DNA of 64,000 nucleotides, from positions 6,572,001 to 6,636,000 of the forward strand of contig NZ_CP045096.1 of the NCBI RefSeq assembly GCF_009184865.1, read 5' to 3'. The notes beneath the pieces are model-generated. The model was not told the origin of the DNA and ran no database searches. It worked only from the letters and a program-made list of their open reading frames with translations. The stretch comes from Streptomyces phaeolivaceus (GTDB lineage: Bacteria; Actinomycetota; Actinomycetes; Streptomycetales; Streptomycetaceae). This document shows, piece after piece, positions 1-64,000 of the stretch (its first letter is position 1; every line of letters starts with the position of its first letter). Made by a program: the position numbers and the translations under genes.

Positions 1-36
1 CTGGAGGACTACGACTACGGGCCGTACAACCAGTAG
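1..36 (+). CDS. rpoC: RNA polymerase beta' subunit, C-terminal tail (partial)
   Basis: The window opens in frame with 11 codons and a TAG stop, encoding LEDYDYGPYNQ. This acidic, tyrosine-rich tail matches what I know of the C-terminus of streptomycete beta' subunits, and rpoBC normally lies upstream of the str operon in this genus. Only the tail is present, so no catalytic feature can be checked. A strong hairpin follows within 30 nt, as expected for the end of the rpoBC transcript. Confidence 0.85.
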   Translation: MEDYDYGPYNQ

Positions 37-63
37 TAGTTGTCTCTGGTAGCAGTCGCTTGT

Positions 64-104
64 GAAGGGCGGTCACCTCGCTTCGCGCGGGGTGGCCGCC
101 CTTC
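64..104 (+). terminator. Terminator hairpin after rpoC
   Basis: Positions 64-77 pair with 91-104 in a 14-bp stem with one G.U pair and a 13-nt loop. There is no long T-run after it, which is common for streptomycete terminators. It separates rpoC from the next gene. Confidence 0.8.
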
Positions 105-214
105 GGCGTGGGCGCGCGGTAGCAGAACCGCAACAGAACCGGTGCGGGAACCGGTGCTGTGGGTTGTGCGTTGGAGCATCATGGAGGAACAACCAGTCCG
201 GGGGAGTGTTTCTC

Positions 215-763
215 GTGTCGAACCCGTCGTGGCAGCCGATGCCGTGGCAGCAGCAGGCGCAGGGCAGTAGTCCTTCGCTGCTCGCCGCCCATGCCGACCG
301 TGAGCGTGCCGTCGATGTCCTCAAGGCGGGCTTCAGCGAGGGCCGCCTTCCGCAGGACGAGTACGAGCGGCGCGTCGAGCGGGCCTACAAGGCGCGCACA
401 GTGGGGGAGTTGTCCCTGCTGGTCGCCGACCTTCCGCAGGGCCCCTCGGGGATGCAGCCGACCGCCATGATGGGCGCCCCGGTGCCCAGGACGTTCATGC
501 CGGCGCCGCTGCCGCCGCCCGCCACCAACGGCAAGGCCGTGGGCTCCATGGTGTGCGGCGTCCTCACCACCATGACGATGGGGCTCACCGGCATTCCGGC
601 CGTGATCCTCGGTCACACAGCCCGCGCCGAGATCAAGCGCACGGGCGAGGGCGGTGACGGTTTCGCGCTGGCCGGGATCATCCTCGGCTGGCTCTCCGTG
701 GCCGGCTGGGCCTTCTTCCTCGCCCTCATCATCCTCCTGGAGATGTCCGCGAGCGGTGTCTGA
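215..763 (+). CDS. DUF1707 / DUF4190 membrane protein
   Basis: A 182-residue protein of unknown function. The GTG at 215 is chosen because GGGGAG (201-206) sits 8 nt upstream and the DUF1707 region begins soon after; an in-frame ATG at 62 lies inside the rpoC terminator. Residues about 20-75 carry the DUF1707 pattern (ADRERAVDVLKAGFSEGRL, then ADLP). A proline-rich linker and a DUF4190-type segment with two membrane spans (GKAVGSMVCGVL and LAGIILGWLSVAGW) follow. In actinobacteria DUF1707 usually forms a short cytoplasmic N-terminal module on small membrane proteins. It lies alone between rpoC and the str operon, with no sign of co-transcription. Confidence 0.85.
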   Translation: MSNPSWQPMPWQQQAQGSSPSLLAAHADRERAVDVLKAGFSEGRLPQDEYERRVERAYKARTVGELSLLVADLPQGPSGMQPTAMMGAPVPRTFMPAPLPPPATNGKAVGSMVCGVLTTMTMGLTGIPAVILGHTARAEIKRTGEGGDGFALAGIILGWLSVAGWAFFLALIILLEMSASGV

Positions 764-976
764 CGGCCTGGCGGCGCCCAGGAACACCCCGGGGTGCCCC
801 CAGGGGGTGCGGGGAACCCGTTGGGCCGGGAGGCGGCTGACAGGGGCCAGGAGGCCGGGAGGCGGCGCCCAGGAGCCAGGGAGTCGGTGGGGGGCGCGGC
901 GGGGCGTGGAGGCGTGTTCGGGTGGGATTCCGCCGTGTGGGCGCCCCGTGGCTAAACCCCCGCCCGCCCATTTGTT

Positions 977-1005
977 TTGACCGTAGCGAATGAGGTAGGT
1001 ACGCT
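977..1005 (+). promoter_or_regulatory. str operon promoter (HrdB-type)
   Basis: TTGACC (977-982) and TACGCT (1000-1005) are separated by 17 nt, close to the vegetative consensus of Streptomyces. It would start transcription near 1012, giving a leader of about 190 nt before rpsL. Assignment is by inspection only. Confidence 0.7.
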
Positions 1006-1124
1006 CAGACCTTGTGCCTGGGGTGTGCCCTGGCTCTCGTGCGTGCCTTCAACCGCACAGGGGGAGCCGTAAGCGGCCACCGTACTCTGCGCCCTTTCTG
1101 CCTTGCGGCGGGAGTCTGCAGTTT

Positions 1125-1149
1125 CGACACACCCGACCGCGTGGGTCGG
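1125..1149 (+). promoter_or_regulatory. Conserved r-protein leader hairpin, copy 1 (rpsL)
   Basis: CCGACC (1133-1138), a GCGTG loop and GGTCGG (1144-1149) form a 6-bp hairpin preceded by CGACACAC. The same 25-nt element, with one substitution, lies before rpsJ at 23773-23797. It ends 51 nt before the rpsL start codon. It probably acts in the RNA as a protein-binding or processing site. Confidence 0.6.
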
Positions 1150-1200
1150 CGAATGTTTCAGGTTAGCTTCACCATTCGGCACACAGAAACCGGAGAAGTA

Positions 1201-1572
1201 GTGCCTACGATCCAGCAGCTGGTCCGGAAGGGCCGGCAGGACAAGGTCGAGAAGAACAAGACGCCCGCACTCGAGGGTTCGCCCCAGCGTCGCGGCGTCT
1301 GCACGCGTGTGTTCACGACCACCCCGAAGAAGCCGAACTCGGCCCTGCGTAAGGTCGCGCGTGTGCGTCTGACCAGCGGGATCGAGGTCACCGCTTACAT
1401 TCCGGGTGAGGGACACAACCTGCAGGAGCACTCCATCGTGCTCGTGCGCGGCGGCCGTGTGAAGGACCTGCCCGGTGTTCGCTACAAGATCATCCGCGGT
1501 TCGCTCGACACCCAGGGTGTCAAGAACCGCAAGCAGGCCCGCAGCCGCTACGGCGCCAAGAAGGAGAAGTAG
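1201..1572 (+). CDS. rpsL: 30S ribosomal protein S12
   Basis: A 123-residue S12, part of the decoding centre of the small subunit. The GTG at 1201 is used because GGAG (1192-1195) lies 5 nt upstream and the protein then starts [11 protein letters not shown], as in the family. Two residues where substitutions give streptomycin resistance are wild type here: K43 in TPKKPNSA and K88 in GGRVKDLPG. It is the first gene of the str operon, and the rpsG start follows 2 nt after its stop, so translation is likely coupled. Confidence 0.98.
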
Positions 1573-1574
1573 AA

Positions 1575-2045
1575 ATGCCTCGTAAGGGCCCCGCCCCGAA
1601 GCGCCCGGTCATCATCGACCCGGTCTACGGTTCTCCTCTTGTCACGTCGCTCATCAACAAGGTGCTGCTGAACGGCAAGCGCTCCACCGCCGAGCGCATC
1701 GTGTACGGCGCCATGGAGGGCCTGCGCGAGAAGACCAGCAACGACCCGGTCATCACGCTGAAGCGCGCGCTGGAGAACATCAAGCCGACCCTCGAGGTCA
1801 AGTCCCGCCGTGTCGGTGGTGCGACGTACCAGGTTCCGATCGAGGTCAAGCCCGGTCGTGCCAACACGCTCGCGCTGCGCTGGCTGGTCGGTTACTCCCG
1901 CGCCCGTCGCGAGAAGACCATGACCGAGCGTCTGCTCAACGAGCTTCTCGACGCCTCCAACGGCCTCGGTGCCGCTGTGAAGAAGCGCGAGGACACCCAC
2001 AAGATGGCCGAGTCCAACAAGGCCTTCGCGCACTACCGCTGGTAG
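1575..2045 (+). CDS. rpsG: 30S ribosomal protein S7
   Basis: A 156-residue full-length S7 ([12 protein letters not shown] to FAHYRW). S7 nucleates assembly of the 30S head and contacts the E-site tRNA. Its ribosome binding site, AAGGAG, lies inside the last codons of rpsL. In E. coli S7 represses the str operon by binding the rpsL-rpsG junction. Only 2 nt separate the genes here, so that site cannot exist in the same form, and any feedback must act elsewhere. Confidence 0.98.
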
Positions 2046-2084
2046 TCGCTACCCCCATCGAGACCGAGAGAAGACCGAAGCCTT

Positions 2085-4211
2085 ATGGCTACCACTTCAC
2101 TTGACCTGGCCAAGGTCCGCAATATCGGGATCATGGCCCACATCGACGCGGGCAAGACGACCACCACCGAGCGGATCCTCTTCTACACCGGCGTCAGCTA
2201 CAAGATCGGTGAGGTCCACGACGGCGCCGCCACCATGGACTGGATGGAGCAGGAGCAGGAGCGTGGCATCACGATCACCTCTGCTGCCACCACCTGTCAC
2301 TGGCCGCTCGAGGACGACGACTACACCATCAACATCATCGACACCCCCGGGCACGTCGACTTCACGGTCGAGGTGGAGCGTTCGCTCCGCGTCCTCGACG
2401 GTGCCGTCACGGTGTTCGACGGTGTCGCCGGTGTCGAGCCGCAGTCCGAGACGGTGTGGCGTCAGGCCGACCGCTACGGCGTGCCGCGCATCTGCTTCGT
2501 GAACAAGCTGGACCGTACCGGCGCCGAGTTCCACCGCTGTGTGGACATGATCTCGAACCGCCTGGGTGCCGTCCCGCTCGTCATGCAGCTGCCGATCGGC
2601 GCCGAGATGGACTTCAAGGGCGTTGTGGACCTGGTCCGCATGAAGGCGCTCGTGTGGTCCGCCGAGGCCGCCAAGGGCGAGATGTACGACGTCGTCGACA
2701 TCCCGGCCACGCACACCGAGGCCGCCGAGGAGTACCGCGGCAAGCTGGTCGAGGCCGTCGCGGAGAACGACGACGAGATCATGGAGCTGTTCCTGGAGGG
2801 CCAGGAGCCCACCGAGGAGCAGCTGTACGCCGCGATCCGTCGCATCACCATCGCGACCGGCAAGTCCGACGGCATCACGGTCACCCCCGTGTTCTGTGGC
2901 ACCGCGTTCAAGAACAAGGGCGTCCAGCCCCTGCTCGACGCGGTCGTGCGCTACCTCCCCACGCCGCTTGACGTCGAGGCCATCGAGGGCCACGCCGTCA
3001 ACGACCCGGAGGAGGTCGTCAAGCGCAAGCCGTCCGACGACGAGCCGCTGTCCGCGCTGGCGTTCAAGATCATGAGCGACCCGCACCTCGGCAAGCTCAC
3101 CTTCGTCCGGGTCTACTCGGGCCGCCTGGAGTCCGGCACCGCCGTGCTGAACTCCGTCAAGGGCAAGAAGGAGCGCATCGGCAAGATCTACCGTATGCAC
3201 GCGAACAAGCGTGAGGAGATCGAGTCGGTGGGCGCCGGCGACATCATCGCCGTGATGGGTCTGAAGCAGACCACGACCGGTGAGACGCTGTGCGACGACA
3301 AGCAGCCGGTGATCCTGGAGTCCATGGACTTCCCGGCGCCGGTCATCCAGGTCGCCATCGAGCCCAAGTCCAAGGGTGACCAGGAGAAGCTGGGTGTCGC
3401 CATCCAGCGTCTCGCGGAGGAGGACCCCTCCTTCCAGGTCCACTCGGACGAGGAGACCGGCCAGACCATCATCGGTGGTATGGGCGAGCTGCACCTCGAG
3501 GTGCTGGTCGACCGTATGCGCCGTGAGTTCAAGGTCGAGGCCAACGTCGGCAAGCCGCAGGTCGCCTACCGCGAGACGATCCGCAAGGCCGTCGAGCGCG
3601 TCGACTACACGCACAAGAAGCAGACTGGTGGTACCGGCCAGTTCGCCAAGGTGCAGATCGCGATCGAGCCGATCGAGGGCGGCGACGCCTCGTACGAGTT
3701 CGTGAACAAGGTCACCGGTGGCCGTATCCCGAAGGAGTACATCCCTTCGGTGGACGCCGGTGCGCAGGAGGCCATGCAGTTCGGCATCCTCGCGGGCTAC
3801 GAGATGACGGGCGTCCGCGTCACGCTCATCGACGGTGGCTACCACGAGGTCGACTCCTCCGAGCTCGCCTTCAAGATCGCCGGTTCGCAGGCCTTCAAGG
3901 AGGCCGCGCGCAAGGCGTCCCCCGTGCTTCTTGAGCCGATGATGGCCGTCGAGGTCACCACGCCCGAGGACTACATGGGTGAGGTCATCGGCGACATCAA
4001 CTCCCGCCGTGGTCAGATCCAGGCCATGGAGGAGCGGGCCGGTGCCCGCGTCGTGAAGGGCCTCGTGCCCCTCTCGGAGATGTTCGGCTACGTCGGAGAC
4101 CTCCGCAGCAAGACCTCGGGTCGCGCAAGCTACTCGATGCAGTTCGACTCCTACGCCGAGGTTCCGCGGAACGTCGCCGAGGAGATCATCGCGAAGGCCA
4201 AGGGCGAGTAA
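2085..4211 (+). CDS. fusA: Translation elongation factor G
   Basis: A 708-residue EF-G, the GTPase that drives ribosomal translocation. GTP-binding motifs are intact: AHIDAGKTT (G1), RGITIT (G2/switch I), DTPGH (G3) and NKLD (G4). The EF-G-specific [10 protein letters not shown] and the domain IV-V sequences follow, with no gap. It is the third gene of the str operon, 39 nt after rpsG. Its Shine-Dalgarno sequence is weak (GAGAGAAG upstream of 2085). Confidence 0.98.
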
Positions 4212-4236
4212 CGCACCCCGTTCGCACGCTTTAGGC

Positions 4237-4264
4237 TTGACTCCGGAGCCTGGTGGGGTAAACA
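4237..4264 (+). promoter_or_regulatory. Probable internal tuf promoter
   Basis: TTGACT (4237-4242) and TAAACA (4259-4264) with a 16-nt spacer lie in the 155-nt fusA-tuf gap. A separate tuf1 promoter in this gap is known in other streptomycetes, which supports the call. The -10 box matches only moderately. Confidence 0.5.
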
Positions 4265-4366
4265 GCCACAAACACGGTTGTTTGCCCTGGGGCCCGGACT
4301 TTCCAGCAAAGATCACCTGGCGCCGATGAAGCAAGGCGTTCAGAACCACTCCACAGGAGGACCCCA

Positions 4367-5560
<1,194 letters not shown>

Positions 5561-5596
5561 TCCTGGCCCGCGAGGGCTGACCCGGCAGGTCTCTGG

Positions 5597-5630
5597 AGAG
5601 GCCCGTACGACTTCGGTCGTACGGGCCTCT
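5597..5630 (+). terminator. Terminator of the str operon
   Basis: A 15-bp perfect stem (5597-5611 with 5616-5630) is closed by a TTCG tetraloop and followed by a short pyrimidine run. Confidence 0.9.
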
Positions 5631-5640
5631 TCCGCTTTCC

Positions 5641-5679
5641 GTAACGTCCTGCCCGTGCTTTCCCGTAACGTCCTGCCCG
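5641..5679 (+). repeat. Two direct repeats upstream of the ECF sigma gene
   Basis: The 15-mer GTAACGTCCTGCCCG occurs at 5641-5655 and again at 5665-5679, a 24-nt period, each copy after CTTTCC. It ends 51 nt before the sigma factor start, so it could be a regulator operator or a tandem promoter element. Confidence 0.6.
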
Positions 5680-5730
5680 CCCCGGTCCAAGTACAGGTGA
5701 CAGCACGACCGACCACGGGAGGTACTCACC

Positions 5731-6324
5731 TTGGCACCGGACAGCAGAGGCCGGGGCGGTCCACCGGGGGAGATGTACGACCCGGCGGCCTTCGAGGTCT
5801 TCTATCGCCGCCATGTCGACACCGTCACCCGTTTCATGGCCCGGCGGGTCACCGATCCGCACACCGTCGCCGATCTCACCGCCGAGACCTTCCTCGCGGT
5901 GATCGACTCCGCTCGCGCGTACCGGCCCGACCTCGGCAGCGAGACGGCCTGGCTGTACGGCATCGCGCGCAATGTGGTGGCGGCGGAGGCCCGCAGGAGC
6001 GCGCGTCAGCAGGTGCTGGGCAGCCGTATCGCCGGTCGGCGGCTGCTGGAGGGCGACGACATCGCCCGGCTGGAGGAGAAGCTCGACGCGGAGGCGGCCG
6101 GGCGGCGGGCGCTGGCCGCGCTGGACGGGCTGCCAGAGGGGGAGCGCGCGGTGGTGGAACTCGTCGCCGTCGACCAGTTGAGCGTCACCGAGGCCGCCGC
6201 GGCGCTGGGGATACGCAAGGTCACAGCGCGTGTACGGCTCCACCGGGCGCGTCGGACGCTGCGCTCGGCGGCGGTGGGCAGTGATCATCCGGCAGGACTG
6301 AGCTACGCAGGGGGAGAGGCATGA
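5731..6324 (+). CDS. ECF-type RNA polymerase sigma factor
   Basis: A 197-residue sigma-70 family protein with only regions 2 and 4. Region 2 spans about residues 20-90 (FYRRHVDTVTRFMARRV, DLTAETFLAV, TAWLYGIARN). Region 4 spans about 125-180, with the helix-turn-helix SVTEAAAALGIRKVTARVRL. The TTG at 5731 is preferred over the ATG at 5773 because GGGAGGT (5717-5723) is correctly spaced for it. The next gene overlaps by 4 nt (ATGA), so the two are translationally coupled and the neighbour probably controls this factor. Confidence 0.9.
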   Translation: MAPDSRGRGGPPGEMYDPAAFEVFYRRHVDTVTRFMARRVTDPHTVADLTAETFLAVIDSARAYRPDLGSETAWLYGIARNVVAAEARRSARQQVLGSRIAGRRLLEGDDIARLEEKLDAEAAGRRALAALDGLPEGERAVVELVAVDQLSVTEAAAALGIRKVTARVRLHRARRTLRSAAVGSDHPAGLSYAGGEA

Positions 6325-6917
6325 CCACGAGGACGACGAAGACCTTCGAGGACCGGCTGCTGGACGAGCTCCAGCGGGAGATCGCACTGCGGGCCGCGGA
6401 CGTGCCCGAGCCCGTGATCCGCCGCACGATCACGACCCGGCGGGCGCTCGTCGCCCTCGCGGCGTGTGTCGCGGCGGCGGGGGTGGTGGTGGCGCTGCCG
6501 TCGTCGACGGGTGGGGCGCCGGCGTTCGCGGTGGAGCGGAACGGGGACGGCAGCGTCAGGGTCAGCATGGGGGAGATCGTCCTGGGCGGGGACGACAAGC
6601 GGGAGCTGGCGGAGCGTCTGCGGGCCGAGGGCGTCCATGTCAGCGTCGACAAGCCCAGGAGCGGCTTCGTCTGTGCGCAGCCCCGGGGCGAGATGTACCC
6701 GCTGCGTTGGACGGACGGGTCGAGCGGCGACGTCATCGTGGACTACACGTACGTCCTGCGCCCCGGCGACACCCTGGTCTTCGAGGATCCGGAGCCGGTC
6801 AAGGGCTCGGTCAGCCCCGCCGGGAGCTCATACGCGGTCAAGGGAAAGGCGAAGCCCTGCAAGGAAGTGCCCTGGGACGGCAGCGGCGCCCGTAGGGACT
6901 CGTTCGAGGAGAAGTAG
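6321..6917 (+). CDS. Sigma-linked single-pass membrane protein (candidate anti-sigma partner)
   Basis: A 198-residue protein. About 40 N-terminal residues are cytoplasmic, one membrane span follows (ALVALAACVAAAGVVVALP, about residues 46-64), and an outside domain of some 130 residues contains two cysteines (near VCAQP and KPCKE) that might pair. The start overlaps the sigma factor stop. Position and topology fit an anti-sigma or signal-sensing partner. I see no recognisable zinc-binding anti-sigma motif, so the role is inferred from context. Confidence 0.7.
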   Translation: MTTRTTKTFEDRLLDELQREIALRAADVPEPVIRRTITTRRALVALAACVAAAGVVVALPSSTGGAPAFAVERNGDGSVRVSMGEIVLGGDDKRELAERLRAEGVHVSVDKPRSGFVCAQPRGEMYPLRWTDGSSGDVIVDYTYVLRPGDTLVFEDPEPVKGSVSPAGSSYAVKGKAKPCKEVPWDGSGARRDSFEEK

Positions 6918-6924
6918 GCCGAGC

Positions 6925-6952
6925 GGCCCGTACGGCGAAGACCGTGCGGGCC
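6925..6952 (+). terminator. Terminator after the ECF sigma pair
   Basis: An 11-bp stem with one wobble pair (6925-6935 with 6942-6952) and a 6-nt loop starts 8 nt after the stop codon. Confidence 0.75.
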
Positions 6953-7071
6953 CTCGGGCTTCAGGCGGCAGGCTCCGAAACTATTCGGCGCGTACGACCC
7001 GTTGTCCCCTCGCGGCGCTCCCCCCACCATTTGTCATGCCGCTGACCAAATACCGGGTGGAGGGGTTCGGC

Positions 7072-10000
7072 ATGTCTGGGTACGTCAGCCGTAGGGGTGT
7101 GCTCGGGGCGGGGATCGGTGCGGTGCCGGTGTTGTCGATGGGGGTCGGGGGCGCGTGGGCCGAGGGCGGCGGTGGGGCTCCTCGGGTGACGGATCCCGGG
7201 GCGTATCTGTCCTTCTCGCCCGTGGCGGGCGGGTTTTCGCTGGTCGGGGTGCCGGTGGTGGTCGGCCCCCAGGATCACCCCGGAGTCGTACGGGTCGCCG
7301 GGGATCTGCGGGACGACATCGAGCGGGTGACGGGGGTGCGGCCGGGGAGCGGGATGGCGGCCGAGGTCGTGTTGGTGGGGACGATCGGGCGGAGTCCGTT
7401 GATCGACGGGCTGATCGCCGCCGGCAAACTGGACGTCGACGGGGTGCGGGGGAAGTGGGAGACCTCGTTGCAGACGGTCGTGGAGCGGCCGATGCCCGGG
7501 GTGGAGCGGGCCTTCGTCGTCGCGGGCAGCGATCCGCGCGGGACGATCTTCGGGGCGTACGACGTCTCGTACGGCCTCGGTGTCTCGCCCTGGTACTGGT
7601 GGGACGATGCGCCGCCGGTCCGGCGGGACGCGGTGTACGTGCGGCCCGGCCGCTTCAGCCAGGGGACGCCTGCCGTGCGGTACCGGGGGATCTTCATCAA
7701 CGACGAGAACCCGGCGCTCGGGACGTGGGCGCCGGCGTACTTCGGGCCCGGGAAGGCGCCGGGGCATCCCGGGGGCTTCACCGCGGACTTCTGGGCGAAG
7801 GTGTTCGAGGTCCTGCTGCGGCTGAAAGGGAACTACGTCTGGCCGGCGGTGTGGGGGCGGGCCTTCGCCGAGGACGATCCCGAGAACCACGCGCGGGCCA
7901 AGGAGTACGGAATTGTCATGGGCACGTCTCACGAGGCGCCCATGATGCGGGGGATCGAGGAGTGGAACCGGCACGCGGTGCCGGCGGTCAGGGACGCGTC
8001 CGGGAATGTCGTGACCCCTGGGCGCGACCCCTACGGGGGCACCGGCGAGTGGTCGTACCGCCGCAACGCCGAGGCCGTCCGGGCCTATTGGCGGGACGGC
8101 GTCCGGCGGATGGTGGAGCAGGACTTCGAGGGTGTCGTCACGCTCGGGATGCGGGGGAACGGCGACACGAGCCTTCCCGACGGCGACGGCATCGAGCTGA
8201 TGCGGGAGATCATCGCGGCGCAGCGCCGGATCATCGAGGAGGAGACGGGGCGGCCGGCGTCCGAGACCCCGCAGGTGTGGACCCTCTACAAGGAGGTCCA
8301 GCGCTACTGGGACCGGGGGCTGCGGGCGCCGGACGATGTCACGGTGGTCCTCACGGACGACAACTGGGGGAACATCCGTAAGCATCCGGACCCGGGGGAG
8401 CCCGTACGACCTGGGGGCTACGGGTTGTACTACCACTTCGACTACGTCGGGGTCGGGCGCAACTACAAGTGGGTCGACACGGCGAACCTCGTGAATCTGT
8501 GGGAGCAACTGCACGAGGCGGACGCGTACGGGAACCACGGGCTGTGGGTGGTGAACGTCGGCGATCTGAAGGGGAACGAGCTGCCGACCGAGTTCTTTCT
8601 GAACTTCGCCTGGAATCCGGGACGTTGGGGGCTGGAGGACCTCGGGGAGTGGGAGCGGCGGTTCGCGCGGCAGAACTTCGGGGAGGCCGTCGCCGGGGAG
8701 ATCGCCGAGGTGCTGAGCGCGTACGGGCAGTTGCAGGCGCGCCGGAAGCCCGAGCTGCTGAACCGGCGGATCACGGTGGCCGAGGGCGCGGGGGAGGCCG
8801 TTCCCGAGGCCGTCCCCGAGGCCGCCCCTGAGATCGTCTACGACGATCAGGAGACGCCCTTCTACTTCGGCCACCGGGAGCTGGGGCGGGTCACCGAGGA
8901 GTGGCGGGCGCTGGCGAAGCGGGCCGAGCGGGTGGCGAGACGGCTTCCGGCCGGGGTCCAGGACGCCTGGTTCGAGCTGGTCGGGTACGCGGTGCTGGCG
9001 ACGGCGAACCTGTACGGGCTGCGGGAGGCGGAGTTCGAGAACCTGCTGTACGCCGGGCAGGGGCGGGCCGCGACCAACGGCCGGGCGGAGGCCGCCGAGG
9101 CCGGGCTCGCACGGGACTTCGCGTTGGCCGATCGCTTCAACTCCGAGGTGGCGGGCGGGAAATGGCGGGGCTTCCAGACCCAGCCGCACATCGGGTACGG
9201 CGATGTCGAGCGCTACGGGCCGAACGCCGGGTGGCAGCAGCCGGAGAAGGACCATGTGGCCCTCCCGGACGAGATCTTCCCCAAGGTGCGGCGGATCGAG
9301 GTCCCGGAGGCGGCGGGGCTGGGGGTCGCGGTCGACGGGGCGGACGACGCGGGGGAGTGGTGGCCCGGATCGGTGAGGGAAGCCGTTCTGCCGGTGTTCA
9401 GCCCGTATCAGACGCGGCCCCAGCAGTACGTGGAGATCTTCAACCGGGGGCGTACGCCCTTCTCGTACCGGATCGAGTCGTCGGCGCCGTGGCTGGTGGT
9501 CGAGCGGTCGCGGGGGCGGGTCGAGGAGCAGGTGCGGGTGGGGGTCCGGGTGGACTGGGGGCGGGTGCCGGCGGGCCGGGCTTCGGGCTCGTTGACGGTG
9601 ACCGGGGCCGGGGCCTCGGTGACGGTGAAGGCCGTCGCGGAGAAGCCGTCGGCGCGGGTGGCGCGGGGGCTGCGCGGGTTCGTCGAGGCGGGCGGGTACG
9701 TGGCGATCGACGCGGAGCACTACACGCGGGCGGTGGGGTCGCCCGACGGGCGCGTGCGCTGGCGCCGGATCGAGCGCATCGGGCGTACCGGCGCGGGGGT
9801 GACCCCGTGGCCGGTGACGGCGGCCCGGCGGACACCGGGTGGAGCGGGGCCGCGCCTGGAGTACGAGGTCGGCGTGGTGTCGGCCGTGGACGAGGTGACG
9901 GTCTGGGCGTATCTCTCGCCGCGGAACCCGGCGCTCGCGACGGGTGGACTGCGGTACGCGGTGTCCTTCGGTGACGGGGAGCCGCGGGTGGTCGACATCC

Positions 10001-10224
10001 ATGCCGCCACCGGGGCCGACGACGGCCTCATGAACAAGCAGTGGGCGCGCAACACCTCGGACAACGTGAACGTGACGGCGACCCGGCACGCGGTCGCCGG
10101 GCCCGGGGTCCACCGGCTGACGTTCTGGATGGTCGACCCGACGGTGGTGCTGCAACGGCTGGTGATCGACATGGGTGGGTTGACGCCGACGTATCTGGGG
10201 CCGCTGGAGAGCCGGCGGACATGA
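7072..10224 (+). CDS. Secreted glycoside hydrolase family 115 (xylan alpha-glucuronidase)
   Basis: A 1050-residue enzyme of the GH115 family, which removes (4-O-methyl)glucuronic acid side chains from xylan. The ATG at 7072 has GGAGGGG 6 nt upstream and gives a Tat-like signal (SRRGVLGAG, RR at residues 7-8, then a hydrophobic stretch). An in-frame ATG lies at 7036. Family signatures include SPWYWWDDAPP, RYRGIFINDENPAL, NYVWPAVWGRAF, GIVMGTSHEAPM and TLGMRGNGD. A C-terminal beta-rich region (about residue 780 onward) resembles the GH115 C-terminal domain. It is followed 19 nt later by a xylanase, so the two probably act together on glucuronoxylan outside the cell. Confidence 0.9.
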   Translation: MSGYVSRRGVLGAGIGAVPVLSMGVGGAWAEGGGGAPRVTDPGAYLSFSPVAGGFSLVGVPVVVGPQDHPGVVRVAGDLRDDIERVTGVRPGSGMAAEVVLVGTIGRSPLIDGLIAAGKLDVDGVRGKWETSLQTVVERPMPGVERAFVVAGSDPRGTIFGAYDVSYGLGVSPWYWWDDAPPVRRDAVYVRPGRFSQGTPAVRYRGIFINDENPALGTWAPAYFGPGKAPGHPGGFTADFWAKVFEVLLRLKGNYVWPAVWGRAFAEDDPENHARAKEYGIVMGTSHEAPMMRGIEEWNRHAVPAVRDASGNVVTPGRDPYGGTGEWSYRRNAEAVRAYWRDGVRRMVEQDFEGVVTLGMRGNGDTSLPDGDGIELMREIIAAQRRIIEEETGRPASETPQVWTLYKEVQRYWDRGLRAPDDVTVVLTDDNWGNIRKHPDPGEPVRPGGYGLYYHFDYVGVGRNYKWVDTANLVNLWEQLHEADAYGNHGLWVVNVGDLKGNELPTEFFLNFAWNPGRWGLEDLGEWERRFARQNFGEAVAGEIAEVLSAYGQLQARRKPELLNRRITVAEGAGEAVPEAVPEAAPEIVYDDQETPFYFGHRELGRVTEEWRALAKRAERVARRLPAGVQDAWFELVGYAVLATANLYGLREAEFENLLYAGQGRAATNGRAEAAEAGLARDFALADRFNSEVAGGKWRGFQTQPHIGYGDVERYGPNAGWQQPEKDHVALPDEIFPKVRRIEVPEAAGLGVAVDGADDAGEWWPGSVREAVLPVFSPYQTRPQQYVEIFNRGRTPFSYRIESSAPWLVVERSRGRVEEQVRVGVRVDWGRVPAGRASGSLTVTGAGASVTVKAVAEKPSARVARGLRGFVEAGGYVAIDAEHYTRAVGSPDGRVRWRRIERIGRTGAGVTPWPVTAARRTPGGAGPRLEYEVGVVSAVDEVTVWAYLSPRNPALATGGLRYAVSFGDGEPRVVDIHAATGADDGLMNKQWARNTSDNVNVTATRHAVAGPGVHRLTFWMVDPTVVLQRLVIDMGGLTPTYLGPLESRRT

Positions 10225-10243
10225 CAGGGAGAGGGCGACAGGG

Positions 10244-11377
10244 GTGACGGTGACGTACATGAACCGCTTTCGTAGGCCCGTGCTGGCGCTGGTCGCCGGG
10301 GCGTTGCTGTGCACCGGGGTGGCTGCGCAGCCGGCCTCGGCGCAGGGGCAGTCCGGGTCGTCCGGGCCGACCTTGAGACAGTTCGCCGACCGGGCGGACC
10401 TACGCATCGGCACGGCTGTGGACATGGCCGCGCTGGCCGAGGACCGGACGTATCGCAGGACTGTGGGCCGTGAGTTCGACTCGGTGACGGCCGAGAACGT
10501 CATGAAGTGGGAGTCGGTGGAGCCGCGGCGCGGTGTCCACGACTGGAAGGCGGCCGACGACCTGGTGCGTCACGCGCGCGCCCACGGTCAGGTCGTGCGC
10601 GGGCACACCCTCGTCTGGCACAGCCAGCTGCCGGGCTGGCTGACGGCCGGGGTGGCGGACGGGTCGATCGGCCCGGCCGAGCTGCGCGGGATTCTCCGGA
10701 AGCACATCACCACCGAGGTGAAGCGGTACAAGGGGCGGATCCAGCAGTGGGACGTGGTGAACGAGGTCTTCGAGGAGGACGGCAGCCTGCGGAACTCGCT
10801 CTGGCTGCGGGAGCTGGGGCCGTCGTACATCGAGGACGCCTTCCGCTGGGCGCACGCCGCCGACCCCAAGGCGAAGCTCTTCCTCAACGACTACAACGTG
10901 GAGGGCGTCAACCCGAAGTCCACGGCGTACTACGAACTGGCGAAGCGGTTGCGCGCGGAGGGCGTACCGGTGCACGGGTTCGGCGCGCAGGGGCATCTCG
11001 CGATCCAGTACGGCTTCCCGGGGCAGGTCGCGGAGAACCTCGCCCGGTTCGAGGCGCTGGGGATGCGGACGGCGTTCACGGAGGTGGACGTGCGGATGAT
11101 CCTGCCGACCGATTCCGACAAGCTCGCGACCCAGGCGTCGTACTTCCGGAGGCTGCTGGACGCGTGCCTCGGGGCGCGGAGCTGCACGTCGTTCACGGTG
11201 TGGGGGTTCACGGACCGGTACTCGTGGGTGCCCGGGGTGTTCGCGGGGCAGGGGGCGGCGACGCCGATGGACGAGGAGTACGGGCGGAAGGCGGCGTACG
11301 GGGCGTTGCGGGAGGGGCTGGCGGAGGGGCGGCCGGACGGCCGTCAGTCGGGCGTCGGGTCGGGCGTCCGTCAGTAG
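10244..11377 (+). CDS. Secreted GH10 endo-1,4-beta-xylanase
   Basis: A 377-residue GH10 xylanase. An N-terminal signal peptide ends near AQPASA (about residues 29-33). The acid/base glutamate is E174 (WDVVNEVF) and the nucleophile is E280 (TEVDVR). HTLVWHSQLPGW is also typical of GH10. The GTG at 10244 is used; an ATG at 10259 is possible. There is no carbohydrate-binding module, only a short Gly/Ser/Arg tail. Its stop lies 7 nt inside the convergent gene on the other strand. It pairs functionally with the GH115 gene just upstream. Confidence 0.95.
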   Translation: MTVTYMNRFRRPVLALVAGALLCTGVAAQPASAQGQSGSSGPTLRQFADRADLRIGTAVDMAALAEDRTYRRTVGREFDSVTAENVMKWESVEPRRGVHDWKAADDLVRHARAHGQVVRGHTLVWHSQLPGWLTAGVADGSIGPAELRGILRKHITTEVKRYKGRIQQWDVVNEVFEEDGSLRNSLWLRELGPSYIEDAFRWAHAADPKAKLFLNDYNVEGVNPKSTAYYELAKRLRAEGVPVHGFGAQGHLAIQYGFPGQVAENLARFEALGMRTAFTEVDVRMILPTDSDKLATQASYFRRLLDACLGARSCTSFTVWGFTDRYSWVPGVFAGQGAATPMDEEYGRKAAYGALREGLAEGRPDGRQSGVGSGVRQ

Positions 11378-12111
11378 CGGCTTCTGAAGAGGGCGCGGTC
11401 GCCGATGAACTGGCCGGTCATGGCCGCGCCGGCGAGGCGGTCGGCGAAGCGGTCGTAGGCCGCGTACTCGTCGGTGGTGAGCGTGGTGAGCGTGGTGAGC
11501 GTGGTGACGGGCTGGGCGCCCCCGGGGACATGGTCGGTGGTGAGGGTGGTGGTCAGGGTCTCGACGTCCTCGTCGGGGGTGAGGGTGAGGACCGCGACGG
11601 TCCGGTCGACCGTGCCGAGGTATTCGCCGGGGCTCGCCACGCTCTCGATGTCCGCAGAGCCGTCGGGGTGGTGGGTGACGAGGAGTGAGGGGTTGGCCTT
11701 CGCGCCGACGCGCAGGGCGCGTCGGACGCGCTTGAGGGCGCGCAGGTCGTCTTCGGCCACGGTGACGGGGTGGAGGGGGATGAGCGGGGTGCCGTCCGGG
11801 GCGCGCAGTGGGCTGCGGCGGGTCGGGTCGGCGGTGGGGTCCTTGAGCGAGCGGCGGCTGCGCAGGGCGGGCGGGAACGCGCGGTGGATGTTGCCCCAGG
11901 CGTCGAGGGACTTCGGCGCGTCCAGGCCGGTGAGGTTCTCCAGCCCCGGCGGGTAGGCGGGCGCGATGTGCTCGCCCACGCCGTTCTCCCGGGCGACCCA
12001 GGCCGCGTGGTAGGGGGCGAGGAGGAGGTCGTTGGTCATATAGAAGTCGTGCAGCCACTGGGGGTCTTGGGGGATGAGGCGGACTGTGGTGGTCGTGCGT
12101 CCGGGGTCCAT
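11371..12111 (-). CDS. Hypothetical protein with TTL repeat
   Basis: A 246-residue protein that I do not recognise. The start is the ATG at 12111 (MDPGRTTTTVRL), 8 nt after GAGAGG; a longer frame runs to 12165. It has no signal peptide or membrane span. Residues about 195-215 contain a tandem TTLTTLTT tract encoded by 9-nt DNA repeats. It is rich in threonine, leucine and aspartate near the end. It overlaps the 3' end of the xylanase gene by 7 nt and probably belongs with the minus-strand regulatory genes upstream of it. Confidence 0.6.
   Translation of the reverse strand: MDPGRTTTTVRLIPQDPQWLHDFYMTNDLLLAPYHAAWVARENGVGEHIAPAYPPGLENLTGLDAPKSLDAWGNIHRAFPPALRSRRSLKDPTADPTRRSPLRAPDGTPLIPLHPVTVAEDDLRALKRVRRALRVGAKANPSLLVTHHPDGSADIESVASPGEYLGTVDRTVAVLTLTPDEDVETLTTTLTTDHVPGGAQPVTTLTTLTTLTTDEYAAYDRFADRLAGAAMTGQFIGDRALFRSRY
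11474..11507 (-). repeat. 9-nt tandem repeat inside the hypothetical gene
   Basis: GTGGTGAGC is repeated three times perfectly, with a fourth partial copy, on the plus strand. It is in frame and adds TTL units to the protein. Confidence 0.85.
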
Positions 12112-12200
12112 GGAAGGTGCCTCTCGGTGGCGTCGCGGCCTCGATCGACGGGCCGATATCGTCAATTCGACGAGAGGATATCGTCAGATCGACGTAATGC

Positions 12201-13154
<954 letters not shown>

Positions 13155-13325
13155 CGGGAAGGGTTTCGCTTCCTTGGTGGTCAGGCCCTCGCACTGGGAT
13201 TGCAGGTCCCGGCGGGGGCCGACGTATGTCTGCGGCTGTGGTTGCGGCTGTGGTCGTGGTGCCTGTGCTGCCGCGCTGAGCGTAGGGCAGGCGACCGCTG
13301 CCGAATCCGGCTGAGCGGGCGATGT

Positions 13326-13904
13326 TCACCCGCGAGGGTGAGGCGGCCTGCCGGGCGGGAGGAGGGGTGGGGTTTGGTGGGGTTCTTTCTCCGCCGGGTC
13401 CTTTGAGGGGAAGCCGCTCGTCGCACCGGAGCACACGGAATCGGGTGCCGGTGTTCGTGCCGGGTCCGGGTCCGGGTCCGGTGGCAGGGTGATCTCGGCC
13501 CAGACGGTCTTGCGCGGGGGCCTTCCCGGGGCGGTGCCCCAGCGGTCGGCGAGGGCCTCGACGAGGAGCAGGCCCCGGCCGGACTCGGCGTCGGGATCGG
13601 GGAGTTGGGGGCGGGGCAGCCGTTCACAGCGCGTGTCCGTCACCTCGATACGAAGGGTGACGCCGATGACGTACATCGTCAGATCGAAGTCGCGGCCCCG
13701 AACCCGCCCGTGTGTCGCCGCGTTGGCCGCCAGCTCGGCGACGAGGTGGTCCGCCGGGTGCGACGGCAGTCCCCACGTGCGCAGTTGCTCCGTGGCGAGG
13801 AGGCGGGCGAGGCGGGCTCCGCGAGGTGTGGGGGACAGCCGGACGCTGAAGTTGCGGATGGGGCCGACGAGTTCGGTGTCGGGGACGACGGTTTCGTGGT
13901 TCAC
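13326..13904 (-). CDS. ATP-binding protein of the RsbW-like HATPase family
   Basis: A 192-residue protein with a histidine-kinase-like ATPase fold. The N-box is ELAANAATHG, the G1-like segment is EVTDTR, and the glycine-rich lid is ESGRGLLLVEALADRWG. This is the small standalone type related to anti-sigma kinases, very common in Streptomyces next to whiJ-like genes. The GTG at 13904 is the start. The C-terminal 50 residues are proline-rich and not part of the domain. It is divergent from the XRE gene across a 155-nt region with phased TGTCC boxes. Confidence 0.85.
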   Translation of the reverse strand: MNHETVVPDTELVGPIRNFSVRLSPTPRGARLARLLATEQLRTWGLPSHPADHLVAELAANAATHGRVRGRDFDLTMYVIGVTLRIEVTDTRCERLPRPQLPDPDAESGRGLLLVEALADRWGTAPGRPPRKTVWAEITLPPDPDPDPARTPAPDSVCSGATSGFPSKDPAEKEPHQTPPLLPPGRPPHPRG

Positions 13905-13964
13905 ATCACTCAGCGTGGCGGTACGTGCCTAGGGTGAACAGTGACGACGCCGGTACGTACGGTT

Positions 13965-14003
13965 ACTGTCCAGGCCTTGTCCGGCACTGTCCAGCTTGTC
14001 CGG
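13965..14003. promoter_or_regulatory. Four phased TGTCC boxes between divergent regulators
   Basis: TGTCC occurs at 13967, 13978, 13988 and 13997, that is 11, 10 and 9 nt apart, about one per helical turn. The arrangement is a near-duplication of CTGTCCAG plus CTTGTCCGG. It sits between the divergent ATPase and XRE genes, so it is a likely operator for the XRE protein. Confidence 0.55.
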
Positions 14004-14059
14004 AACCGGCGTACGGGTAGGGGGCGTTGAGTCACATCGGTACGGCGGAGAGGTGCGTG

Positions 14060-14923
14060 ATGCACGCGGACGGGCTCAAAGGCGCTACGGACGAGCCGGG
14101 TTGGGAGGTCGACCCCGACGACGACTGGGGTGTCGCGGTCGTCGAGACGGTGGGGCGACAACTGAAGCTGAGGCGTGAGGCCGTCGGGATGCGGGTGGCG
14201 GACTTCGCGCTGGCGATCGGGTACGGCGAGGACCTCGTCTACAAGATCGAGGCCGGGAAGCGGATTCCCCGGCAGGAGTATCTGGACAAGTCCGACGAGG
14301 TGTTGGACGCGGGCGGGCTCATCTCGGCGACCTGGGAGGACGTGAAGAAGGTCCGGTACCCGAAGAAGGTGCGGGAGCTGGGGAAGCTGGAGGGGCAGGC
14401 GGTTGAGATCGGGGGGTACGAGTGCAACATCATCGCCGGGTTGTTGCAGACGCCGGAGCATGCCAGGGCGGCGATCGAGGCGGCGCAGCCCCCGTACTCG
14501 CAGGACGATGTGGACCGGATGGTGGCTGGCCGCATGGCTCGGCAATCCGTCTTCGAGCGTGACCCCGGGCCTGCCATCAGTTTTGTGCTGGAAGAGGCGC
14601 CGCTGAGGCGTCCTCTTGGGGGCACAATGGTGTGGCGACGGCAACTTGAACGCCTACTGGAGGTCGGTCGGTTGAGGAACGTCACGCTTCAGGTGATGCC
14701 GACGCACCGCGAGGTCCACTCCGGCCTGGACGGACGGATCGAGCTGCTGAAGTTCGCGGATGGTACGGCGGTGGGACGCTGCGATGGCGTGTTCAACGGG
14801 CGCCCTGTCACTGACCTCAAGCGGCTCCGCGTCCTTGAACTGCAATATGGCACCATCCGAGCGCAGGCCCTCCCGCCTGGGGAGTCGCTGGCCTTCATCG
14901 AGCAACTGCTGGGAGAGACATGA
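14060..14923 (+). CDS. XRE-family regulator with DUF5753 (WhiJ-like)
   Basis: A 287-residue protein. The helix-turn-helix lies at about residues 30-90 (LRREAVGMRVADFALAIGYGEDLVYKIEAGKR). The DUF5753 region occupies the rest (YECNIIAGLLQTPEHARA, RMARQSVF, LQVMPTHREVHSGLDGRI). The ATG at 14060 is chosen because GGAGAGG (14047-14053) is 6 nt upstream; TTG 14027 and GTG 14057 are in frame. It overlaps the DUF397 gene by 4 nt. Such WhiJ-like/DUF397 pairs are abundant in Streptomyces, affect development or antibiotics, and have been described as toxin-antitoxin-like. Confidence 0.9.
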   Translation: MHADGLKGATDEPGWEVDPDDDWGVAVVETVGRQLKLRREAVGMRVADFALAIGYGEDLVYKIEAGKRIPRQEYLDKSDEVLDAGGLISATWEDVKKVRYPKKVRELGKLEGQAVEIGGYECNIIAGLLQTPEHARAAIEAAQPPYSQDDVDRMVAGRMARQSVFERDPGPAISFVLEEAPLRRPLGGTMVWRRQLERLLEVGRLRNVTLQVMPTHREVHSGLDGRIELLKFADGTAVGRCDGVFNGRPVTDLKRLRVLELQYGTIRAQALPPGESLAFIEQLLGET

Positions 14924-15129
14924 TGCGCAAGACCCTCGCCGGGGACGCCTCCGAACTGGCGTGGTTCAAGAGCAGCTATAGCGGTGGCAACAACGGCGAA
15001 TCCTGCGTCGAGATCGCCCACACCCCCGCCACCGTCCACATCCGCGACTCCAAGGACATACGCCTCCCTCAGCTCACACTCGCACCGTCCGCCTGGTCGG
15101 ACTTCGTCTCGTACGCGGCCGGGGGCTGA
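14920..15129 (+). CDS. DUF397 small protein
   Basis: A 69-residue DUF397 protein with the usual core WFKSSYSGGNNGESCVEIA, then VHIRDSKD and WSDFVSYA. ATG codons at 14920 and 14923 are both possible behind GGGAGAG. The start overlaps the XRE stop, so it is the partner of that regulator. Its 3' end overlaps the convergent GHKL-nuclease gene by 61 nt. Confidence 0.92.
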   Translation: MMRKTLAGDASELAWFKSSYSGGNNGESCVEIAHTPATVHIRDSKDIRLPQLTLAPSAWSDFVSYAAGG

Positions 15130-17141
15130 CCGTCCCTGCGGGCAGTCGGGATCGTGCCGTCGGCGACCAGTTCCGCCACGGCGTCGCCGTGGTTGCGGAC
15201 CAGGTAGTCCATGGCGTGTTCGGTGGAGGACTGGTACTCCAACTGCTGGCCGTAGAAGCGGAGCCGGGTCTCGCAGTCCTGGACGAGTTCGCCCCAGGTG
15301 CGTACCCAGATCCGGTACGTCGGCTGGTTGAGGGCGCAGCCGGGGGGATTGTGGGGTTGGTGGGACAGCTCCCGGAGCGTGTCCGTCATGTCGTTGCCGA
15401 TCAGCCAGAAGTCCCATGTCGTGCGGGTGTCCCGGAAGCGGTCGTCCTTGCGGACGGCCTGTGCGTAGCTGCTGAGCTGCTCGAACTCGGCCGAGCCCAG
15501 GACGAGGCCGGGGCGTTTGAGTTCGACCACGAGATGGTGCCGTTCGTCGTGTCGGTGACGGGACGCGCGGGACAGCATGAGGTCGACGATTCCGCGGCGC
15601 CCGTCGGGCCGGAGCACGGGTGGGCTCGTGGGTTCCTCGCGGCCGAGCAGGTGGCAGTGCTGCCGCAGGACCTCGTTGAGGCTCCGATCGCTGACATGCA
15701 GACCGTATTCCTCGCCGAAGATCCAGCACTCGTTCTCCAGCATCCGGTGGAGTTCGGAGCGTTCCTTCACGCGGTTCTTGGCCTCGGGGTCGAAGACGAG
15801 GTGCTCCAGGGCCGCCAGGAAGTCCAGTCGACTGGTCGCGGCCGTCGATGCCTTGACCAGCGCTGACAAGGGGGTGCGGTCGAGGAGCCGGTTGAGCTGT
15901 TCCCGTTCCTGCTTGGAGAGGTTGAACAACTCCTCGGCGATCCGCAGCACGTCCGAGGGCTCATGTGCGAGGACGGACCGAAGCAGGGCGAACGTGGTCC
16001 TGCGTGTTCCGGTGGACCTGGGCAGGTGACGGAAGACGGTCGTGGCCACCGCGTCGAACGTCTCGCGTTCGGTTCGTTCGCGTGCGCCGGCGGGTTGCCC
16101 GGCGTACGGGTAGATGCCTTCCCGACGCCATTCCGCGACCTGTTCCCGCCGTCGTTCGTCCGCGCGGGCCCGGAAGTGGGCCTTGAGTTGGTCACGAGCC
16201 GAGGCGAGCACTTCGGTGAGGGGTCCGGAGGCGGCCCAGTCGGTGAAGGCGAGGTCCTCGGAGTCGACATCGTCGAAACCGGACCAGCTGAGATGTGCCG
16301 TGAACTCGAAACCCGGGGCCTGGATGCCGGGCTTGAGCTGGGCTCGCGACATGGCTTCCCCGTCGCAGAGGAAGAGTGCGCGGGTGACGGGGCGGCGCCA
16401 TTCGACCACCTTCAGCCGCGCGGGGTCGCCGTTCCGGTCGGCGGGGGAGGGCAGGACGTAGTCGCGGACGTGCGCCTGCTCGGCGGCCGGGTCGAGGTCC
16501 TGGCCGTCGTACTCGATCCGGACGTCCGGATACTTCTCCAGGTACGTGGCGAATGCCGTGGTGAGCGATGACCTGGCGCGCTCGTCGGCCAGGACGCTCA
16601 ACTGCTCGTCCCCGCCGAACGCCTCGAAGAGCGTGCCGACGGGGTCCTCGGTGGGTTCCGGGTCGCCGATGTCGAACTCGTCCATGGAACGCCGGTCCGC
16701 CTCTATCACCAACTGCTGCCGCCCCCCGAGCGCGTCGCTGACGCTGGTCCAGCGCACCTGGGTGCCGAGTGCGAAGGCGCGTACCCGGCCTCGTCCGTTC
16801 TTGCCGTGCAGGGCCCGCTTCTTCACGGGGCTGCCCTGCGCCCGCTTCTTCCAGGAGGCGCCGATCGGCCGGAAATACTCCTCGCAGTGCTCTGCCGACA
16901 TCCCGCTGCCGTCGTCCTGGACGCGGACCCTGTCCACGCCGCCCAGGTCGTTGCGTTCCAGGGCGATGACCACGTGCCCGGCGTCGGCGTCGGCGCTGTT
17001 CCAGATCAGCTCCTCCACCGCGCCGATCGGATCACGCAGCCGCGCCAGCTCGGCGACGTGCTCCCGGCTGGTCTCCAACCGCACCTTCACCATGACTTGG
17101 GCTTCTCCCCGTCGCAGTCGTACGTCCCTGATCGAGAGCAC
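15069..17141 (-). CDS. GHKL ATPase fused to PD-(D/E)XK nuclease (candidate defence effector)
   Basis: A 690-residue protein. The N-terminus is a GHKL (Hsp90/MutL/MORC-type) ATPase: N-box EELIWNSADADA (E44, N48), QDDGSGM (76-81) and a glycine-rich lid LHGKNGRGR (111-119). The C-terminus has a restriction-fold nuclease pattern: LENECWIFG (468-476), then IVDLML with D520, VVELK with E540 and K542, and a following FEQLSSYA helix, resembling DUF4263/Shedu-type domains. The middle (about 300-450) is helical. GTG 17141 is used; ATG 17093 would remove 16 residues. Prokaryotic MORC-like ATPases are often tied to nucleases in restriction or defence. The function here is inferred from the domains. Confidence 0.8.
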   Translation of the reverse strand: MLSIRDVRLRRGEAQVMVKVRLETSREHVAELARLRDPIGAVEELIWNSADADAGHVVIALERNDLGGVDRVRVQDDGSGMSAEHCEEYFRPIGASWKKRAQGSPVKKRALHGKNGRGRVRAFALGTQVRWTSVSDALGGRQQLVIEADRRSMDEFDIGDPEPTEDPVGTLFEAFGGDEQLSVLADERARSSLTTAFATYLEKYPDVRIEYDGQDLDPAAEQAHVRDYVLPSPADRNGDPARLKVVEWRRPVTRALFLCDGEAMSRAQLKPGIQAPGFEFTAHLSWSGFDDVDSEDLAFTDWAASGPLTEVLASARDQLKAHFRARADERRREQVAEWRREGIYPYAGQPAGARERTERETFDAVATTVFRHLPRSTGTRRTTFALLRSVLAHEPSDVLRIAEELFNLSKQEREQLNRLLDRTPLSALVKASTAATSRLDFLAALEHLVFDPEAKNRVKERSELHRMLENECWIFGEEYGLHVSDRSLNEVLRQHCHLLGREEPTSPPVLRPDGRRGIVDLMLSRASRHRHDERHHLVVELKRPGLVLGSAEFEQLSSYAQAVRKDDRFRDTRTTWDFWLIGNDMTDTLRELSHQPHNPPGCALNQPTYRIWVRTWGELVQDCETRLRFYGQQLEYQSSTEHAMDYLVRNHGDAVAELVADGTIPTARRDGQPPAAYETKSDQADGASVS

Positions 17142-17241
17142 AGTTTGCCCTTTCCAGGGTGTTTGACGTGTGGAATCGCCGCATGATCACCCTTGGTACT
17201 CTGCCGCCTCTGGATATGGGCATCTGTTCGAAGAGGTGTGA

Positions 17242-18069
17242 ATGAAGACAGGTAGACGAACCGTCGCGGTGGCCGCGCTCGTGGGGGCGCTCGGGCTTTC
17301 GGTGCTGAACGCGCCGACGGCTCAGGCGGCGGACACCGGTATCACCGTGTCGGACATCGTCATCAACAAGGGCAAGCCGATTGTGGTGGGCACGACGAAG
17401 GAGGTGCGGCCGTCCGTCACCTTCAACATCGCTTTGCCGGCCGGGCTCAGCACCGCGAACCCCTCCGGCTACACCGCGCATCCCTTCACCTACCGCGGTG
17501 ATCTGAGGAAGGCCGTCGACACCGGGGCCGGCTACATAGGCCCGGGTATCTACACCTGCTTCGAGGTCGACGCCAGGCACGCCCGATGCGAGGGCGAGTT
17601 CCACATCGACCCGCACTGGAGCCGGAAGCAGGTCGACACCAACAGCGCCGCCACGACCTGGAAGACCGCCGTCGTGATGCGCCTGTGGAAGGCCAGCGGT
17701 GGTCTCAAGACCGAAGAGTACGAGACCCGGTCCAAGACCGTGCAGCTCAAGCGCGCGGCCAAGGCGACCGTGGGCGCCACCCCGGAGACGGTCACCAAGG
17801 GCAAGAAGATCACGGTCACGGGCAAGCTGACCCGGGCGAACTGGAGCACCAAGAAGTACGGCGGCTACAGCGGCCGTACGGTGAGCCTCCAGTACCGCGC
17901 CTCGGACGCCACCTCGTTCAAGACGGTCAAGAAGGTCACCACCAGCAGCACCGGCGGCCTCAAGACCACGGTCAACGCCTCCGCCGACGGCTTCTACCGC
18001 TGGGTGTACTACGGCAACACCACGACCGGCACCGCCACCAGCCCGGTGGCCTACGTCGACGTGCGCTGA
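17242..18069 (+). CDS. Secreted protein with C-terminal Ig-like domain
   Basis: A 275-residue exported protein. The signal peptide is about residues 1-29 (MKTGRRTVAVAALVGALGLS, ending NAPTAQA). The C-terminal 90 residues (VTKGKKITVTGKLTR, SGRTVSLQYRAS, FKTVKKVTTSSTGGLKTTV) form a beta-rich domain seen on many streptomycete secreted proteins. The N-terminal half is unrecognised and has one cysteine pair (YTCFEV, ARCEGEF). AGAGGT precedes the ATG at 17242. It ends 5 nt before the convergent RNA-processing gene. Confidence 0.75.
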   Translation: MKTGRRTVAVAALVGALGLSVLNAPTAQAADTGITVSDIVINKGKPIVVGTTKEVRPSVTFNIALPAGLSTANPSGYTAHPFTYRGDLRKAVDTGAGYIGPGIYTCFEVDARHARCEGEFHIDPHWSRKQVDTNSAATTWKTAVVMRLWKASGGLKTEEYETRSKTVQLKRAAKATVGATPETVTKGKKITVTGKLTRANWSTKKYGGYSGRTVSLQYRASDATSFKTVKKVTTSSTGGLKTTVNASADGFYRWVYYGNTTTGTATSPVAYVDVR

Positions 18070-18074
18070 CCGCC

Positions 18075-20891
18075 TCAGTACAGGCTCGGCACCTCGCCGC
18101 CCTCGGCCTTTGTCAGCGTGACTCCCGGCAAGCCGCGCAGCCGACGCTCCGCCACGGCGGTCAGGTCGGCCGCGGTCGGTGGGGTTCGGCCCAGGCCGAT
18201 GGCGTAGCGCGTGGGGCCCGGGGCCGTGGTGAAGGGGCGGGGCCAGGCGTGGCAGTCGGGGGACAGGTCAGCGAGGTCCGTGATCAGGGCCCGCATCCTG
18301 CCGCGTACCCGGCCCCGATCCGCTTCCGTGGCTCCGTCCGCGCCCCCCTCCACCGTCACGATCGCCCACGCGGCGTGGCGGCGGTGGAGTGGGGGAGGGG
18401 TGAGGAGGGCGGGCAGGGGGCTCCCCTCTTCCAGCAACTCCCAGGCCCGGAACAGCTCTTGGGTGATCAGGTCGCGCATACCCGCCGTCACCTGGTCCGT
18501 GCAGGGGCGGACCGGAGCCGAGGGGGTCGTGATGGTGAGGGGGAGGGGGAGGGTGAGGGTGAGGGGGAGGGGACCGGAGGCGTCCCCGGGCGGTCCCACC
18601 GGCTCTCGCCAGTCCCATGCCGCCCAGGTCGCGAAGAAGTGCCGGAGGAGGGCGGACGGTGGCAGGTCACCGGCCTCGCTCGCCGTGCGGGCCGCCAGGA
18701 CCGACCACGCCAGGCCCGGCAGGCCGCCGAACGGTGCCGAGTCCAGGCCCCGCGCCCTCGCCCACGCCTTGACCTCCCGGGCCAGCCGTGCGAACGCCGG
18801 ACCATGGCCGCCCGCCGAGGCGAGCACCGCCTCCGCGTCGCTCACCGCGCTGAGCGCGATCGCCGCCGCCTCACCCAGCTCGGCCCGCCGCGCCACCGCC
18901 TCCGACGGATCCATCGACCCGGTGGCCACCACCGTCAGATCCACATCCAGCCCGTCCAGCCGCAGCCGTACACCGGGTACGCGTGCGCCGATCACCTCGC
19001 GCACGTTCGCGGCCCCGCCCGTCGCTTCCCTCAACTCCAGCTGTACGGCGGCCAGTTCGACCACCCCCGGCAGCGCCGCCACCAGGTCCAGATCCGCACC
19101 GGGCAGCGCGCAGCCCATGCGCCGGGAACCGACCACGTGGACGACACCGGTGGGGAGCGCGTCCGTGAGGAGGCGGGTGATCCGGTCGGCCGGTTCCGTG
19201 TCGGCGGCCTCACGCCCGGGGTGCGCGGCCTCCTCCCGCCACCGCACCTCTCCCGTCCCCAGAGCCACCGTCCCCCTCACCCGCATCGGCTCGTCCCCGC
19301 GCCGTGACAGCAGGGCCAGCTCGCCGACCTTCGCCGACATGGGCCCGAGCCGGGCAGCGCAGGCCGCCGCCAGGGTGTTCGGGTCGGTGGTGCGGCCCAG
19401 GCTCAGATGCGGGGTGAAGCCCTCGTGGCGGCCCCGACAGTGCGGGAAACGGCGTACGAGGGTGTCGTGCAGCTCGGCCCAGGGCCCCTCGCCGGCCGCC
19501 GCCGGGTCCAGCCACACCGTCGCGTCGTCCCGGTGCCCGAACCAGTGCACGCCCTCCAGCCGGGCGTCGAAGGGAGCCACCTCGGCCGTCGCGAGCACCG
19601 TGGCCGCCTCCTCGAACGCGTGCTCCGGTACGAAGCCGAAGAGGACGTTCACATGCGGGGGCCAGCGGTCGATCCGAGGGTCGTGCTTCCGGCGGATGTC
19701 CTGGAGCGGCGGCCACAGCTCCTCGGGCGGCAGCCACGCCAGCGCCGTACGGGCGGTCGGCCTGACGTCGAGGCCGGCGGGGGCGCTGTCCGGGGTGTCG
19801 GGCCCCAGCTCCACCCGCACCCCGTAGTGGTCCGAGATGTACAGCCCCTCCGCCGTGGGCGCGTCCCCGTACAGCTCGGCCGACCGCACCCCGAGATCCC
19901 GCCCGCGCAACAGAACCCGGTCCAGCCTCGACGCCCGTCCGGACAGGGACGAGATCGCGGCCAGCGGGTTGGCGGGCGGGTCGAAGGTCGGTGTCATGTC
20001 CTGCGGGCCGCGCGCCTCGCTCCACGCGTCCCGCATGCCCAGCGCCGTCTGCGGGGTGTCGCCGCCGTCGTTGAAGTCGCCGAGGAGGAGCAGATCGGCG
20101 TCCAGGCCCGCCAATCCCTCGGCGATACGGGACAGTTCGGCCGTACGGCGACCCGAGCCGTCGGCCGAGTGGTCGCTGCTCAGATGCGTCGCCGCCACGA
20201 CCAGGGGGCGTACGCCGGTCTCCACCACCACGGCCGTCACCGCCTTGTGCGGGCCCAGCGCGTGGAACGCGGCCTCGCGGACCGGCAACCGGCTCAGGAG
20301 CAGCAGCCCGCATGTGTCGACGTCCCGCCCGCGCGGGTCCGTGCCCAGTGTCCAGCTCTCCCGCAGCCACGGCTCGCGCAGCAGTAGGGACAGCAGCTCC
20401 GCCTCGACCTCCTGCAACGCGATCACGTCCGCGTCGGCCGCCCGCAGGGCCCGCAGCAGCAACGGTCTGCGCCGGGCGGTGTCGATGAGATCGGCGTCGT
20501 AGCGGTCCCAGAGGGTGTTCCAGGTCAGCACCCGGACGGGCTCGGCGGCGGCCCCTCGCGGTGAGCCGGGCGCGGGCGCCCAACCCTCGCCGTCCCACGC
20601 GTGCGGCGTGCGCGCCGTGAAGAACGGCGCCCGGAGCAGGAGCGCCTCCCGTACCCGCCCCGCCTCCGTCGCGTCCATCCGGTCCACCCCCGTGGCCCGG
20701 TCCCAGACCACCTCGCCGTCCGCCTCGAAGAACAGCACCCGGTGCCAGGGGATCTCGCCGCCCGGCACGAACGCGGGCAGCGGGACCCGCTTGGGCGCGG
20801 CGTTCCGCTGGAGGACGCCCAGCACGAAGCGCGCCGGGTCGAAGCGCGTGTCCCAGCGCACCCGGTGATAGATCTCCTCGCTCGTCCGCAT
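18075..20891 (-). CDS. Multidomain RNA end-processing protein: DUF504, EEP, 2H phosphoesterase, poly(A) polymerase
   Basis: A 938-residue fusion. Residues 5-72 match DUF504/MJ1316 ([19 protein letters not shown]). Residues 118-362 are an endonuclease/exonuclease/phosphatase domain (WNTLWD, LQEVE E161, GDFND, SDH 353-355). Residues 385-545 are a 2H phosphoesterase (HVNVLFGF H413, HLSLGR H495). Residues 575-760 are a nucleotidyltransferase with GS 588-589, D600, D602 and LDVD near 649-651. A eukaryotic-type poly(A) polymerase central region follows ([40 protein letters not shown]), with a C-terminal RNA-binding-like part. It lies 32 nt downstream of the RNA ligase-kinase gene and is probably co-transcribed. 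Likely role: trimming, healing or tailing RNA ends. Confidence 0.85.
18534..18569 (-). repeat. Hexanucleotide repeat in the poly(A) polymerase linker
   Basis: Six consecutive GGTGAG or GGGGAG units (plus strand) encode a Leu-Pro/Leu-Thr linker just before the segment TITTPSAP, where poly(A) polymerase passes from its central to its RNA-binding domain. Confidence 0.85.
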
Positions 20892-20923
20892 GGTTCTTCA
20901 GCCTTCTTCCTCGGCCCTGGTCC

Positions 20924-22618
20924 TCAGACCTCGTCCTCGATGGTTCCGCTCGGTCCGACGTACCAGGTGCGGTGCGCGTCCCCCGGGTACGGCGGGGCGA
21001 AGCGGCGCAGCTGCGCGGTGAGCACCTCGGGCGGTACCGCGTGCTCACGGCGGGTGTTGCGGCGGATCAGCTCGTCCTCGGCGACCAGGACCACGGCGTG
21101 CGTGATCAGGGCGTTGCGGCGGTGCGCGACCGCGTGCACCAGCGAGCGCTGCCGATGCGTGAGCGAGGTGGCGTCCCAGACCGTCGTCCCGGCGGCGGCC
21201 AGCGCCCCGTCCAGCCGGTCGAGCCCCTCGCGCAGGACGTCCGCGTTGGCCCGCTGATCGGCCCGCGCCCCGCGAGCCTCGCGCAGCTCGTCCAACGAGA
21301 CATACGTGTCCACGCCCCCGAGGCCCCGTGCGAACGCGCTCTTGCCGCTGCCCGCCGGGCCGACCAGCTGGACCAGCCTCGGGAAGGCCCCCGACCGCCA
21401 GCGCCAGGTCGCGGCGACGGCCCCGTCGACACCCCCGACGCGCCCCCGCGCGTACGCCTCCCGCGCCTCCGCCCGGCAGCGGACGGCCGCGTCCGCCGAC
21501 AGCCCGGCGAACGCCTCCCGCAACGCGCCCTCGTCCAGCGGCGCCACCTCTTCCGCGTGCAGCGCCGACCACTCCACCTGCTCCCGCGCCTCGTCCGTCG
21601 TCGCCGTGGCCCGCGCCACCGCGTGCAGCGGACCGAGACCGGCGGCCAGGGACAGCCGGGCCAGGCCCGCCCGGCGGTCCTCGTCCGGATACGGCCGGTG
21701 CAGCATGGGGTGCAGCCCCACCAGATCGGCGACCCGGCGCGCGAGCGGCATGCCCACGACCCCGGCCAGCCGCGCCGCGAGCCGCGCCCGCCGGCCACCC
21801 TGGCCGCCGTCCCGGCCATGGCCGTGCAGCAGCGCGGCCAGGACACCGACGAGCCGGTCGTCCCCGGTCGCCCCCGCCGGATCGAAGCGGGCCACGGCTT
21901 CCCGGTCGCCCTCCCCGGGCAGCCCCACGGCCCCCGCCAGCGCGTCGGCGTCGGCGGGCGCGCCGGAGCGCACGGCCCACAGCGGCGCCCGCGCGCCCAG
22001 CCCGTTCTCCACCACGGGCGCGTGCATCCAGTGCGTGTCCGTCCGTACGTGCCCGGCCCGCACCCACTTCGCGACGCGCGCGCCGAACTCCCGCGCGTCG
22101 AAGCCGTCCACGACCCGGACGACGTACCCCTCCTGGCGGCCGAGATCCAGCCGCAGCGCGCGCAGCGCCCGCTCGTCGAACACGCCCCGCCACAGCACAC
22201 GCGGCACGGGCACCCCGAGACCGCGCAGAAAGGCCACCGTCCGGTCCCAGTCCAGGCAGCGGCGCTCCCCGTCCCACACCGAGAAGCCGTAGAACCAGCT
22301 GTCCAGGTCGTCGTAGGCGAGCGAGTGCCGGGCGAACATGTTCTCCCCGCACACCCGCCAGCCCGCCGGCACGGCGTGGCCGACACGGGCCTGGAGCGCC
22401 TTGACCCAGGTACGGGAGGGGTGGTGCGCGGAGTCGAGTGAGCGGGCGTGCACGCCGTCGGCGTACAGCGTGGTGTTCTCGCCGTCGAGCTTCTCCGTCA
22501 CCACGACCTCGCGACCGCGCAGGCCGGACAGATCGGTGACCCGCAGATCGTCGGCGGTGGCGCCCGGGGACCACGGCAGATGCCTGGTCCGCGGATAGTG
22601 CGTACGCGTCGTGCCCAT
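20924..22618 (-). CDS. RNA ligase fused to polynucleotide kinase
   Basis: A 564-residue protein. The N-terminal third is an Rnl2-type RNA ligase: nucleotidyl-lysine motif EKLDGEN (K43), WFYGFSVWD (108-116), EGYVVR (163-168) and AKWVR (K184). The C-terminal third is a P-loop polynucleotide kinase: GPAGSGKS (420-427), SLDELR and WDATSLTHRQR. The middle (about 205-400) is unrecognised. It would phosphorylate 5' ends and join RNA strands. The gene downstream carries 3'-end processing domains, so the pair looks like a complete RNA repair system. ATG at 22618. Confidence 0.9.
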   Translation of the reverse strand: MGTTRTHYPRTRHLPWSPGATADDLRVTDLSGLRGREVVVTEKLDGENTTLYADGVHARSLDSAHHPSRTWVKALQARVGHAVPAGWRVCGENMFARHSLAYDDLDSWFYGFSVWDGERRCLDWDRTVAFLRGLGVPVPRVLWRGVFDERALRALRLDLGRQEGYVVRVVDGFDAREFGARVAKWVRAGHVRTDTHWMHAPVVENGLGARAPLWAVRSGAPADADALAGAVGLPGEGDREAVARFDPAGATGDDRLVGVLAALLHGHGRDGGQGGRRARLAARLAGVVGMPLARRVADLVGLHPMLHRPYPDEDRRAGLARLSLAAGLGPLHAVARATATTDEAREQVEWSALHAEEVAPLDEGALREAFAGLSADAAVRCRAEAREAYARGRVGGVDGAVAATWRWRSGAFPRLVQLVGPAGSGKSAFARGLGGVDTYVSLDELREARGARADQRANADVLREGLDRLDGALAAAGTTVWDATSLTHRQRSLVHAVAHRRNALITHAVVLVAEDELIRRNTRREHAVPPEVLTAQLRRFAPPYPGDAHRTWYVGPSGTIEDEV

Positions 22619-22730
22619 CGTGAACGTCCCCCGTGCCGGCCGGCGTACCCGAACAGCCGACGAACCTGATCAGCGTAGGAGCGCGGGCCGGTGACGGGCG
22701 AGCGGATTACCCGGCGCTTAGGGTCCCGGT

Positions 22731-23447
22731 ATGAAGCCCAGAGCGGGCGTCGGGCTCACCTCGGTCATGGTGGCGCTCACGCTGACGACCGGCATGATCG
22801 AGGCCGTCAGCTTTCTCGTGCTCGGACCGGTGTTCACCGCCGTGCAGACCGGGAACCTGCTCTTCCTCTCCTTCGCGCTCACCGGCGCCGCCGGTCTCTC
22901 CCCGGCCGCTGCCGGTGTCTCGTTCGCCGCGTTCGCGGTCGGCGCGGTGCTCGGCTCCCGGTTCGAGTCGGGCGTGGACGCGTACGGCCGCGACTGGTTC
23001 GGGCCCGCGCTGATCGTCGAGGCGCTGCTGCTGGGGCTCGGCGGCCTGGTCGCCTGGCGCGGCGGCGTCGACATGTCCGGCTTCCCGGCGGAGGACCCGC
23101 ACTACGCCGTGGTCGCCCTGGTCGCCGCGGCCATGGGGGTCCGCAATGTCACCACCCTGCGGGCGCGTGTCGCGGACGTCCCCACCACGGTCTCCACCCG
23201 CGCCCTCACCGCCTTCCTCAGCGGCCTGCCCCCGCTCCCCGACACCCGCGTCGGGGCACGCTCCGGCGACGAGGGCCGCCGCCTCGCCTCGGTCGGCGCG
23301 ATGTTCGCGGGAGGCCTGCTGGGCGCCTGGCTCCTCCACGAGGACGTGCACCCGGCGGTCGTCCTGCTGCTCCCCGCCCTGCTGGTGCTGCTCCTGGGCA
23401 CGGCCCACTGGGCGGCGCCGCGACGGCGTACGTCGGAGCCGGGCTGA
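22731..23447 (+). CDS. DUF1275 (YoaK-like) membrane protein
   Basis: A 238-residue integral membrane protein with about six spans. The family signature VSFLVLGPVFTAVQTGNLLFLSF is near the start, and RNVTTLRARVADVPTTVSTR follows in the second half. The transported substrate, if any, is unknown for the family. It is divergent from the RNA ligase gene (112-nt gap) and precedes the S10 operon promoter. Confidence 0.9.
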   Translation: MKPRAGVGLTSVMVALTLTTGMIEAVSFLVLGPVFTAVQTGNLLFLSFALTGAAGLSPAAAGVSFAAFAVGAVLGSRFESGVDAYGRDWFGPALIVEALLLGLGGLVAWRGGVDMSGFPAEDPHYAVVALVAAAMGVRNVTTLRARVADVPTTVSTRALTAFLSGLPPLPDTRVGARSGDEGRRLASVGAMFAGGLLGAWLLHEDVHPAVVLLLPALLVLLLGTAHWAAPRRRTSEPG

Positions 23448-23482
23448 GGAGCCGAGCGGTCACCCGCCCCCGAGTGCCGGGT

Positions 23483-23510
23483 TTGACCTCCGTCACTCTC
23501 GGGGTAATCT
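23483..23510 (+). promoter_or_regulatory. S10 operon promoter (HrdB-type)
   Basis: TTGACC (23483-23488) and TAATCT (23505-23510) are 16 nt apart, the best vegetative match before rpsJ. It implies a transcript start near 23517. Confidence 0.7.
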
Positions 23511-23772
23511 CTCCGGCTCGATTGGCGGAGCCGGTGGGCCGTATGGCAGACTAGCGGGGTTGCTCGGTCGAGTGTTGATGCTGCGCGCCTCCCGCCGGGA
23601 GGACCGGAAGCGAGTCCCACAGTACTCGTCGCCCCAACTGTCAGATGGCAGCGCTGGGGCGGACGTACGGGAATCTTTCGGGAAGCAAGGTGCGGCACAG
23701 ACCAGGCGCCCGGTGAGTCTCTTTCTCAGGCAAGGGATGTTCGAACAAGGGACATCTGTGTCAGTGAAAGCG

Positions 23773-23797
23773 CGACACGCCCGACCGCGTGGGTCGG
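23773..23797 (+). promoter_or_regulatory. Conserved r-protein leader hairpin, copy 2 (rpsJ)
   Basis: CCGACC (23781-23786), loop GCGTG and GGTCGG (23792-23797) are preceded by CGACACGC. It is identical to the element before rpsL at 24 of 25 positions and ends 61 nt before the rpsJ start. Confidence 0.6.
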
Positions 23798-23858
23798 AGT
23801 GAGACGTCAGGAACACCGGGTTCCAGAGCGTTACGAGACAAAGGACTACTGAGTAGCC

Positions 23859-24167
23859 ATGGCGGGACAGAAGATCCGCATCCGGCTCAAGGCCTACGAC
23901 CACGAGGTCATCGACTCCTCGGCGAAGAAGATCGTCGAGACGGTGACCCGCACTGGTGCGTCGGTCGCGGGCCCGGTGCCGCTGCCCACTGAGAAGAACG
24001 TGTACTGCGTCATCAAGTCGCCGCACAAGTACAAGGACTCGCGCGAGCACTTCGAGATGCGCACGCACAAGCGCCTGATCGACATCCTCGACCCGACCCC
24101 CAAGACCGTTGACTCTCTGATGCGACTCGACCTCCCGGCCGGTGTCGACATCGAGATCAAGCTCTAG
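23859..24167 (+). CDS. rpsJ: 30S ribosomal protein S10
   Basis: A 102-residue S10 ([19 protein letters not shown]), complete. S10 is part of the 30S head and, as NusE, joins the transcription antitermination complex. It is the first gene of the S10 operon behind a long leader. Its start follows a weak GAGTAGCC; the rplC gene follows after 17 nt. Confidence 0.98.
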
Positions 24168-24184
24168 GGATCGGTGATCTGAGA

Positions 24185-24829
24185 ATGGCTAAGCAGATCA
24201 AGGGAATCCTGGGCGAGAAGCTCGGCATGACGCAGGTGTGGGACGAGAACAACCGTGTTGTTCCGGTCACCGTCGTCAAGGCCGGCCCCAACGTCGTGAC
24301 CCAGGTCCGTACGAACGATGTCGACGGCTACGAGTCGGTCCAGATCGCCTTCGGCGAGATCGACCCGCGCAAGGTGAACAAGCCCCTCAAGGGTCACTTC
24401 GCCAAGGCCGACGTCACCCCCCGCCGTCACCTCGTCGAGATCCGCACCGCGGACGCCTCCGAGTACACGCTGGGCCAGGAGATCTCCGCCGAGGTCTTCG
24501 AGGCCGGCGTCAAGGTGGACGTGACCGGCAAGAGCAAGGGCAAGGGCTTCGCCGGTGTCATGAAGCGTCACAACTTCAAGGGCCTCGGCGCCGGTCACGG
24601 CACCCAGCGCAAGCACCGCTCCCCCGGTTCCATCGGTGGCTGCGCCACCCCGGGCCGTGTGTTCAAGGGCCTCCGCATGGCGGGCCGCATGGGCAACGAG
24701 CGGGTCACCACCCAGAACCTGACCGTCCACGCCGTTGACGCGGAGAAGGGTCTGCTGCTCATCAAGGGCGCCGTCCCCGGTCCGAACGGCGGCCTCGTCC
24801 TGGTCCGCACCGCGGCCAAGGGGGCCTGA
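24185..24829 (+). CDS. rplC: 50S ribosomal protein L3
   Basis: A 214-residue L3 with the typical start [19 protein letters not shown] and the conserved [21 protein letters not shown] loop reaching toward the peptidyl-transferase centre. Second gene of the S10 operon; rplD starts 7 nt after the stop. Confidence 0.98.
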
Positions 24830-24836
24830 GGTACCG

Positions 24837-25496
24837 ATGAGCACTGTTGACATCCTTTCGCCTGCAGGCGAGAAGACCGGAAGCGTCGAGCTCCCCGCGG
24901 AGATCTTCGGCGTGGAGAAGGTCAGCATCCCGCTGATCCACCAGGTCGTCGTCGCGCAGAACGCGGCTGCCCGTCAGGGCACGCACAAGACCAAGACCCG
25001 CGGCGAAGTCCGTGGTGGCGGTAAGAAGCCTTACCGGCAGAAGGGCACCGGCCGCGCCCGTCAGGGCTCGACCCGCGCGCCCCAGTTCGCCGGCGGTGGC
25101 GTCGTCCACGGCCCGCAGCCGCGTGACTACTCGCAGCGGACCCCGAAGAAGATGAAGGCCGCGGCCCTGCGCCACGCCCTCACCGACCGGGCCCGTCACA
25201 ACCGCATCCACGTCGTCTCCGGCGTGATCGAGGGCGAGAACCCCTCCACCAAGGCCGCCAAGTCGCTGTTCGGCAAGATCTCGGAGCGCAAGAACCTGCT
25301 CCTGGTCGTCGAGCGCGCCGACGAGGCCGCGTGGCTCTCCGCCCGCAACCTGCCCCAGGTGCACATCCTGGAGCCGGGCCAGCTGAACACGTACGACGTG
25401 ATCGTCTCCGACGATGTGGTCTTCACCCAGGGTGCCCTGGAGTCCTTCGTGTCCGGCCCGAACAAGGCCAACGACACCGAAGGGAGCGAGGCCTGA
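24837..25496 (+). CDS. rplD: 50S ribosomal protein L4
   Basis: A 219-residue L4. The ATG at 24837 gives [20 protein letters not shown]; a longer frame into rplC is not real. The extended loop is present ([20 protein letters not shown]). In gamma-proteobacteria L4 represses this operon through its leader, and whether it does so here is unknown. Its stop overlaps the rplW start by 1 nt. Confidence 0.97.
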
Positions 25497-25915
25497 TGGC
25501 TACGCGTCACCCGAGCATCGCCTCCAAGGCGGCCAAGGCCGCCAAGGCCGCGCGCGTCGCCAAGGCGAAGCGCCACGCCACCGAGGGCAAGAACACCGTC
25601 GTCACCGCGCCCAGCAAGGCGTTCACGGACCCCCGTGACGTGCTGCTGAAGCCGGTCGTGTCGGAGAAGAGCTACGCGCTCCTCGACGAGGGCAAGTACA
25701 CCTTCATCGTCGCCCCCGGCGCCAACAAGACCCAGATCAAGCAGGCCGTCCAGGCGGTCTTCTCGGTCAAGGTCACCGGGGTCAACACGATCAACCGCAT
25801 CGGCAAGCGCAAGCGCACCAAGACCGGTTTCGGTCAGCGTGCCGGCTCCAAGCGCGCCATCGTGACCCTTGCCGAGGGCGACCGTATCGACATCTTCGGC
25901 GGTCCGACCGCGTAA
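25496..25915 (+). CDS. rplW: 50S ribosomal protein L23 with Lys/Ala-rich N-terminus
   Basis: A 139-residue L23. The core ([20 protein letters not shown] onward) is standard and sits at the exit tunnel, where it contacts trigger factor and SRP. About 40 residues at the N-terminus ([18 protein letters not shown]) are a basic low-complexity extension beyond the usual family length. The start overlaps the rplD stop (TGATG). Confidence 0.97.
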
Positions 25916-25953
25916 GCGGGTCGGATCGTCCGATATCGGACGAGGACTGAGAA

Positions 25954-26790
25954 ATGGGAATCCGCAAGTACAAGCCGACTACGCCGGGCCGTCGTGGCTC
26001 CAGCGTCGCCGACTTCGTCGAGATCACGCGGTCCACGCCGGAGAAGTCGCTGGTCCGCCCGCTGCACAGCAAGGGCGGCCGTAACAACGCCGGTCGTGTG
26101 ACCGTTCGCCACCAGGGTGGCGGACACAAGCGCGCCTACCGTGTCATCGACTTCCGTCGTCACGACAAGGACGGCGTGCCGGCGAAGGTCGCGCACATCG
26201 AGTACGACCCCAACCGCACCGCGCGCATCGCGCTGCTGCACTACGCGGACGGCGAGAAGCGCTACATCCTCGCCCCGCGCAACCTGCAGCAGGGCGACCG
26301 CGTGGAGAACGGTCCCGGGGCCGACATCAAGCCGGGCAACAACCTGGCGCTCCGCAACATCCCGGTCGGTACCACGATCCACGCGATCGAGCTCCGTCCC
26401 GGTGGCGGCGCCAAGTTCGCCCGCTCCGCCGGTACCTCCGTGCAGCTGCTCGCGAAGGAGGGCGCCTACGCCCACCTCCGCATGCCGTCCGGTGAGATCC
26501 GCCTGGTCGACGTGCGCTGCCGCGCCACCGTCGGCGAGGTCGGCAACGCCGAGCAGAGCAACATCAACTGGGGCAAGGCCGGCCGCAAGCGCTGGCTGGG
26601 CGTCCGCCCGACCGTTCGCGGTGTGGCGATGAACCCGGTTGACCACCCCCACGGTGGTGGTGAGGGCAAGACCTCCGGTGGTCGCCACCCGGTCAGCCCC
26701 TGGGGTCAGAAGGAGGGTCGTACTCGCTCGCCGAAGAAGGCTTCGAGCAAGTACATCGTCCGCCGCCGCAAGACGAACAAGAAGCGCTAG
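25954..26790 (+). CDS. rplB: 50S ribosomal protein L2
   Basis: A 278-residue L2, complete, with [11 protein letters not shown] containing the conserved histidine near the peptidyl-transferase centre. L2 is needed for subunit joining. It follows rplW by 38 nt and precedes rpsS. Confidence 0.98.
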
Positions 26791-26802
26791 GAGCGGGTTT
26801 AG

Positions 26803-27084
26803 ATGCCGCGCAGTCTCAAGAAGGGGCCCTTCGTCGACGGACACCTCATCAAGAAGGTGGACGTACAGAACGAAGCCGGCACCAAGAACGTCATCAAGAC
26901 CTGGTCCCGTCGCTCGATGATCATCCCGGCCATGCTCGGCCACACGATCGCGGTGCACAACGGCAAGACCCACATTCCGGTGTTCGTCACCGAGTCGATG
27001 GTCGGCCACAAGCTCGGCGAGTTCTCGCCGACGCGCACCTTCCGGGGTCACGTCAAGGACGACCGGAAGTCGAAGCGCCGCTAA
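26803..27084 (+). CDS. rpsS: 30S ribosomal protein S19
   Basis: A 93-residue S19 ([20 protein letters not shown]), complete. It binds the 30S head with S13 and lies 12 nt after rplB. Confidence 0.98.
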
Positions 27085-27125
27085 CGCGGGGTGGAATGAC
27101 CATGACAGACACTGGAAGGACAACC

Positions 27126-27473
27126 ATGGAAGCCAGGGCCCAGGCGCGGTACATCCGCGTCACGCCCATGAAGGCCCGCCGCGTGGTGGACCTCATCCGT
27201 GGCCTCGACGCCACGGAGGCTCAGGCGGTCCTGCGTTTCGCCCCGCAGGCCGCGAGCGTGCCGGTCGGCAAGGTGCTTGACAGCGCCATCGCCAACGCCG
27301 CGCACAACTACGACCACACGGACGCCACTTCGCTGTTCATCAGCGAGGCGTACGTCGACGAGGGTCCGACCCTGAAGCGGTTCCGTCCGCGTGCTCAGGG
27401 CCGTGCCTACCGGATCCGCAAGCGGACCAGCCACATCACCGTGGTCGTCAGCAGCAAGGAAGGAACCCGGTAA
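27126..27473 (+). CDS. rplV: 50S ribosomal protein L22
   Basis: A 115-residue L22. The ATG at 27126 ([19 protein letters not shown]) is preferred over an in-frame ATG at 27096 because GGAAGGA precedes it and the length then fits the family. L22 lines the exit tunnel. Its stop overlaps the rpsC start by 1 nt. Confidence 0.97.
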
Positions 27474-28315
27474 TGGGCCAGAAGGTAAACCCGCATGGGT
27501 TCCGGCTCGGTGTCACGACCGACTTCAAGTCGCGTTGGTACGCCGACAAGCTGTACAAGGACTACGTCAAGGAAGACGTCGCCATCCGTCGGATGATGAC
27601 GTCCGGCATGGAGCGCGCCGGTATCTCCAAGGTGGAGATCGAGCGCACCCGTGACCGCGTCCGCGTCGACATCCACACCGCGCGTCCGGGCATCGTCATC
27701 GGCCGCCGCGGCGCCGAGGCCGACCGTATCCGCGGCGACCTGGAGAAGCTGACCGGCAAGCAGGTCCAGCTCAACATCCTCGAGGTCAAGAACCCGGAGA
27801 CGGACGCTCAGCTGGTGGCCCAGGCCGTCGCCGAGCAGCTGTCCTCCCGCGTCTCCTTCCGTCGGGCCATGCGCAAGAGCATGCAGTCCGCCATGAAGGC
27901 CGGCGCCAAGGGCATCAAGATCCAGTGCGGTGGCCGCCTCGGTGGCGCCGAGATGTCCCGCTCGGAGTTCTACCGCGAGGGCCGTGTGCCCCTGCACACG
28001 CTCCGCGCGAACGTCGACTACGGCTTCTTCGAGGCCAAGACGACCTTCGGCCGCATCGGTGTGAAGGTCTGGATCTACAAGGGCGACGTCAAGAACATCG
28101 CCGAGGTCCGCGCCGAGAACGCCGCTGCCCGCGCCGGCAACCGCCCGGCCCGTGGCGGCGCTGACCGCCCGGCCGGCCGTGGTGGCCGCGGTGGCGAGCG
28201 TGGCGGTCGCGGTCGTAAGCCGCAGCAGGCTGCCGGCGCCGAGGCCCCCAAGACTGAGTCTTCGGGCGCCGCTGCCGCGTCGGCTCCGGCTGAGAGCACC
28301 GGAACGGAGGCCTGA
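27473..28315 (+). CDS. rpsC: 30S ribosomal protein S3 with RG-rich tail
   Basis: A 280-residue S3 with KH domain ([19 protein letters not shown]) and the S3 C-terminal domain. The last 60 or so residues are a Gly/Arg then Ala/Glu-rich extension ([17 protein letters not shown]), longer than E. coli S3 (about 233 residues). S3 forms part of the mRNA entry helicase. Confidence 0.98.
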
Positions 28316-28320
28316 GGGAC

Positions 28321-28740
28321 ATGCTGATCCCCCGTAGGGTCAAGCACCGCAAGCAGCACCACCCGAAGCGCCGTGGCCAGGCCAAGGGCGGCACGACGGT
28401 CGCGTTCGGCGAGTACGGCATTCAGGCCCTCACGCCGGCGTACGTGACCAACCGCCAGATCGAGGCGGCCCGTATCGCCATGACCCGCCACATCAAGCGT
28501 GGCGGCAAGGTCTGGATCAACATCTACCCGGACCGCCCGCTCACGAAGAAGCCTGCCGAGACCCGCATGGGTTCCGGTAAGGGTTCGCCGGAGTGGTGGA
28601 TCGCGAACGTTCACCCGGGTCGGGTGATGTTCGAGCTGTCCTACCCGAACGAGAAGATCGCCCGTGAGGCTCTGACTCGCGCCGCTCACAAGCTGCCGAT
28701 GAAGTGCCGGATCGTCAAGCGCGAGGCAGGTGAAGCGTGA
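28321..28740 (+). CDS. rplP: 50S ribosomal protein L16
   Basis: A 139-residue L16 ([19 protein letters not shown]). It contacts A-site tRNA. The stop overlaps the rpmC start codon (TGATG). Confidence 0.98.
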
Positions 28741-28964
28741 TGTCGGCCGGTACCAAGGCGTCCGAGCTGCGCGAGCTGGGCAACGAGGAGCTTCTGAACA
28801 AGCTCCGCGAGGCCAAGGAAGAGCTGTTCAATCTCCGCTTCCAGGCGGCGACCGGACAGCTTGAGAACCATGGCCGTCTGAAGGCGGTCCGCAAGGACAT
28901 CGCGCGGATCTACACCCTGATGCGCGAGCGTGAGCTGGGCATCGAGACGGTGGAGAACGCCTGA
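28740..28964 (+). CDS. rpmC: 50S ribosomal protein L29
   Basis: A 74-residue L29 ([19 protein letters not shown]), two long helices. The ATG at 28740 overlaps the rplP stop; GTG 28737 is possible. The stop overlaps the rpsQ start by 1 nt. Confidence 0.97.
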
Positions 28965-29251
28965 TGAGCGAGAACAACGTGACTGAGACCAACACCGAGG
29001 CGCGCGGATTCCGCAAGACCCGTGAGGGCATCGTCGTCAGCGACAAGATGGACAAGACCGTCGTCGTCGCCGTCGAGGACCGCAAGAAGCACGCCCTGTA
29101 CGGCAAGGTCATCCGCAGCACGAGCAAGCTCAAGGCGCACGACGAGCAGAACGCCGCCGGCGTCGGCGACCGTGTCCTCCTCATGGAGACCCGGCCGCTG
29201 TCCGCCACGAAGCACTGGCGCATCGTCGAGATCCTCGAGAAGGCCAAGTAA
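28964..29251 (+). CDS. rpsQ: 30S ribosomal protein S17
   Basis: A 95-residue S17, an OB-fold rRNA-binding protein, with core [20 protein letters not shown]. The last gene of the S10 set; a 99-nt gap with a strong hairpin separates it from rplN. Confidence 0.97.
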
Positions 29252-29290
29252 TTCCTGCGGGGTACATCCGCAGGTCAGTTCCGCCAGGCT

Positions 29291-29322
29291 CGGCAGGGGC
29301 CTCGTACATGAGGCCCCTGCCG
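29291..29322 (+). terminator. Hairpin at the S10/spc boundary
   Basis: A perfect 13-bp stem (29291-29303 with 29310-29322) with loop GTACAT lies in the rpsQ-rplN gap, 29 nt before rplN. There is no T-run. It may be a partial terminator, a processing site or a protein-binding site. Confidence 0.6.
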
Positions 29323-29350
29323 GGAACCGGCAGACAATCAGGAGATAGAC

Positions 29351-29719
29351 GTGATCCAGCAGGAGTCGCGACTGCGTGTCGCCGACAACACTGGTGCGAA
29401 GGAGATCCTTTGCATCCGTGTGCTCGGTGGCTCCGGTCGCCGCTACGCGGGCATCGGTGACGTCATCGTCGCCACCGTCAAGGACGCGATCCCCGGCGGC
29501 AACGTGAAGAAGGGTGACGTCATCAAGGCGGTCATCGTTCGCACCGTCAAGGAGCGCCGCCGTCCGGACGGCTCGTACATCCGCTTCGACGAGAACGCCG
29601 CCGTCATTCTCAAGAACGACGGCGACCCTCGTGGCACCCGTATCTTCGGCCCGGTGGGCCGGGAGCTGCGCGAGAAGAAGTTCATGAAGATCATCTCGCT
29701 CGCGCCGGAGGTGCTGTAA
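29351..29719 (+). CDS. rplN: 50S ribosomal protein L14
   Basis: A 122-residue L14 ([20 protein letters not shown]) with a GTG start behind GGAG. First gene of the spc set. It contacts the 30S subunit in bridge B8. Confidence 0.98.
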
Positions 29720-29721
29720 GC

Positions 29722-30045
29722 ATGAAGATCAAGAAGGGCGACCTGGTCCAGGTCATCACCGGTAAGGACAAGGGCAAGCAGGGCAAGGTCATCGCGGCCT
29801 TCCCCCGTGAGGACCGCGTCCTGGTCGAGGGTGTCAACCGGGTCAAGAAGCACACCAAGGCCGGCCCGACCGCCAAGGGTTCGCAGGCCGGTGGCATCGT
29901 CACCGTCGAGGCGCCGATCCACGTCTCCAACGTCCAGCTGGTCGTGGAGAAGGACGGCAAGAAGGTCGTCACGCGTGTCGGCTACCGCTTCGACGACGAG
30001 GGCAACAAGGTTCGCGTTGCCAAGCGGACGGGTGAGGACATCTGA
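29722..30045 (+). CDS. rplX: 50S ribosomal protein L24
   Basis: A 107-residue L24 with KOW motif ([20 protein letters not shown]). An assembly-initiator protein. It starts 2 nt after rplN and overlaps rplE by 1 nt. Confidence 0.98.
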
Positions 30046-30602
30046 TGGCTACCACCACGACTCCGCGTCTCAAGACGAAGTACCGCGAGGAGATCGCGGG
30101 CAAGCTGCAGGAGGAGTTCTCCTACGAGAACGTCATGCAGACCCCGGGCCTCGTCAAGATCGTGGTCAACATGGGTGTGGGCGACGCCGCCCGCGACTCC
30201 AAGCTGATCGAGGGCGCCATCCGCGACCTCACCACGATCACCGGTCAGAAGCCGGCCGTCACCAAGGCCCGTAAGTCCATCGCGCAGTTCAAGCTGCGTG
30301 AGGGCCAGCCGATCGGTGCCCACGTCACGCTTCGTGGCGACCGCATGTGGGAGTTCCTCGACCGCACCCTGTCGCTCGCGCTTCCGCGCATCCGCGACTT
30401 CCGCGGTCTGTCCCCCAAGCAGTTCGACGGCCGTGGCAACTACACCTTCGGTCTCACCGAGCAGGTCATGTTCCACGAGATCGACCAGGACAAGATCGAC
30501 CGTACCCGGGGCATGGACATCACCGTGGTGACCACGGCGACCAACGACGCTGAGGGCCGCGCGCTCCTCCGTCACCTCGGCTTCCCCTTCAAGGAGGCGT
30601 GA
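30045..30602 (+). CDS. rplE: 50S ribosomal protein L5
   Basis: A 185-residue L5, the 5S rRNA-binding protein, complete ([27 protein letters not shown]). Overlaps the rplX stop (TGATG). Confidence 0.98.
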
Positions 30603-30607
30603 GCGAG

Positions 30608-30793
30608 ATGGCGAAGAAGGCTCTGATCGCGAAGGCTGCTCGCAAGCCCAAGTTCGGTGTGCGTGGCTACACGCGCTGCCAGCGCTGCGGCCGTCCCCAC
30701 TCCGTGTACCGCAAGTTCGGCCTGTGCCGCGTGTGCCTTCGTGAGATGGCTCACCGTGGCGAGCTGCCGGGCGTGACCAAGAGCTCCTGGTAG
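30608..30793 (+). CDS. rpsZ: 30S ribosomal protein S14, zinc (type Z) form
   Basis: A 61-residue S14 of the short zinc-ribbon type: CQRC (24-27) and CRVC (40-43) ligate zinc. Start is the ATG at 30608. Streptomycetes usually carry a second zinc-free paralogue under Zur control elsewhere; this is the housekeeping copy. A 213-nt gap follows. Confidence 0.97.
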
Positions 30794-30838
30794 TCCCCAC
30801 TTCAGGGACTCCCGAAGCTCTCGGTAAGCACTGGGCGT

Positions 30839-30889
30839 GTCAGGCGCCCACCCATCCATGGCTTAGGCTTGGAGGGTTGGGCGCCTGAC
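30839..30889 (+). promoter_or_regulatory. Long hairpin between rpsZ and rpsH
   Basis: Positions 30839-30857 pair with 30871-30889 over 19 bp with two mismatches, around a 13-nt loop. It lies mid-operon, 117 nt before rpsH. It could be an attenuator or an S8-type feedback site; the latter is an inference from E. coli, where S8 regulates spc at a different place. Confidence 0.55.
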
Positions 30890-31006
30890 GGTAGCCCGTA
30901 CGACTTACTACGCCGTAGGTCCCCGCACCGCACCCGTCCCGCCACCGAGTGGGGAGAGGGATGGCGCATACAGGAAACCCCGGCGAGAGAGGCCGAAGGC
31001 CAATTC

Positions 31007-31405
31007 ATGACCATGACTGATCCGATCGCAGACATGCTTACGCGTCTGCGGAACGCGAACTCGGCATACCACGACTCCGTGACGATGCCGGCATCGAAGA
31101 TCAAGTCTCACATCGCGGAGATCCTCCAGCAGGAGGGCTTCATCACGGGCTGGAAGGTCGAGGACGCCGAGGTCGGCAAGAACCTCGTCCTCGAGCTGAA
31201 GTTCGGCCCGAACCGTGAGCGCTCCATCGCGGGCATCAAGCGGATCTCCAAGCCCGGTCTCCGGGTTTACGCGAAGTCCACCTCCCTGCCCAAGGTGCTG
31301 GGCGGCCTCGGCGTGGCGATCATCTCCACGTCCCACGGGCTCCTCACCGACAAGCAGGCCGGCAAGAAGGGCGTAGGCGGAGAAGTTCTCGCCTACGTCT
31401 GGTAG
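31007..31405 (+). CDS. rpsH: 30S ribosomal protein S8
   Basis: A 132-residue S8 ([20 protein letters not shown]) with the conserved [12 protein letters not shown]. The ATG at 31007 has GAAGG suitably placed; ATG 31013 is alternative. S8 binds 16S rRNA helix 21 and, in E. coli, its own operon mRNA. Confidence 0.98.
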
Positions 31406-31429
31406 CGGAAGGGAACGGAGGAAACAGCT

Positions 31430-31969
31430 ATGTCGCGCATTGGCAAGCTCCCCATCACGGTTCCCGCCGGCGTGGACGTCACCATCGACGGCCGTACGGT
31501 TTTGGTCAAGGGCCCCAAGGGCTCGCTGACCCACACCGTCGCTTCGCCGATCGACATCGCCAAGGGTGAGGACGGCGTTCTCAACGTCACCCGCCCCAAC
31601 GACGAGCGTCAGAACAAGGCCCTGCACGGCCTGTCCCGCACGCTGGTGGCGAACATGATCACCGGCGTGACCACGGGTTACGTGAAGAAGCTCGAAATCA
31701 GCGGTGTCGGTTACCGCGTACAGGCCAAGGGCTCGAACCTCGAGTTCGCGCTCGGCTACAGCCACCCGATCACCGTCGAGGCGCCCGAGGGCATCACCTT
31801 CAAGGTGGAGAACCCCACCCGGTTCTCGGTCGAGGGCATCGACAAGCAGAAGGTCGGCGAGGTTGCGGCCAACATCCGCAAGCTGCGCAAGCCCGACCCG
31901 TACAAGGCCAAGGGCGTCAAGTACGAGGGCGAAGTCATCCGCCGCAAGGTCGGAAAGGCGGGTAAGTAA
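31430..31969 (+). CDS. rplF: 50S ribosomal protein L6
   Basis: A 179-residue L6 ([17 protein letters not shown]) with the C-terminal signature [16 protein letters not shown]. It sits near the factor-binding region. Complete; 3 nt before rplR. Confidence 0.98.
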
Positions 31970-31972
31970 GCC

Positions 31973-32356
31973 ATGGCATACGGTACGAAGATCGCTAAGG
32001 GCGACGCTTACAAGCGTGCTGCCATCAAGCGTCGCCACATCCGGATCCGTAAGAAGGTCAACGGTACGGCTGAGCGTCCCCGCCTGGTCGTGACCCGCTC
32101 GAACCGCCACATCGTGGCCCAGGTGATCGACGACCTCAAGGGGCACACCCTTGCGTCGGCGTCCACCCTGGACTCGTCGATCCGTGGTGCTTCGGAAGAC
32201 AAGTCGGCGCAGGCCGGCAAGGTCGGCGCCCTGGTCGCCGAGCGTGCCAAGGCCGCCGGTGTCGAGGCCGTCGTGTTCGACCGTGGTGGTAACCGGTATG
32301 CGGGTCGCATCGCGGCCCTGGCCGACGCCGCCCGCGAGGCCGGGCTCAAGTTCTGA
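31973..32356 (+). CDS. rplR: 50S ribosomal protein L18
   Basis: A 127-residue L18, a 5S rRNA-binding protein, with [20 protein letters not shown] and the C-terminal [20 protein letters not shown] signature. Confidence 0.98.
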
Positions 32357-32395
32357 GCTCGCTGCGTAGCTAGCGGAAAGAGAGAGGTAAATCCA

Positions 32396-33001
32396 ATGGC
32401 TGGACCCCAGCGCCGCGGTGGCGGTGCCGGTGGCGGCGAGCGGCGGGACCGGAAGGGCCGTGACGGCGGCGCAGCTGCCGCCGAGAAGACCGCGTACGTT
32501 GAGCGCGTAGTCGCGATCAACCGCGTCGCCAAGGTTGTGAAGGGTGGTCGTCGCTTCAGCTTCACTGCGCTCGTCGTGGTGGGCGATGGCGATGGCACCG
32601 TCGGTGTCGGCTACGGCAAGGCCAAGGAGGTGCCGGCCGCGATCGCCAAGGGTGTTGAAGAGGCCAAGAAGCACTTCTTCAAGGTCCCCCGTATCCAGGG
32701 CACCATCCCGCACCCGATCCAGGGTGAGAAGGCTGCCGGCGTCGTTCTGCTCAAGCCCGCGTCCCCCGGTACCGGTGTTATCGCCGGTGGCCCGGTGCGT
32801 GCCGTGCTCGAGTGCGCCGGTATCCACGACGTGCTGTCGAAGTCGCTCGGCTCCGACAACGCGATCAACATCGTGCACGCGACCGTGGCGGCCCTGAAGG
32901 GTCTGCAGCGTCCCGAGGAGATCGCGGCCCGCCGCGGTCTGCCCCTCGAGGACGTCGCTCCCGCGGCTCTTCTCCGTGCACGTGCCGGGGCGGGTGCGTA
33001 A
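32396..33001 (+). CDS. rpsE: 30S ribosomal protein S5
   Basis: A 201-residue S5 with the double-stranded RNA-binding-like domain and the loop [11 protein letters not shown] that affects accuracy and spectinomycin response. The N-terminal 35 residues are a Gly/Arg-rich extension, usual in actinobacteria. It follows rplR by 39 nt and precedes rpmD by 2 nt. Confidence 0.98.
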
Positions 33002-33003
33002 TC

Positions 33004-33186
33004 ATGGCGCAGCTCAAGATTACGCAGGTCAAGTCCTACATCGGCAGCAAGCAGAACCACCGTGACACCCTGCGTTCCCTTGGTCTCAAGGGCATCAACA
33101 CGCAGGTCGTCAAGGAGGACCGCCCCGAGTTCCGCGGCATGGTGCACACCGTCCGCCACCTCGTGACGGTCGAGGAGGTCGACTGA
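33004..33186 (+). CDS. rpmD: 50S ribosomal protein L30
   Basis: A 60-residue L30 ([18 protein letters not shown]). The ATG at 33004 is two bases after the rpsE stop; the longer upstream frame is a shadow of rpsE. Confidence 0.97.
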
Positions 33187-33188
33187 TC

Positions 33189-33644
33189 ATGGCGGAGAAC
33201 AACCCGCTCAAGATCCACAACCTTCGTCCCGCCCCCGGTGCCAAGACCGCGAAGACCCGTGTCGGTCGTGGTGAGGCGTCGAAGGGTAAGACGGCCGGTC
33301 GTGGTACCAAGGGTACGAAGGCCCGCTACCAGGTTCCGGAGCGCTTCGAGGGTGGCCAGATGCCCCTCCACATGCGTCTCCCGAAGCTGAAGGGCTTCAA
33401 GAACCCCTTCAAGACGGAGTTCCAGGTGGTGAACCTGGACAAGCTCGCCGCCCTCTACCCCGAGGGTGGGGAGGTCACCGTTGCCGACCTGGTCGCCAAG
33501 GGTGCCGTCCGCAAGAACAGCCTCGTCAAGGTCCTCGGCCAGGGCGAGATCTCCGTGGCGCTGCAGGTGACGGTCGACGCCGTCTCCGGCTCCGCCAAGG
33601 AGAAGATCACCGCCGCCGGCGGTACTGTCACCGAGCTCGTCTGA
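33189..33644 (+). CDS. rplO: 50S ribosomal protein L15
   Basis: A 151-residue L15 ([30 protein letters not shown]). Late-assembly 50S protein. Starts 2 nt after rpmD; a terminator-like hairpin follows, separating it from secY. Confidence 0.98.
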
Positions 33645-33679
33645 ACACACCAGGTGTCTCGATGACTTGAGCGATCCCG

Positions 33680-33713
33680 ACCGGGGATACCCCACAAATG
33701 GGGTATCCCCGGT
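33680..33713 (+). terminator. Terminator between rplO and secY
   Basis: A perfect 14-bp stem (33680-33693 with 33700-33713) with loop ACAAAT, followed by TGGTCGTTCC. It suggests that secY-adk is at least partly transcribed from its own promoter in the 33714-33886 interval. Confidence 0.8.
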
Positions 33714-33886
33714 TGGTCGTTCCTAGGGAGGCAGTCCCGCCGGTAAGGTGGCCTGCACTGTCCGTTTTCACAGGGGACCCCGAACGGGGCACTCGACGCG
33801 GCAGTTAAACGTTACGTAAGTCGTCCTCATCAGAATCTCAAAACCGTCACCCTTGACGCAGTAGCGCGGGGGTCGCAGGAGGCACC

Positions 33887-35200
33887 GTGCTCACCGCGTT
33901 CGCCCGGGCGTTCAAGACGCCCGACCTGCGCAAGAAGCTGCTCTTCACGCTCGGCATCATCGTGATCTATCGAATCGGTACGCATGTGCCGATTCCGGGT
34001 GTCGACTACACCGCCGTCCAGTTCTGCATCGATCAGGCCCAGACCAACTCGGGTCTCTTCGGTCTGGTCAACATGTTCAGCGGTGGCGCGTTGCTGCAGA
34101 TCACGATCTTCGCGCTCGGCATCATGCCGTACATCACGGCGAGCATCATTCTGCAGCTGCTGACCGTGGTGATCCCGCGTCTGGAAGCCCTGAAGAAGGA
34201 GGGGCAGGCCGGTACGGCGAAGATCACTCAGTACACGCGTTATCTGACGGTTGCCCTGGCTGTCCTTCAGGGCACCGGTCTCGTCGCCACCGCCCGCAGC
34301 GGCTCGCTGTTCAGCGGCTGTGCGCAGGCCGGCCTGATCGTCCCCGACCAGTCGATCTTCACTACCATGGTCATGGTCGTCACCATGACCGCCGGTACGG
34401 CCGTCGTCATGTGGCTCGGTGAGCTGATCACCGACCGCGGCATCGGCAACGGCATGTCGATCCTGATGTTCATCTCGATCGCCGCCACCTTCCCGTCCGC
34501 GCTGTGGGCGATCAAGGAGCAGGGCGACCTGGCGGGCGGCTGGATCGAGTTCGCCATTGTCATCGCCGTCGGCCTGGTCATGGTCGCTCTGGTGGTCTTC
34601 GTCGAGCAGGCCCAGCGCCGCATCCCGGTCCAGTACGCGAAGCGGATGATCGGCCGCCGGTCCTACGGTGGCACTTCGACCTACATTCCGTTGAAGGTCA
34701 ACCAGGCGGGCATCATCCCTGTGATCTTCGCCTCGTCGCTGCTCTACATTCCGGCACTTATCGTGCAGTTCTCCAACTCCACGGCGGGCTGGGCGAGTTG
34801 GATCAACTCAAACCTGGTCCCCACGGACGCACCGGCGCATATCACGATCTACTTCTTCCTCATCATCTTCTTCGCTTTCTTCTACGTGGCCATCTCGTTC
34901 AACCCCGAGGAAGTCGCGGACAACATGAAGAAGTATGGTGGCTTCATCCCGGGCATCCGGGCTGGCCGACCGACCGCTGAGTACCTGAGCTACGTACTCA
35001 ACCGGATCACCTGGCCGGGTTCGCTGTACCTGGGTCTGATCGCTCTCGTACCGACAATGGCGTTGGCGCCCCTCGGGGCGAACCAGAACTTCCCGTTCGG
35101 CGGTACCAGCATCCTGATCATCGTGGGTGTGGGACTGGAGACGGTGAAGCAGATCGAGAGCCAGCTCCAGCAGCGCAATTACGAAGGGTTCCTCCGCTGA
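33887..35200 (+). CDS. secY: Preprotein translocase subunit SecY
   Basis: A 437-residue, ten-span membrane protein forming the Sec channel. The GTG at 33887 has AGGAGG (33877-33882). Typical sequences include GTHVPIPGVD, MPYITASIILQLL, RGIGNGMS, QRRIPVQYAKRM and ESQLQQRNYEGFL at the C-terminus. The stop overlaps the adk start (TGATG), so expression is coupled to adenylate kinase, a common bacterial arrangement. Confidence 0.98.
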   Translation: MLTAFARAFKTPDLRKKLLFTLGIIVIYRIGTHVPIPGVDYTAVQFCIDQAQTNSGLFGLVNMFSGGALLQITIFALGIMPYITASIILQLLTVVIPRLEALKKEGQAGTAKITQYTRYLTVALAVLQGTGLVATARSGSLFSGCAQAGLIVPDQSIFTTMVMVVTMTAGTAVVMWLGELITDRGIGNGMSILMFISIAATFPSALWAIKEQGDLAGGWIEFAIVIAVGLVMVALVVFVEQAQRRIPVQYAKRMIGRRSYGGTSTYIPLKVNQAGIIPVIFASSLLYIPALIVQFSNSTAGWASWINSNLVPTDAPAHITIYFFLIIFFAFFYVAISFNPEEVADNMKKYGGFIPGIRAGRPTAEYLSYVLNRITWPGSLYLGLIALVPTMALAPLGANQNFPFGGTSILIIVGVGLETVKQIESQLQQRNYEGFLR

Positions 35201-35862
35201 TGCGTATCGTCCTCGTCGGGCCGCCGGGTGCCGGTAAGGGAACGCAGGCCGCGTTCCTCGCCCAGAACCTGTCGATCCCGCACATCTCCACGGGCGACCT
35301 GTTCCGGGCCAACATCAGCAAGCAGACGGAGCTCGGCAAACTCGCGAAGTCCTACATGGACAAGGGCGAGCTGGTGCCGGACGAGGTCACGATCGCGATG
35401 GCCAAGGACCGCATGGAGCAGCCGGACGCCGAACACGGCTTCCTGCTCGACGGCTTCCCGCGCAACGTCTCGCAGGCCGAGGCGTTGGACGTCACGCTCC
35501 AGGAAGAGTCCATGAACCTGGACGCGGTGCTGGACCTGGAGGTCCCCGAGGAGGAGGTCGTCAAGCGGATCGCGGGCCGGCGCATCTGCCGGAACGACTC
35601 CGCCCACGTCTTCCACGTCACGTACAAGAAGCCGAAGCAGGAGGGCGTCTGCGACGTCTGCGGCGGCGAGCTGTACCAGCGTGACGACGACTCCGAGGAG
35701 ACCGTGCGCAAGCGCCTGGAGGTCTACCACACCCAGACCGAGCCGATCATCGACTACTACAAGGCGCAGGGCCTCGTGGTGACGATCTCGGCGCTCGGCC
35801 CGGTGGAGGAAGTCACCACGCGCGCCATGGAGGCGCTCAAGCGCGAGGACGACGACAAGTAG
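35200..35862 (+). CDS. adk: Adenylate kinase
   Basis: A 220-residue kinase (ATP + AMP to 2 ADP). The P-loop is GPPGAGKGTQ (residues 7-16), and DGFPRN is the AMP-site motif. The long LID domain has a later CDVCG pair, but the first pair is only ICRND, so the four-cysteine zinc site of Gram-positive enzymes is incomplete. Bound metal, if any, would need other ligands (S or H in NDSAHVFH). Coupled to secY. Confidence 0.97.
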   Translation: MRIVLVGPPGAGKGTQAAFLAQNLSIPHISTGDLFRANISKQTELGKLAKSYMDKGELVPDEVTIAMAKDRMEQPDAEHGFLLDGFPRNVSQAEALDVTLQEESMNLDAVLDLEVPEEEVVKRIAGRRICRNDSAHVFHVTYKKPKQEGVCDVCGGELYQRDDDSEETVRKRLEVYHTQTEPIIDYYKAQGLVVTISALGPVEEVTTRAMEALKREDDDK

Positions 35863-35880
35863 GTCGTCGGTCGGTACGTA

Positions 35881-35911
35881 GGCCGCGGTGCCCGGGAAGG
35901 GTGCCGCGGCC
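35881..35911 (+). terminator. Hairpin after adk
   Basis: GGCCGCGG (35881-35888) pairs with CCGCGGCC (35904-35911), extended inward by five pairs including wobbles. It starts 18 nt after the adk stop and is a likely (partial) terminator. Confidence 0.65.
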
Positions 35912-35972
35912 GTACTGTTGTGTAGGCAGTTTTCGAGTACGCAGTCACGGAAGACGGAGAGCGCAGGCCCCC

Positions 35973-36809
35973 ATGGTGCAGATCAAGAGCCCCGAGCAGA
36001 TCGCCAAGATGCGCGAGGCGGGGCTGGTCGTCGCCGCGATTCACGCGGCCACCCGGGAGGCCGCCGTGCCGGGCGCCTCCACGAAGGATCTCGACGAGGT
36101 CGCCCGCAAGGTGCTCGCGGAGCACGGGGCGAAGTCGAACTTCCTCGGGTACGGCGGCTTCCCGGCGACGATCTGCACGTCGGTGAACGAGGTCGTGGTC
36201 CATGGGATCCCGAGCGACGAGGTCGTCCTGAAGGACGGCGACATCATCTCCATCGACTGCGGCGCGATCATCGACGGCTGGCACGGCGACGCCGCCTACA
36301 CCGCGTTCGTGGGGTCCGGTCACGCTCCGGAGCTGATCGAGCTGTCCCGGGTGACCGAGGAGTCCATGTGGGCCGGGATCGCCGCCATGAAGGTCGGCAA
36401 CCGCCTGGTCGACGTGTCGCGGGCCATCGAGACGTACATCCGCCGGCAGCCGAAGCCGGGCGGCGGGAAGTACGGGATCGTCGAGGACTACGGCGGCCAC
36501 GGCATCGGGACCGAGATGCACATGGACCCGCATCTGCTGAACTACGTCGAGCGGCGCCGGGGCAAGGGGCCGAAGCTGGTGCCCGGGTTCTGCCTCGCGA
36601 TCGAGCCGATGGTGTCCCTGGGGACGCCGAAGACCGAGGTCCTCGCGGACGACTGGACCGTGGTGAGCACGGACGGGACGTGGTCCTCGCACTGGGAGCA
36701 CTCGGTGGCGTTGACCGAGGCGGGGCCGTTGGTGCTCACCGCGCCTGATGGGGGCAAGGCCAAGCTGGCGGAGTTCGGGATCGCCGCGGCTCCTGATCCG
36801 GTGGGCTGA
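35973..36809 (+). CDS. map: Methionine aminopeptidase, type I
   Basis: A 278-residue enzyme that removes the initiator methionine from new proteins. Metal ligands are visible: D in SIDCGAI, D in GDAAYT, H in GGHGIG, E in AIEPM and E in WEHSVAL. The ATG at 35973 is used; the frame runs back to 35901 without a good site. It sits in the secY-adk-map-infA cluster, as is usual. Streptomycetes often have a second map gene elsewhere. Confidence 0.96.
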   Translation: MVQIKSPEQIAKMREAGLVVAAIHAATREAAVPGASTKDLDEVARKVLAEHGAKSNFLGYGGFPATICTSVNEVVVHGIPSDEVVLKDGDIISIDCGAIIDGWHGDAAYTAFVGSGHAPELIELSRVTEESMWAGIAAMKVGNRLVDVSRAIETYIRRQPKPGGGKYGIVEDYGGHGIGTEMHMDPHLLNYVERRRGKGPKLVPGFCLAIEPMVSLGTPKTEVLADDWTVVSTDGTWSSHWEHSVALTEAGPLVLTAPDGGKAKLAEFGIAAAPDPVG

Positions 36810-36821
36810 GGGTTCGTTGCC

Positions 36822-36877
36822 GGGTGCGGGTTCGGTGGGGGCTGGTCGCGCAGTTCCCCGCGCCCCTTTCAGGGCGC
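36822..36877 (+). repeat. Dispersed intergenic repeat, family A, copy 1
   Basis: A 46-nt unit (36822-36867) with core GGTCGCGCAGTTCCCCGCG, ending in a GCGCCC/GGGCGC hairpin (to 36877). The reverse complement at 57079-57124 matches it at 45 of 46 positions. Here it lies after map and probably ends that transcript. Confidence 0.85.
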
Positions 36878-37036
36878 TCCTGCGGGGCGGCGTAAGGATC
36901 TTCAGCCTTGGGCATGCATACCGAATTCGTGTTTCTGGGGGCCCTGACGTAGACTGACTCGTCGGCTCTCGTGTTTCCGTATGTCCTCATTCGGTTACCC
37001 GGAGTCGATCAAGGTAGTCGATTCGAAGGGCGAAGC

Positions 37037-37258
37037 GTGGCCAAGAAGCAAGGTGCCATCGAGATCGAGGGCACTGTCGTCGAGTCTCTTCCGAACGCCA
37101 TGTTCAAGGTCGAGCTCCAGAACGGCCACCAGGTCCTGGCACACATCAGCGGCAAGATGCGTATGCACTACATCCGCATCCTCCCTGACGACCGGGTCGT
37201 GGTGGAGTTGTCTCCGTACGACCTGACCCGTGGCCGGATCGTCTACCGCTACAAGTAG
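37037..37258 (+). CDS. infA: Translation initiation factor IF-1
   Basis: A 73-residue IF-1 ([20 protein letters not shown]), an OB-fold protein that blocks the A site during initiation. The GTG at 37037 gives the family length; the longer frame from 36971 is leader. A possible -10 box (TAGACT, 36950-36955) lies upstream without a clear -35. Confidence 0.97.
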
Positions 37259-37287
37259 ATCCCTCTGACCCGGAGAACCTCGATCCC

Positions 37288-37401
37288 ATGAAGGTCAAGC
37301 CGAGCGTCAAGAAGATCTGCGACAAGTGCAGGGTGATCCGCCGTCACGGTCGGGTCATGGTCATCTGCGAGAACCCGCGCCACAAGCAGCGCCAGGGCTG
37401 A
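37288..37401 (+). CDS. rpmJ: 50S ribosomal protein L36
   Basis: A 37-residue L36, [17 protein letters not shown] then [20 protein letters not shown]. It is the zinc form: cysteines 11, 14 and 27 with His 32 form the ribbon. 29 nt after infA. Confidence 0.97.
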
Positions 37402-37604
37402 CGCACGTTCGACCACTCCCTCTGCATCGACATCGCAGAGATTCGCGCGACGCGAGCTGAATTTGTTCATACGCAGGACCCAGGCACGTTCTTCTCGCGT
37501 GCCTGACACCCCCGGCTCGGAGGCCGGGGACCCGGTTCGTACCTGGTACGGCGGCCGGGGGGCGGTTCTGTGGAAGACCTCCGACAATCACCAGGAGCCA
37601 TTGA
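37402..37604 (+). promoter_or_regulatory. rpsM leader with three hairpins
   Basis: The 203-nt gap before rpsM carries CTCTGC/GCAGAG (37420-37440), CAGGCACG/CGTGCCTG (37481-37505) and CCCCGGC/GCCGGGG (37510-37529). In E. coli S4 binds the rpsM leader. Here rpsD is not in the operon, so the ligand, if any, is unknown. Confidence 0.5.
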
Positions 37605-37985
37605 ATGGCACGCGTTTCCGGTGTTGACATCCCGCGCGACAAGCGCGTGGAGGTCGCCCTCACCTACGTGTTCGGCATCGGCCGGACCCTCTCCCAGGAG
37701 ACGCTGGCAGCGACCGGCGTCAACCCCGACACCCGCGTCCGCGACCTCTCCGAGGAGCAGCTCGTCGCGATCCGCGAGTACGTGGACAACAACATCAAGA
37801 CCGAGGGTGACCTCCGTCGCGAGGTCCAGGCCGACATCCGCCGCAAGGTGGAGATCGGCTGCTACCAGGGTCTCCGTCACCGTCGTGGTCTGCCCGTCCG
37901 CGGTCAGCGCACCAGCACGAACGCCCGCACCCGCAAGGGCCCGCGTCGCGCCATCGCCGGTAAGAAGAAGCCGGGCAAGAAGTAG
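37605..37985 (+). CDS. rpsM: 30S ribosomal protein S13
   Basis: A 126-residue S13 ([20 protein letters not shown]), with [15 protein letters not shown] near the end. It makes head-to-50S bridges. First gene of the alpha set. Confidence 0.98.
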
Positions 37986-38055
37986 TCCTCAGCGGACAAC
38001 GCTTCATCAGCGGTCTTCGCTGTAGGACCGACCACCTCCCCGTAGGAGTTTGTAG

Positions 38056-38460
38056 ATGCCCCCCAAGGGTCGTCAGGGCGCTGCCAAGAAGGTGCGCCGC
38101 AAGGAAAAGAAGAACGTCGCTCACGGCCACGCGCACATCAAGAGCACGTTCAACAACACCATCGTGTCGATCACGGACCCCTCGGGCAACGTGATCTCCT
38201 GGGCCTCCGCCGGCCACGTCGGCTTCAAGGGCTCCCGGAAGTCCACGCCGTTCGCCGCGCAGATGGCCGCCGAGTCGGCCGCCCGTCGCGCGCAGGAGCA
38301 CGGCATGCGCAAGGTCGACGTGTTCGTCAAGGGCCCGGGTTCGGGTCGTGAGACGGCCATCCGTTCGCTCCAGGCGACCGGTCTCGAGGTCGGCTCCATC
38401 CAGGACGTCACGCCCACCCCGCACAACGGCTGCCGTCCGCCCAAGCGCCGCCGCGTCTGA
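38056..38460 (+). CDS. rpsK: 30S ribosomal protein S11
   Basis: A 134-residue S11 ([20 protein letters not shown]), with [16 protein letters not shown] and the C-terminal [12 protein letters not shown]. Forms the platform near the mRNA exit. The rpsD gene that follows in many bacteria is absent; rpoA comes next. Confidence 0.98.
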
Positions 38461-38504
38461 TCTTCCACAGATCTCCGACGCAGGCCGCTTGGTCTGAGGT
38501 TTTC

Positions 38505-38536
38505 GGGCGGTACGGCTCTTACGGGGCGTACCGCCC
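38505..38536 (+). promoter_or_regulatory. Hairpin in the rpsK-rpoA gap
   Basis: GGGCGGTACG (38505-38514) pairs perfectly with CGTACCGCCC (38527-38536) around a 12-nt loop. It lies in the 138-nt gap, at the place where rpsD would be in other bacteria. Confidence 0.6.
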
Positions 38537-38598
38537 GTACCCTTGGTAGTACTCAAGGGCATCAAATAGTGGGTGCCCATGACTGAAGGACTCACCAC

Positions 38599-39621
38599 AT
38601 GCTGATCGCTCAGCGTCCCTCGTTGACCGAAGAGGTCGTCGACGAATTCCGCTCCCGGTTCGTGATCGAGCCGCTGGAGCCGGGCTTCGGTTACACCCTC
38701 GGCAACAGCCTCCGTCGTACGCTCCTGTCGTCGATCCCCGGTGCCGCCGTCACCAGCATCCGGATCGACGGTGTCCTGCACGAGTTCACCACCGTGCCGG
38801 GCGTCAAGGAGGACGTCACCGACCTGATCCTCAACATCAAGCAGCTGGTCGTGAGCAGTGAGCACGACGAGCCTGTGGTCATGTACCTGCGCAAGCAGGG
38901 TCCGGGTCTGGTCACCGCCGCCGACATCGCGCCCCCGGCCGGTGTCGAGGTGCACAACCCCGACCTCGTCCTCGCCACGCTCAACGGCAAGGGCAAGCTG
39001 GAGATGGAGCTGACGGTCGAGCGTGGCCGCGGTTATGTCTCCGCCGTGCAGAACAAGCAGGTCGGTCAGGAGATCGGGCGCATCCCGGTCGACTCGATCT
39101 ACTCGCCGGTTCTCAAGGTCACGTACAAGGTCGAGGCCACGCGTGTCGAGCAGCGCACCGACTTCGACAAGCTGATCGTCGACGTCGAGACCAAGCAGGC
39201 GATGCGTCCCCGTGACGCCATGGCCTCCGCCGGTAAGACGCTGGTCGAGCTGTTCGGTCTCGCCCGTGAGCTGAACATCGACGCCGAGGGCATCGACATG
39301 GGTCCGTCCCCGACGGACGCCGCGCTCGCCGCCGATCTGGCGCTGCCGATCGAGGAGCTGGAGCTCACCGTTCGGTCGTACAACTGCCTCAAGCGTGAGG
39401 GCATCCACTCCGTGGGTGAGCTGGTCGCGCGCTCCGAGGCGGACCTGCTCGACATTCGTAACTTCGGTGCGAAGTCGATCGACGAGGTCAAGGCGAAGCT
39501 GGCCGGCATGGGCCTGGCCCTGAAGGACAGCCCGCCCGGATTCGACCCCACGGCTGCCGCCGATGCGTTCGGGGCCGATGACGACGCGGACGCGGGCTTC
39601 GTCGAGACCGAGCAGTACTAA
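38599..39621 (+). CDS. rpoA: RNA polymerase alpha subunit
   Basis: A 340-residue alpha subunit. The N-terminal dimerisation domain ([20 protein letters not shown]) and C-terminal DNA-binding domain ([36 protein letters not shown]) are complete, joined by a normal linker, with an acidic tail. It scaffolds polymerase assembly and contacts activators. Confidence 0.98.
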
Positions 39622-39664
39622 GAGCTCGGGTTCGACTGCAGGATCTTGACCGCGGGCCGTGTGT

Positions 39665-39709
39665 GGCTGGTCGCGCAGTTCCCCGCGCCCCTTACGGGGC
39701 GCGGGTTTT
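39665..39709 (+). terminator. Terminator of rpoA inside a family A repeat
   Basis: The 28-nt core of repeat family A (39665-39692) runs into a perfect 10-bp stem (39682-39691 with 39696-39705), loop TTAC, followed by TTTT: a textbook intrinsic terminator. Confidence 0.9.
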
Positions 39710-39810
39710 CCGGAGTCGGAAAGGGCTCCGGATCTTCGACGGGCATCCGCCCGCTCGGATACTGACCCCGGTACCTGATACGGCCGGGGCAGACACCTAG
39801 GAGAAACACC

Positions 39811-40314
39811 ATGCCGAAGCCCACCAAGGGTGCCCGTCTGGGCGGCAGTGCCGCGCACGAGAAGCTGCTGCTCGCGAACCTCGCGAAGAGCCTCTTCGAG
39901 CACGGTCGCATCACCACCACCGAGGCGAAGGCCCGTCGTCTGCGGCCGTACGCCGAGCGTCTGGTCACCAAGGCGAAGAGGGGCGACCTTCACAACCGCC
40001 GCCAGGTGCTCCAGGTCATCACGGACAAGAGCGTCGTGCACACGCTCTTCACCGAGATCGGCCCGCGGTACGAGAACCGTCCGGGTGGCTACACCCGTAT
40101 CACCAAGATCGGTAACCGTCGTGGCGACAACGCGCCCATGGCTGTCATCGAGCTGGTCGAGGCGCTGACGGTCGCGCAGCAGGCCACGGGTGAGGCCGAG
40201 GCCGCCACCAAGCGTGCCGCGCAGGATGCCGCCGAGGTCGCCGAGACCAAGGTCGACACCACCAAGGCTGACGACGCCGCCGATGAGGCTGCCGAGGAGT
40301 CGAAGGACGCGTAA
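39811..40314 (+). CDS. rplQ: 50S ribosomal protein L17 with acidic Ala-rich tail
   Basis: A 167-residue L17. The family core (about residues 1-118) is complete: [40 protein letters not shown]. About 45 further residues are Ala/Glu/Asp/Lys-rich ([13 protein letters not shown]). After the rpoA terminator it probably has read-through or a promoter of its own. Confidence 0.98.
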
Positions 40315-40322
40315 GCGTTCTG

Positions 40323-40360
40323 AAGCGGGCCCGTTCCTTTCGAGGAGCGGGCCCGCTTTT
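40323..40360 (+). terminator. Terminator of rplQ
   Basis: An 11-bp perfect stem (40323-40333 with 40348-40358) followed by TT; it ends the alpha operon. Confidence 0.9.
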
Positions 40361-40382
40361 CTGTACCTGAGAGGATTTGTGC

Positions 40383-41246
40383 GTGAGTGAGGAAGCGGCG
40401 GACGGGCATGTTCGTGTCCGGTTGGATCTGTCGTACGACGGGAGCGAGTTCTCCGGGTGGGCCAAGCAGGCCGGGGGACGGCGGACCGTGCAGGGGGAGA
40501 TCGAGGACGCGCTGCGGACCGTGACGCGGTCGCGGGAGACGTATGAGCTGACCGTGGCGGGGCGGACCGACGCGGGGGTGCACGCGCGGGGGCAGGTGGC
40601 GCATGTCGACCTGCCTCGGGAGGTCTGGGACGAGCACCACGGGAAGCTGCTCAAGCGGCTCGCCGGGCGGCTCTCCAGGGACGTACGGGTCTGGGCCCTG
40701 CGGGAGGCGCCCAGTGGCTTCGACGCCCGGTTCTCGGCCGTCTGGCGGCGGTACGCGTACCGGGTGACGGACAACCCCGGGGGCGTCGATCCGTTGCTGC
40801 GCGGTCATGTGCTGTGGCACGACTGGCCGCTCGACGTGGACGCCATGAACGAGGCCGCCGAGCGGTTGCTCGGGGAGCACGACTTCGCGGCCTACTGCAA
40901 GCGGCGGGAGGGGGCCACCACCATCCGTACGCTCCAGGAGCTGAGCCTGGTGCGCGGGGACGACGGGGTGATCACCGCGACCGTGCGGGCCGACGCGTTC
41001 TGCCACAACATGGTGCGGTCGCTGATCGGGGCGCTGCTGTTCGTGGGGGACGGGCACCGGGGGCCCGAGTGGCCCGGGAAGGTGCTGGCCGCCGGGGTGC
41101 GGGACTCCGCCGTGCATGTCGTACGGCCGCACGGGCTGACCCTGGAGGAGGTCGGGTACCCGGCCGACGAACTGCTGGCCGCGCGGAACAAGGAGGCGCG
41201 GAACCGACGGAGTCTGCCGGGGGCACCCGGGGCCGGCTGCTGCTGA
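40383..41246 (+). CDS. truA: tRNA pseudouridine(38-40) synthase
   Basis: A 287-residue TruA, modifying U38-U40 in the anticodon stem. The catalytic aspartate is D63 in [10 protein letters not shown]. Other family sequences are [23 protein letters not shown] and [14 protein letters not shown]. The GTG at 40383 is favoured by GAGAGGA (40369-40375); TTG 40377 is also in frame. It follows the rplQ terminator by only 22 nt. Confidence 0.96.
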
Positions 41247-41270
41247 CCCCGGGTCGGGGAGGGACGCGGG

Positions 41271-42179
<909 letters not shown>

Positions 42180-42268
42180 GGGGCGCAGTTTAGACGGGCG
42201 AGGGGAGGCCTTCTTCAGTTATGGGTCACGCCGGATCCGGCTGGGGCGTGGCTTGTCGCGGTTGCGGC

Positions 42269-42610
42269 TTACGCCTTGTCCTTCCAGCCGGCCACGAGCT
42301 TGCGTGTGCTGTGGTCGCTGAGCTTCGTGTAGGAGAAGACGTCGATCTGCAGCCTGTGGCCGTTGGTGAACTTCATGTCGCAGGTCTTGCCCTTGCCCTT
42401 GTCCTTGACGCCGCACGTGTCCATCTTCGGGTTCTTCGAAGACAGGTCGTCCACGGTGACGAGGATGCCGGTCGAGCCCGCCTTGGTGTCCCAGACCTTC
42501 AGGACCTCGCCCGCGGACGTGAACTTCACCTGGCCGCCGGGCACCGAGTAGTAGGTCGACGCGGACGCCGTCCCGGCCGTGCCCAGCGTCAGCGCGACAC
42601 CGGCCGCCAC
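42269..42610 (-). CDS. Small secreted protein with problematic start
   Basis: A 113-residue frame from GTG 42610: a hydrophobic stretch ending GTASAST, then a small beta-rich domain with two cysteines (DTCGVKDK, KTCDMKF). The signal peptide lacks the usual basic n-region. The in-frame codons just upstream read RTKSRKSVAAAI, exactly what an n-region should look like, but no ATG, GTG or TTG precedes them before a TGA. So the true start may be a rare codon, or the start has been mutated. Domain not recognised. Confidence 0.55.
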   Translation of the reverse strand: MAAGVALTLGTAGTASASTYYSVPGGQVKFTSAGEVLKVWDTKAGSTGILVTVDDLSSKNPKMDTCGVKDKGKGKTCDMKFTNGHRLQIDVFSYTKLSDHSTRKLVAGWKDKA

Positions 42611-42983
42611 GATCGCGGCGGCAACGCTCTTGCGAGACTTCGTACGTGAACCCCGTTGTTTGCAGCTTGCATGACTGAATCACGTGCCTCGCGGCACGTG
42701 GTGCCGGAGCGTATCGAACTCGTGCGTGAAGTGGATCAAGGGGGTCCGGGGGTCCCTGTCCCGGGGCCGTTTTGACCCGTCCGGGGCAGCGCGAGTAGGC
42801 TTGCCGCTTGTTATGCGTATTGGCTTGGTCGCTCTCAGGCGAGAGGCCCTTGCGTAGGTTCCCTGGAGCAGTTACCAGTGGGCGGCATACGGGCAGCGTT
42901 CCCGGCACTGTCGTCCCCAGCTGCACGATCGCTTCAGTGATGCCATGTGTCAGCACCCATCCACTGAAGAAGAAGGCTGCGAA
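42611..42983. other. Gene-free stretch: rplM promoter and leader
   Basis: Contains the probable n-region of the minus-strand secreted protein (42611-42650), the rplM promoter (42772-42801) and about 175 nt of leader. No independent gene is seen. Confidence 0.7.
42772..42801 (+). promoter_or_regulatory. rplM-rpsI promoter
   Basis: TTGACC (42772-42777), an 18-nt spacer and TAGGCT (42796-42801) match the Streptomyces vegetative consensus well. Confidence 0.75.
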
Positions 42984-43427
42984 GTGCGTACGTACAGCCC
43001 CAAGCCCGGCGATGTGACTCGCCAGTGGCACGTCATTGACGCTCAGGACATCGTCCTGGGCCGTCTGGCTACCACTGCCGCGAACCTCCTCCGCGGCAAG
43101 CACAAGCCGACCTATGCCCCGCACATGGACATGGGCGACTTCGTCATCATCATCAACGCCGACAAGGTTCACCTGTCCGGCAACAAGAAGACCCAGAAGC
43201 TGGCGTACCGCCACTCCGGCTACCCGGGTGGTCTGCGCTCCGTCCGTTACGACGAGCTGCTGGCGAAGAACCCCGAGAAGGCCGTCGAGAAGGCCATCAA
43301 GGGCATGATCCCCAAGAACACCCTGGGCCGTCAGATGCTCTCGAAGCTGAAGGTCTACTCGGGCGACCAGCACCCCCACGCTGCCCAGCAGCCGGTGCCG
43401 TTCGAGATCACCCAGGTCGCGCAGTAG
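42984..43427 (+). CDS. rplM: 50S ribosomal protein L13
   Basis: A 147-residue L13, an early 50S assembly protein. The GTG at 42984 gives [20 protein letters not shown], the family start; a frame from 42945 is leader. HSGYPGGLR and [13 protein letters not shown] are family signatures. Co-transcribed with rpsI. Confidence 0.97.
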
Positions 43428-43468
43428 TTCCGGCCACACCCCCAAACAGAAAAGATCTGAGGAGAACC

Positions 43469-43996
43469 GTGGCCGAGACCACCGTTGAGCAGCCGGTCGA
43501 AGAGACCGAGACCGAGCTCGTCGACATTGACAGCTACACCACCGAGTCCGAGGTGCCCGTCGAGGGCGAGTACACCTCGGAGTCGCTCGCGGGCCGCTTC
43601 GGCGACCCGCAGCCGGCCGCCGGCCTGGGCCGTCGCAAGAACGCCATCGCCCGCGTCCGGATCGTCCCGGGCACCGGCAAGTGGAAGATCAACGGCCGCA
43701 CCCTTGAGGACTACTTCCCCAACAAGGTGCACCAGCAGGAGGTCAACGAGCCGTTCAAGGTTCTTGAGCTCGAAGGCCGTTACGACGTCATCGCCCGTAT
43801 CTCCGGTGGCGGTGTCTCCGGTCAGGCCGGTGCGCTCCGTCTCGGTGTCGCCCGCGCGCTGAACGAGGCCGACGTCGACAACAACCGCGGCGCCCTCAAG
43901 AAGGCCGGCTTCCTCCGCCGCGACGACCGTGCGGTCGAGCGCAAGAAGGCCGGTCTGAAGAAGGCCCGTAAGGCCCCGCAGTACAGCAAGCGCTAA
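43469..43996 (+). CDS. rpsI: 30S ribosomal protein S9 with acidic N-terminal extension
   Basis: A 175-residue S9. About 45 acidic residues ([19 protein letters not shown]) precede the core [15 protein letters not shown]. The C-terminus KAPQYSKR ends in the basic residues that touch P-site tRNA. The GTG at 43469 follows GAGGAGA. 41 nt after rplM. Confidence 0.97.
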
Positions 43997-44023
43997 ATTC
44001 CGCGCTCGCAGCACCACGCGCAT

Positions 44024-44057
44024 CGCCCCGGCGGCACGTTCCTGTGCCGTCGGGGCG
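44024..44057 (+). terminator. Terminator of rplM-rpsI
   Basis: A 14-bp stem with one wobble (44024-44037 with 44044-44057) and a 6-nt loop, 28 nt after the stop. Confidence 0.85.
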
Positions 44058-44236
44058 GTCTGCTTAGCAGGATCTATCGCTTGTCGCAGGCTTAAGCACA
44101 GAGTGTCGGTACAACCCCTACAGGGGGAGGACAGTCTCAGGGGATGTACTTGGTCCACGGAGTGCCGGGACACTCGTGACTACTCGTGGACACCTGGTAC
44201 GAGCCGCACATTCTCAGCAATTCGGAGGACACCACA

Positions 44237-45595
44237 GTGGGACGACTCTTCGGCACGGACGGCGTGCGCGGTGTCGCCAACGCGGATCTGACGGCCGAGC
44301 TCGCGCTCGGACTCTCCGTCGCGGCGGCACATGTACTCGCCGAGGCGGGAACGTTCGAGGGCCACAAGCCGGTGGCGGTGGTCGGACGGGATCCGCGGGC
44401 GTCCGGAGAGTTCCTGGAGGCGGCCGTCGTGGCCGGCCTCGCCAGCGCGGGCGTCGACGTGCTGCGTGTCGGTGTGCTGCCCACCCCCGCGGTGGCGTTC
44501 CTCACCGGCGAGCTGGGCGCCGACCTCGGTGTGATGCTCTCCGCCAGCCACAACGCCATGCCCGACAACGGCATCAAGTTCTTCGCGCGCGGCGGCCACA
44601 AGCTCGCCGACGATCTGGAGAACCGGATCGAGGGCGTGTACGAGGAACACCGCACGGGCGCCCCCTGGGACCGGCCGACCGGAGCGGGCGTCGGGCGTAT
44701 CCGCTCGTACGACGAGGGCTTCGGGCGGTATGTCGAGCATCTGCTCGCCGTGCTGCCCAACCGGCTCGACGGGCTGAAGGTCGTCCTCGACGAGGCGCAC
44801 GGTGCCGCCGCCGGGGTCTCGCCGGAGGTGTTCACCCGGGCCGGGGCCGAGATCGTCACGATCGGGGCCGAGCCGGACGGGCTCAACATCAACGACGGCT
44901 GCGGGTCGACCCACCTCGGGAAGCTGAAGGCCGCCGTCGTCGAGCACGGCGCGCACCTCGGGATCGCGCACGACGGGGACGCGGACCGGTGCCTCGCCGT
45001 GGACCACGCGGGCGACGAGGTCGACGGGGACCAGATCCTCGCGGTGCTCGCGCTGGCGATGCGTGAGCGTGGTGAGCTTCGCTCGGACACCGTGGTCGCG
45101 ACCGTGATGTCCAACCTCGGCTTCAAGCTGGCGCTGGAGCGGGAGGGGCTCAAGCTGGTGCAGACCGGGGTCGGCGACCGGTATGTGCTGGAGGAGATGA
45201 AGGAGCACGGGTACGCGCTCGGCGGCGAGCAGTCCGGGCATGTGATCATCTCCGACCACGCGACGACGGGTGACGGCACGCTGACGGGGCTGCTGCTGGC
45301 GGCGCGGGTCGCGCGGACCGGGCGTACGCTGCGGGATCTCGCCGGGGTGATGGAGCGGCTGCCGCAGGTGCTCGTCAATGTGCCGGACGTGGATCGGTCG
45401 CGGGTCGGGACGTCCGCCGAGCTGGCTACGGCGGTGGGGGAGGCCGAGGCCGAACTGGGTTCTACGGGGCGGGTGTTGTTGCGGCCGTCCGGGACCGAGC
45501 CGCTGGTGCGGGTGATGGTGGAGGCGGCGGATATCGAGCAGGCTCGGGCTGTGGCGGGGCGGTTGGCCGACGCGGTTAAGTCGGCGCTCGGCTGA
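44237..45595 (+). CDS. glmM: Phosphoglucosamine mutase
   Basis: A 452-residue enzyme converting glucosamine-6-P to glucosamine-1-P for UDP-GlcNAc and peptidoglycan. The phosphorylated serine is S104 in [13 protein letters not shown]. The metal loop is DGDADR and the substrate loop is GEQSGHVI. The GTG at 44237 has GGAGG (44224-44228); an ATG at 44186 is less likely. glmS lies about 6 kb on, so both GlcN steps are close together. Confidence 0.97.
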
Positions 45596-45650
45596 GGCTG
45601 AATTGCCGGGCAGGGGTGTGGGGTTCTGTGCGTGGCGGGCTGCGGGTTCG

Positions 45651-45709
45651 TCGTGGCTTGTCGCGCCCACGCGGCGGTAGCCGCAAATTCAACAGAGCCC
45701 CGCGCCCCT
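45651..45709 (+). repeat. Dispersed intergenic repeat, family B, copy 1
   Basis: Unit with core TTGTCGCGCCCACGCGGC, then a GCGGC.GCCGC inversion and a GCCCCGCGCCCCT end shared with family A. A second copy lies at 53535-53591. Confidence 0.85.
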
Positions 45710-45748
45710 GAAGGAGCCGGGGCTGCGCCCCTTGCTCCTTCAGGGGCG
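45703..45748. terminator. Bidirectional terminator between glmM and DUF389 gene
   Basis: A perfect 15-bp stem (45703-45717 with 45734-45748) with a 16-nt loop. Its right arm lies over the last codons of the convergent DUF389 gene, so it can serve both strands. Confidence 0.8.
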
Positions 45749-46663
45749 GGGCTTGGACCATAGCCACTTCTGGAAGAGCAGGGTCAGGGTGCCTGCCGCG
45801 ACGATGCTCAAGAGGTTGAGCAGGAGTTGGTTGGTGGAGCCGATGGTCTGGGCCGTGTCGCCGTAGCTGAGGGCTACCGCCGCGTTGGCCGCTGCCGGGA
45901 CCGTGGTGACCGAGATGGCCACGCCGACCAGGGCGCCCGACTTGGCCGAGGTCAGGGAGAGGGTGCCGGCGATGCCGGCGAGGACGGCGACGACCACGGA
46001 GAAGGCGTCGGGGGCGTAGACGAAGGCCGTGTTGGGGCGTTCGGCGGCCAGTTGCTCCTGGCTGAACAGGTCGAGCGCGTCCATGAAGAGGCTGAAGACG
46101 ACCGTCGCCGCCATGGCCACCGCGAAGCCCACGAGGAGCGCGATCAGGGAGCGCAGGGCGAGGCGCGGGTGGCGTTGCACGATGGAGGTGCTGATGCCCG
46201 CGAGAGGGCCGAACTCCGGGCCCACCGCCATCGCGCCGACGATCAGGACCGCGTTGTCCAGGACCACACCGCAGGCCGCGAGCATGGTGGCGATGGTGAG
46301 GAAGGCGACGTAGGTGACGGAGAGCGTCGACTCCTCGTGGGTCGCGTCCGTCAGGTGTTCCCAGAGGACCGCGTCCGCGCCCTCGCCGGGCGCGTCCTTC
46401 TCGGCCCTGTCGGCGCGTTTGGAGAGGGACAGGTCGATGTTCTCGACCGCGATCGACCCGGTCTCGTCCAGGTCCAACGCCCTCAGCGCGCCGATCAGTT
46501 CGTCGCCCGCCTCACGGGCCACGTCGCACATGACGACGTCCCCGGCGGGGTCGCGGGCAGCGCCCGTCATGACGACGAGATGGGTGGTCCCGACCGTCCC
46601 CTCGATCAGGCGCACCACCTCGTCCGTCTTCTCGGACGGGGTGATCAGGCGGAGATGCAGCAT
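45740..46663 (-). CDS. DUF389 membrane protein
   Basis: A 307-residue DUF389 protein. The cytoplasmic N-terminal domain (MLHLRLITPSEKTDEVVRLIE) is followed by about six membrane spans, including the family signature LDNAVLIVGAMAVGPEFGPLAGIS. The ATG at 46663 is the start; a longer frame overlaps coaA and lacks family sequence. Function unknown, usually described as a putative transporter. It starts 29 nt after the coaA stop, so it probably shares that transcript. Confidence 0.9.
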   Translation of the reverse strand: MLHLRLITPSEKTDEVVRLIEGTVGTTHLVVMTGAARDPAGDVVMCDVAREAGDELIGALRALDLDETGSIAVENIDLSLSKRADRAEKDAPGEGADAVLWEHLTDATHEESTLSVTYVAFLTIATMLAACGVVLDNAVLIVGAMAVGPEFGPLAGISTSIVQRHPRLALRSLIALLVGFAVAMAATVVFSLFMDALDLFSQEQLAAERPNTAFVYAPDAFSVVVAVLAGIAGTLSLTSAKSGALVGVAISVTTVPAAANAAVALSYGDTAQTIGSTNQLLLNLLSIVAAGTLTLLFQKWLWSKPRP

Positions 46664-46691
46664 GTCCGCAGGGTAACCGGCCCTGTCGTGG

Positions 46692-47681
46692 CTACAGCTT
46701 GCGCAGGCTGAGGCGGCGGACCTTGTGGTCGGGGCCCTTGCGGATGATGAGGGTGGCGCGGCCCCGGGTGGGGGCGATGTTCTCGACCAGGTTGGGCCTG
46801 TTGATGGTGCGCCAGAGGGTGCGGGCGTAGTCGACCGCCTCGTCCTCGGAGACCTGGGTGTACTTGCGGAAGTACGAGTCGGGCTTCTGGAAGGCGGTCT
46901 GGCGGAGCTTTCTGAACCGGTTGAGGTACCAGCGCTCGATGTCGTCGGCGGCGGCGTCGACGTACACGCTGAAGTCGAAGTAGTCGGCGAGACCGACACG
47001 GGTACGGCCGTCGCTGCCCGGGAGGGCGGGCTGCAGGACGTTGAGGCCCTCGACGATGAGGATGTCGGGGCGGCGGACCGTCAGCCGCTGGTCGGGCACG
47101 ATGTCGTAGATGAGGTGGGAGTAGACGGGGGCCGTCACCTCGTTCTTGCCGGCCTTGATGTCGGCGACGAAACGGGTCAGGGCCCGGCGGTCGTACGACT
47201 CGGGGAAGCCCTTGCGGGAGACCAGGCCGCGTTCCTGGAGGTCCTTCATGGGGAGCAGGAAGCCGTCGGTGGTGACCAGTTCCACGCGTGGGTGTTCGGG
47301 CCAGCGGGCCAGGAGCGCCTGGAGGAGACGGGCGACGGTCGACTTGCCCACGGCCACGGAACCGGCGACGCCTATCACGAACGGGGTGCCGGACTGGGAG
47401 CCCTGCTCGCCCAGGAACGTGTTCAGGGCGCCGCGCAGACCGTCGGTGGCGCCGACGTAGAGGTTGAGGAGCCGGGACAGCGGGAGGTAGATGTCCCGGA
47501 CCTCGTCGAGGTCGATGACATCGCCCAGACCGCGCAGCTTCTCGACCTCCTCGGCGTTCAGTGGCAGCGGCGTCTTTTCGCGCAGCGCGCTCCACTCGGG
47601 GCGGGTGAGGTCGACGTAGGGAGTCGCCTCCGGCCTGGGCCGGTGGGCGCTCCGCGGCAACGAGGAGACCGGTGAGATCAC
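46692..47681 (-). CDS. coaA: Type I pantothenate kinase
   Basis: A 329-residue kinase for the first step of coenzyme A synthesis. P-loop [12 protein letters not shown] (104-115), then [20 protein letters not shown] and EGLNVLQ, all typical of CoaA. The start is the GTG at 47681 with no clear ribosome binding site. Confidence 0.95.
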
Positions 47682-47876
47682 AGTCCATTGTTAACGGAGT
47701 TTGAACGGGGTGGCGGGGTGGGGGCCGGGTGGGGTCCGTCACGCTCGCGCGGGCTCCGCCCTCACTGTGCGTGAACTGTGGCGAAGGTGTGGACCTGGGG
47801 TGGAGGGGGGACTAGCGTCCGGGCGGTCGGGAGGGAGCCGCTTCCCGGTCGGGCGGGGGGAATGGGGGGACTTCTG

Positions 47877-48149
47877 ATGGGTTTTGGCATGCGTGCGCGC
47901 TTACGGAGCGTCGTACGGAGTGGATCTACGCGCGGTGACGGGGCGCGGGGGCGGGACCGCGAGCGGGACAGGGAGCTGGTCGGGCGGGTGTGCAGTGAGC
48001 TTGCGGCCGATCTGCCGGACGAGGATGTCGGTGAGTGTCTCGACGACGCGATCGACATGTACCGGATGGGGAGCAAGCCCCGGTGCGAGGAGGTCGAGTA
48101 TCTGGGGCTGGTGCGGGAGGCCATCGACCGGATCGAGGAGGGGGAGTGA
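47877..48149 (+). CDS. Small acidic hypothetical protein
   Basis: A 90-residue protein. The ATG at 47877 has GGGGGA (47865-47870) 6 nt upstream. The N-terminus is arginine-rich (RARLRSVVRSGSTRG) and the rest is acidic and helical (CSELAADLPDEDVGECLDD, EEVEYLGLVREAIDR). No family recognised; composition and codon use look coding. Confidence 0.65.
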   Translation: MGFGMRARLRSVVRSGSTRGDGARGRDRERDRELVGRVCSELAADLPDEDVGECLDDAIDMYRMGSKPRCEEVEYLGLVREAIDRIEEGE

Positions 48150-48228
48150 GGGGGCGTCCACGCGCCTGCCCCCGCTCCGTCCACGCTCCGTCCACCCGGC
48201 GGCACCCTCGGACCAGGTGACTCCGTCC

Positions 48229-48450
48229 TCAGACCAGCAGATCCTTGTAGTAGATGCTGGCCTTCTTGCGGCTGTCGGTGTCGGATGTCACCGAGCCGAA
48301 GCCGCTGCACAGGCGGACGGCCTGCGGGTTGGCGGGGTCGGGGACCTGGATGGCCATGCCCTCGGGCTCCCGGTAGGGGAGCGAGTAGCCGGCCCGGCTG
48401 AGTTCCTGCTGGACGACGGTGCCGGTGTTCCAGTTGACGCCGGTGTCTCG
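48229..48450 (-). pseudogene. C-terminal fragment of an unidentified gene
   Basis: The minus strand reads about 73 in-frame codons to a TGA at 48229, including QQELSRAGYSLPYREPE, VPDPANPQAVRLCSGFG and the end KASIYYKDLLV. The frame loses sense at about 48450, where the plus strand becomes RHS-like sequence. It looks like the tail of a gene cut off by the rearrangement. I do not recognise the family. Confidence 0.5.
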
Positions 48451-49186
48451 ACGAGCGCCTACGACGGGAACGGCAAGGTCGCCACGACCACCGACCCGAC
48501 CGGCACGCTGACCTACGACTACGACGCCCTCCAGCGGCCGACGGCCATCAAGCAGGGGACGACCGCGCTGTCACTGTGGACCTACGACAGCGCGACCGGT
48601 GGCAAGGGGCAGCTCGCGTCGGCCACCTCCTACGCGAACGGCAAGGCGTACCGGCAGACGGCGGTCGCCTACGACTCGCGGAGCAGGGTGACGCAGCGCC
48701 GGCTGACCGTGCCAGACGACGGCACGGGCCTGGCCGGGACCTACACCATCGGCTACGGCTACGGCTACGGCTACGGCTACGACCTGGCCGACCATCTCAC
48801 CTCGGTGACATACCCCGCGATCGGCGGGCTCCCGGCCGAGACGGTCACCACCGCCTACTCCGCGCAAGGCATGCCGGAGAAGGTCTCCAGCCCGCTGGCC
48901 ACGTATCAGTCGTCGATCGGCTTCGACCGGCTGGGCCGTGTCAACGCCCGTACCTACGGGGCGAGCGGGACCGACGCGACGGTCAGCCGGGCCTACGCCT
49001 ACCACGACGCCGACGGCACGGGGCTGCTGTCCGGCATCAAGACGACGGTGACCGCCGGCGGCACGACCACGACCGCTCAGGACGACTCCTTCGTGCGCAA
49101 CCTCGGTGGCCACATCACCGGTGCCACGGACGGGGTCACGGAGCAGAGCGAGTGCTTCACCTACGACGAGCTCAACCGGATCGGCC
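48451..49186 (+). pseudogene. RHS-repeat protein fragment
   Basis: About 245 codons of YD/RHS repeat sequence (YDGNGKVATTTDPTGTLTYD, YDALQRPTAI, FDRLGRVNARTYG, FTYDELNRIGR). There is no start codon in good context, no N-terminal secretion part and no C-terminal toxin part. RHS proteins are large wall-associated or toxin-delivery proteins, often over 1000 residues, so this is an internal piece. It contains the GGCTAC repeat. Confidence 0.8.
48751..48780 (+). repeat. Hexanucleotide repeat coding Gly-Tyr
   Basis: GGCTAC five times in perfect tandem, encoding alternating Gly and Tyr within the RHS remnant. Confidence 0.95.
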
Positions 49187-49259
49187 GGCGTGGGGAGTGG
49201 CCGAGGCCGCCCTGTTCCTGGTCGCCGCGACCACGTTCACGGTGCTGCGCACCGCTTGA
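49187..49259 (+). pseudogene. C-terminal fragment of a membrane protein
   Basis: In a different frame from the RHS piece, the last 23 codons read GVAEAALFLVAATTFTVLRTA then TGA, a hydrophobic segment like the last span of a membrane protein. Together with the flanking fragments it marks a junction of unrelated gene ends. Confidence 0.4.
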
Positions 49260-49289
49260 GGGGCTCTTCTCAGGTGGTGATGCCGCGTC

Positions 49290-50729
49290 TCACGTGGTGA
49301 TGTCCCGCCAGGCCCTCGGGATCGCCTCCGCCACGTCGTGGGCGCTCGTCGGGGCGCCGTCGGCGGCGTAGCGGCCCGCGAGGCCGTGGAGGTACGCCGC
49401 CGCGCTCGCCGCGTCCAGGGGGGAGAGGCCGGCCGCCAGGAGCGAGCCCGCGAGGCCCGAGAGGACGTCGCCGCTGCCGGCCGTCGCCAGCCAGGGGGTG
49501 CCGGTGGCGTTGACGCGGACCGGGGTGTCGGGGTCCGGGGCGGCGATCAGGGTGGTGGAGCCCTTGAGGAGGACGGTGGCGTCGTAGCGGCGCGCGAGTT
49601 CCCGTACGGCCGTCAGGCGTGCCGCCTCGACCTCCTCGCGGGAGATGCCCAGGAGGGCCGCCGCCTCCCCGGCGTGCGGGGTCAGCAGGGTGGGGGCCTT
49701 ACGGGTGCGGACCGTGTCGCGGTCGGCGAGGCGGAGGCCGTCGGCGTCCAGGAGGACGGGTACGTCGGTGGCGAGGGCCTCGGCGACGGGGGCGGGGTCG
49801 TCGGCGGCCCCGGGGCCCGCGACCCAGGCCTGGACCCGTCCCGCCTTCTTCGGGCCCGTGTGCGAGATCAGGGTCTCGGGGAAGCGGGCCAGGACCGCGT
49901 CCGTGGCCGCGCCGACGTAGCGGACGGCGCCCGCGCCGCCGCGCAGGGCGCCCGCGACCGCGAGGACCGCCGCGCCCGGGTAGCGGGTCGAGCCCGCCGC
50001 GATGCCCACGACTCCCCGGCGGTACTTGTCGCTCTCGCCGGTGGGGCGGGGGAGGAGGGCGGCGATGTCGGCGTGCTGGAGGGACTCCAGGGCCGGGGTG
50101 TGCGGGAGCGTGGCGGCCAGGCCGATGTCGATCAGGCGGACCGAGCCGGCGTAGGCGCGGGCCGGGTCGATGAGGAGGCCCGGTTTGTGGGTGCCGAAGG
50201 TGATGGTGAGGTCGGCGCGGACGGCTGTGCCGTGCACCTCGCCGGTGTCCGGTTCGATGCCGCTCGGGAGGTCCACGGCGACGACCGTGGCGGGGGAGGC
50301 GGCGAGGAGTCCGGCGAGGTGGGTGGCCTCGGGGCGGAGGCCGCCCTTGCCGCCGATGCCGACGATGCCGTCCAGGACGAGGTCGGCGTGCTGGAGCAGG
50401 GGGGCCGCGTCGGTCGCGGTCGCAGTGGTGCCGCCTGCTCGGAGGAGCGTCTTGAGGGCCTCGGGGTGGGTGCGGTCGGGGGCGAGGAGGACGGCGGTCA
50501 CCGAGGCGCCGCGCCTGGCCAGGCGGGCCCCGGCGTAGAGGGTGTCGGCGCCGTTGTCTCCGCTGCCGGTGAGGAGGGTGACCCGGCTGCCGTAGACGCG
50601 GGGGAGGGCGTCCGCGCAGGCCGCGGCGAGGCCTGCGGCGGCGCGTTGCATGAGGGCGCCGGCGGGGAGGCGGGCCATCAGGGTGCGTTCGGCTGTGCGG
50701 ACGGTTTCTACGCGGTGGGCTGAGCGCAT
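49290..50729 (-). CDS. nnrD: Bifunctional NAD(P)H-hydrate epimerase/dehydratase
   Basis: A 479-residue repair enzyme. The N-terminal YjeF epimerase half has LTGSGDNGADTLYAGARL and VDLPSGIEPDTGEVHG. The C-terminal ADP-dependent dehydratase half has KYRRGVVGIAAGSTRYPGAA, LTPHAGEAAALLG, LLKGSTTLIA and TAGSGDVLSGLAGSLLAAG. The ATG at 50729 gives the family start. It restores hydrated NAD(P)H. The neighbours acpS and glmS are the usual ones. Confidence 0.95.
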   Translation of the reverse strand: MRSAHRVETVRTAERTLMARLPAGALMQRAAAGLAAACADALPRVYGSRVTLLTGSGDNGADTLYAGARLARRGASVTAVLLAPDRTHPEALKTLLRAGGTTATATDAAPLLQHADLVLDGIVGIGGKGGLRPEATHLAGLLAASPATVVAVDLPSGIEPDTGEVHGTAVRADLTITFGTHKPGLLIDPARAYAGSVRLIDIGLAATLPHTPALESLQHADIAALLPRPTGESDKYRRGVVGIAAGSTRYPGAAVLAVAGALRGGAGAVRYVGAATDAVLARFPETLISHTGPKKAGRVQAWVAGPGAADDPAPVAEALATDVPVLLDADGLRLADRDTVRTRKAPTLLTPHAGEAAALLGISREEVEAARLTAVRELARRYDATVLLKGSTTLIAAPDPDTPVRVNATGTPWLATAGSGDVLSGLAGSLLAAGLSPLDAASAAAYLHGLAGRYAADGAPTSAHDVAEAIPRAWRDITT

Positions 50730-50934
50730 GGGGACGAGTCTGCCTTGCTTTGGGGGTTGGGGGCGGTTGGGGGTGGGCCGGCGGTTCCTGGGTGCGCCTG
50801 GGCTGTCGCTGGGCGGGGTGGGTTCCGCTGCTCGGCGGTGACGAGGTGCCGCCTGCGCCCACCCGTGCCGCCCCAGCGGCACGATTGCCCGCAGGGGGAG
50901 GGGAGCGGAGGGGAGGGGAGCGGAGGGGGTGGGG

Positions 50935-50958
50935 GCAGGGGCGAAGCCCCTGCTTTTT
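50935..50958 (+). terminator. Hairpin with T5, between nnrD and acpS
   Basis: An 8-bp stem (50935-50942 with 50946-50953), GAA loop and TTTTT. The T-run faces the plus strand, where no gene precedes it. On the minus strand it would follow acpS without a T-run. Confidence 0.5.
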
Positions 50959-50960
50959 GC

Positions 50961-51002
50961 GGGCGCGGGGAACCGCGCGATCAGCCACGCACGGCCCGCG
51001 GT
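50961..51002 (-). repeat. Dispersed intergenic repeat, family A, diverged copy
   Basis: Reverse complement resembles the sequence after rpoA (about 39650-39692), sharing ACCGCGGGCCGTG, GTGGCTG, TCGCGC and GTTCCCCGCGCCC blocks with scattered substitutions. It lies just downstream of acpS. Confidence 0.7.
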
Positions 51003-51039
51003 AGCTCTACGACCCGCACTCCCGAGCTACAAGGCGCCC

Positions 51040-51411
51040 TCACCCCTCCGCGATCACCACCGCCGAGGCCACCCCCGCGTCATGGCTCAGGGAGATGTGC
51101 CAGGACTGGACGCCCAGTTCGGAGGCGCGGGACGCGACCGTGCCGGTTACTCGGAGGCGGGGTTGGCCGGAGGGCTCGACATAGACCTCGGCGTCGGTCC
51201 AGCGCAGGCCGCTGGGGGCGCCCAGGGCCTTCGCGAGCGCCTCCTTCGCGGCGAAGCGGGCCGCGAGGGAGGCGACGCCCCGGCGCTCCCCGCTGGGGAG
51301 GAGCAGCTCGCTGGGGAGGAAGAGGCGGTCGGCCATGCTGGGTGTGCGTTCCAGCGAGGCACGGAAGCGGTCGATCTCGGCGACGTCGATGCCGACTCCG
51401 ATGATGGGCAT
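51040..51411 (-). CDS. acpS: Holo-[acyl-carrier-protein] synthase
   Basis: A 123-residue AcpS, which transfers phosphopantetheine from CoA to acyl carrier protein. Start [16 protein letters not shown] contains the magnesium-binding aspartate; [15 protein letters not shown] holds the second acidic ligand; [13 protein letters not shown] is at the end. The ATG at 51411 matches family length. 148 nt downstream of glmS on the same strand. Confidence 0.97.
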
Positions 51412-51558
51412 GATCCGCACCCTAGCCCCAGCCGAACGCCACCCCGCCTCCAAACAGCCCCCGCCTCGCCCTCGGTCGGCCCCCGCCCCCGCCCCCGCCA
51501 CGCCCCCACCTCCGGGCCGGGGCGGACACCTCCCCGGCCCGGGGCGGAGCCTCCCCGC

Positions 51559-53406
51559 TCACTCCACAGTCACCGACTTCGCCAAGTTCCGCGGCTGGTC
51601 CACCTCGTTGCCTCGGGCCGTGGCCAGTTCGCAGGCGAAGACCTGGAGGGGGACCGTGGCGACCAGGGGCTGGAGCAGGGTGGGGGTGGCGGGGACGCGG
51701 ATGAGGTGGTCGGCGTAGGGGGCCACCGCCTCGTCGCCCTCCTCCGCGATGACGATCGTCCGGGCACCGCGCGCACGGATCTCCTGGATGTTGGACACGA
51801 TCTTGTCGTGGAGGAGGGAGCGGCCCGCCGGGGACGGGACCACGACCACCACCGGGAGGTCCTCCTCGATCAGCGCGATCGGCCCGTGCTTCAGCTCGCC
51901 CGCCGCGAACCCCTCCGCGTGCATATAGGCCAACTCCTTGAGTTTCAGGGCGCCTTCCAACGCCACCGGGTAGCCCACATGCCGCCCCAGGAACAGCACC
52001 GTGTTCTTGTCGGCCAGCGTGCGCGCCAACTCCCGTACCGGCTCCATCGTTTCGAGGACCCGCTCCACCTCGTGGGAGATCCGGGAGAGGTCGCGGACCA
52101 CGGCCCGGATCTCGTCGCCCCACTTGGTGCCGCGTACCTGGCCGAGATAGAGGGCGACGAGGTAGCAGGCCACCAGCTGTGTCAGGAACGCCTTCGTCGA
52201 GGCGACCGCCACCTCCGGGCCCGCGTGGGTGTAGAGGACCGCGTCGGACTCGCGGGGGATCGTCGAGCCGTTGGTGTTGCAGATGGCGAGGACCCGGGCG
52301 CCCTGTTCACGGGCGTGCCGCAGCGCCATCAGCGTGTCCATGGTCTCGCCGGACTGGGAGATGGCGATGGCGAGGGTGCGCGGGCCGAGGATCGGGTCCC
52401 GGTAGCGGAACTCGCTGGCCAGCTCCACCTCGCACGGGATCCGGGTCCAGTGCTCGATGGCGTACTTGGCGATGAGGCCCGCGTGGAACGCCGTACCGCA
52501 CGCGACGATGACCACCTTGTCCAGCTCGCGCAACTCGGAGTCGGGGATGCGGACCTCGTCCAGGGAGAGCGTGCCCGCCGCGTCGATCCGGCCGAGGAGC
52601 GTGTCCGCGACCGCCTTCGGCTGCTCGGCGATCTCCTTGAGCATGAAGTAGTCGTAGCCGCCCTTCTCCGCCGCCGACGCGTCCCAGTCGACGTGGTACG
52701 AGCGGACCTCGGCGGGCCGGCCGTCGAACGTCGTCACCGTCACGCCGTCGCGGCGCAGTTCGACCACCTGGTCCTGGCCCAGCTCGATCGCCGAGCGCGT
52801 GTGCGCGATGAACGCGGCTACGTCCGAGGCGAGGAAGGCCTCGCCCTCGCCGACACCGACCACGAGGGGGGAGTTGCGGCGGGCGCCCACGACCACGTCC
52901 GGCGCGTCCGCGTGCACCGCGACCAGCGTGAACGCGCCCTCCAGGCGGCGGCACACCAGCCGCATCGCCTCCGCGAGGTCGTCGCAGGACGAGAACTCCT
53001 CGGCGAGCAGGTGGGCGACGACCTCGGTGTCCGTCTCGGAGGTCAGGTCGTGGCCGCGCTCGGTCAGTTCGGCGCGCAGCGTGGCGAAGTTCTCGATGAT
53101 GCCGTTGTGGACGACGGCGACGCGGCCCGCGTTGTCGAGGTGCGGGTGGGCGTTGGCGTCCGTGGGGCCGCCGTGGGTGGCCCAGCGGGTGTGGCCGAGG
53201 CCGGTCGTGCCGGTCGGCAGTGGGCGGCCGACCAGTTCCTTCTCCAGGTTCACCAGTTTTCCGGCCTTCCTGGCGGCGGCGAGGCCGCCGTCGGCGAGGA
53301 CCGCCACGCCGGCGGAGTCGTAGCCTCGGTATTCCAGCCGCTTGAGGCCGGCGAGGACGACGTCCAGCGCGGACTGCGAGCCGATGTATCCCACGATTCC
53401 GCACAT
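51559..53406 (-). CDS. glmS: Glutamine-fructose-6-phosphate aminotransferase
   Basis: A 615-residue enzyme making glucosamine-6-P from fructose-6-P and glutamine. The glutaminase nucleophile is Cys2 (MCGIVGYIG). HTRWATHG, GNPNAHPH-like DANAHPH, two SIS domains (SQSGETMDT) and the C-terminal NLAKSVTVE are all present. No glmS ribozyme-like sequence was recognised upstream. Confidence 0.98.
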   Translation of the reverse strand: MCGIVGYIGSQSALDVVLAGLKRLEYRGYDSAGVAVLADGGLAAARKAGKLVNLEKELVGRPLPTGTTGLGHTRWATHGGPTDANAHPHLDNAGRVAVVHNGIIENFATLRAELTERGHDLTSETDTEVVAHLLAEEFSSCDDLAEAMRLVCRRLEGAFTLVAVHADAPDVVVGARRNSPLVVGVGEGEAFLASDVAAFIAHTRSAIELGQDQVVELRRDGVTVTTFDGRPAEVRSYHVDWDASAAEKGGYDYFMLKEIAEQPKAVADTLLGRIDAAGTLSLDEVRIPDSELRELDKVVIVACGTAFHAGLIAKYAIEHWTRIPCEVELASEFRYRDPILGPRTLAIAISQSGETMDTLMALRHAREQGARVLAICNTNGSTIPRESDAVLYTHAGPEVAVASTKAFLTQLVACYLVALYLGQVRGTKWGDEIRAVVRDLSRISHEVERVLETMEPVRELARTLADKNTVLFLGRHVGYPVALEGALKLKELAYMHAEGFAAGELKHGPIALIEEDLPVVVVVPSPAGRSLLHDKIVSNIQEIRARGARTIVIAEEGDEAVAPYADHLIRVPATPTLLQPLVATVPLQVFACELATARGNEVDQPRNLAKSVTVE

Positions 53407-53534
53407 AGCAACCCCTGTGTCGTGTCGTTCGCGACCTGTCGTGTGCCGGATGTGACTGTACGTGACATTGTGCTCCTGGGTTGGTGAATCGGGTTCGGGG
53501 TGGGCGGTTCTGCCGGATGCGGGCTGATCGCGCG

Positions 53535-53600
53535 TCGTGGCTTGTCGCGCCCACGCGGCGGAGCCGCATAGTGATACAGCCCCGCGCCCCTACGGGGCGC
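53535..53600 (+). repeat. Dispersed intergenic repeat, family B, copy 2, with terminator-like end
   Basis: Shares TCGTGG, TTGTCGCGCCCACGCGGC and CAGCCCCGCGCCCCT with the copy at 45651-45709, and ends in a GCGCCCC/GGGGCGC hairpin (53584-53600). It sits between divergent glmS and alr. Confidence 0.85.
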
Positions 53601-53630
53601 TTGCGGTGGCTCTGAGAGACTGGGGCTGAC

Positions 53631-54800
53631 ATGAGTGAGACAGCACCTGTGCGGAGCGCGCCCCTTCGGGCCCGTGCCGAGATCGATCTGGATGCCCTGC
53701 GGGCCAATGTGCGGACCCTGCGTGCTCTGGCGCCGGGTGCCGAGCTGATGGCCGTGGTCAAGTCGGACGCGTACGGCCATGGCGCGGTGCGGTGTGCGCG
53801 GGCCGCGGTCGAGGCGGGGGCGACCTGGCTGGGGACGGCCACGCCCGAGGAGGCGCTGGCGCTGCGCGCGGCGGGGCTGTCCGGGCGGCTGATGTGCTGG
53901 CTGTGGGCGCCGGGCGGGCCCTGGCGGGAGGCCGTCGAGGCGGATCTCGATGTCGCGGTCAGCGGGATGTGGGCGCTGCGGGAGGTCACCGACGCCGCCC
54001 GTGCGGCCGGTGCGCGCGCGCGTGTGCAGTTGAAGGCCGACACCGGGCTCGGGCGCAACGGCTGCCAGCCCGACGACTGGCCGGAACTCGTCGCCGAGGC
54101 GCTGCGCGCGGAGGCCGAGGGGCTGGTGAAGGTCACCGGGCTCTGGTCGCACCTCGCGTGCGCCGACGAACCGGGGCACCCCTCCATCGACGCCCAGCTC
54201 ACCCGCTTCCGCGACATGATCGCGTACGCCGAGAGGCAGGGCGTCCGCCCCGAGGTGCGGCACATCGCCAACTCGCCGGCCACCCTCACCCGCCCGGACG
54301 CGCACCTCGACCTCGTCCGCACGGGCATCGCGGTCTACGGCATCTCGCCCAGCCCGGAGCTGGGCAGCGCGGCCGATCTCGGGCTGCGGCCGGTGATGCG
54401 GCTGAGCGCCTCGCTCGCGCTGGTCAAGCACGTCTCCGGGGGCCACGGCGTCAGCTACGGGCACCATTACGTCACCCCCGGCGCCACCACCCTCGGGCTG
54501 GTCCCCGTCGGTTACGCGGACGGCATCCCCCGGCACGCCTCCGGGACCGGGCCCGTCCTGGTCGGCGGCAAGTGGCGGACGGTCGCGGGCCGGGTCGCCA
54601 TGGACCAGTTCGTCGTCGACCTCGGCGGGGACGAACCCGCCGCCGGGGACGAGGTCGTGCTGTTCGGGGCCGGTGACGGGGGCGAGCCGACCGCCGAGGA
54701 CTGGGCGCAGGCGGCCGGAACCATCGCGTACGAGATCGTGACGCGCATCGGAACCCGCGTCCCGCGCGTCTACCTCGACAAGGGCGATACGGGTGAGTGA
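53631..54800 (+). CDS. alr: Alanine racemase
   Basis: A 389-residue PLP enzyme making D-alanine for peptidoglycan. The PLP lysine is K44 in AVVKSDAYGHG; the second catalytic residue is the tyrosine in HGVSYGHHYV; VGYADGIPR is also typical. ATG at 53631 (MSETAPVRS). Divergent from glmS, and followed by hydrolase and t6A genes. Confidence 0.97.
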   Translation: MSETAPVRSAPLRARAEIDLDALRANVRTLRALAPGAELMAVVKSDAYGHGAVRCARAAVEAGATWLGTATPEEALALRAAGLSGRLMCWLWAPGGPWREAVEADLDVAVSGMWALREVTDAARAAGARARVQLKADTGLGRNGCQPDDWPELVAEALRAEAEGLVKVTGLWSHLACADEPGHPSIDAQLTRFRDMIAYAERQGVRPEVRHIANSPATLTRPDAHLDLVRTGIAVYGISPSPELGSAADLGLRPVMRLSASLALVKHVSGGHGVSYGHHYVTPGATTLGLVPVGYADGIPRHASGTGPVLVGGKWRTVAGRVAMDQFVVDLGGDEPAAGDEVVLFGAGDGGEPTAEDWAQAAGTIAYEIVTRIGTRVPRVYLDKGDTGE

Positions 54801-54949
54801 GCGGGCGTATCCGACCGGGGCCCGTGAGGATGTGACCCCGGGCACCCGATCATGAGCAGGCGCACGAGTAAGTGAAAGACGAACGAGACGGGTAACTCCG
54901 TACGGGCGTACGGGGCGGGACCGGGCAGGCCGGCGAAGAGGAGCGGGAC

Positions 54950-56197
54950 GTGAGCGAGAGCAGCGCGGAGGCCGTGGAGGCCGTCGTGAGCGCGGCCGCT
55001 GCCTCGGCCGCGTCCGGCGACGGGATCTGGCGCCGGGCCGGGGTCGCGGGGGCGGCGATAGGTGTCGTCGCGGCGGGCGCGGCGGCCGGTGTCGCCATAG
55101 AGCGGCTCACCGTCGGACGCGGCATGCGCAGGAAGGCCCGCCTCGCGCTCGACTCCACCGGCCCGTACGGGGCGCTGCGCGGCACCCCCGCCAAGGCGTA
55201 CGCCGACGACGGCAGCGAGCTGTACTACGAGGTCGACGACATCGAGCCGGAGGCCGGTCTCTCGCCCCGCAGACGGCGGCTCTTCGGCCGCAAGGCCCCG
55301 GCTCCGGTCACCGTCGTCTTCAGCCACGGCTACTGCCTCAACCAGGACTCCTGGCACTTCCAGCGGGCCGCGCTGCGCGGTGTCGTACGGACCGTGCACT
55401 GGGACCAGCGCAGCCACGGCCGCTCCGGGCGGGGTGTGGCCCAGGCGCAGGACGGGCTGCCGGTCACCATCGACCAGCTCGGACGCGACCTCAAGGCCGT
55501 CATCGACGCGGCGGTCCCCGAGGGGCCCATCGTGCTCGTCGGGCACTCCATGGGCGGGATGACCGTGATGGCGCTGGCCGCGCACTTCCCGGAGCTGATC
55601 CGTGAGCGGGTCGTCGCCGTCGCGCTGATCGGTACGTCGTCGGGGCGGCTCGGCGAGGTCAACTTCGGGCTCCCGGTCGCGGGCGTCAACGCGGTACGGC
55701 GGGTGCTGCCCGGGGTGCTGAAGGCGCTGGGGCAGCAGGCCGCGCTGGTGGAGCGGGGGCGGCGGGCGACCGCCGATCTCTTCGCCGGGATCATCAAGCG
55801 GTACTCGTTCGCGTCACGGGACGTCGATCCGGCGGTCGCGCGATTCGCCGAACGGATGATCGAGAGCACGCCGATCGACGTCGTCGCCGAGTTCTATCCG
55901 GCGTTCACCGAGCACGACAAGACCGAGGCGCTCGCGGAGTTCGCCGAACTGCCGGTGCTCGTGCTGGCCGGGGTCAAGGACCTTGTCACACCGAGCGGGC
56001 ACAGCGAGGCGATCGCCGATCTGCTGCCGGACGCGGAGCTGGTGCTCGTACCGGACGCCGGGCATCTGGTGATGCTGGAGCACCCCGAGGTGGTGACCGA
56101 CCGGCTCGCCGACCTGCTCACCCGGGCGGGGGCCGTGCCGGCGGGGGCTACGGTTAGTGGTTATGGAAGCGCCAGCAGCACCGCACGGCCCGGGTGA
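54950..56197 (+). CDS. Membrane-anchored alpha/beta hydrolase
   Basis: A 415-residue protein. The GTG at 54950 has GAGGAG (54938-54943). One N-terminal span (AGVAGAAIGVVAAGAAAGVAI, about 30-50) is followed by an alpha/beta hydrolase fold: oxyanion HG in FSHGYCLNQDSW, nucleophile S200 in GHSMGG, late aspartate near GVKDLVTPSGH and histidine in DAGHLVMLEH. Substrate unknown. This gene is regularly found between alr and tsaE in streptomycetes and overlaps tsaE. Confidence 0.9.
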   Translation: MSESSAEAVEAVVSAAAASAASGDGIWRRAGVAGAAIGVVAAGAAAGVAIERLTVGRGMRRKARLALDSTGPYGALRGTPAKAYADDGSELYYEVDDIEPEAGLSPRRRRLFGRKAPAPVTVVFSHGYCLNQDSWHFQRAALRGVVRTVHWDQRSHGRSGRGVAQAQDGLPVTIDQLGRDLKAVIDAAVPEGPIVLVGHSMGGMTVMALAAHFPELIRERVVAVALIGTSSGRLGEVNFGLPVAGVNAVRRVLPGVLKALGQQAALVERGRRATADLFAGIIKRYSFASRDVDPAVARFAERMIESTPIDVVAEFYPAFTEHDKTEALAEFAELPVLVLAGVKDLVTPSGHSEAIADLLPDAELVLVPDAGHLVMLEHPEVVTDRLADLLTRAGAVPAGATVSGYGSASSTARPG

Positions 56198-56708
56198 GTC
56201 CGGGGAGGCTCAGGACTCGCCCCGGGTCTCACTTCAGATCACCGTCACCTCACCCGACCAGATGCTTGAGCTGGGCCGTCGCCTGGCGAAGCTGGTGCGG
56301 GCGGGGGATCTTGTCATGCTCAACGGGGAGTTGGGCGCCGGGAAGACCACCCTCACCCGGGGGCTCGGGGAGGGGCTGGGGGTGCGGGGGGCGGTCACCT
56401 CGCCGACCTTCGTCATCGCCCGGGTGCATCCGTCCCTCGTCCAGGGGCCGCCGCTCGTCCATGTCGACGCGTATCGCCTGGGCGGCGGGCTGGACGAGAT
56501 GGAGGACCTCGATCTCGATGTCTCGCTGCCGGGGTCGGTGATCGTCGTGGAGTGGGGCGAGGGGAAGGTCGAGGAGCTGACCGACGACCGGCTGAACGTG
56601 GTCATCCACCGGGCGGTCGGGGACACGACGGACGAGGTGCGGCACGTGACGGTCACCGGGCTGGGGGAGCGGTGGGCTTCCGTGGAGTTGGGGGCGTTGT
56701 CGGCGTAG
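56163..56708 (+). CDS. tsaE: tRNA t6A biosynthesis ATPase TsaE
   Basis: A 181-residue protein with P-loop GELGAGKTT (55-63), TSPTFVIARVH, HVDAYRLGG and VVEWGE, the family signatures. It powers the TsaB-TsaD complex that makes N6-threonylcarbamoyladenosine in tRNA. ATG 56163 or GTG 56157; both overlap the hydrolase gene and neither has a strong ribosome binding site. The N-terminal 20 residues are not conserved. Confidence 0.95.
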   Translation: MEAPAAPHGPGESGEAQDSPRVSLQITVTSPDQMLELGRRLAKLVRAGDLVMLNGELGAGKTTLTRGLGEGLGVRGAVTSPTFVIARVHPSLVQGPPLVHVDAYRLGGGLDEMEDLDLDVSLPGSVIVVEWGEGKVEELTDDRLNVVIHRAVGDTTDEVRHVTVTGLGERWASVELGALSA

Positions 56709-56810
56709 CGCCGAGCGCGCTGTCTGTCGGTCTGTCGTCTGTTCCGACAACGTGTCGGGAAAATGTTGCGTCGGGTGTCTTGGGCGTGGTCACATGGTAA
56801 CCAGTCCTTG

Positions 56811-56826
56811 GTTAGGTGTGCCTAAC
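56811..56826. promoter_or_regulatory. Iron-box-like inverted repeat
   Basis: GTTAGG (56811-56816) and CCTAAC (56821-56826) form a perfect inverted repeat around TGTG. The 19 nt from 56812 agree with an IdeR/DmdR-type box (TTAGG...CCTAAC...) at 14 positions by eye. It lies 31 nt before a 52-residue gene. Confidence 0.45.
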
Positions 56827-56857
56827 TTGGTCCGCCGGTTGTGATCGGGAGGCGTCC

Positions 56858-57016
56858 ATGGCGACAGCGGAACGTACGCCCTCCGGGGTGGGCGGGGTAT
56901 CGATGCGCGACCTTCTGGCTTCGTGTGCGGCGGCGAAGGTGATCTCCACGCCTCCGCCTGCGCCTGCGCCTCCGGTGACGGTGAAGGTGGAAGTGCGGCG
57001 TCCCAAGGCTGCGTAG
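56858..57016 (+). CDS. Small protein of 52 residues
   Basis: MATAERTPSGVGGVSMRDLL then ASCAAAKVISTPPPAPAPPV and VKVEVRRPKAA. GGGAGG (56847-56852) is 5 nt before the ATG, a strong ribosome binding site. One cysteine, a proline-rich centre and a basic end; no domain recognised. Independent promoter region with an iron-box-like element. Confidence 0.7.
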   Translation: MATAERTPSGVGGVSMRDLLASCAAAKVISTPPPAPAPPVTVKVEVRRPKAA

Positions 57017-57078
57017 CGCTCCGGGAGGGGTGTTCGCGGTCGTGTCGCGGCCGAGGCCCGCAGGGGCCTGTGTCTTTC

Positions 57079-57124
57079 AGGGGCGCGGGGAACTGCGCGA
57101 CCAGCCCCCACCGGACCCGCACCC
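57079..57124 (-). repeat. Dispersed intergenic repeat, family A, copy 3
   Basis: Its reverse complement matches 36822-36867 at 45 of 46 positions. It lies downstream of the minus-strand gene at 57139-57699 and downstream of the 52-residue gene, a convergent 3' space. Confidence 0.9.
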
Positions 57125-57138
57125 GAAGAACGCACCCC

Positions 57139-57699
57139 CTACTCGACCACGACCACCTTCGTGCCGATGCCCGCGAATTCCCACATGGCCTTGCCGTCCT
57201 TGCGGGACTCGCGGATGCCGCCGGTCTTGGTGGTGGGGTCGGGCTCGGGGGTGGAGCCGTCGACGGCCGCGCTGAAGCCGATGGAGACGCCGTCGACGGA
57301 GGCGAAGCGGACGACGTTCTCGATGGGCGTGCCGTCGGAGCCGGTGACGGCGGCCGAGCGGGACGAGACCGTGTAGCTGGCGGGGGTCGGGTCGACCGTG
57401 CTCGGCGTGACCTCGAACGTGCGGGTGACCTTCTCGTTCGCGCCGACCAGCCAGACGCGGTCGTCGTCGAGGGAGTAGACGACGCGCTCGCCGGTGCCCG
57501 AGTCGTCGGGGAGGGCCTCCTCCGTGTCCTTCTCCCGTTCCGCCGGGGTCTTGGACTTCGGGAGTGCCGAGGACTTGGAGGGGGACGGCTTCCCCAGGTC
57601 GTCGGGCACGTTCGCCGACGCCTGATAGGTGAGGAAACCGACTGCGGCGATGGCCGCCGCGGTGAGCCCGGCCACGACTACCGAGCTGCTACTCGCCAC
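57139..57699 (-). CDS. Membrane-anchored protein of unknown function
   Basis: A 186-residue protein. The GTG at 57699 has GAGAGGTGG about 8 nt upstream. One N-terminal span (SVVVAGLTAAAIAAVGFLTY) is followed by a Lys/Ser/Pro linker and an outside domain (RVVYSLDDDRVWLVGANEKV, RTFEVTPSTVDPTPASYTV) ending in FAGIGTKVVVVE. No family recognised. It is divergent from tsaB. Confidence 0.7.
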   Translation of the reverse strand: MASSSSVVVAGLTAAAIAAVGFLTYQASANVPDDLGKPSPSKSSALPKSKTPAEREKDTEEALPDDSGTGERVVYSLDDDRVWLVGANEKVTRTFEVTPSTVDPTPASYTVSSRSAAVTGSDGTPIENVVRFASVDGVSIGFSAAVDGSTPEPDPTTKTGGIRESRKDGKAMWEFAGIGTKVVVVE

Positions 57700-57823
57700 C
57701 TTCTGAGCCCACCTCTCGTACCCATGTACGCCTGTGAAATACGTCTGTGCTGTGACGGTAGCAGCAGAGGGGACGTGCACCGGGTCGGCAGTCTGCCCGG
57801 CCGAAGCGCCGTAGGCTGTTTGC

Positions 57824-58483
57824 GTGCTCTTGCTCGCTCTGGATACCGCCACCCCCGCCGTCACCGTCGCGCTGCACGACGGGAGCGACGTCGTCGCCGC
57901 GTCGAGCCAGGTGGACGCGCGGCGCCACGGGGAACTGCTGCTGCCCGCCGTCGACCGGGTCCTCGCCGAGGCGGGCACCCGCCTCGACGCCGTCACGGGC
58001 ATCGTCGTGGGCATCGGTCCCGGCCCGTACACCGGGCTGCGCGTCGGCCTCATGACCGCCGACACCTTCGGCCTCGCCCTCGGGGTCCCCGTCCACGGCC
58101 TGTGCACCCTCGACGGCCTCGCGTACGAGGCGGAGGGCGAGGTGGACGGACCGTTCGTGGTGGCCACCGACGCCCGGCGCAAAGAGGTGTACTGGGCGAG
58201 ATACGACAGCCCCCGCGCGCGGGTGACCGCACCGGCCGTCGACCGGCCCGCCGAGATCGCCGAGCTGGTGGCGGGGCTGCCCGCGGTCGGGGCCGGGGCG
58301 GTCCTCTACCCCGACACCTTCCCCGACGCCCGCGCGCCCGAGCACGTCTCCGCCGCCGCGCTCGCCGCGCTCGCCGCCGAACGGCTCGCGGCGGGCGAGG
58401 AGTTGGAGGCGCCCCGGCCGCTGTATCTGCGCCGGCCCGACGCCCAGGTGCCCAAGAACTACAAGGTGGTCACCCCGAAGTGA
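57824..58483 (+). CDS. tsaB: tRNA t6A biosynthesis protein TsaB
   Basis: A 219-residue TsaB, the non-catalytic ASKHA partner of TsaD. Start MLLLALDTATPAVTVAL with a GTG codon; GIVVGIGPGPYTGLRVGL is the family signature. Overlaps rimI by 4 nt (GTGA). Confidence 0.96.
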   Translation: MLLLALDTATPAVTVALHDGSDVVAASSQVDARRHGELLLPAVDRVLAEAGTRLDAVTGIVVGIGPGPYTGLRVGLMTADTFGLALGVPVHGLCTLDGLAYEAEGEVDGPFVVATDARRKEVYWARYDSPRARVTAPAVDRPAEIAELVAGLPAVGAGAVLYPDTFPDARAPEHVSAAALAALAAERLAAGEELEAPRPLYLRRPDAQVPKNYKVVTPK

Positions 58484-58992
58484 CGACCCCGGTGCTGCGC
58501 GAGATGCGCTGGTGGGACATCGAGCCCGTCCTGGAGCTGGAGAAGGACCTCTTTCCCGAGGACGCCTGGTCCCGGGGCATGTTCTGGTCGGACCTCGCCC
58601 ACGCGCGGGGGCCCAACGCCACCCGCCGCTACTACGTGGCGGAGGAGGCCGGCGGCGACGGGCGGATCATCGGCTACGGCGGCCTCGCCTCCGCCGGGGA
58701 CACCGCCGACGTGCAGACCATCGCCGTCGCCCGTGAGCACTGGGGCACCGGCCTCGGCGCGCTGCTCCTCACCGCGCTGCTGCGGGCCGCCACCACCTTC
58801 GAGTGCGCCCAGGTGCTGCTGGAGTGCCGGGTCGACAACGTCCGCGCCCAGAAGCTCTACGAGCGCTTCGGCTTCGAGGCGATCGGCTTCCGCCGGGGCT
58901 ACTACCAGCCGGGGAACGTGGACGCGCTGGTCATGCGCCTCAACGACCCCTCCACTTCCGTATCCGCACAAGGAACCGAGATCAATGGCTGA
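58480..58992 (+). CDS. rimI: Ribosomal-protein-alanine N-acetyltransferase
   Basis: A 170-residue GNAT acetyltransferase. The acetyl-CoA motif is [13 protein letters not shown], followed by [20 protein letters not shown] and [15 protein letters not shown], typical of RimI. The GTG at 58480 overlaps the tsaB stop. It ends 8 nt inside tsaD. RimI is often found in the t6A cluster. Confidence 0.95.
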
Positions 58993-60094
58993 CGAACCCC
59001 TGGTCCTGGGGATCGAGACCTCCTGCGACGAGACCGGTGTCGGTGTCGTGCGGGGGACCACCCTGCTGGCGGACGCGATCGCGTCCAGCGTCGACGAGCA
59101 CGCCCGGTTCGGCGGGGTGGTGCCCGAGGTGGCCTCCCGCGCGCACCTGGAGGCGATGGTCCCGACCATCGACCGGGCGCTCAAGGAGGCGGGGGTGAGC
59201 GCGAGGGATCTGGACGGGATCGCCGTCACGGCCGGGCCCGGTCTCGCGGGCGCGCTGCTCGTCGGTGTCTCGGCGGCCAAGGCGTACGCCTACGCGCTCG
59301 GCAAGCCGCTGTACGGCGTCAACCACCTCGCCTCCCACATCTGCGTCGACCAGCTGGAGCACGGGGCACTGCCCGAGCCGACGATGGCGCTGCTGGTGAG
59401 CGGCGGGCACTCCTCGCTGCTGCTGTCGACGGACATCACGTCGGACGTACGGCCCATGGGGGCCACCATCGACGACGCGGCGGGCGAGGCCTTCGACAAG
59501 ATCGCCCGCGTGCTGAACCTCGGGTTCCCGGGCGGGCCCGTCATCGACCGGTACGCGAAGGAGGGGGACCCGACCGCCATCGCCTTCCCGCGCGGGCTGA
59601 CCGGGCCCCGCGATCCCGCCTACGACTTCTCCTTCTCCGGCCTCAAGACCGCCGTGGCCCGCTGGATCGAGGCCAAGCGGGCGGCCGGGGAGGACGTTCC
59701 GGTGCGGGACGTCGCCGCTTCCTTCCAGGAGGCGGTGGTGGATGTGCTGACCCGCAAGGCGGTACGGGCCTGCAAGGACCAGGGTGTCGATCATCTGATG
59801 ATCGGTGGCGGGGTCGCCGCCAACTCCCGGCTGCGCGTGCTCGCCCAGGAGCGCTGCGAGGCCGTCGGCATCCGGCTCCGGGTCCCCCGGCCCAAGCTGT
59901 GCACGGACAACGGCGCGATGGTCGCCGCGCTGGGCGCGGAAATGGTCGCGCGGGGGCGCGCCGCGTCCGACTGGGATCTGTCGGCGGACTCGTCGCTGCC
60001 GGTGACGGACCCGCATGTGCCGGGGCACTCCCACGACCACGGCCACGGACACGACCACGTTCACGAGGTCAGCAAGGAGAACCTGTACTCGTGA
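58985..60094 (+). CDS. tsaD: tRNA t6A threonylcarbamoyltransferase TsaD, with His-rich tail
   Basis: A 369-residue TsaD. Start [20 protein letters not shown]; the iron-binding histidines are H114 and H118 in [19 protein letters not shown] and [11 protein letters not shown] are typical. The last 25 residues include an added alternating His-Asp/Gly tail ([14 protein letters not shown]) that could bind metal. ATG 58985 overlaps rimI. Confidence 0.97.
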
Positions 60095-60351
60095 CGGTCG
60101 CGTTGATGTGGGAGGCGCGGGCGGTGGCCGGGCGGGGGGAGGAGCTTCTCGCCTGGGCTCGGGATCAGGGGTTGTCGGTAAGGCCGCTGCGGCGCGAGAC
60201 GTTCCGGGCGCCGGGGGACCGGGTGCTGGTCATCACGTGGTGGGACGCTGCGTACGACGCGGAGTTGCCGGAACTGCCGGAGCCGGAGGGCGAGTTGGTC
60301 ACTCGGCCTGTCCACCGGTGGCGGTTCGAGTCGGTGGAGCAGGGGGCGTGA
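60091..60351 (+). CDS. Small conserved hypothetical protein
   Basis: An 86-residue protein whose GTG at 60091 overlaps the tsaD stop by 4 nt, so it belongs to the t6A operon. Sequence [20 protein letters not shown], then [20 protein letters not shown]. The size and beta-alpha pattern resemble the dimeric ferredoxin-like (antibiotic monooxygenase) fold, but this is a weak guess. Convergent overlap of 53 nt with the next gene. Confidence 0.7.
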
Positions 60352-61045
60352 GGCCGCGTCGGTGCTGACGTTCGCCGATGCGGTCCAGGGCCAGGAAGAG
60401 GACGGGGGCGCAGGCCAGGGGGACGCCCAGGAGCAGCGGGTAGGTGTGCGTCGGCTGGTCGGTGAAGACCAGCGCGAAGTCGACGACCAGCAGGGCGACC
60501 ATGAGCACCGCGCTCGCGACGGCCGCCCGCAGCCAAGCAGTGCGGCGCCGCTTTCCGCGTGCGATGCGGTCCTCCACGTCCGGTCGCGTGTCCAGTGAGG
60601 TCAGACCCAGTCGCAGGGCGGTGGCGCCCAGGTCGGCGATCTCGGCGATGGGGTCGGTGAGTTGGTACTCGTCGACGTGCGGGAGGCGGACCCTGCCTCC
60701 GGCGGTGGTGTAGAGGTATCCCGACCAGCGGGGACTGCCCCACTTGATGTCCTCGACCCGGATGCCGTAGATCTCGGACCAGGCCCAACTGCGGGTGCGG
60801 ATCGCTCCGCGTACGGTGACGCCTTCGGCGGTGACCGACGTACGCGACCTGAACTGCTCCAGCGCGACTCGGCCGGCGACGGTCAGCCAGGCCGTCACGG
60901 CCAGCGCGTCCCCGGTCGACGGGCCGATCGTCGCCATCGAGCCGACCGACATGGCGGTGATCAGTGCCGCCGCGGCCAGCAGGGCGAGGGAGGCGGGGTG
61001 TATGCCGCGCCGTCTTCGGTACTCGCGCTCTGTTCCGTTGCTCAT
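60299..61045 (-). CDS. PH-domain membrane protein
   Basis: A 248-residue protein. Two spans lie near the N-terminus (ASLALLAAAALITAMSVG, about 18-60), then a bacterial PH-like domain (RTSVTAEGVTVRGAIRTRSW, WSEIYGIRVED, YLYTTAGGRVRLP), then two further spans (about 170-220). The gene is typical of actinobacterial bPH membrane proteins of unknown role. Confidence 0.85.
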   Translation of the reverse strand: MSNGTEREYRRRRGIHPASLALLAAAALITAMSVGSMATIGPSTGDALAVTAWLTVAGRVALEQFRSRTSVTAEGVTVRGAIRTRSWAWSEIYGIRVEDIKWGSPRWSGYLYTTAGGRVRLPHVDEYQLTDPIAEIADLGATALRLGLTSLDTRPDVEDRIARGKRRRTAWLRAAVASAVLMVALLVVDFALVFTDQPTHTYPLLLGVPLACAPVLFLALDRIGERQHRRGLTPPAPPTRTATGGQAE

Positions 61046-61160
61046 CGGGTTGTTATAGCCCGGTTCTGTGAACGTGGGGTAAGGGGGTCGCTGCGCGCGT
61101 ACTGAGGGGGGAGTACGTGGTGTTCGGCGGACAGTATGGCGATCGGGCCGTCACTCTGGG

Positions 61161-61382
61161 TTGATGATGCGCGGTGTGGAGTGGGCTGCGCAGGGGCCGG
61201 GTGGTGAGCCCGAGTCGTCGGACAGCATGGGGGATCTGGTACTGCTGCAGTCCGAGGGCGAGTTCGGGGTACCGGTGGCCTACTGGGATCTGTTCCGCGT
61301 GGCGGACGGGAAGATCGTGGAGCACTGGGACGTGATCGCCGAGGTCCCGGACGAACTGCCGCACGCCAACGGCCTGTTCTGA
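61161..61382 (+). pseudogene. Truncated SnoaL/NTF2-like protein
   Basis: 73 codons, of which the last 50 (LVLLQSEGEFGVPVAYWDLF, RVADGKIVEHWDVIAEVP) are the C-terminal half of a SnoaL-like NTF2 fold. The N-terminal half with the first helices is missing and is not found upstream. It has no good ribosome binding site. It probably represents a truncated gene beside the MoaF-like gene, a pairing seen elsewhere. Confidence 0.65.
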
Positions 61383-61400
61383 AGTGGTGGGTGAAGAATC

Positions 61401-61724
61401 ATGAGTGACCCGACCTACGCGGGGAAGACCTTCCGCTTCGGCGTCGACAACGGCGTCGTCTTTCACAACACCTACGCCGCCGACGGCACTGGTCTGCGCT
61501 ACGAGACGGTCGCCGGGCCGACGAAGGGCGCGGTCGAGGACGTGCGTCTGCACGCCGCCGAGGTGAGCGCGGGTGTGTTCATCGTGGGCTGGGTGGAGCA
61601 GTCGGGCATGACCGTCACCCATGCGATGAACCTCAACACCAAGACCGTCCATGCGTTCTGGACGTACGAGACCCCGGACGGCCGGGTCGGCGAACTCCAC
61701 ACCGGCACGCTCGAGGAAATCTGA
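61401..61724 (+). CDS. MoaF-like protein
   Basis: A 107-residue protein (MSDPTYAGKTFRFGVDNGVV, FIVGWVEQSGMTVTHAMNL, VHAFWTYETPDG) with the beta-barrel MoaF pattern. MoaF was named from a molybdenum-linked operon, but most small MoaF-like proteins have no proven function. ATG at 61401 after GTGGTGGGTGAAG. Followed by a strong terminator. Confidence 0.8.
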   Translation: MSDPTYAGKTFRFGVDNGVVFHNTYAADGTGLRYETVAGPTKGAVEDVRLHAAEVSAGVFIVGWVEQSGMTVTHAMNLNTKTVHAFWTYETPDGRVGELHTGTLEEI

Positions 61725-62374
61725 GCAGACAGGTTCCTTTCGCATGCGGCAGCGTCGTCCGGCATGCGAAGGGAACCCGAACCTGAGCATGCCCGCACCG
61801 ACGGCCTCGCGGACGCGAATGGGGGGCCGATCGGTCGTATCGCCGCCCCGCCGCTGACCGGGGTGTCGGTGCCGGCCCCGCGCATCCGACGCCCGCCTCC
61901 GATCCCCGAGGGAAACGCCCTCGGGGAGGCCACGCGGGTCCCCCAGGCTCAGCCCCCGGATTCGCCGCTCCAAACCGCTGTATTACGTCGAACCCGGGCG
62001 TGTGGCCGGTCGAGGTCGTGGGCCGGCGGGTTGCGGGCGGCCGAGCGCTCGGAGCGGGTCGTGGTGACCGCCTCGTCAGCGGCTGGTTGCCTGGGCCCGT
62101 GACGTCAGGGTCCAGTGCCGAACCGGTCGGCTCGGCCACCGCACGAACGACGTCCTCGCCCCGTTGCCGGCCCCACCGCACCGCACGGACCTCACTGTTG
62201 TGGGCGGGGTCGGCCTTCCTGTCGAAGGCCGGTTCTGACGGGCCCGCCCAAGAATCCCGGCCGGAGGCCCTCCCTGCCCGGCATCGGGCCGTCACCCGCC
62301 GGGGCGGTTCTGATGGTGCGTCCTGTTGCCGCCGCGAGCCGCCGATTCGGCCGGTCAACCGTCGAGAGAGGAAC
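61725..62374. other. Gene-free stretch
   Basis: Beyond the terminator at 61732-61777 I see no gene. Reading frames on both strands lack ribosome binding sites and family sequence, and composition is less codon-biased than neighbours. It may be degraded sequence. Confidence 0.5.
61732..61777 (+). terminator. Terminator after the MoaF-like gene
   Basis: A 16-bp stem with one wobble pair (61732-61747 with 61762-61777) and a 14-nt loop, 7 nt after the stop. Confidence 0.85.
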
Positions 62375-62404
62375 TTGACACCTGTCAGGAAAGTCGTCTA
62401 GCCT
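62375..62404 (+). promoter_or_regulatory. Strong vegetative promoter
   Basis: TTGACA (62375-62380), 18-nt spacer, TAGCCT (62399-62404). The -35 is a perfect consensus, unusual in this genome. It would start a leader of about 140 nt before the secreted protein at 62551. Confidence 0.7.
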
Positions 62405-62461
62405 GATGGCGTCAGGACGTTCTGCTGGCGAGATACTTGAAACTTCACTCTCGCGCGGCTC

Positions 62462-62525
62462 GCGGCGACCCCGAGCGGCGGCCCTCCCGGGCCGCCCTCC
62501 GGTCGCCGCAGCCCGCGAAGCGGGC
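62462..62525 (+). promoter_or_regulatory. Nested hairpin leader
   Basis: Outer stem GCGGCGACC/GGTCGCCGC (62462-62470 with 62501-62509) encloses GGCGGCCC/GGGCCGCC (62477-62484 with 62489-62496). A second hairpin GCCCGC-GAA-GCGGGC (62511-62525) follows directly. It sits 25 nt before the start codon, so it may hinder or control translation, or mark an attenuator. Confidence 0.6.
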
Positions 62526-62550
62526 GGAAGTTGACGTGAGAGGTATGGGA

Positions 62551-62925
62551 ATGAAGAAGACGATTCAGGCGATCCAGCGCGGCCGTGCGGGGCGCCTCGT
62601 CGCGGCTGCGGTCGTGAGTGGTGCCCTCATCGGCCTGACCGCGGCCACTCCGGCACAGGCGGCCACGAGGCATAATCTGATGATCACGAACGTCCCGTCC
62701 GGTACCAATTATGTCAGGGTATGGGTTGGTGCTGAGGTCACACTCCGCTGCCTCCCCGTTCAGGCGGGCAAGGACAAGAACGCCGGTGTCAGCGTGACCT
62801 CCGGTAGCTCTGTGTACACCCAGAGCTACAAGGAGTGTGATGGCTTCATGATTTCCGGGTCTGCCCGCAGTAGGACCGTTCCCGACAACCTGACGACCAC
62901 GAACTACTGGTTCTCGTTGAAGTAG
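62551..62925 (+). CDS. Small secreted protein of unknown function
   Basis: A 124-residue protein. The ATG at 62551 is chosen over 62545 because GAGAGG (62538-62543) is 7 nt from it. Signal peptide MKKTIQAIQRGRAGRLVAAA, then VSGALIGLTAATPAQA with cleavage near residue 36. The mature part (about 88 residues) is beta-rich with two cysteines (LRCLPVQ, KECDGF) that could pair. No family recognised. Strong promoter and structured leader upstream. Confidence 0.75.
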   Translation: MKKTIQAIQRGRAGRLVAAAVVSGALIGLTAATPAQAATRHNLMITNVPSGTNYVRVWVGAEVTLRCLPVQAGKDKNAGVSVTSGSSVYTQSYKECDGFMISGSARSRTVPDNLTTTNYWFSLK

Positions 62926-63399
62926 TCGCCTTACCGGGCTCGCTCTCGCCTCCGTGACCGGATCCCCAGGAAGCGGGACGCGGCGCGAAGCCCACCGTGC
63001 CTCCGGCGGGCTGATGCGGGCCCAGGCCGGCCGGGCGACCGGACGACGATGCCTGTCCCGCGTTCGACGACGGCCCGGGTCACGCACTCCGTGCGCGGGT
63101 CGGCCGTCGTCGCTTCACCGGCCCGGGTCGGACCTCGTCGAGGGGGCGAGGGCCGAAGGCTCGGTCAAGGACGCTCGGTCGCCGTCTCGCCGCCGTAGAC
63201 GGCGAACACGACGTCCGCGTCGTCGGCACGCACCCGTCCCGCCGACGCCCTTGCCACGAACGACGTCGCCCGCGGCCTTCATCTCACCCGCCGAGACCCT
63301 CTGTGCGTGTGCCTGGTGCACGCCCGCCAGGCCGCCACACCGGGCCACGCTCACCGAGGTCTGGTGATGCTCATGTTGAAGACGATCCCGCGCGGGAAC
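62926..63399. other. Gene-free stretch with possible decayed coding sequence
   Basis: No intact gene. The minus strand from about 63260 to 63170 reads RVRADDADVVFAVYGGETA in a frame that stops at once and does not extend, suggesting a degraded remnant. An 8-bp inverted repeat CGCCGTCT/AGACGGCG lies at 63180-63204. Confidence 0.4.
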
Positions 63400-63941
63400 A
63401 ACGACGACGCCTCCGGCGACGGCGGAAACTCCGGCTGAAGGCCACTCTCCTCGGACGCCCCAGAGGGCGGGAGACCGGCAAGGTTCACCTCGCTGCCGGC
63501 CGGAAGTGCCCCCCGCCGGCGTCCGTCCTGACTGCGGGCCAGGCAGCGGACAGCCCGCAGTCCATCCCGGTCCTGAAGAAGGTGCGGGTGCGCGGGCCCG
63601 TCGGCTGCCCCCGCACCCGGCCGGACGCGGTCGCCGGGGACAAGGCGTACTCGTCCCGCGGAAACCGCTCCCACCTGCGCAAACGCCGGATCAAGGCGGT
63701 CATCCCGGAGAAGAGGGATCAGGCCGCCAACCGGAAGAAGGGCCCATGAGGAGGCCGGCCCGTCAGCCATGACGCCGACCCCTGCAAGGAGAGGGATACC
63801 GTCGAGCGCCTGATCAACAAGCTCAAGGCACGTCGAGGCATCGCCACCCGGTACGACAAGACCCCCGACAGCTACCTCGCCGGTCTCCACCTGCGTGCCT
63901 CAATGATCTGGATCAGAGATCTCACCCGGACCACCCAGTGA
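63400..63941 (+). pseudogene. IS5-family transposase remnant
   Basis: C-terminal part of a DDE transposase. Frame 1 to 63749 reads GKVHLAAGR, SVLTAGQAADSPQSIPVLKK, DAVAGDKAYSSRGNRSHLRK and VIPEKRDQAANRKK. After a frameshift near 63749 it continues as ERDTVERLINKLKARRGIAT, RYDKTPDSYLAGLHLRASMI and WIRDLTRTTQ to the TGA at 63941. The catalytic D (AGDKAYSS) and E (DTVERL) region survive, but the N-terminus is missing and the frame is broken, so it is inactive. Confidence 0.85.
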
Positions 63942-64000
63942 TCACAACTCGATACGCGCCCTGAGTCCCCTGGACTTCCTGAGCCTGCTGGAGCGGATCA

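Follow-up and report, generated by a model that had tools for sequence, protein, structure and literature searches.

RNA repair systems that combine an ATP-grasp ligase, a kinase, a phosphoesterase and a nucleotidyltransferase were reportedly surveyed by Burroughs and Aravind in 2016, and related systems are Pnkp/Rnl of T4 and Pnkp/Hen1/Rnl of Clostridium thermocellum. The syntax of such systems, found in jumbo phages and bacteria, has already been published (PMC7824862). In the window analysed here, a stretch of 64,000 nucleotides of Streptomyces phaeolivaceus, two genes on the minus strand are best read as a variant of these ligase, kinase, phosphoesterase and nucleotidyltransferase systems. 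They probably form a two-protein system that heals and seals endonuclease-cleaved RNA carrying 5'-OH and 2',3'-cyclic phosphate ends. No report of a test of this complete kit was found.

Gene 1 (P0002, 20924..22618, 564 aa) encodes an RNA ligase, a middle region and a polynucleotide kinase, delimited from the ORF list, Pfam and a 154-row alignment, and gene 2 (P0001, 18075..20891, 938 aa) encodes MJ1316, EEP, 2H, nucleotidyltransferase and poly(A) polymerase (PAP) regions, delimited from the ORF list and Pfam. Both the common strand and the 32 nt between the two ORFs (20892..20923, minus strand, read from the sequence) are exactly as the original prediction had them. Its domain list for both genes was borne out by Pfam and profile searches, with matches far beyond chance; PF04457, PF03372, 2H, PF04928 and PF09414, the profiles that it had proposed, were all detected, and none of the outcomes that it had named beforehand as fatal was seen at sequence level.

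Among 8000 candidates scored for each gene, 1364 database proteins were related to gene 1 and 1281 to gene 2 at E<=1e-3 (120 listed for each). Counts taken from match ranges, with few candidates scored per genome, placed both genes in 30 of 150 Streptomyces genomes and neither in 118; gene 2 stood without gene 1 in one genome, and gene 1 without gene 2 in another, at a contig edge of a genome 82% complete (Fisher p 3e-29, shared ancestry ignored). At 35 loci the intergenic gap, estimated from match ends, had a median of -1 and a maximum of 163, with 22 negative values and one zero, that is, an estimated overlap or abutment of the gene 1 stop and the gene 2 start in 23. A separate contig scan found a ligase-kinase immediately upstream of gene 2 at 14 of 18 loci. 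Genes 1 and 2 are a near-obligate, operon-like pair, and both the predicted conservation of the pair and the proposed co-occurrence survey came out in its favour, with Catellatospora as the exception to operonic linkage: in four of four genomes gene 2 was present with an intact triad and a gene 1 relative was undetectable. Similarly, ligase, middle and kinase matches were not found within about 8 kb of gene 2 on a Calothrix plasmid. Because of the Catellatospora and Calothrix copies, gene 2 can evidently exist without this ligase.

The first 215 residues of gene 1 (21974..22618, minus strand) are an Rnl2-type RNA ligase domain with a K43-x-D-G-E-N motif; residues 36-186 match RNA_ligase (PF09414, 7e-34), and the domain matches phrog_34045 (no function given, 1.5e-73) and phrog_24030 (RNA ligase, 3.9e-55). 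K43, D45, G46, N48, R59, E92, E163, G164 and K184 are invariant in a 45-row alignment, and dN/dS is 0.13 and 0.19. The middle region (aa 216-405; 21404..21973, minus strand) belongs to no recognised family, with no Pfam match at E<=1 and no credible PDB-profile match; it is 42-78% identical in the best matches of fetched relatives, with dN/dS of 0.36 and 0.29. The P-loop 5'-OH polynucleotide kinase domain (aa 406-564; 20927..21403, minus strand; GPAGSGKS, D443-x-x-R446, R520/R524) matches AAA_33 over residues 415-543 (PF13671, 3.9e-18). The gene 1 profile also matched PDB chains 4jst/4gp6, titled 'Metallophosphoesterase' (5.5e-9), which are the C. thermocellum Pnkp kinase, and 1ly1, 'polynucleotide kinase' (6.6e-6), that of T4. 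G420, P421 and G423-S427 are invariant in the same 45 rows, as are D443, R446 and R520/R524, whose roles are assigned by analogy with T4 Pnk. Judged by sequence, both the lysine motif (K43-x-D-G) of an ATP-grasp RNA ligase and the P-loop and general-base Asp of a 5'-OH polynucleotide kinase are intact, and the loss of K43 or of the P-loop, against which the original prediction had warned, did not appear. Pfam found no 3'-phosphatase domain attached to this kinase.

Gene 2 begins with an MJ1316/DUF504 domain (aa 1-95; 20607..20891, minus strand), whose residues 1-65 match PF04457 (8.8e-19) and whose dN/dS is 0.19 and 0.26; the family is predicted to recognise RNA cyclic-phosphate ends (PMC6514570). 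The EEP nuclease/phosphatase domain (aa 117-360; 19812..20543, minus strand) matches Exo_endo_phos over residues 122-355 (PF03372, 1.5e-19). It keeps N125, E161, H236, D272, N274 and D324 in all rows having the domain, and D354 and H355 in all except P0344. Its best solved relatives by family profile are TDP2 chains (2.3e-8), followed by sphingomyelinase-type EEP (9.6e-5) and CCR4-like chains (0.051), and assignment to the ANGEL2/CCR4 branch was rejected on this ranking of solved structures by sequence profile. TDP2 is a 5'-adduct hydrolase. The 2H phosphoesterase domain (aa 373-556; 19224..19775, minus strand; H413-x-N, H495-x-S/T) matches 2_5_RNA_ligase2 above the cut-off over residues 388-534 (PF13563, 1.3e-31). 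Of 156 aligned rows, 152 carry both H413 and H495 and the remaining four are without the domain; the first motif is H-x-N in 150 of the 152, as against the expected HxS/T, and the second is H-x-S/T in 151. With these conserved residues, EEP and 2H are candidates for removing 3'-end phosphate, whether cyclic or linear.

The rest of gene 2 consists of a pol-beta nucleotidyltransferase palm (aa 573-701; 18789..19175, minus strand; GS, D600-x-D602, D651), with sub-threshold Pfam matches only (MTPAP-like, 2.5e-5; NTP_transf_2, 0.033), and, after it, the central and C-terminal parts of a poly(A) polymerase (aa 702-938; 18075..18788, minus strand, stop codon included), with a PAP_central match above the cut-off at residues 700-816 (PF04928, 6.1e-9). 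No RlaP-type family was among the six Pfam matches of gene 2 at E<=1. The gene 2 family profile picked up poly(A) polymerase gamma (one chain, 6.6e-35, profile positions 588-894); the likeness to PAP therefore extends to the palm and to part of the C-terminal region, beyond the eukaryotic central region that had been predicted. PAP chain matches begin at positions 571-589, and the region aligns to chains 4lt6 and 1f5a. D600, D602 and D651 occur in all rows spanning the palm except L059, which gives gene 2 both the PAP_central domain and the pol-beta triad of a canonical PAP. Residue 717 is Asp where PAP has a nucleotide-site Tyr, in all table rows except Calothrix, which has Tyr. With Asp in place of Tyr in every relative but one, poly(A) specificity is unproven. 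Genome G085 has a damaged triad (D602N, and a G opposite D651 next to an insertion), and no gene 1 match was found in that genome. Overall, the catalytic residues of both proteins are near-invariant in 154-156 aligned sequences and dN/dS is 0.13-0.47 in all domains of both genes; both proteins are under purifying selection.

We infer the individual reactions and their order as follows. MJ1316 would bind the cyclic phosphate end, 2H would open the 2',3'-cyclic ring to a phosphomonoester and EEP would strip the resulting phosphate, after which the PAP-type nucleotidyltransferase would restore nucleotides, of presumed identity, missing from the 3' end, the kinase would phosphorylate the 5'-OH and the Rnl2-type ligase would join 3'-OH to 5'-P. 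In relatives without 2H, EEP would have to open the ring as well as remove the phosphate, like ANGEL2, a human EEP enzyme that offers a precedent for the two steps (PMC13247085). The RNA substrate would most likely be tRNA that toxins or nucleases of defence systems have cleaved. The RNA-repair reading of the original prediction is supported by domains, catalytic residues, pair conservation and purifying selection, by the published syntax of such systems and the ANGEL2 precedent, and by a split of labour, gene 1 having a kinase without a 3'-phosphatase domain and gene 2 having EEP and 2H; G085, without gene 1, also has the broken nucleotidyltransferase triad. Counting against it are the Catellatospora and Calothrix copies without gene 1, the loss of 2H, an EEP nearest TDP2 among solved structures, the HxN first 2H motif, and the RtcB and KptA/Tpt1 relatives that the host already has.

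The distribution bears on its role. The PAP half is in only 31 of 150 Streptomyces genomes, and the cassette is also found in other actinomycete families and on one cyanobacterial plasmid, that of Calothrix, typed as conjugative. At 37 loci (36 fetched plus the window; stretches mostly 17-25 kb, L065 shortened by a contig end), rpsJ/rplC lay within the stretch at only nine, and the neighbours that recur most often apart from the two genes themselves, S10-operon genes (9/37) and a zinc alcohol dehydrogenase (10/37), mark insertion sites; clustering of the neighbours found no third gene recurring across sites. The cassette is accessory, with several insertion sites, and the stable chromosomal role drawn from its placement beside the S10 operon is not supported, given these counts and the reductions that the tree suggests. 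From match ranges, 2H is missing in 5 of the 31 genomes with the PAP half, and therefore the need for all five activities is unproven. Small Streptomyces proteins keep MJ1316 (72-80% identity) and 2H (matches of 51-66%) alone, unlike gene 2, without EEP or nucleotidyltransferase; they are probably deletion derivatives, because they are nested among long proteins in the tree, which suggests that the cassette was reduced by deletion more than once. Since 2H was lost in one clade and kept with MJ1316 alone elsewhere, the reaction chain is not indivisible.

It is rather unlikely that gene 2 unblocks 3' ends and adds decay-marking tails, with gene 1 as an auxiliary. The canonical PAP architecture and the retention of gene 2 without gene 1 in Catellatospora would fit, as would the tails on RNAs of Streptomyces, which are said to have no PAP I and in which PNPase has been linked to tailing by indirect evidence only (PMC5872136), but a gene so patchily present is no general tailing enzyme, and its linkage to the ligase-kinase is near-perfect. 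We consider unlikely a trim-add-seal process in which EEP acts as a 3' exonuclease, the nucleotidyltransferase adds and the ligase joins, so that junctions are deliberately altered as in the kinetoplastid editosome. The editosome has exoUases, a TUTase and ligases (PMC12936278), REX1 and REX2 contain EEP domains (PMC1525001) and the editing ligase is an Rnl2-family member (PMC4599027); this catalytic set of EEP exonuclease, terminal nucleotidyltransferase and Rnl2-family ligase remains after 2H loss. Nevertheless, no Rfam family reached the gathering score in window positions 14000-26000, no third gene recurs across sites, the 5'-kinase and MJ1316 indicate 5'-OH and cyclic ends, and EEP is nearest TDP2 among solved structures. 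Quite improbable, too, is a self-contained bacterial remodelling machine with an editosome core that rewrites 3' ends before sealing, by inserting or removing nucleotides, and whose nucleotidyltransferase is a bacterial canonical-PAP branch with altered nucleotide choice. An immunity or anti-toxin module on an accessory island, serving in phage or inter-bacterial conflict, has little probability by itself, although such a purpose is compatible with end healing: the patchy distribution, the several insertion sites, the conjugative-type plasmid and the same ligase domain in jumbo phages (38-52% identity, 20 of 32 records listed) point to it, whereas among the PADLOC models gene 2 matched none and gene 1 matched SspC alone, unconvincingly, at 0.094 (limit 0.1), and gene 2 had no match in the phage collection at E<=1e-5. 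A TDP2-like EEP that frees RNA 5' ends of peptides or other adducts, with the rest of the cassette re-joining the RNA, is very unlikely: the ranking of TDP2 chains ahead of CCR4-like ones speaks for it, but that is a sequence-profile ranking, and EEP is fused to two domains for 3'-cyclic ends.

If the healing-and-sealing reading is true, roughly one in five Streptomyces species has, in a single operon, an RNA-healing kit with a eukaryote-type terminal transferase, and with it a nucleotide-restoring route distinct from RlaP. The 2H-less relatives bear on whether an EEP enzyme can naturally replace a 2H cyclic phosphodiesterase, and the cassette bears on which nucleotide a Tyr-to-Asp PAP adds and on whether some Streptomyces have a dedicated PAP-type tailing enzyme, although PAP I is said to be missing from the genus (PMC5872136). 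The cassette could also be turned into a compact reagent that joins RNA after RNase cleavage.

Compared with known systems, gene 2 shares with eukaryotic nuclear PAPs (PAP gamma, PAP alpha, Pla1 and other chains) the aligned palm, central and C-terminal regions and the D-x-D...D triad, and differs in its fusion to MJ1316-EEP-2H and in D717 for the Tyr that the Calothrix relative keeps. The cassette kinase is related to those of both the T4 and C. thermocellum systems and the ligase shares their Pfam RNA_ligase family, whereas Pfam found no HAD or metallophosphatase on the kinase and no Hen1 domain in either protein; a kinase-phosphatase-ligase Pnkp of the C. thermocellum type was rejected at 36.3 bits to TIGR04075, against an NCBIfam cut-off of 750. 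The jumbo-phage Rnl2-family ligases (XacN1, Ccr phages) stand alone, the XacN1 protein being 216 aa of ligase only, in contrast to the ligase-middle-kinase of gene 1. With the systems of jumbo phages and bacteria, as described in PMC7824862, the cassette shares operonic logic and the predicted activities of ligase, 5'-kinase, cyclic-end and phosphate removal and nucleotide addition; it differs in a nucleotidyltransferase of canonical PAP type instead of RlaP, in an EEP phosphatase candidate where those phages typically have HAD, and in being packed into two multidomain proteins.

Genes 1 (20924-22618, 564 aa) and 2 (18075-20891, 938 aa) lie on the minus strand of the window, separated by 32 nt. 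The domains attributed to them in the original prediction were borne out by Pfam search of both proteins, which yielded RNA_ligase and AAA_33 in gene 1, and MJ1316 (DUF504), Exo_endo_phos, 2_5_RNA_ligase2 and PAP_central in gene 2. The nucleotidyltransferase palm of gene 2 scored under the Pfam cut-offs; a profile of the gene 2 family (67 rows) matched the solved chains of PAP gamma (4lt6, 6.6e-35) and of bovine (1f5a, 7.7e-27) and yeast PAP (2hhp, 3.1e-24), the aligned stretch beginning in the palm and reaching the C-terminal part. The gene 1 profile (45 rows) matched a polynucleotide kinase, 1ly1 (6.6e-6), and, with a better E-value, 4jst (5.5e-9), a chain titled 'Metallophosphoesterase' that is presumably the C. 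thermocellum Pnkp kinase. The middle region of gene 1 (residues 216-405) gave no family match by Pfam or by profile search of solved structures, and no Rfam match to structured RNA was obtained in window 14000-26000. A short hexamer-type repeat is present within the PAP coding region (18534-18572), where it encodes a Pro/Leu/Thr-rich stretch.

The two genes proved to be tightly associated. When presence was counted from match ranges in 150 Streptomyces genomes, that of S. phaeolivaceus included, gene 1 and the nucleotidyltransferase/PAP_central part of gene 2 (the PAP half) were each found in 31, and 30 had both (Fisher p 3e-29, shared ancestry ignored). The exceptions were genome G085, with gene 2 alone, and G050, an 82% complete genome with gene 1 alone, truncated at a contig edge. 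We fetched 36 loci (L042-L077), corresponding to 24 of the 30 other PAP-half Streptomyces genomes plus 12 new ones from the class survey, and 35 of them carried at least part of both genes; the gaps estimated from the matches in 35 loci had a median of -1 nt, with 22 negative, one zero and a largest value of 163. The ligase gene was incomplete in L060 and L065 (part only) and frameshifted in L047 (G101), where the frameshift, or an assembly error, lies near 9730, immediately before the kinase part. In L060 (G012), in which gene 2 is an open frame, the ligase gene occupies two places of a single contig (C1; residues 3-331 at about 8.84 Mb, residues 334-563 at about 6.01 Mb), as if it had been broken by rearrangement. 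A remnant of the ligase N-terminus (32 residues, 72% identity) was observed in G047 (L081 near 9097), the rest of the cassette not being found.

Active sites were inspected in alignments of 156 and 154 rows made up of the window protein, the fetched loci without stops and 119 other listed database matches per search. The ligase K43-x-D-G, the kinase P-loop, D443/R446 and R520/R524 of gene 1 were conserved across the alignment. For gene 2, a 63-row table showed that all domain-bearing rows kept EEP residues N125, E161, H236, D272, N274 and D324 and, with the exception of protein P0344, D354 and H355; likewise, 2H residues H413 and H495 were kept by all rows with that domain, and the nucleotidyltransferase triad (D600, D602, D651) by all spanning rows except L059. 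Position 717 aligns with a PAP tyrosine involved in nucleotide binding and, in the same table, is Tyr in Calothrix and Asp in all other rows; the 'poly(A)' specificity of gene 2 is putative. The dN/dS values against two relatives (Nei-Gojobori) were 0.13-0.47 across all domains, these being rough estimates under a strong GC bias.

Several genomes offer natural dissections of the cassette. By match ranges, 2H was absent in five of the 31 PAP-half genomes (G070, G075, G094, G116 and G147), and no separate 2H gene was matched in them among five candidates scored per genome, though one acting in trans may exist. As the four fetched 2H-less loci formed one clade (SH-aLRT 96; gene 2 tree, quick method), the loss looks like a single event; this clade was nested in another of 10 rows (99) with the window and other S10-adjacent loci. 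Among 120 listed PAP-region matches, six, some perhaps incomplete, had MJ1316, EEP and PAP but no called 2H domain, and P0344 lacked the palm as well. Conversely, 2H-type matches outside the PAP-bearing gene occurred in 30 of the 150 Streptomyces genomes, 10 of which had a separate MJ1316 match. In a 62-row tree that included nine short MJ1316-2H proteins, these nested among the long forms at no fewer than two places, with three changes, two forced by well-supported branches. The two S10-adjacent short rows of this tree (L078 and L108) grouped with S10-adjacent long ones at 89/91, under the star threshold and with an unsettled bootstrap. These solo genes (L078, L106, L108, L110, L111 and others) stand in varied contexts, adjoining S10-operon genes at 3 of 13 loci examined (L078, L108 and L110), and their sequences look like deletion products of gene 2 retaining MJ1316 and 2H. 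With regard to the ligase, G085 had no gene 1 match genome-wide and its nucleotidyltransferase triad was broken, which supports a coupling of both genes; four Catellatospora genomes kept the triad with gene 1 absent, which argues that gene 2 can have a role of its own.

A stable housekeeping role linked to the S10 operon, as first proposed from its proximity, was rejected, given the 31/150 occurrence of the PAP half and the finding of rpsJ/rplC within the fetched stretch at only 9 of 37 cassette loci, window included. The S10 neighbourhood is one cassette site among several. Clustering of neighbours over the 37 loci disclosed no family spanning all sites, and a third operon partner was thus discarded. 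Besides S10-operon genes, the commonest neighbour was a zinc alcohol dehydrogenase (10/37 loci), followed by a short-chain dehydrogenase (six) and PIG-L, F5/8 type C and NUDIX proteins (at most five each), names that derive from scanning one member per family, most neighbours being without annotation. Convergent with gene 2, window 17242-18069 (plus strand) encodes a 275-aa protein with a secreted-looking N-terminus and no Pfam matches, a relative of which adjoins the cassette in L042. The protein of window 15069-17141 (minus strand, 690 aa) combines a GHKL/HSP90-like ATPase at its N-terminus (PF13589, 4.4e-16) with a C-terminal motif that, judged by eye, is PD-(D/E)XK-like; it also weakly matches a PADLOC model of type II restriction (5.1e-5), and its gene is possibly a defence gene. 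For genes 1 and 2 themselves, PADLOC gave no match under 0.09 to a known defence system.

Outside Streptomyces, where counts are lower bounds because two candidates were scored per genome, the PAP half was found in at least 14 of 345 class genomes, six belonging to another family. PAP_central was matched in 5 of 396 phylum genomes (three above the cut-off) and in none of 14 controls. A separate contig scan yielded 18 loci in Streptomyces, Kitasatospora, Catellatospora, Dactylosporangium, Actinoallomurus and Actinophytocola, the ligase-kinase being upstream of gene 2 in 14. A Calothrix brevissima plasmid typed as conjugative encodes a 991-aa MJ1316-EEP-2H-PAP protein (L100:7995-10970) that aligns with 81% of gene 2 at 31% identity and has a PAP_central match stronger than that of gene 2 (1.7e-29) and more PAP-like residues; no ligase or kinase match was detected within about 8 kb of it. 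Kitasatospora and the other family were each split in the gene 2 tree, a pattern of this gene tree that is compatible with transfer. A phage origin was discarded, there being no matches to gene 2 in a phage collection at E<=1e-5, and scanning viral contigs with the Calothrix protein produced 10 pattern matches and no relatives. A 15.6-kb contig carries a stand-alone PAP (P0298, 378 aa) labelled Chondromyces apiculatus; when genomes were scanned with this protein, actinomycete loci alone came up, contamination being one possibility.

Relatives of gene 2 are already named 'poly(A) polymerase' or 'RNA repair domain-containing protein' in NCBI/UniRef. The survey of Burroughs and Aravind (2016) reportedly deals with the MJ1316 domain and may already include the MJ1316-EEP-2H-PAP/ligase-kinase architecture; among titles and abstract openings listed in literature searches, we found no paper on the gene pair. 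According to a review (PMC5872136), Streptomyces lack PAP I and the evidence for PNPase as the tailing enzyme is indirect. That roughly one in five sampled species has a PAP-type enzyme bears on this question, but with such an occurrence gene 2 cannot be the general Streptomyces tailing enzyme.

We believe that the most economical reading, and a reasonably probable one, is that the cassette would heal and seal cleaved RNA. According to PMC7824862, ATP-grasp ligases require 5'-P and 3'-OH, so that kinase and phosphoesterases ready the ends, and a nucleotidyltransferase replaces lost bases. MJ1316 is described in PMC6514570 as a predicted recogniser of RNA 2'-3' cyclic ends. By Pfam, a 3'-phosphatase domain is absent from gene 1, gene 2 supplying the candidates. 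In the S. phaeolivaceus genome, RtcB, KptA/Tpt1 and the bacterial PolyA_pol family were each matched once, and gene 2 was the single PAP_central match of this genome, so that the cassette comes in addition to them. Since ANGEL2, a single EEP enzyme, converts 2',3'-cyclic phosphate to diol (PMC13247085), a dispensable 2H would be explained. However, profile search of solved structures placed TDP2 nearest to the gene 2 EEP; an ancestry in the CCR4/ANGEL branch was unsupported, and ANGEL2 is kept only as a functional precedent. The cassette fits the logic of ligase repair systems published in PMC7824862.
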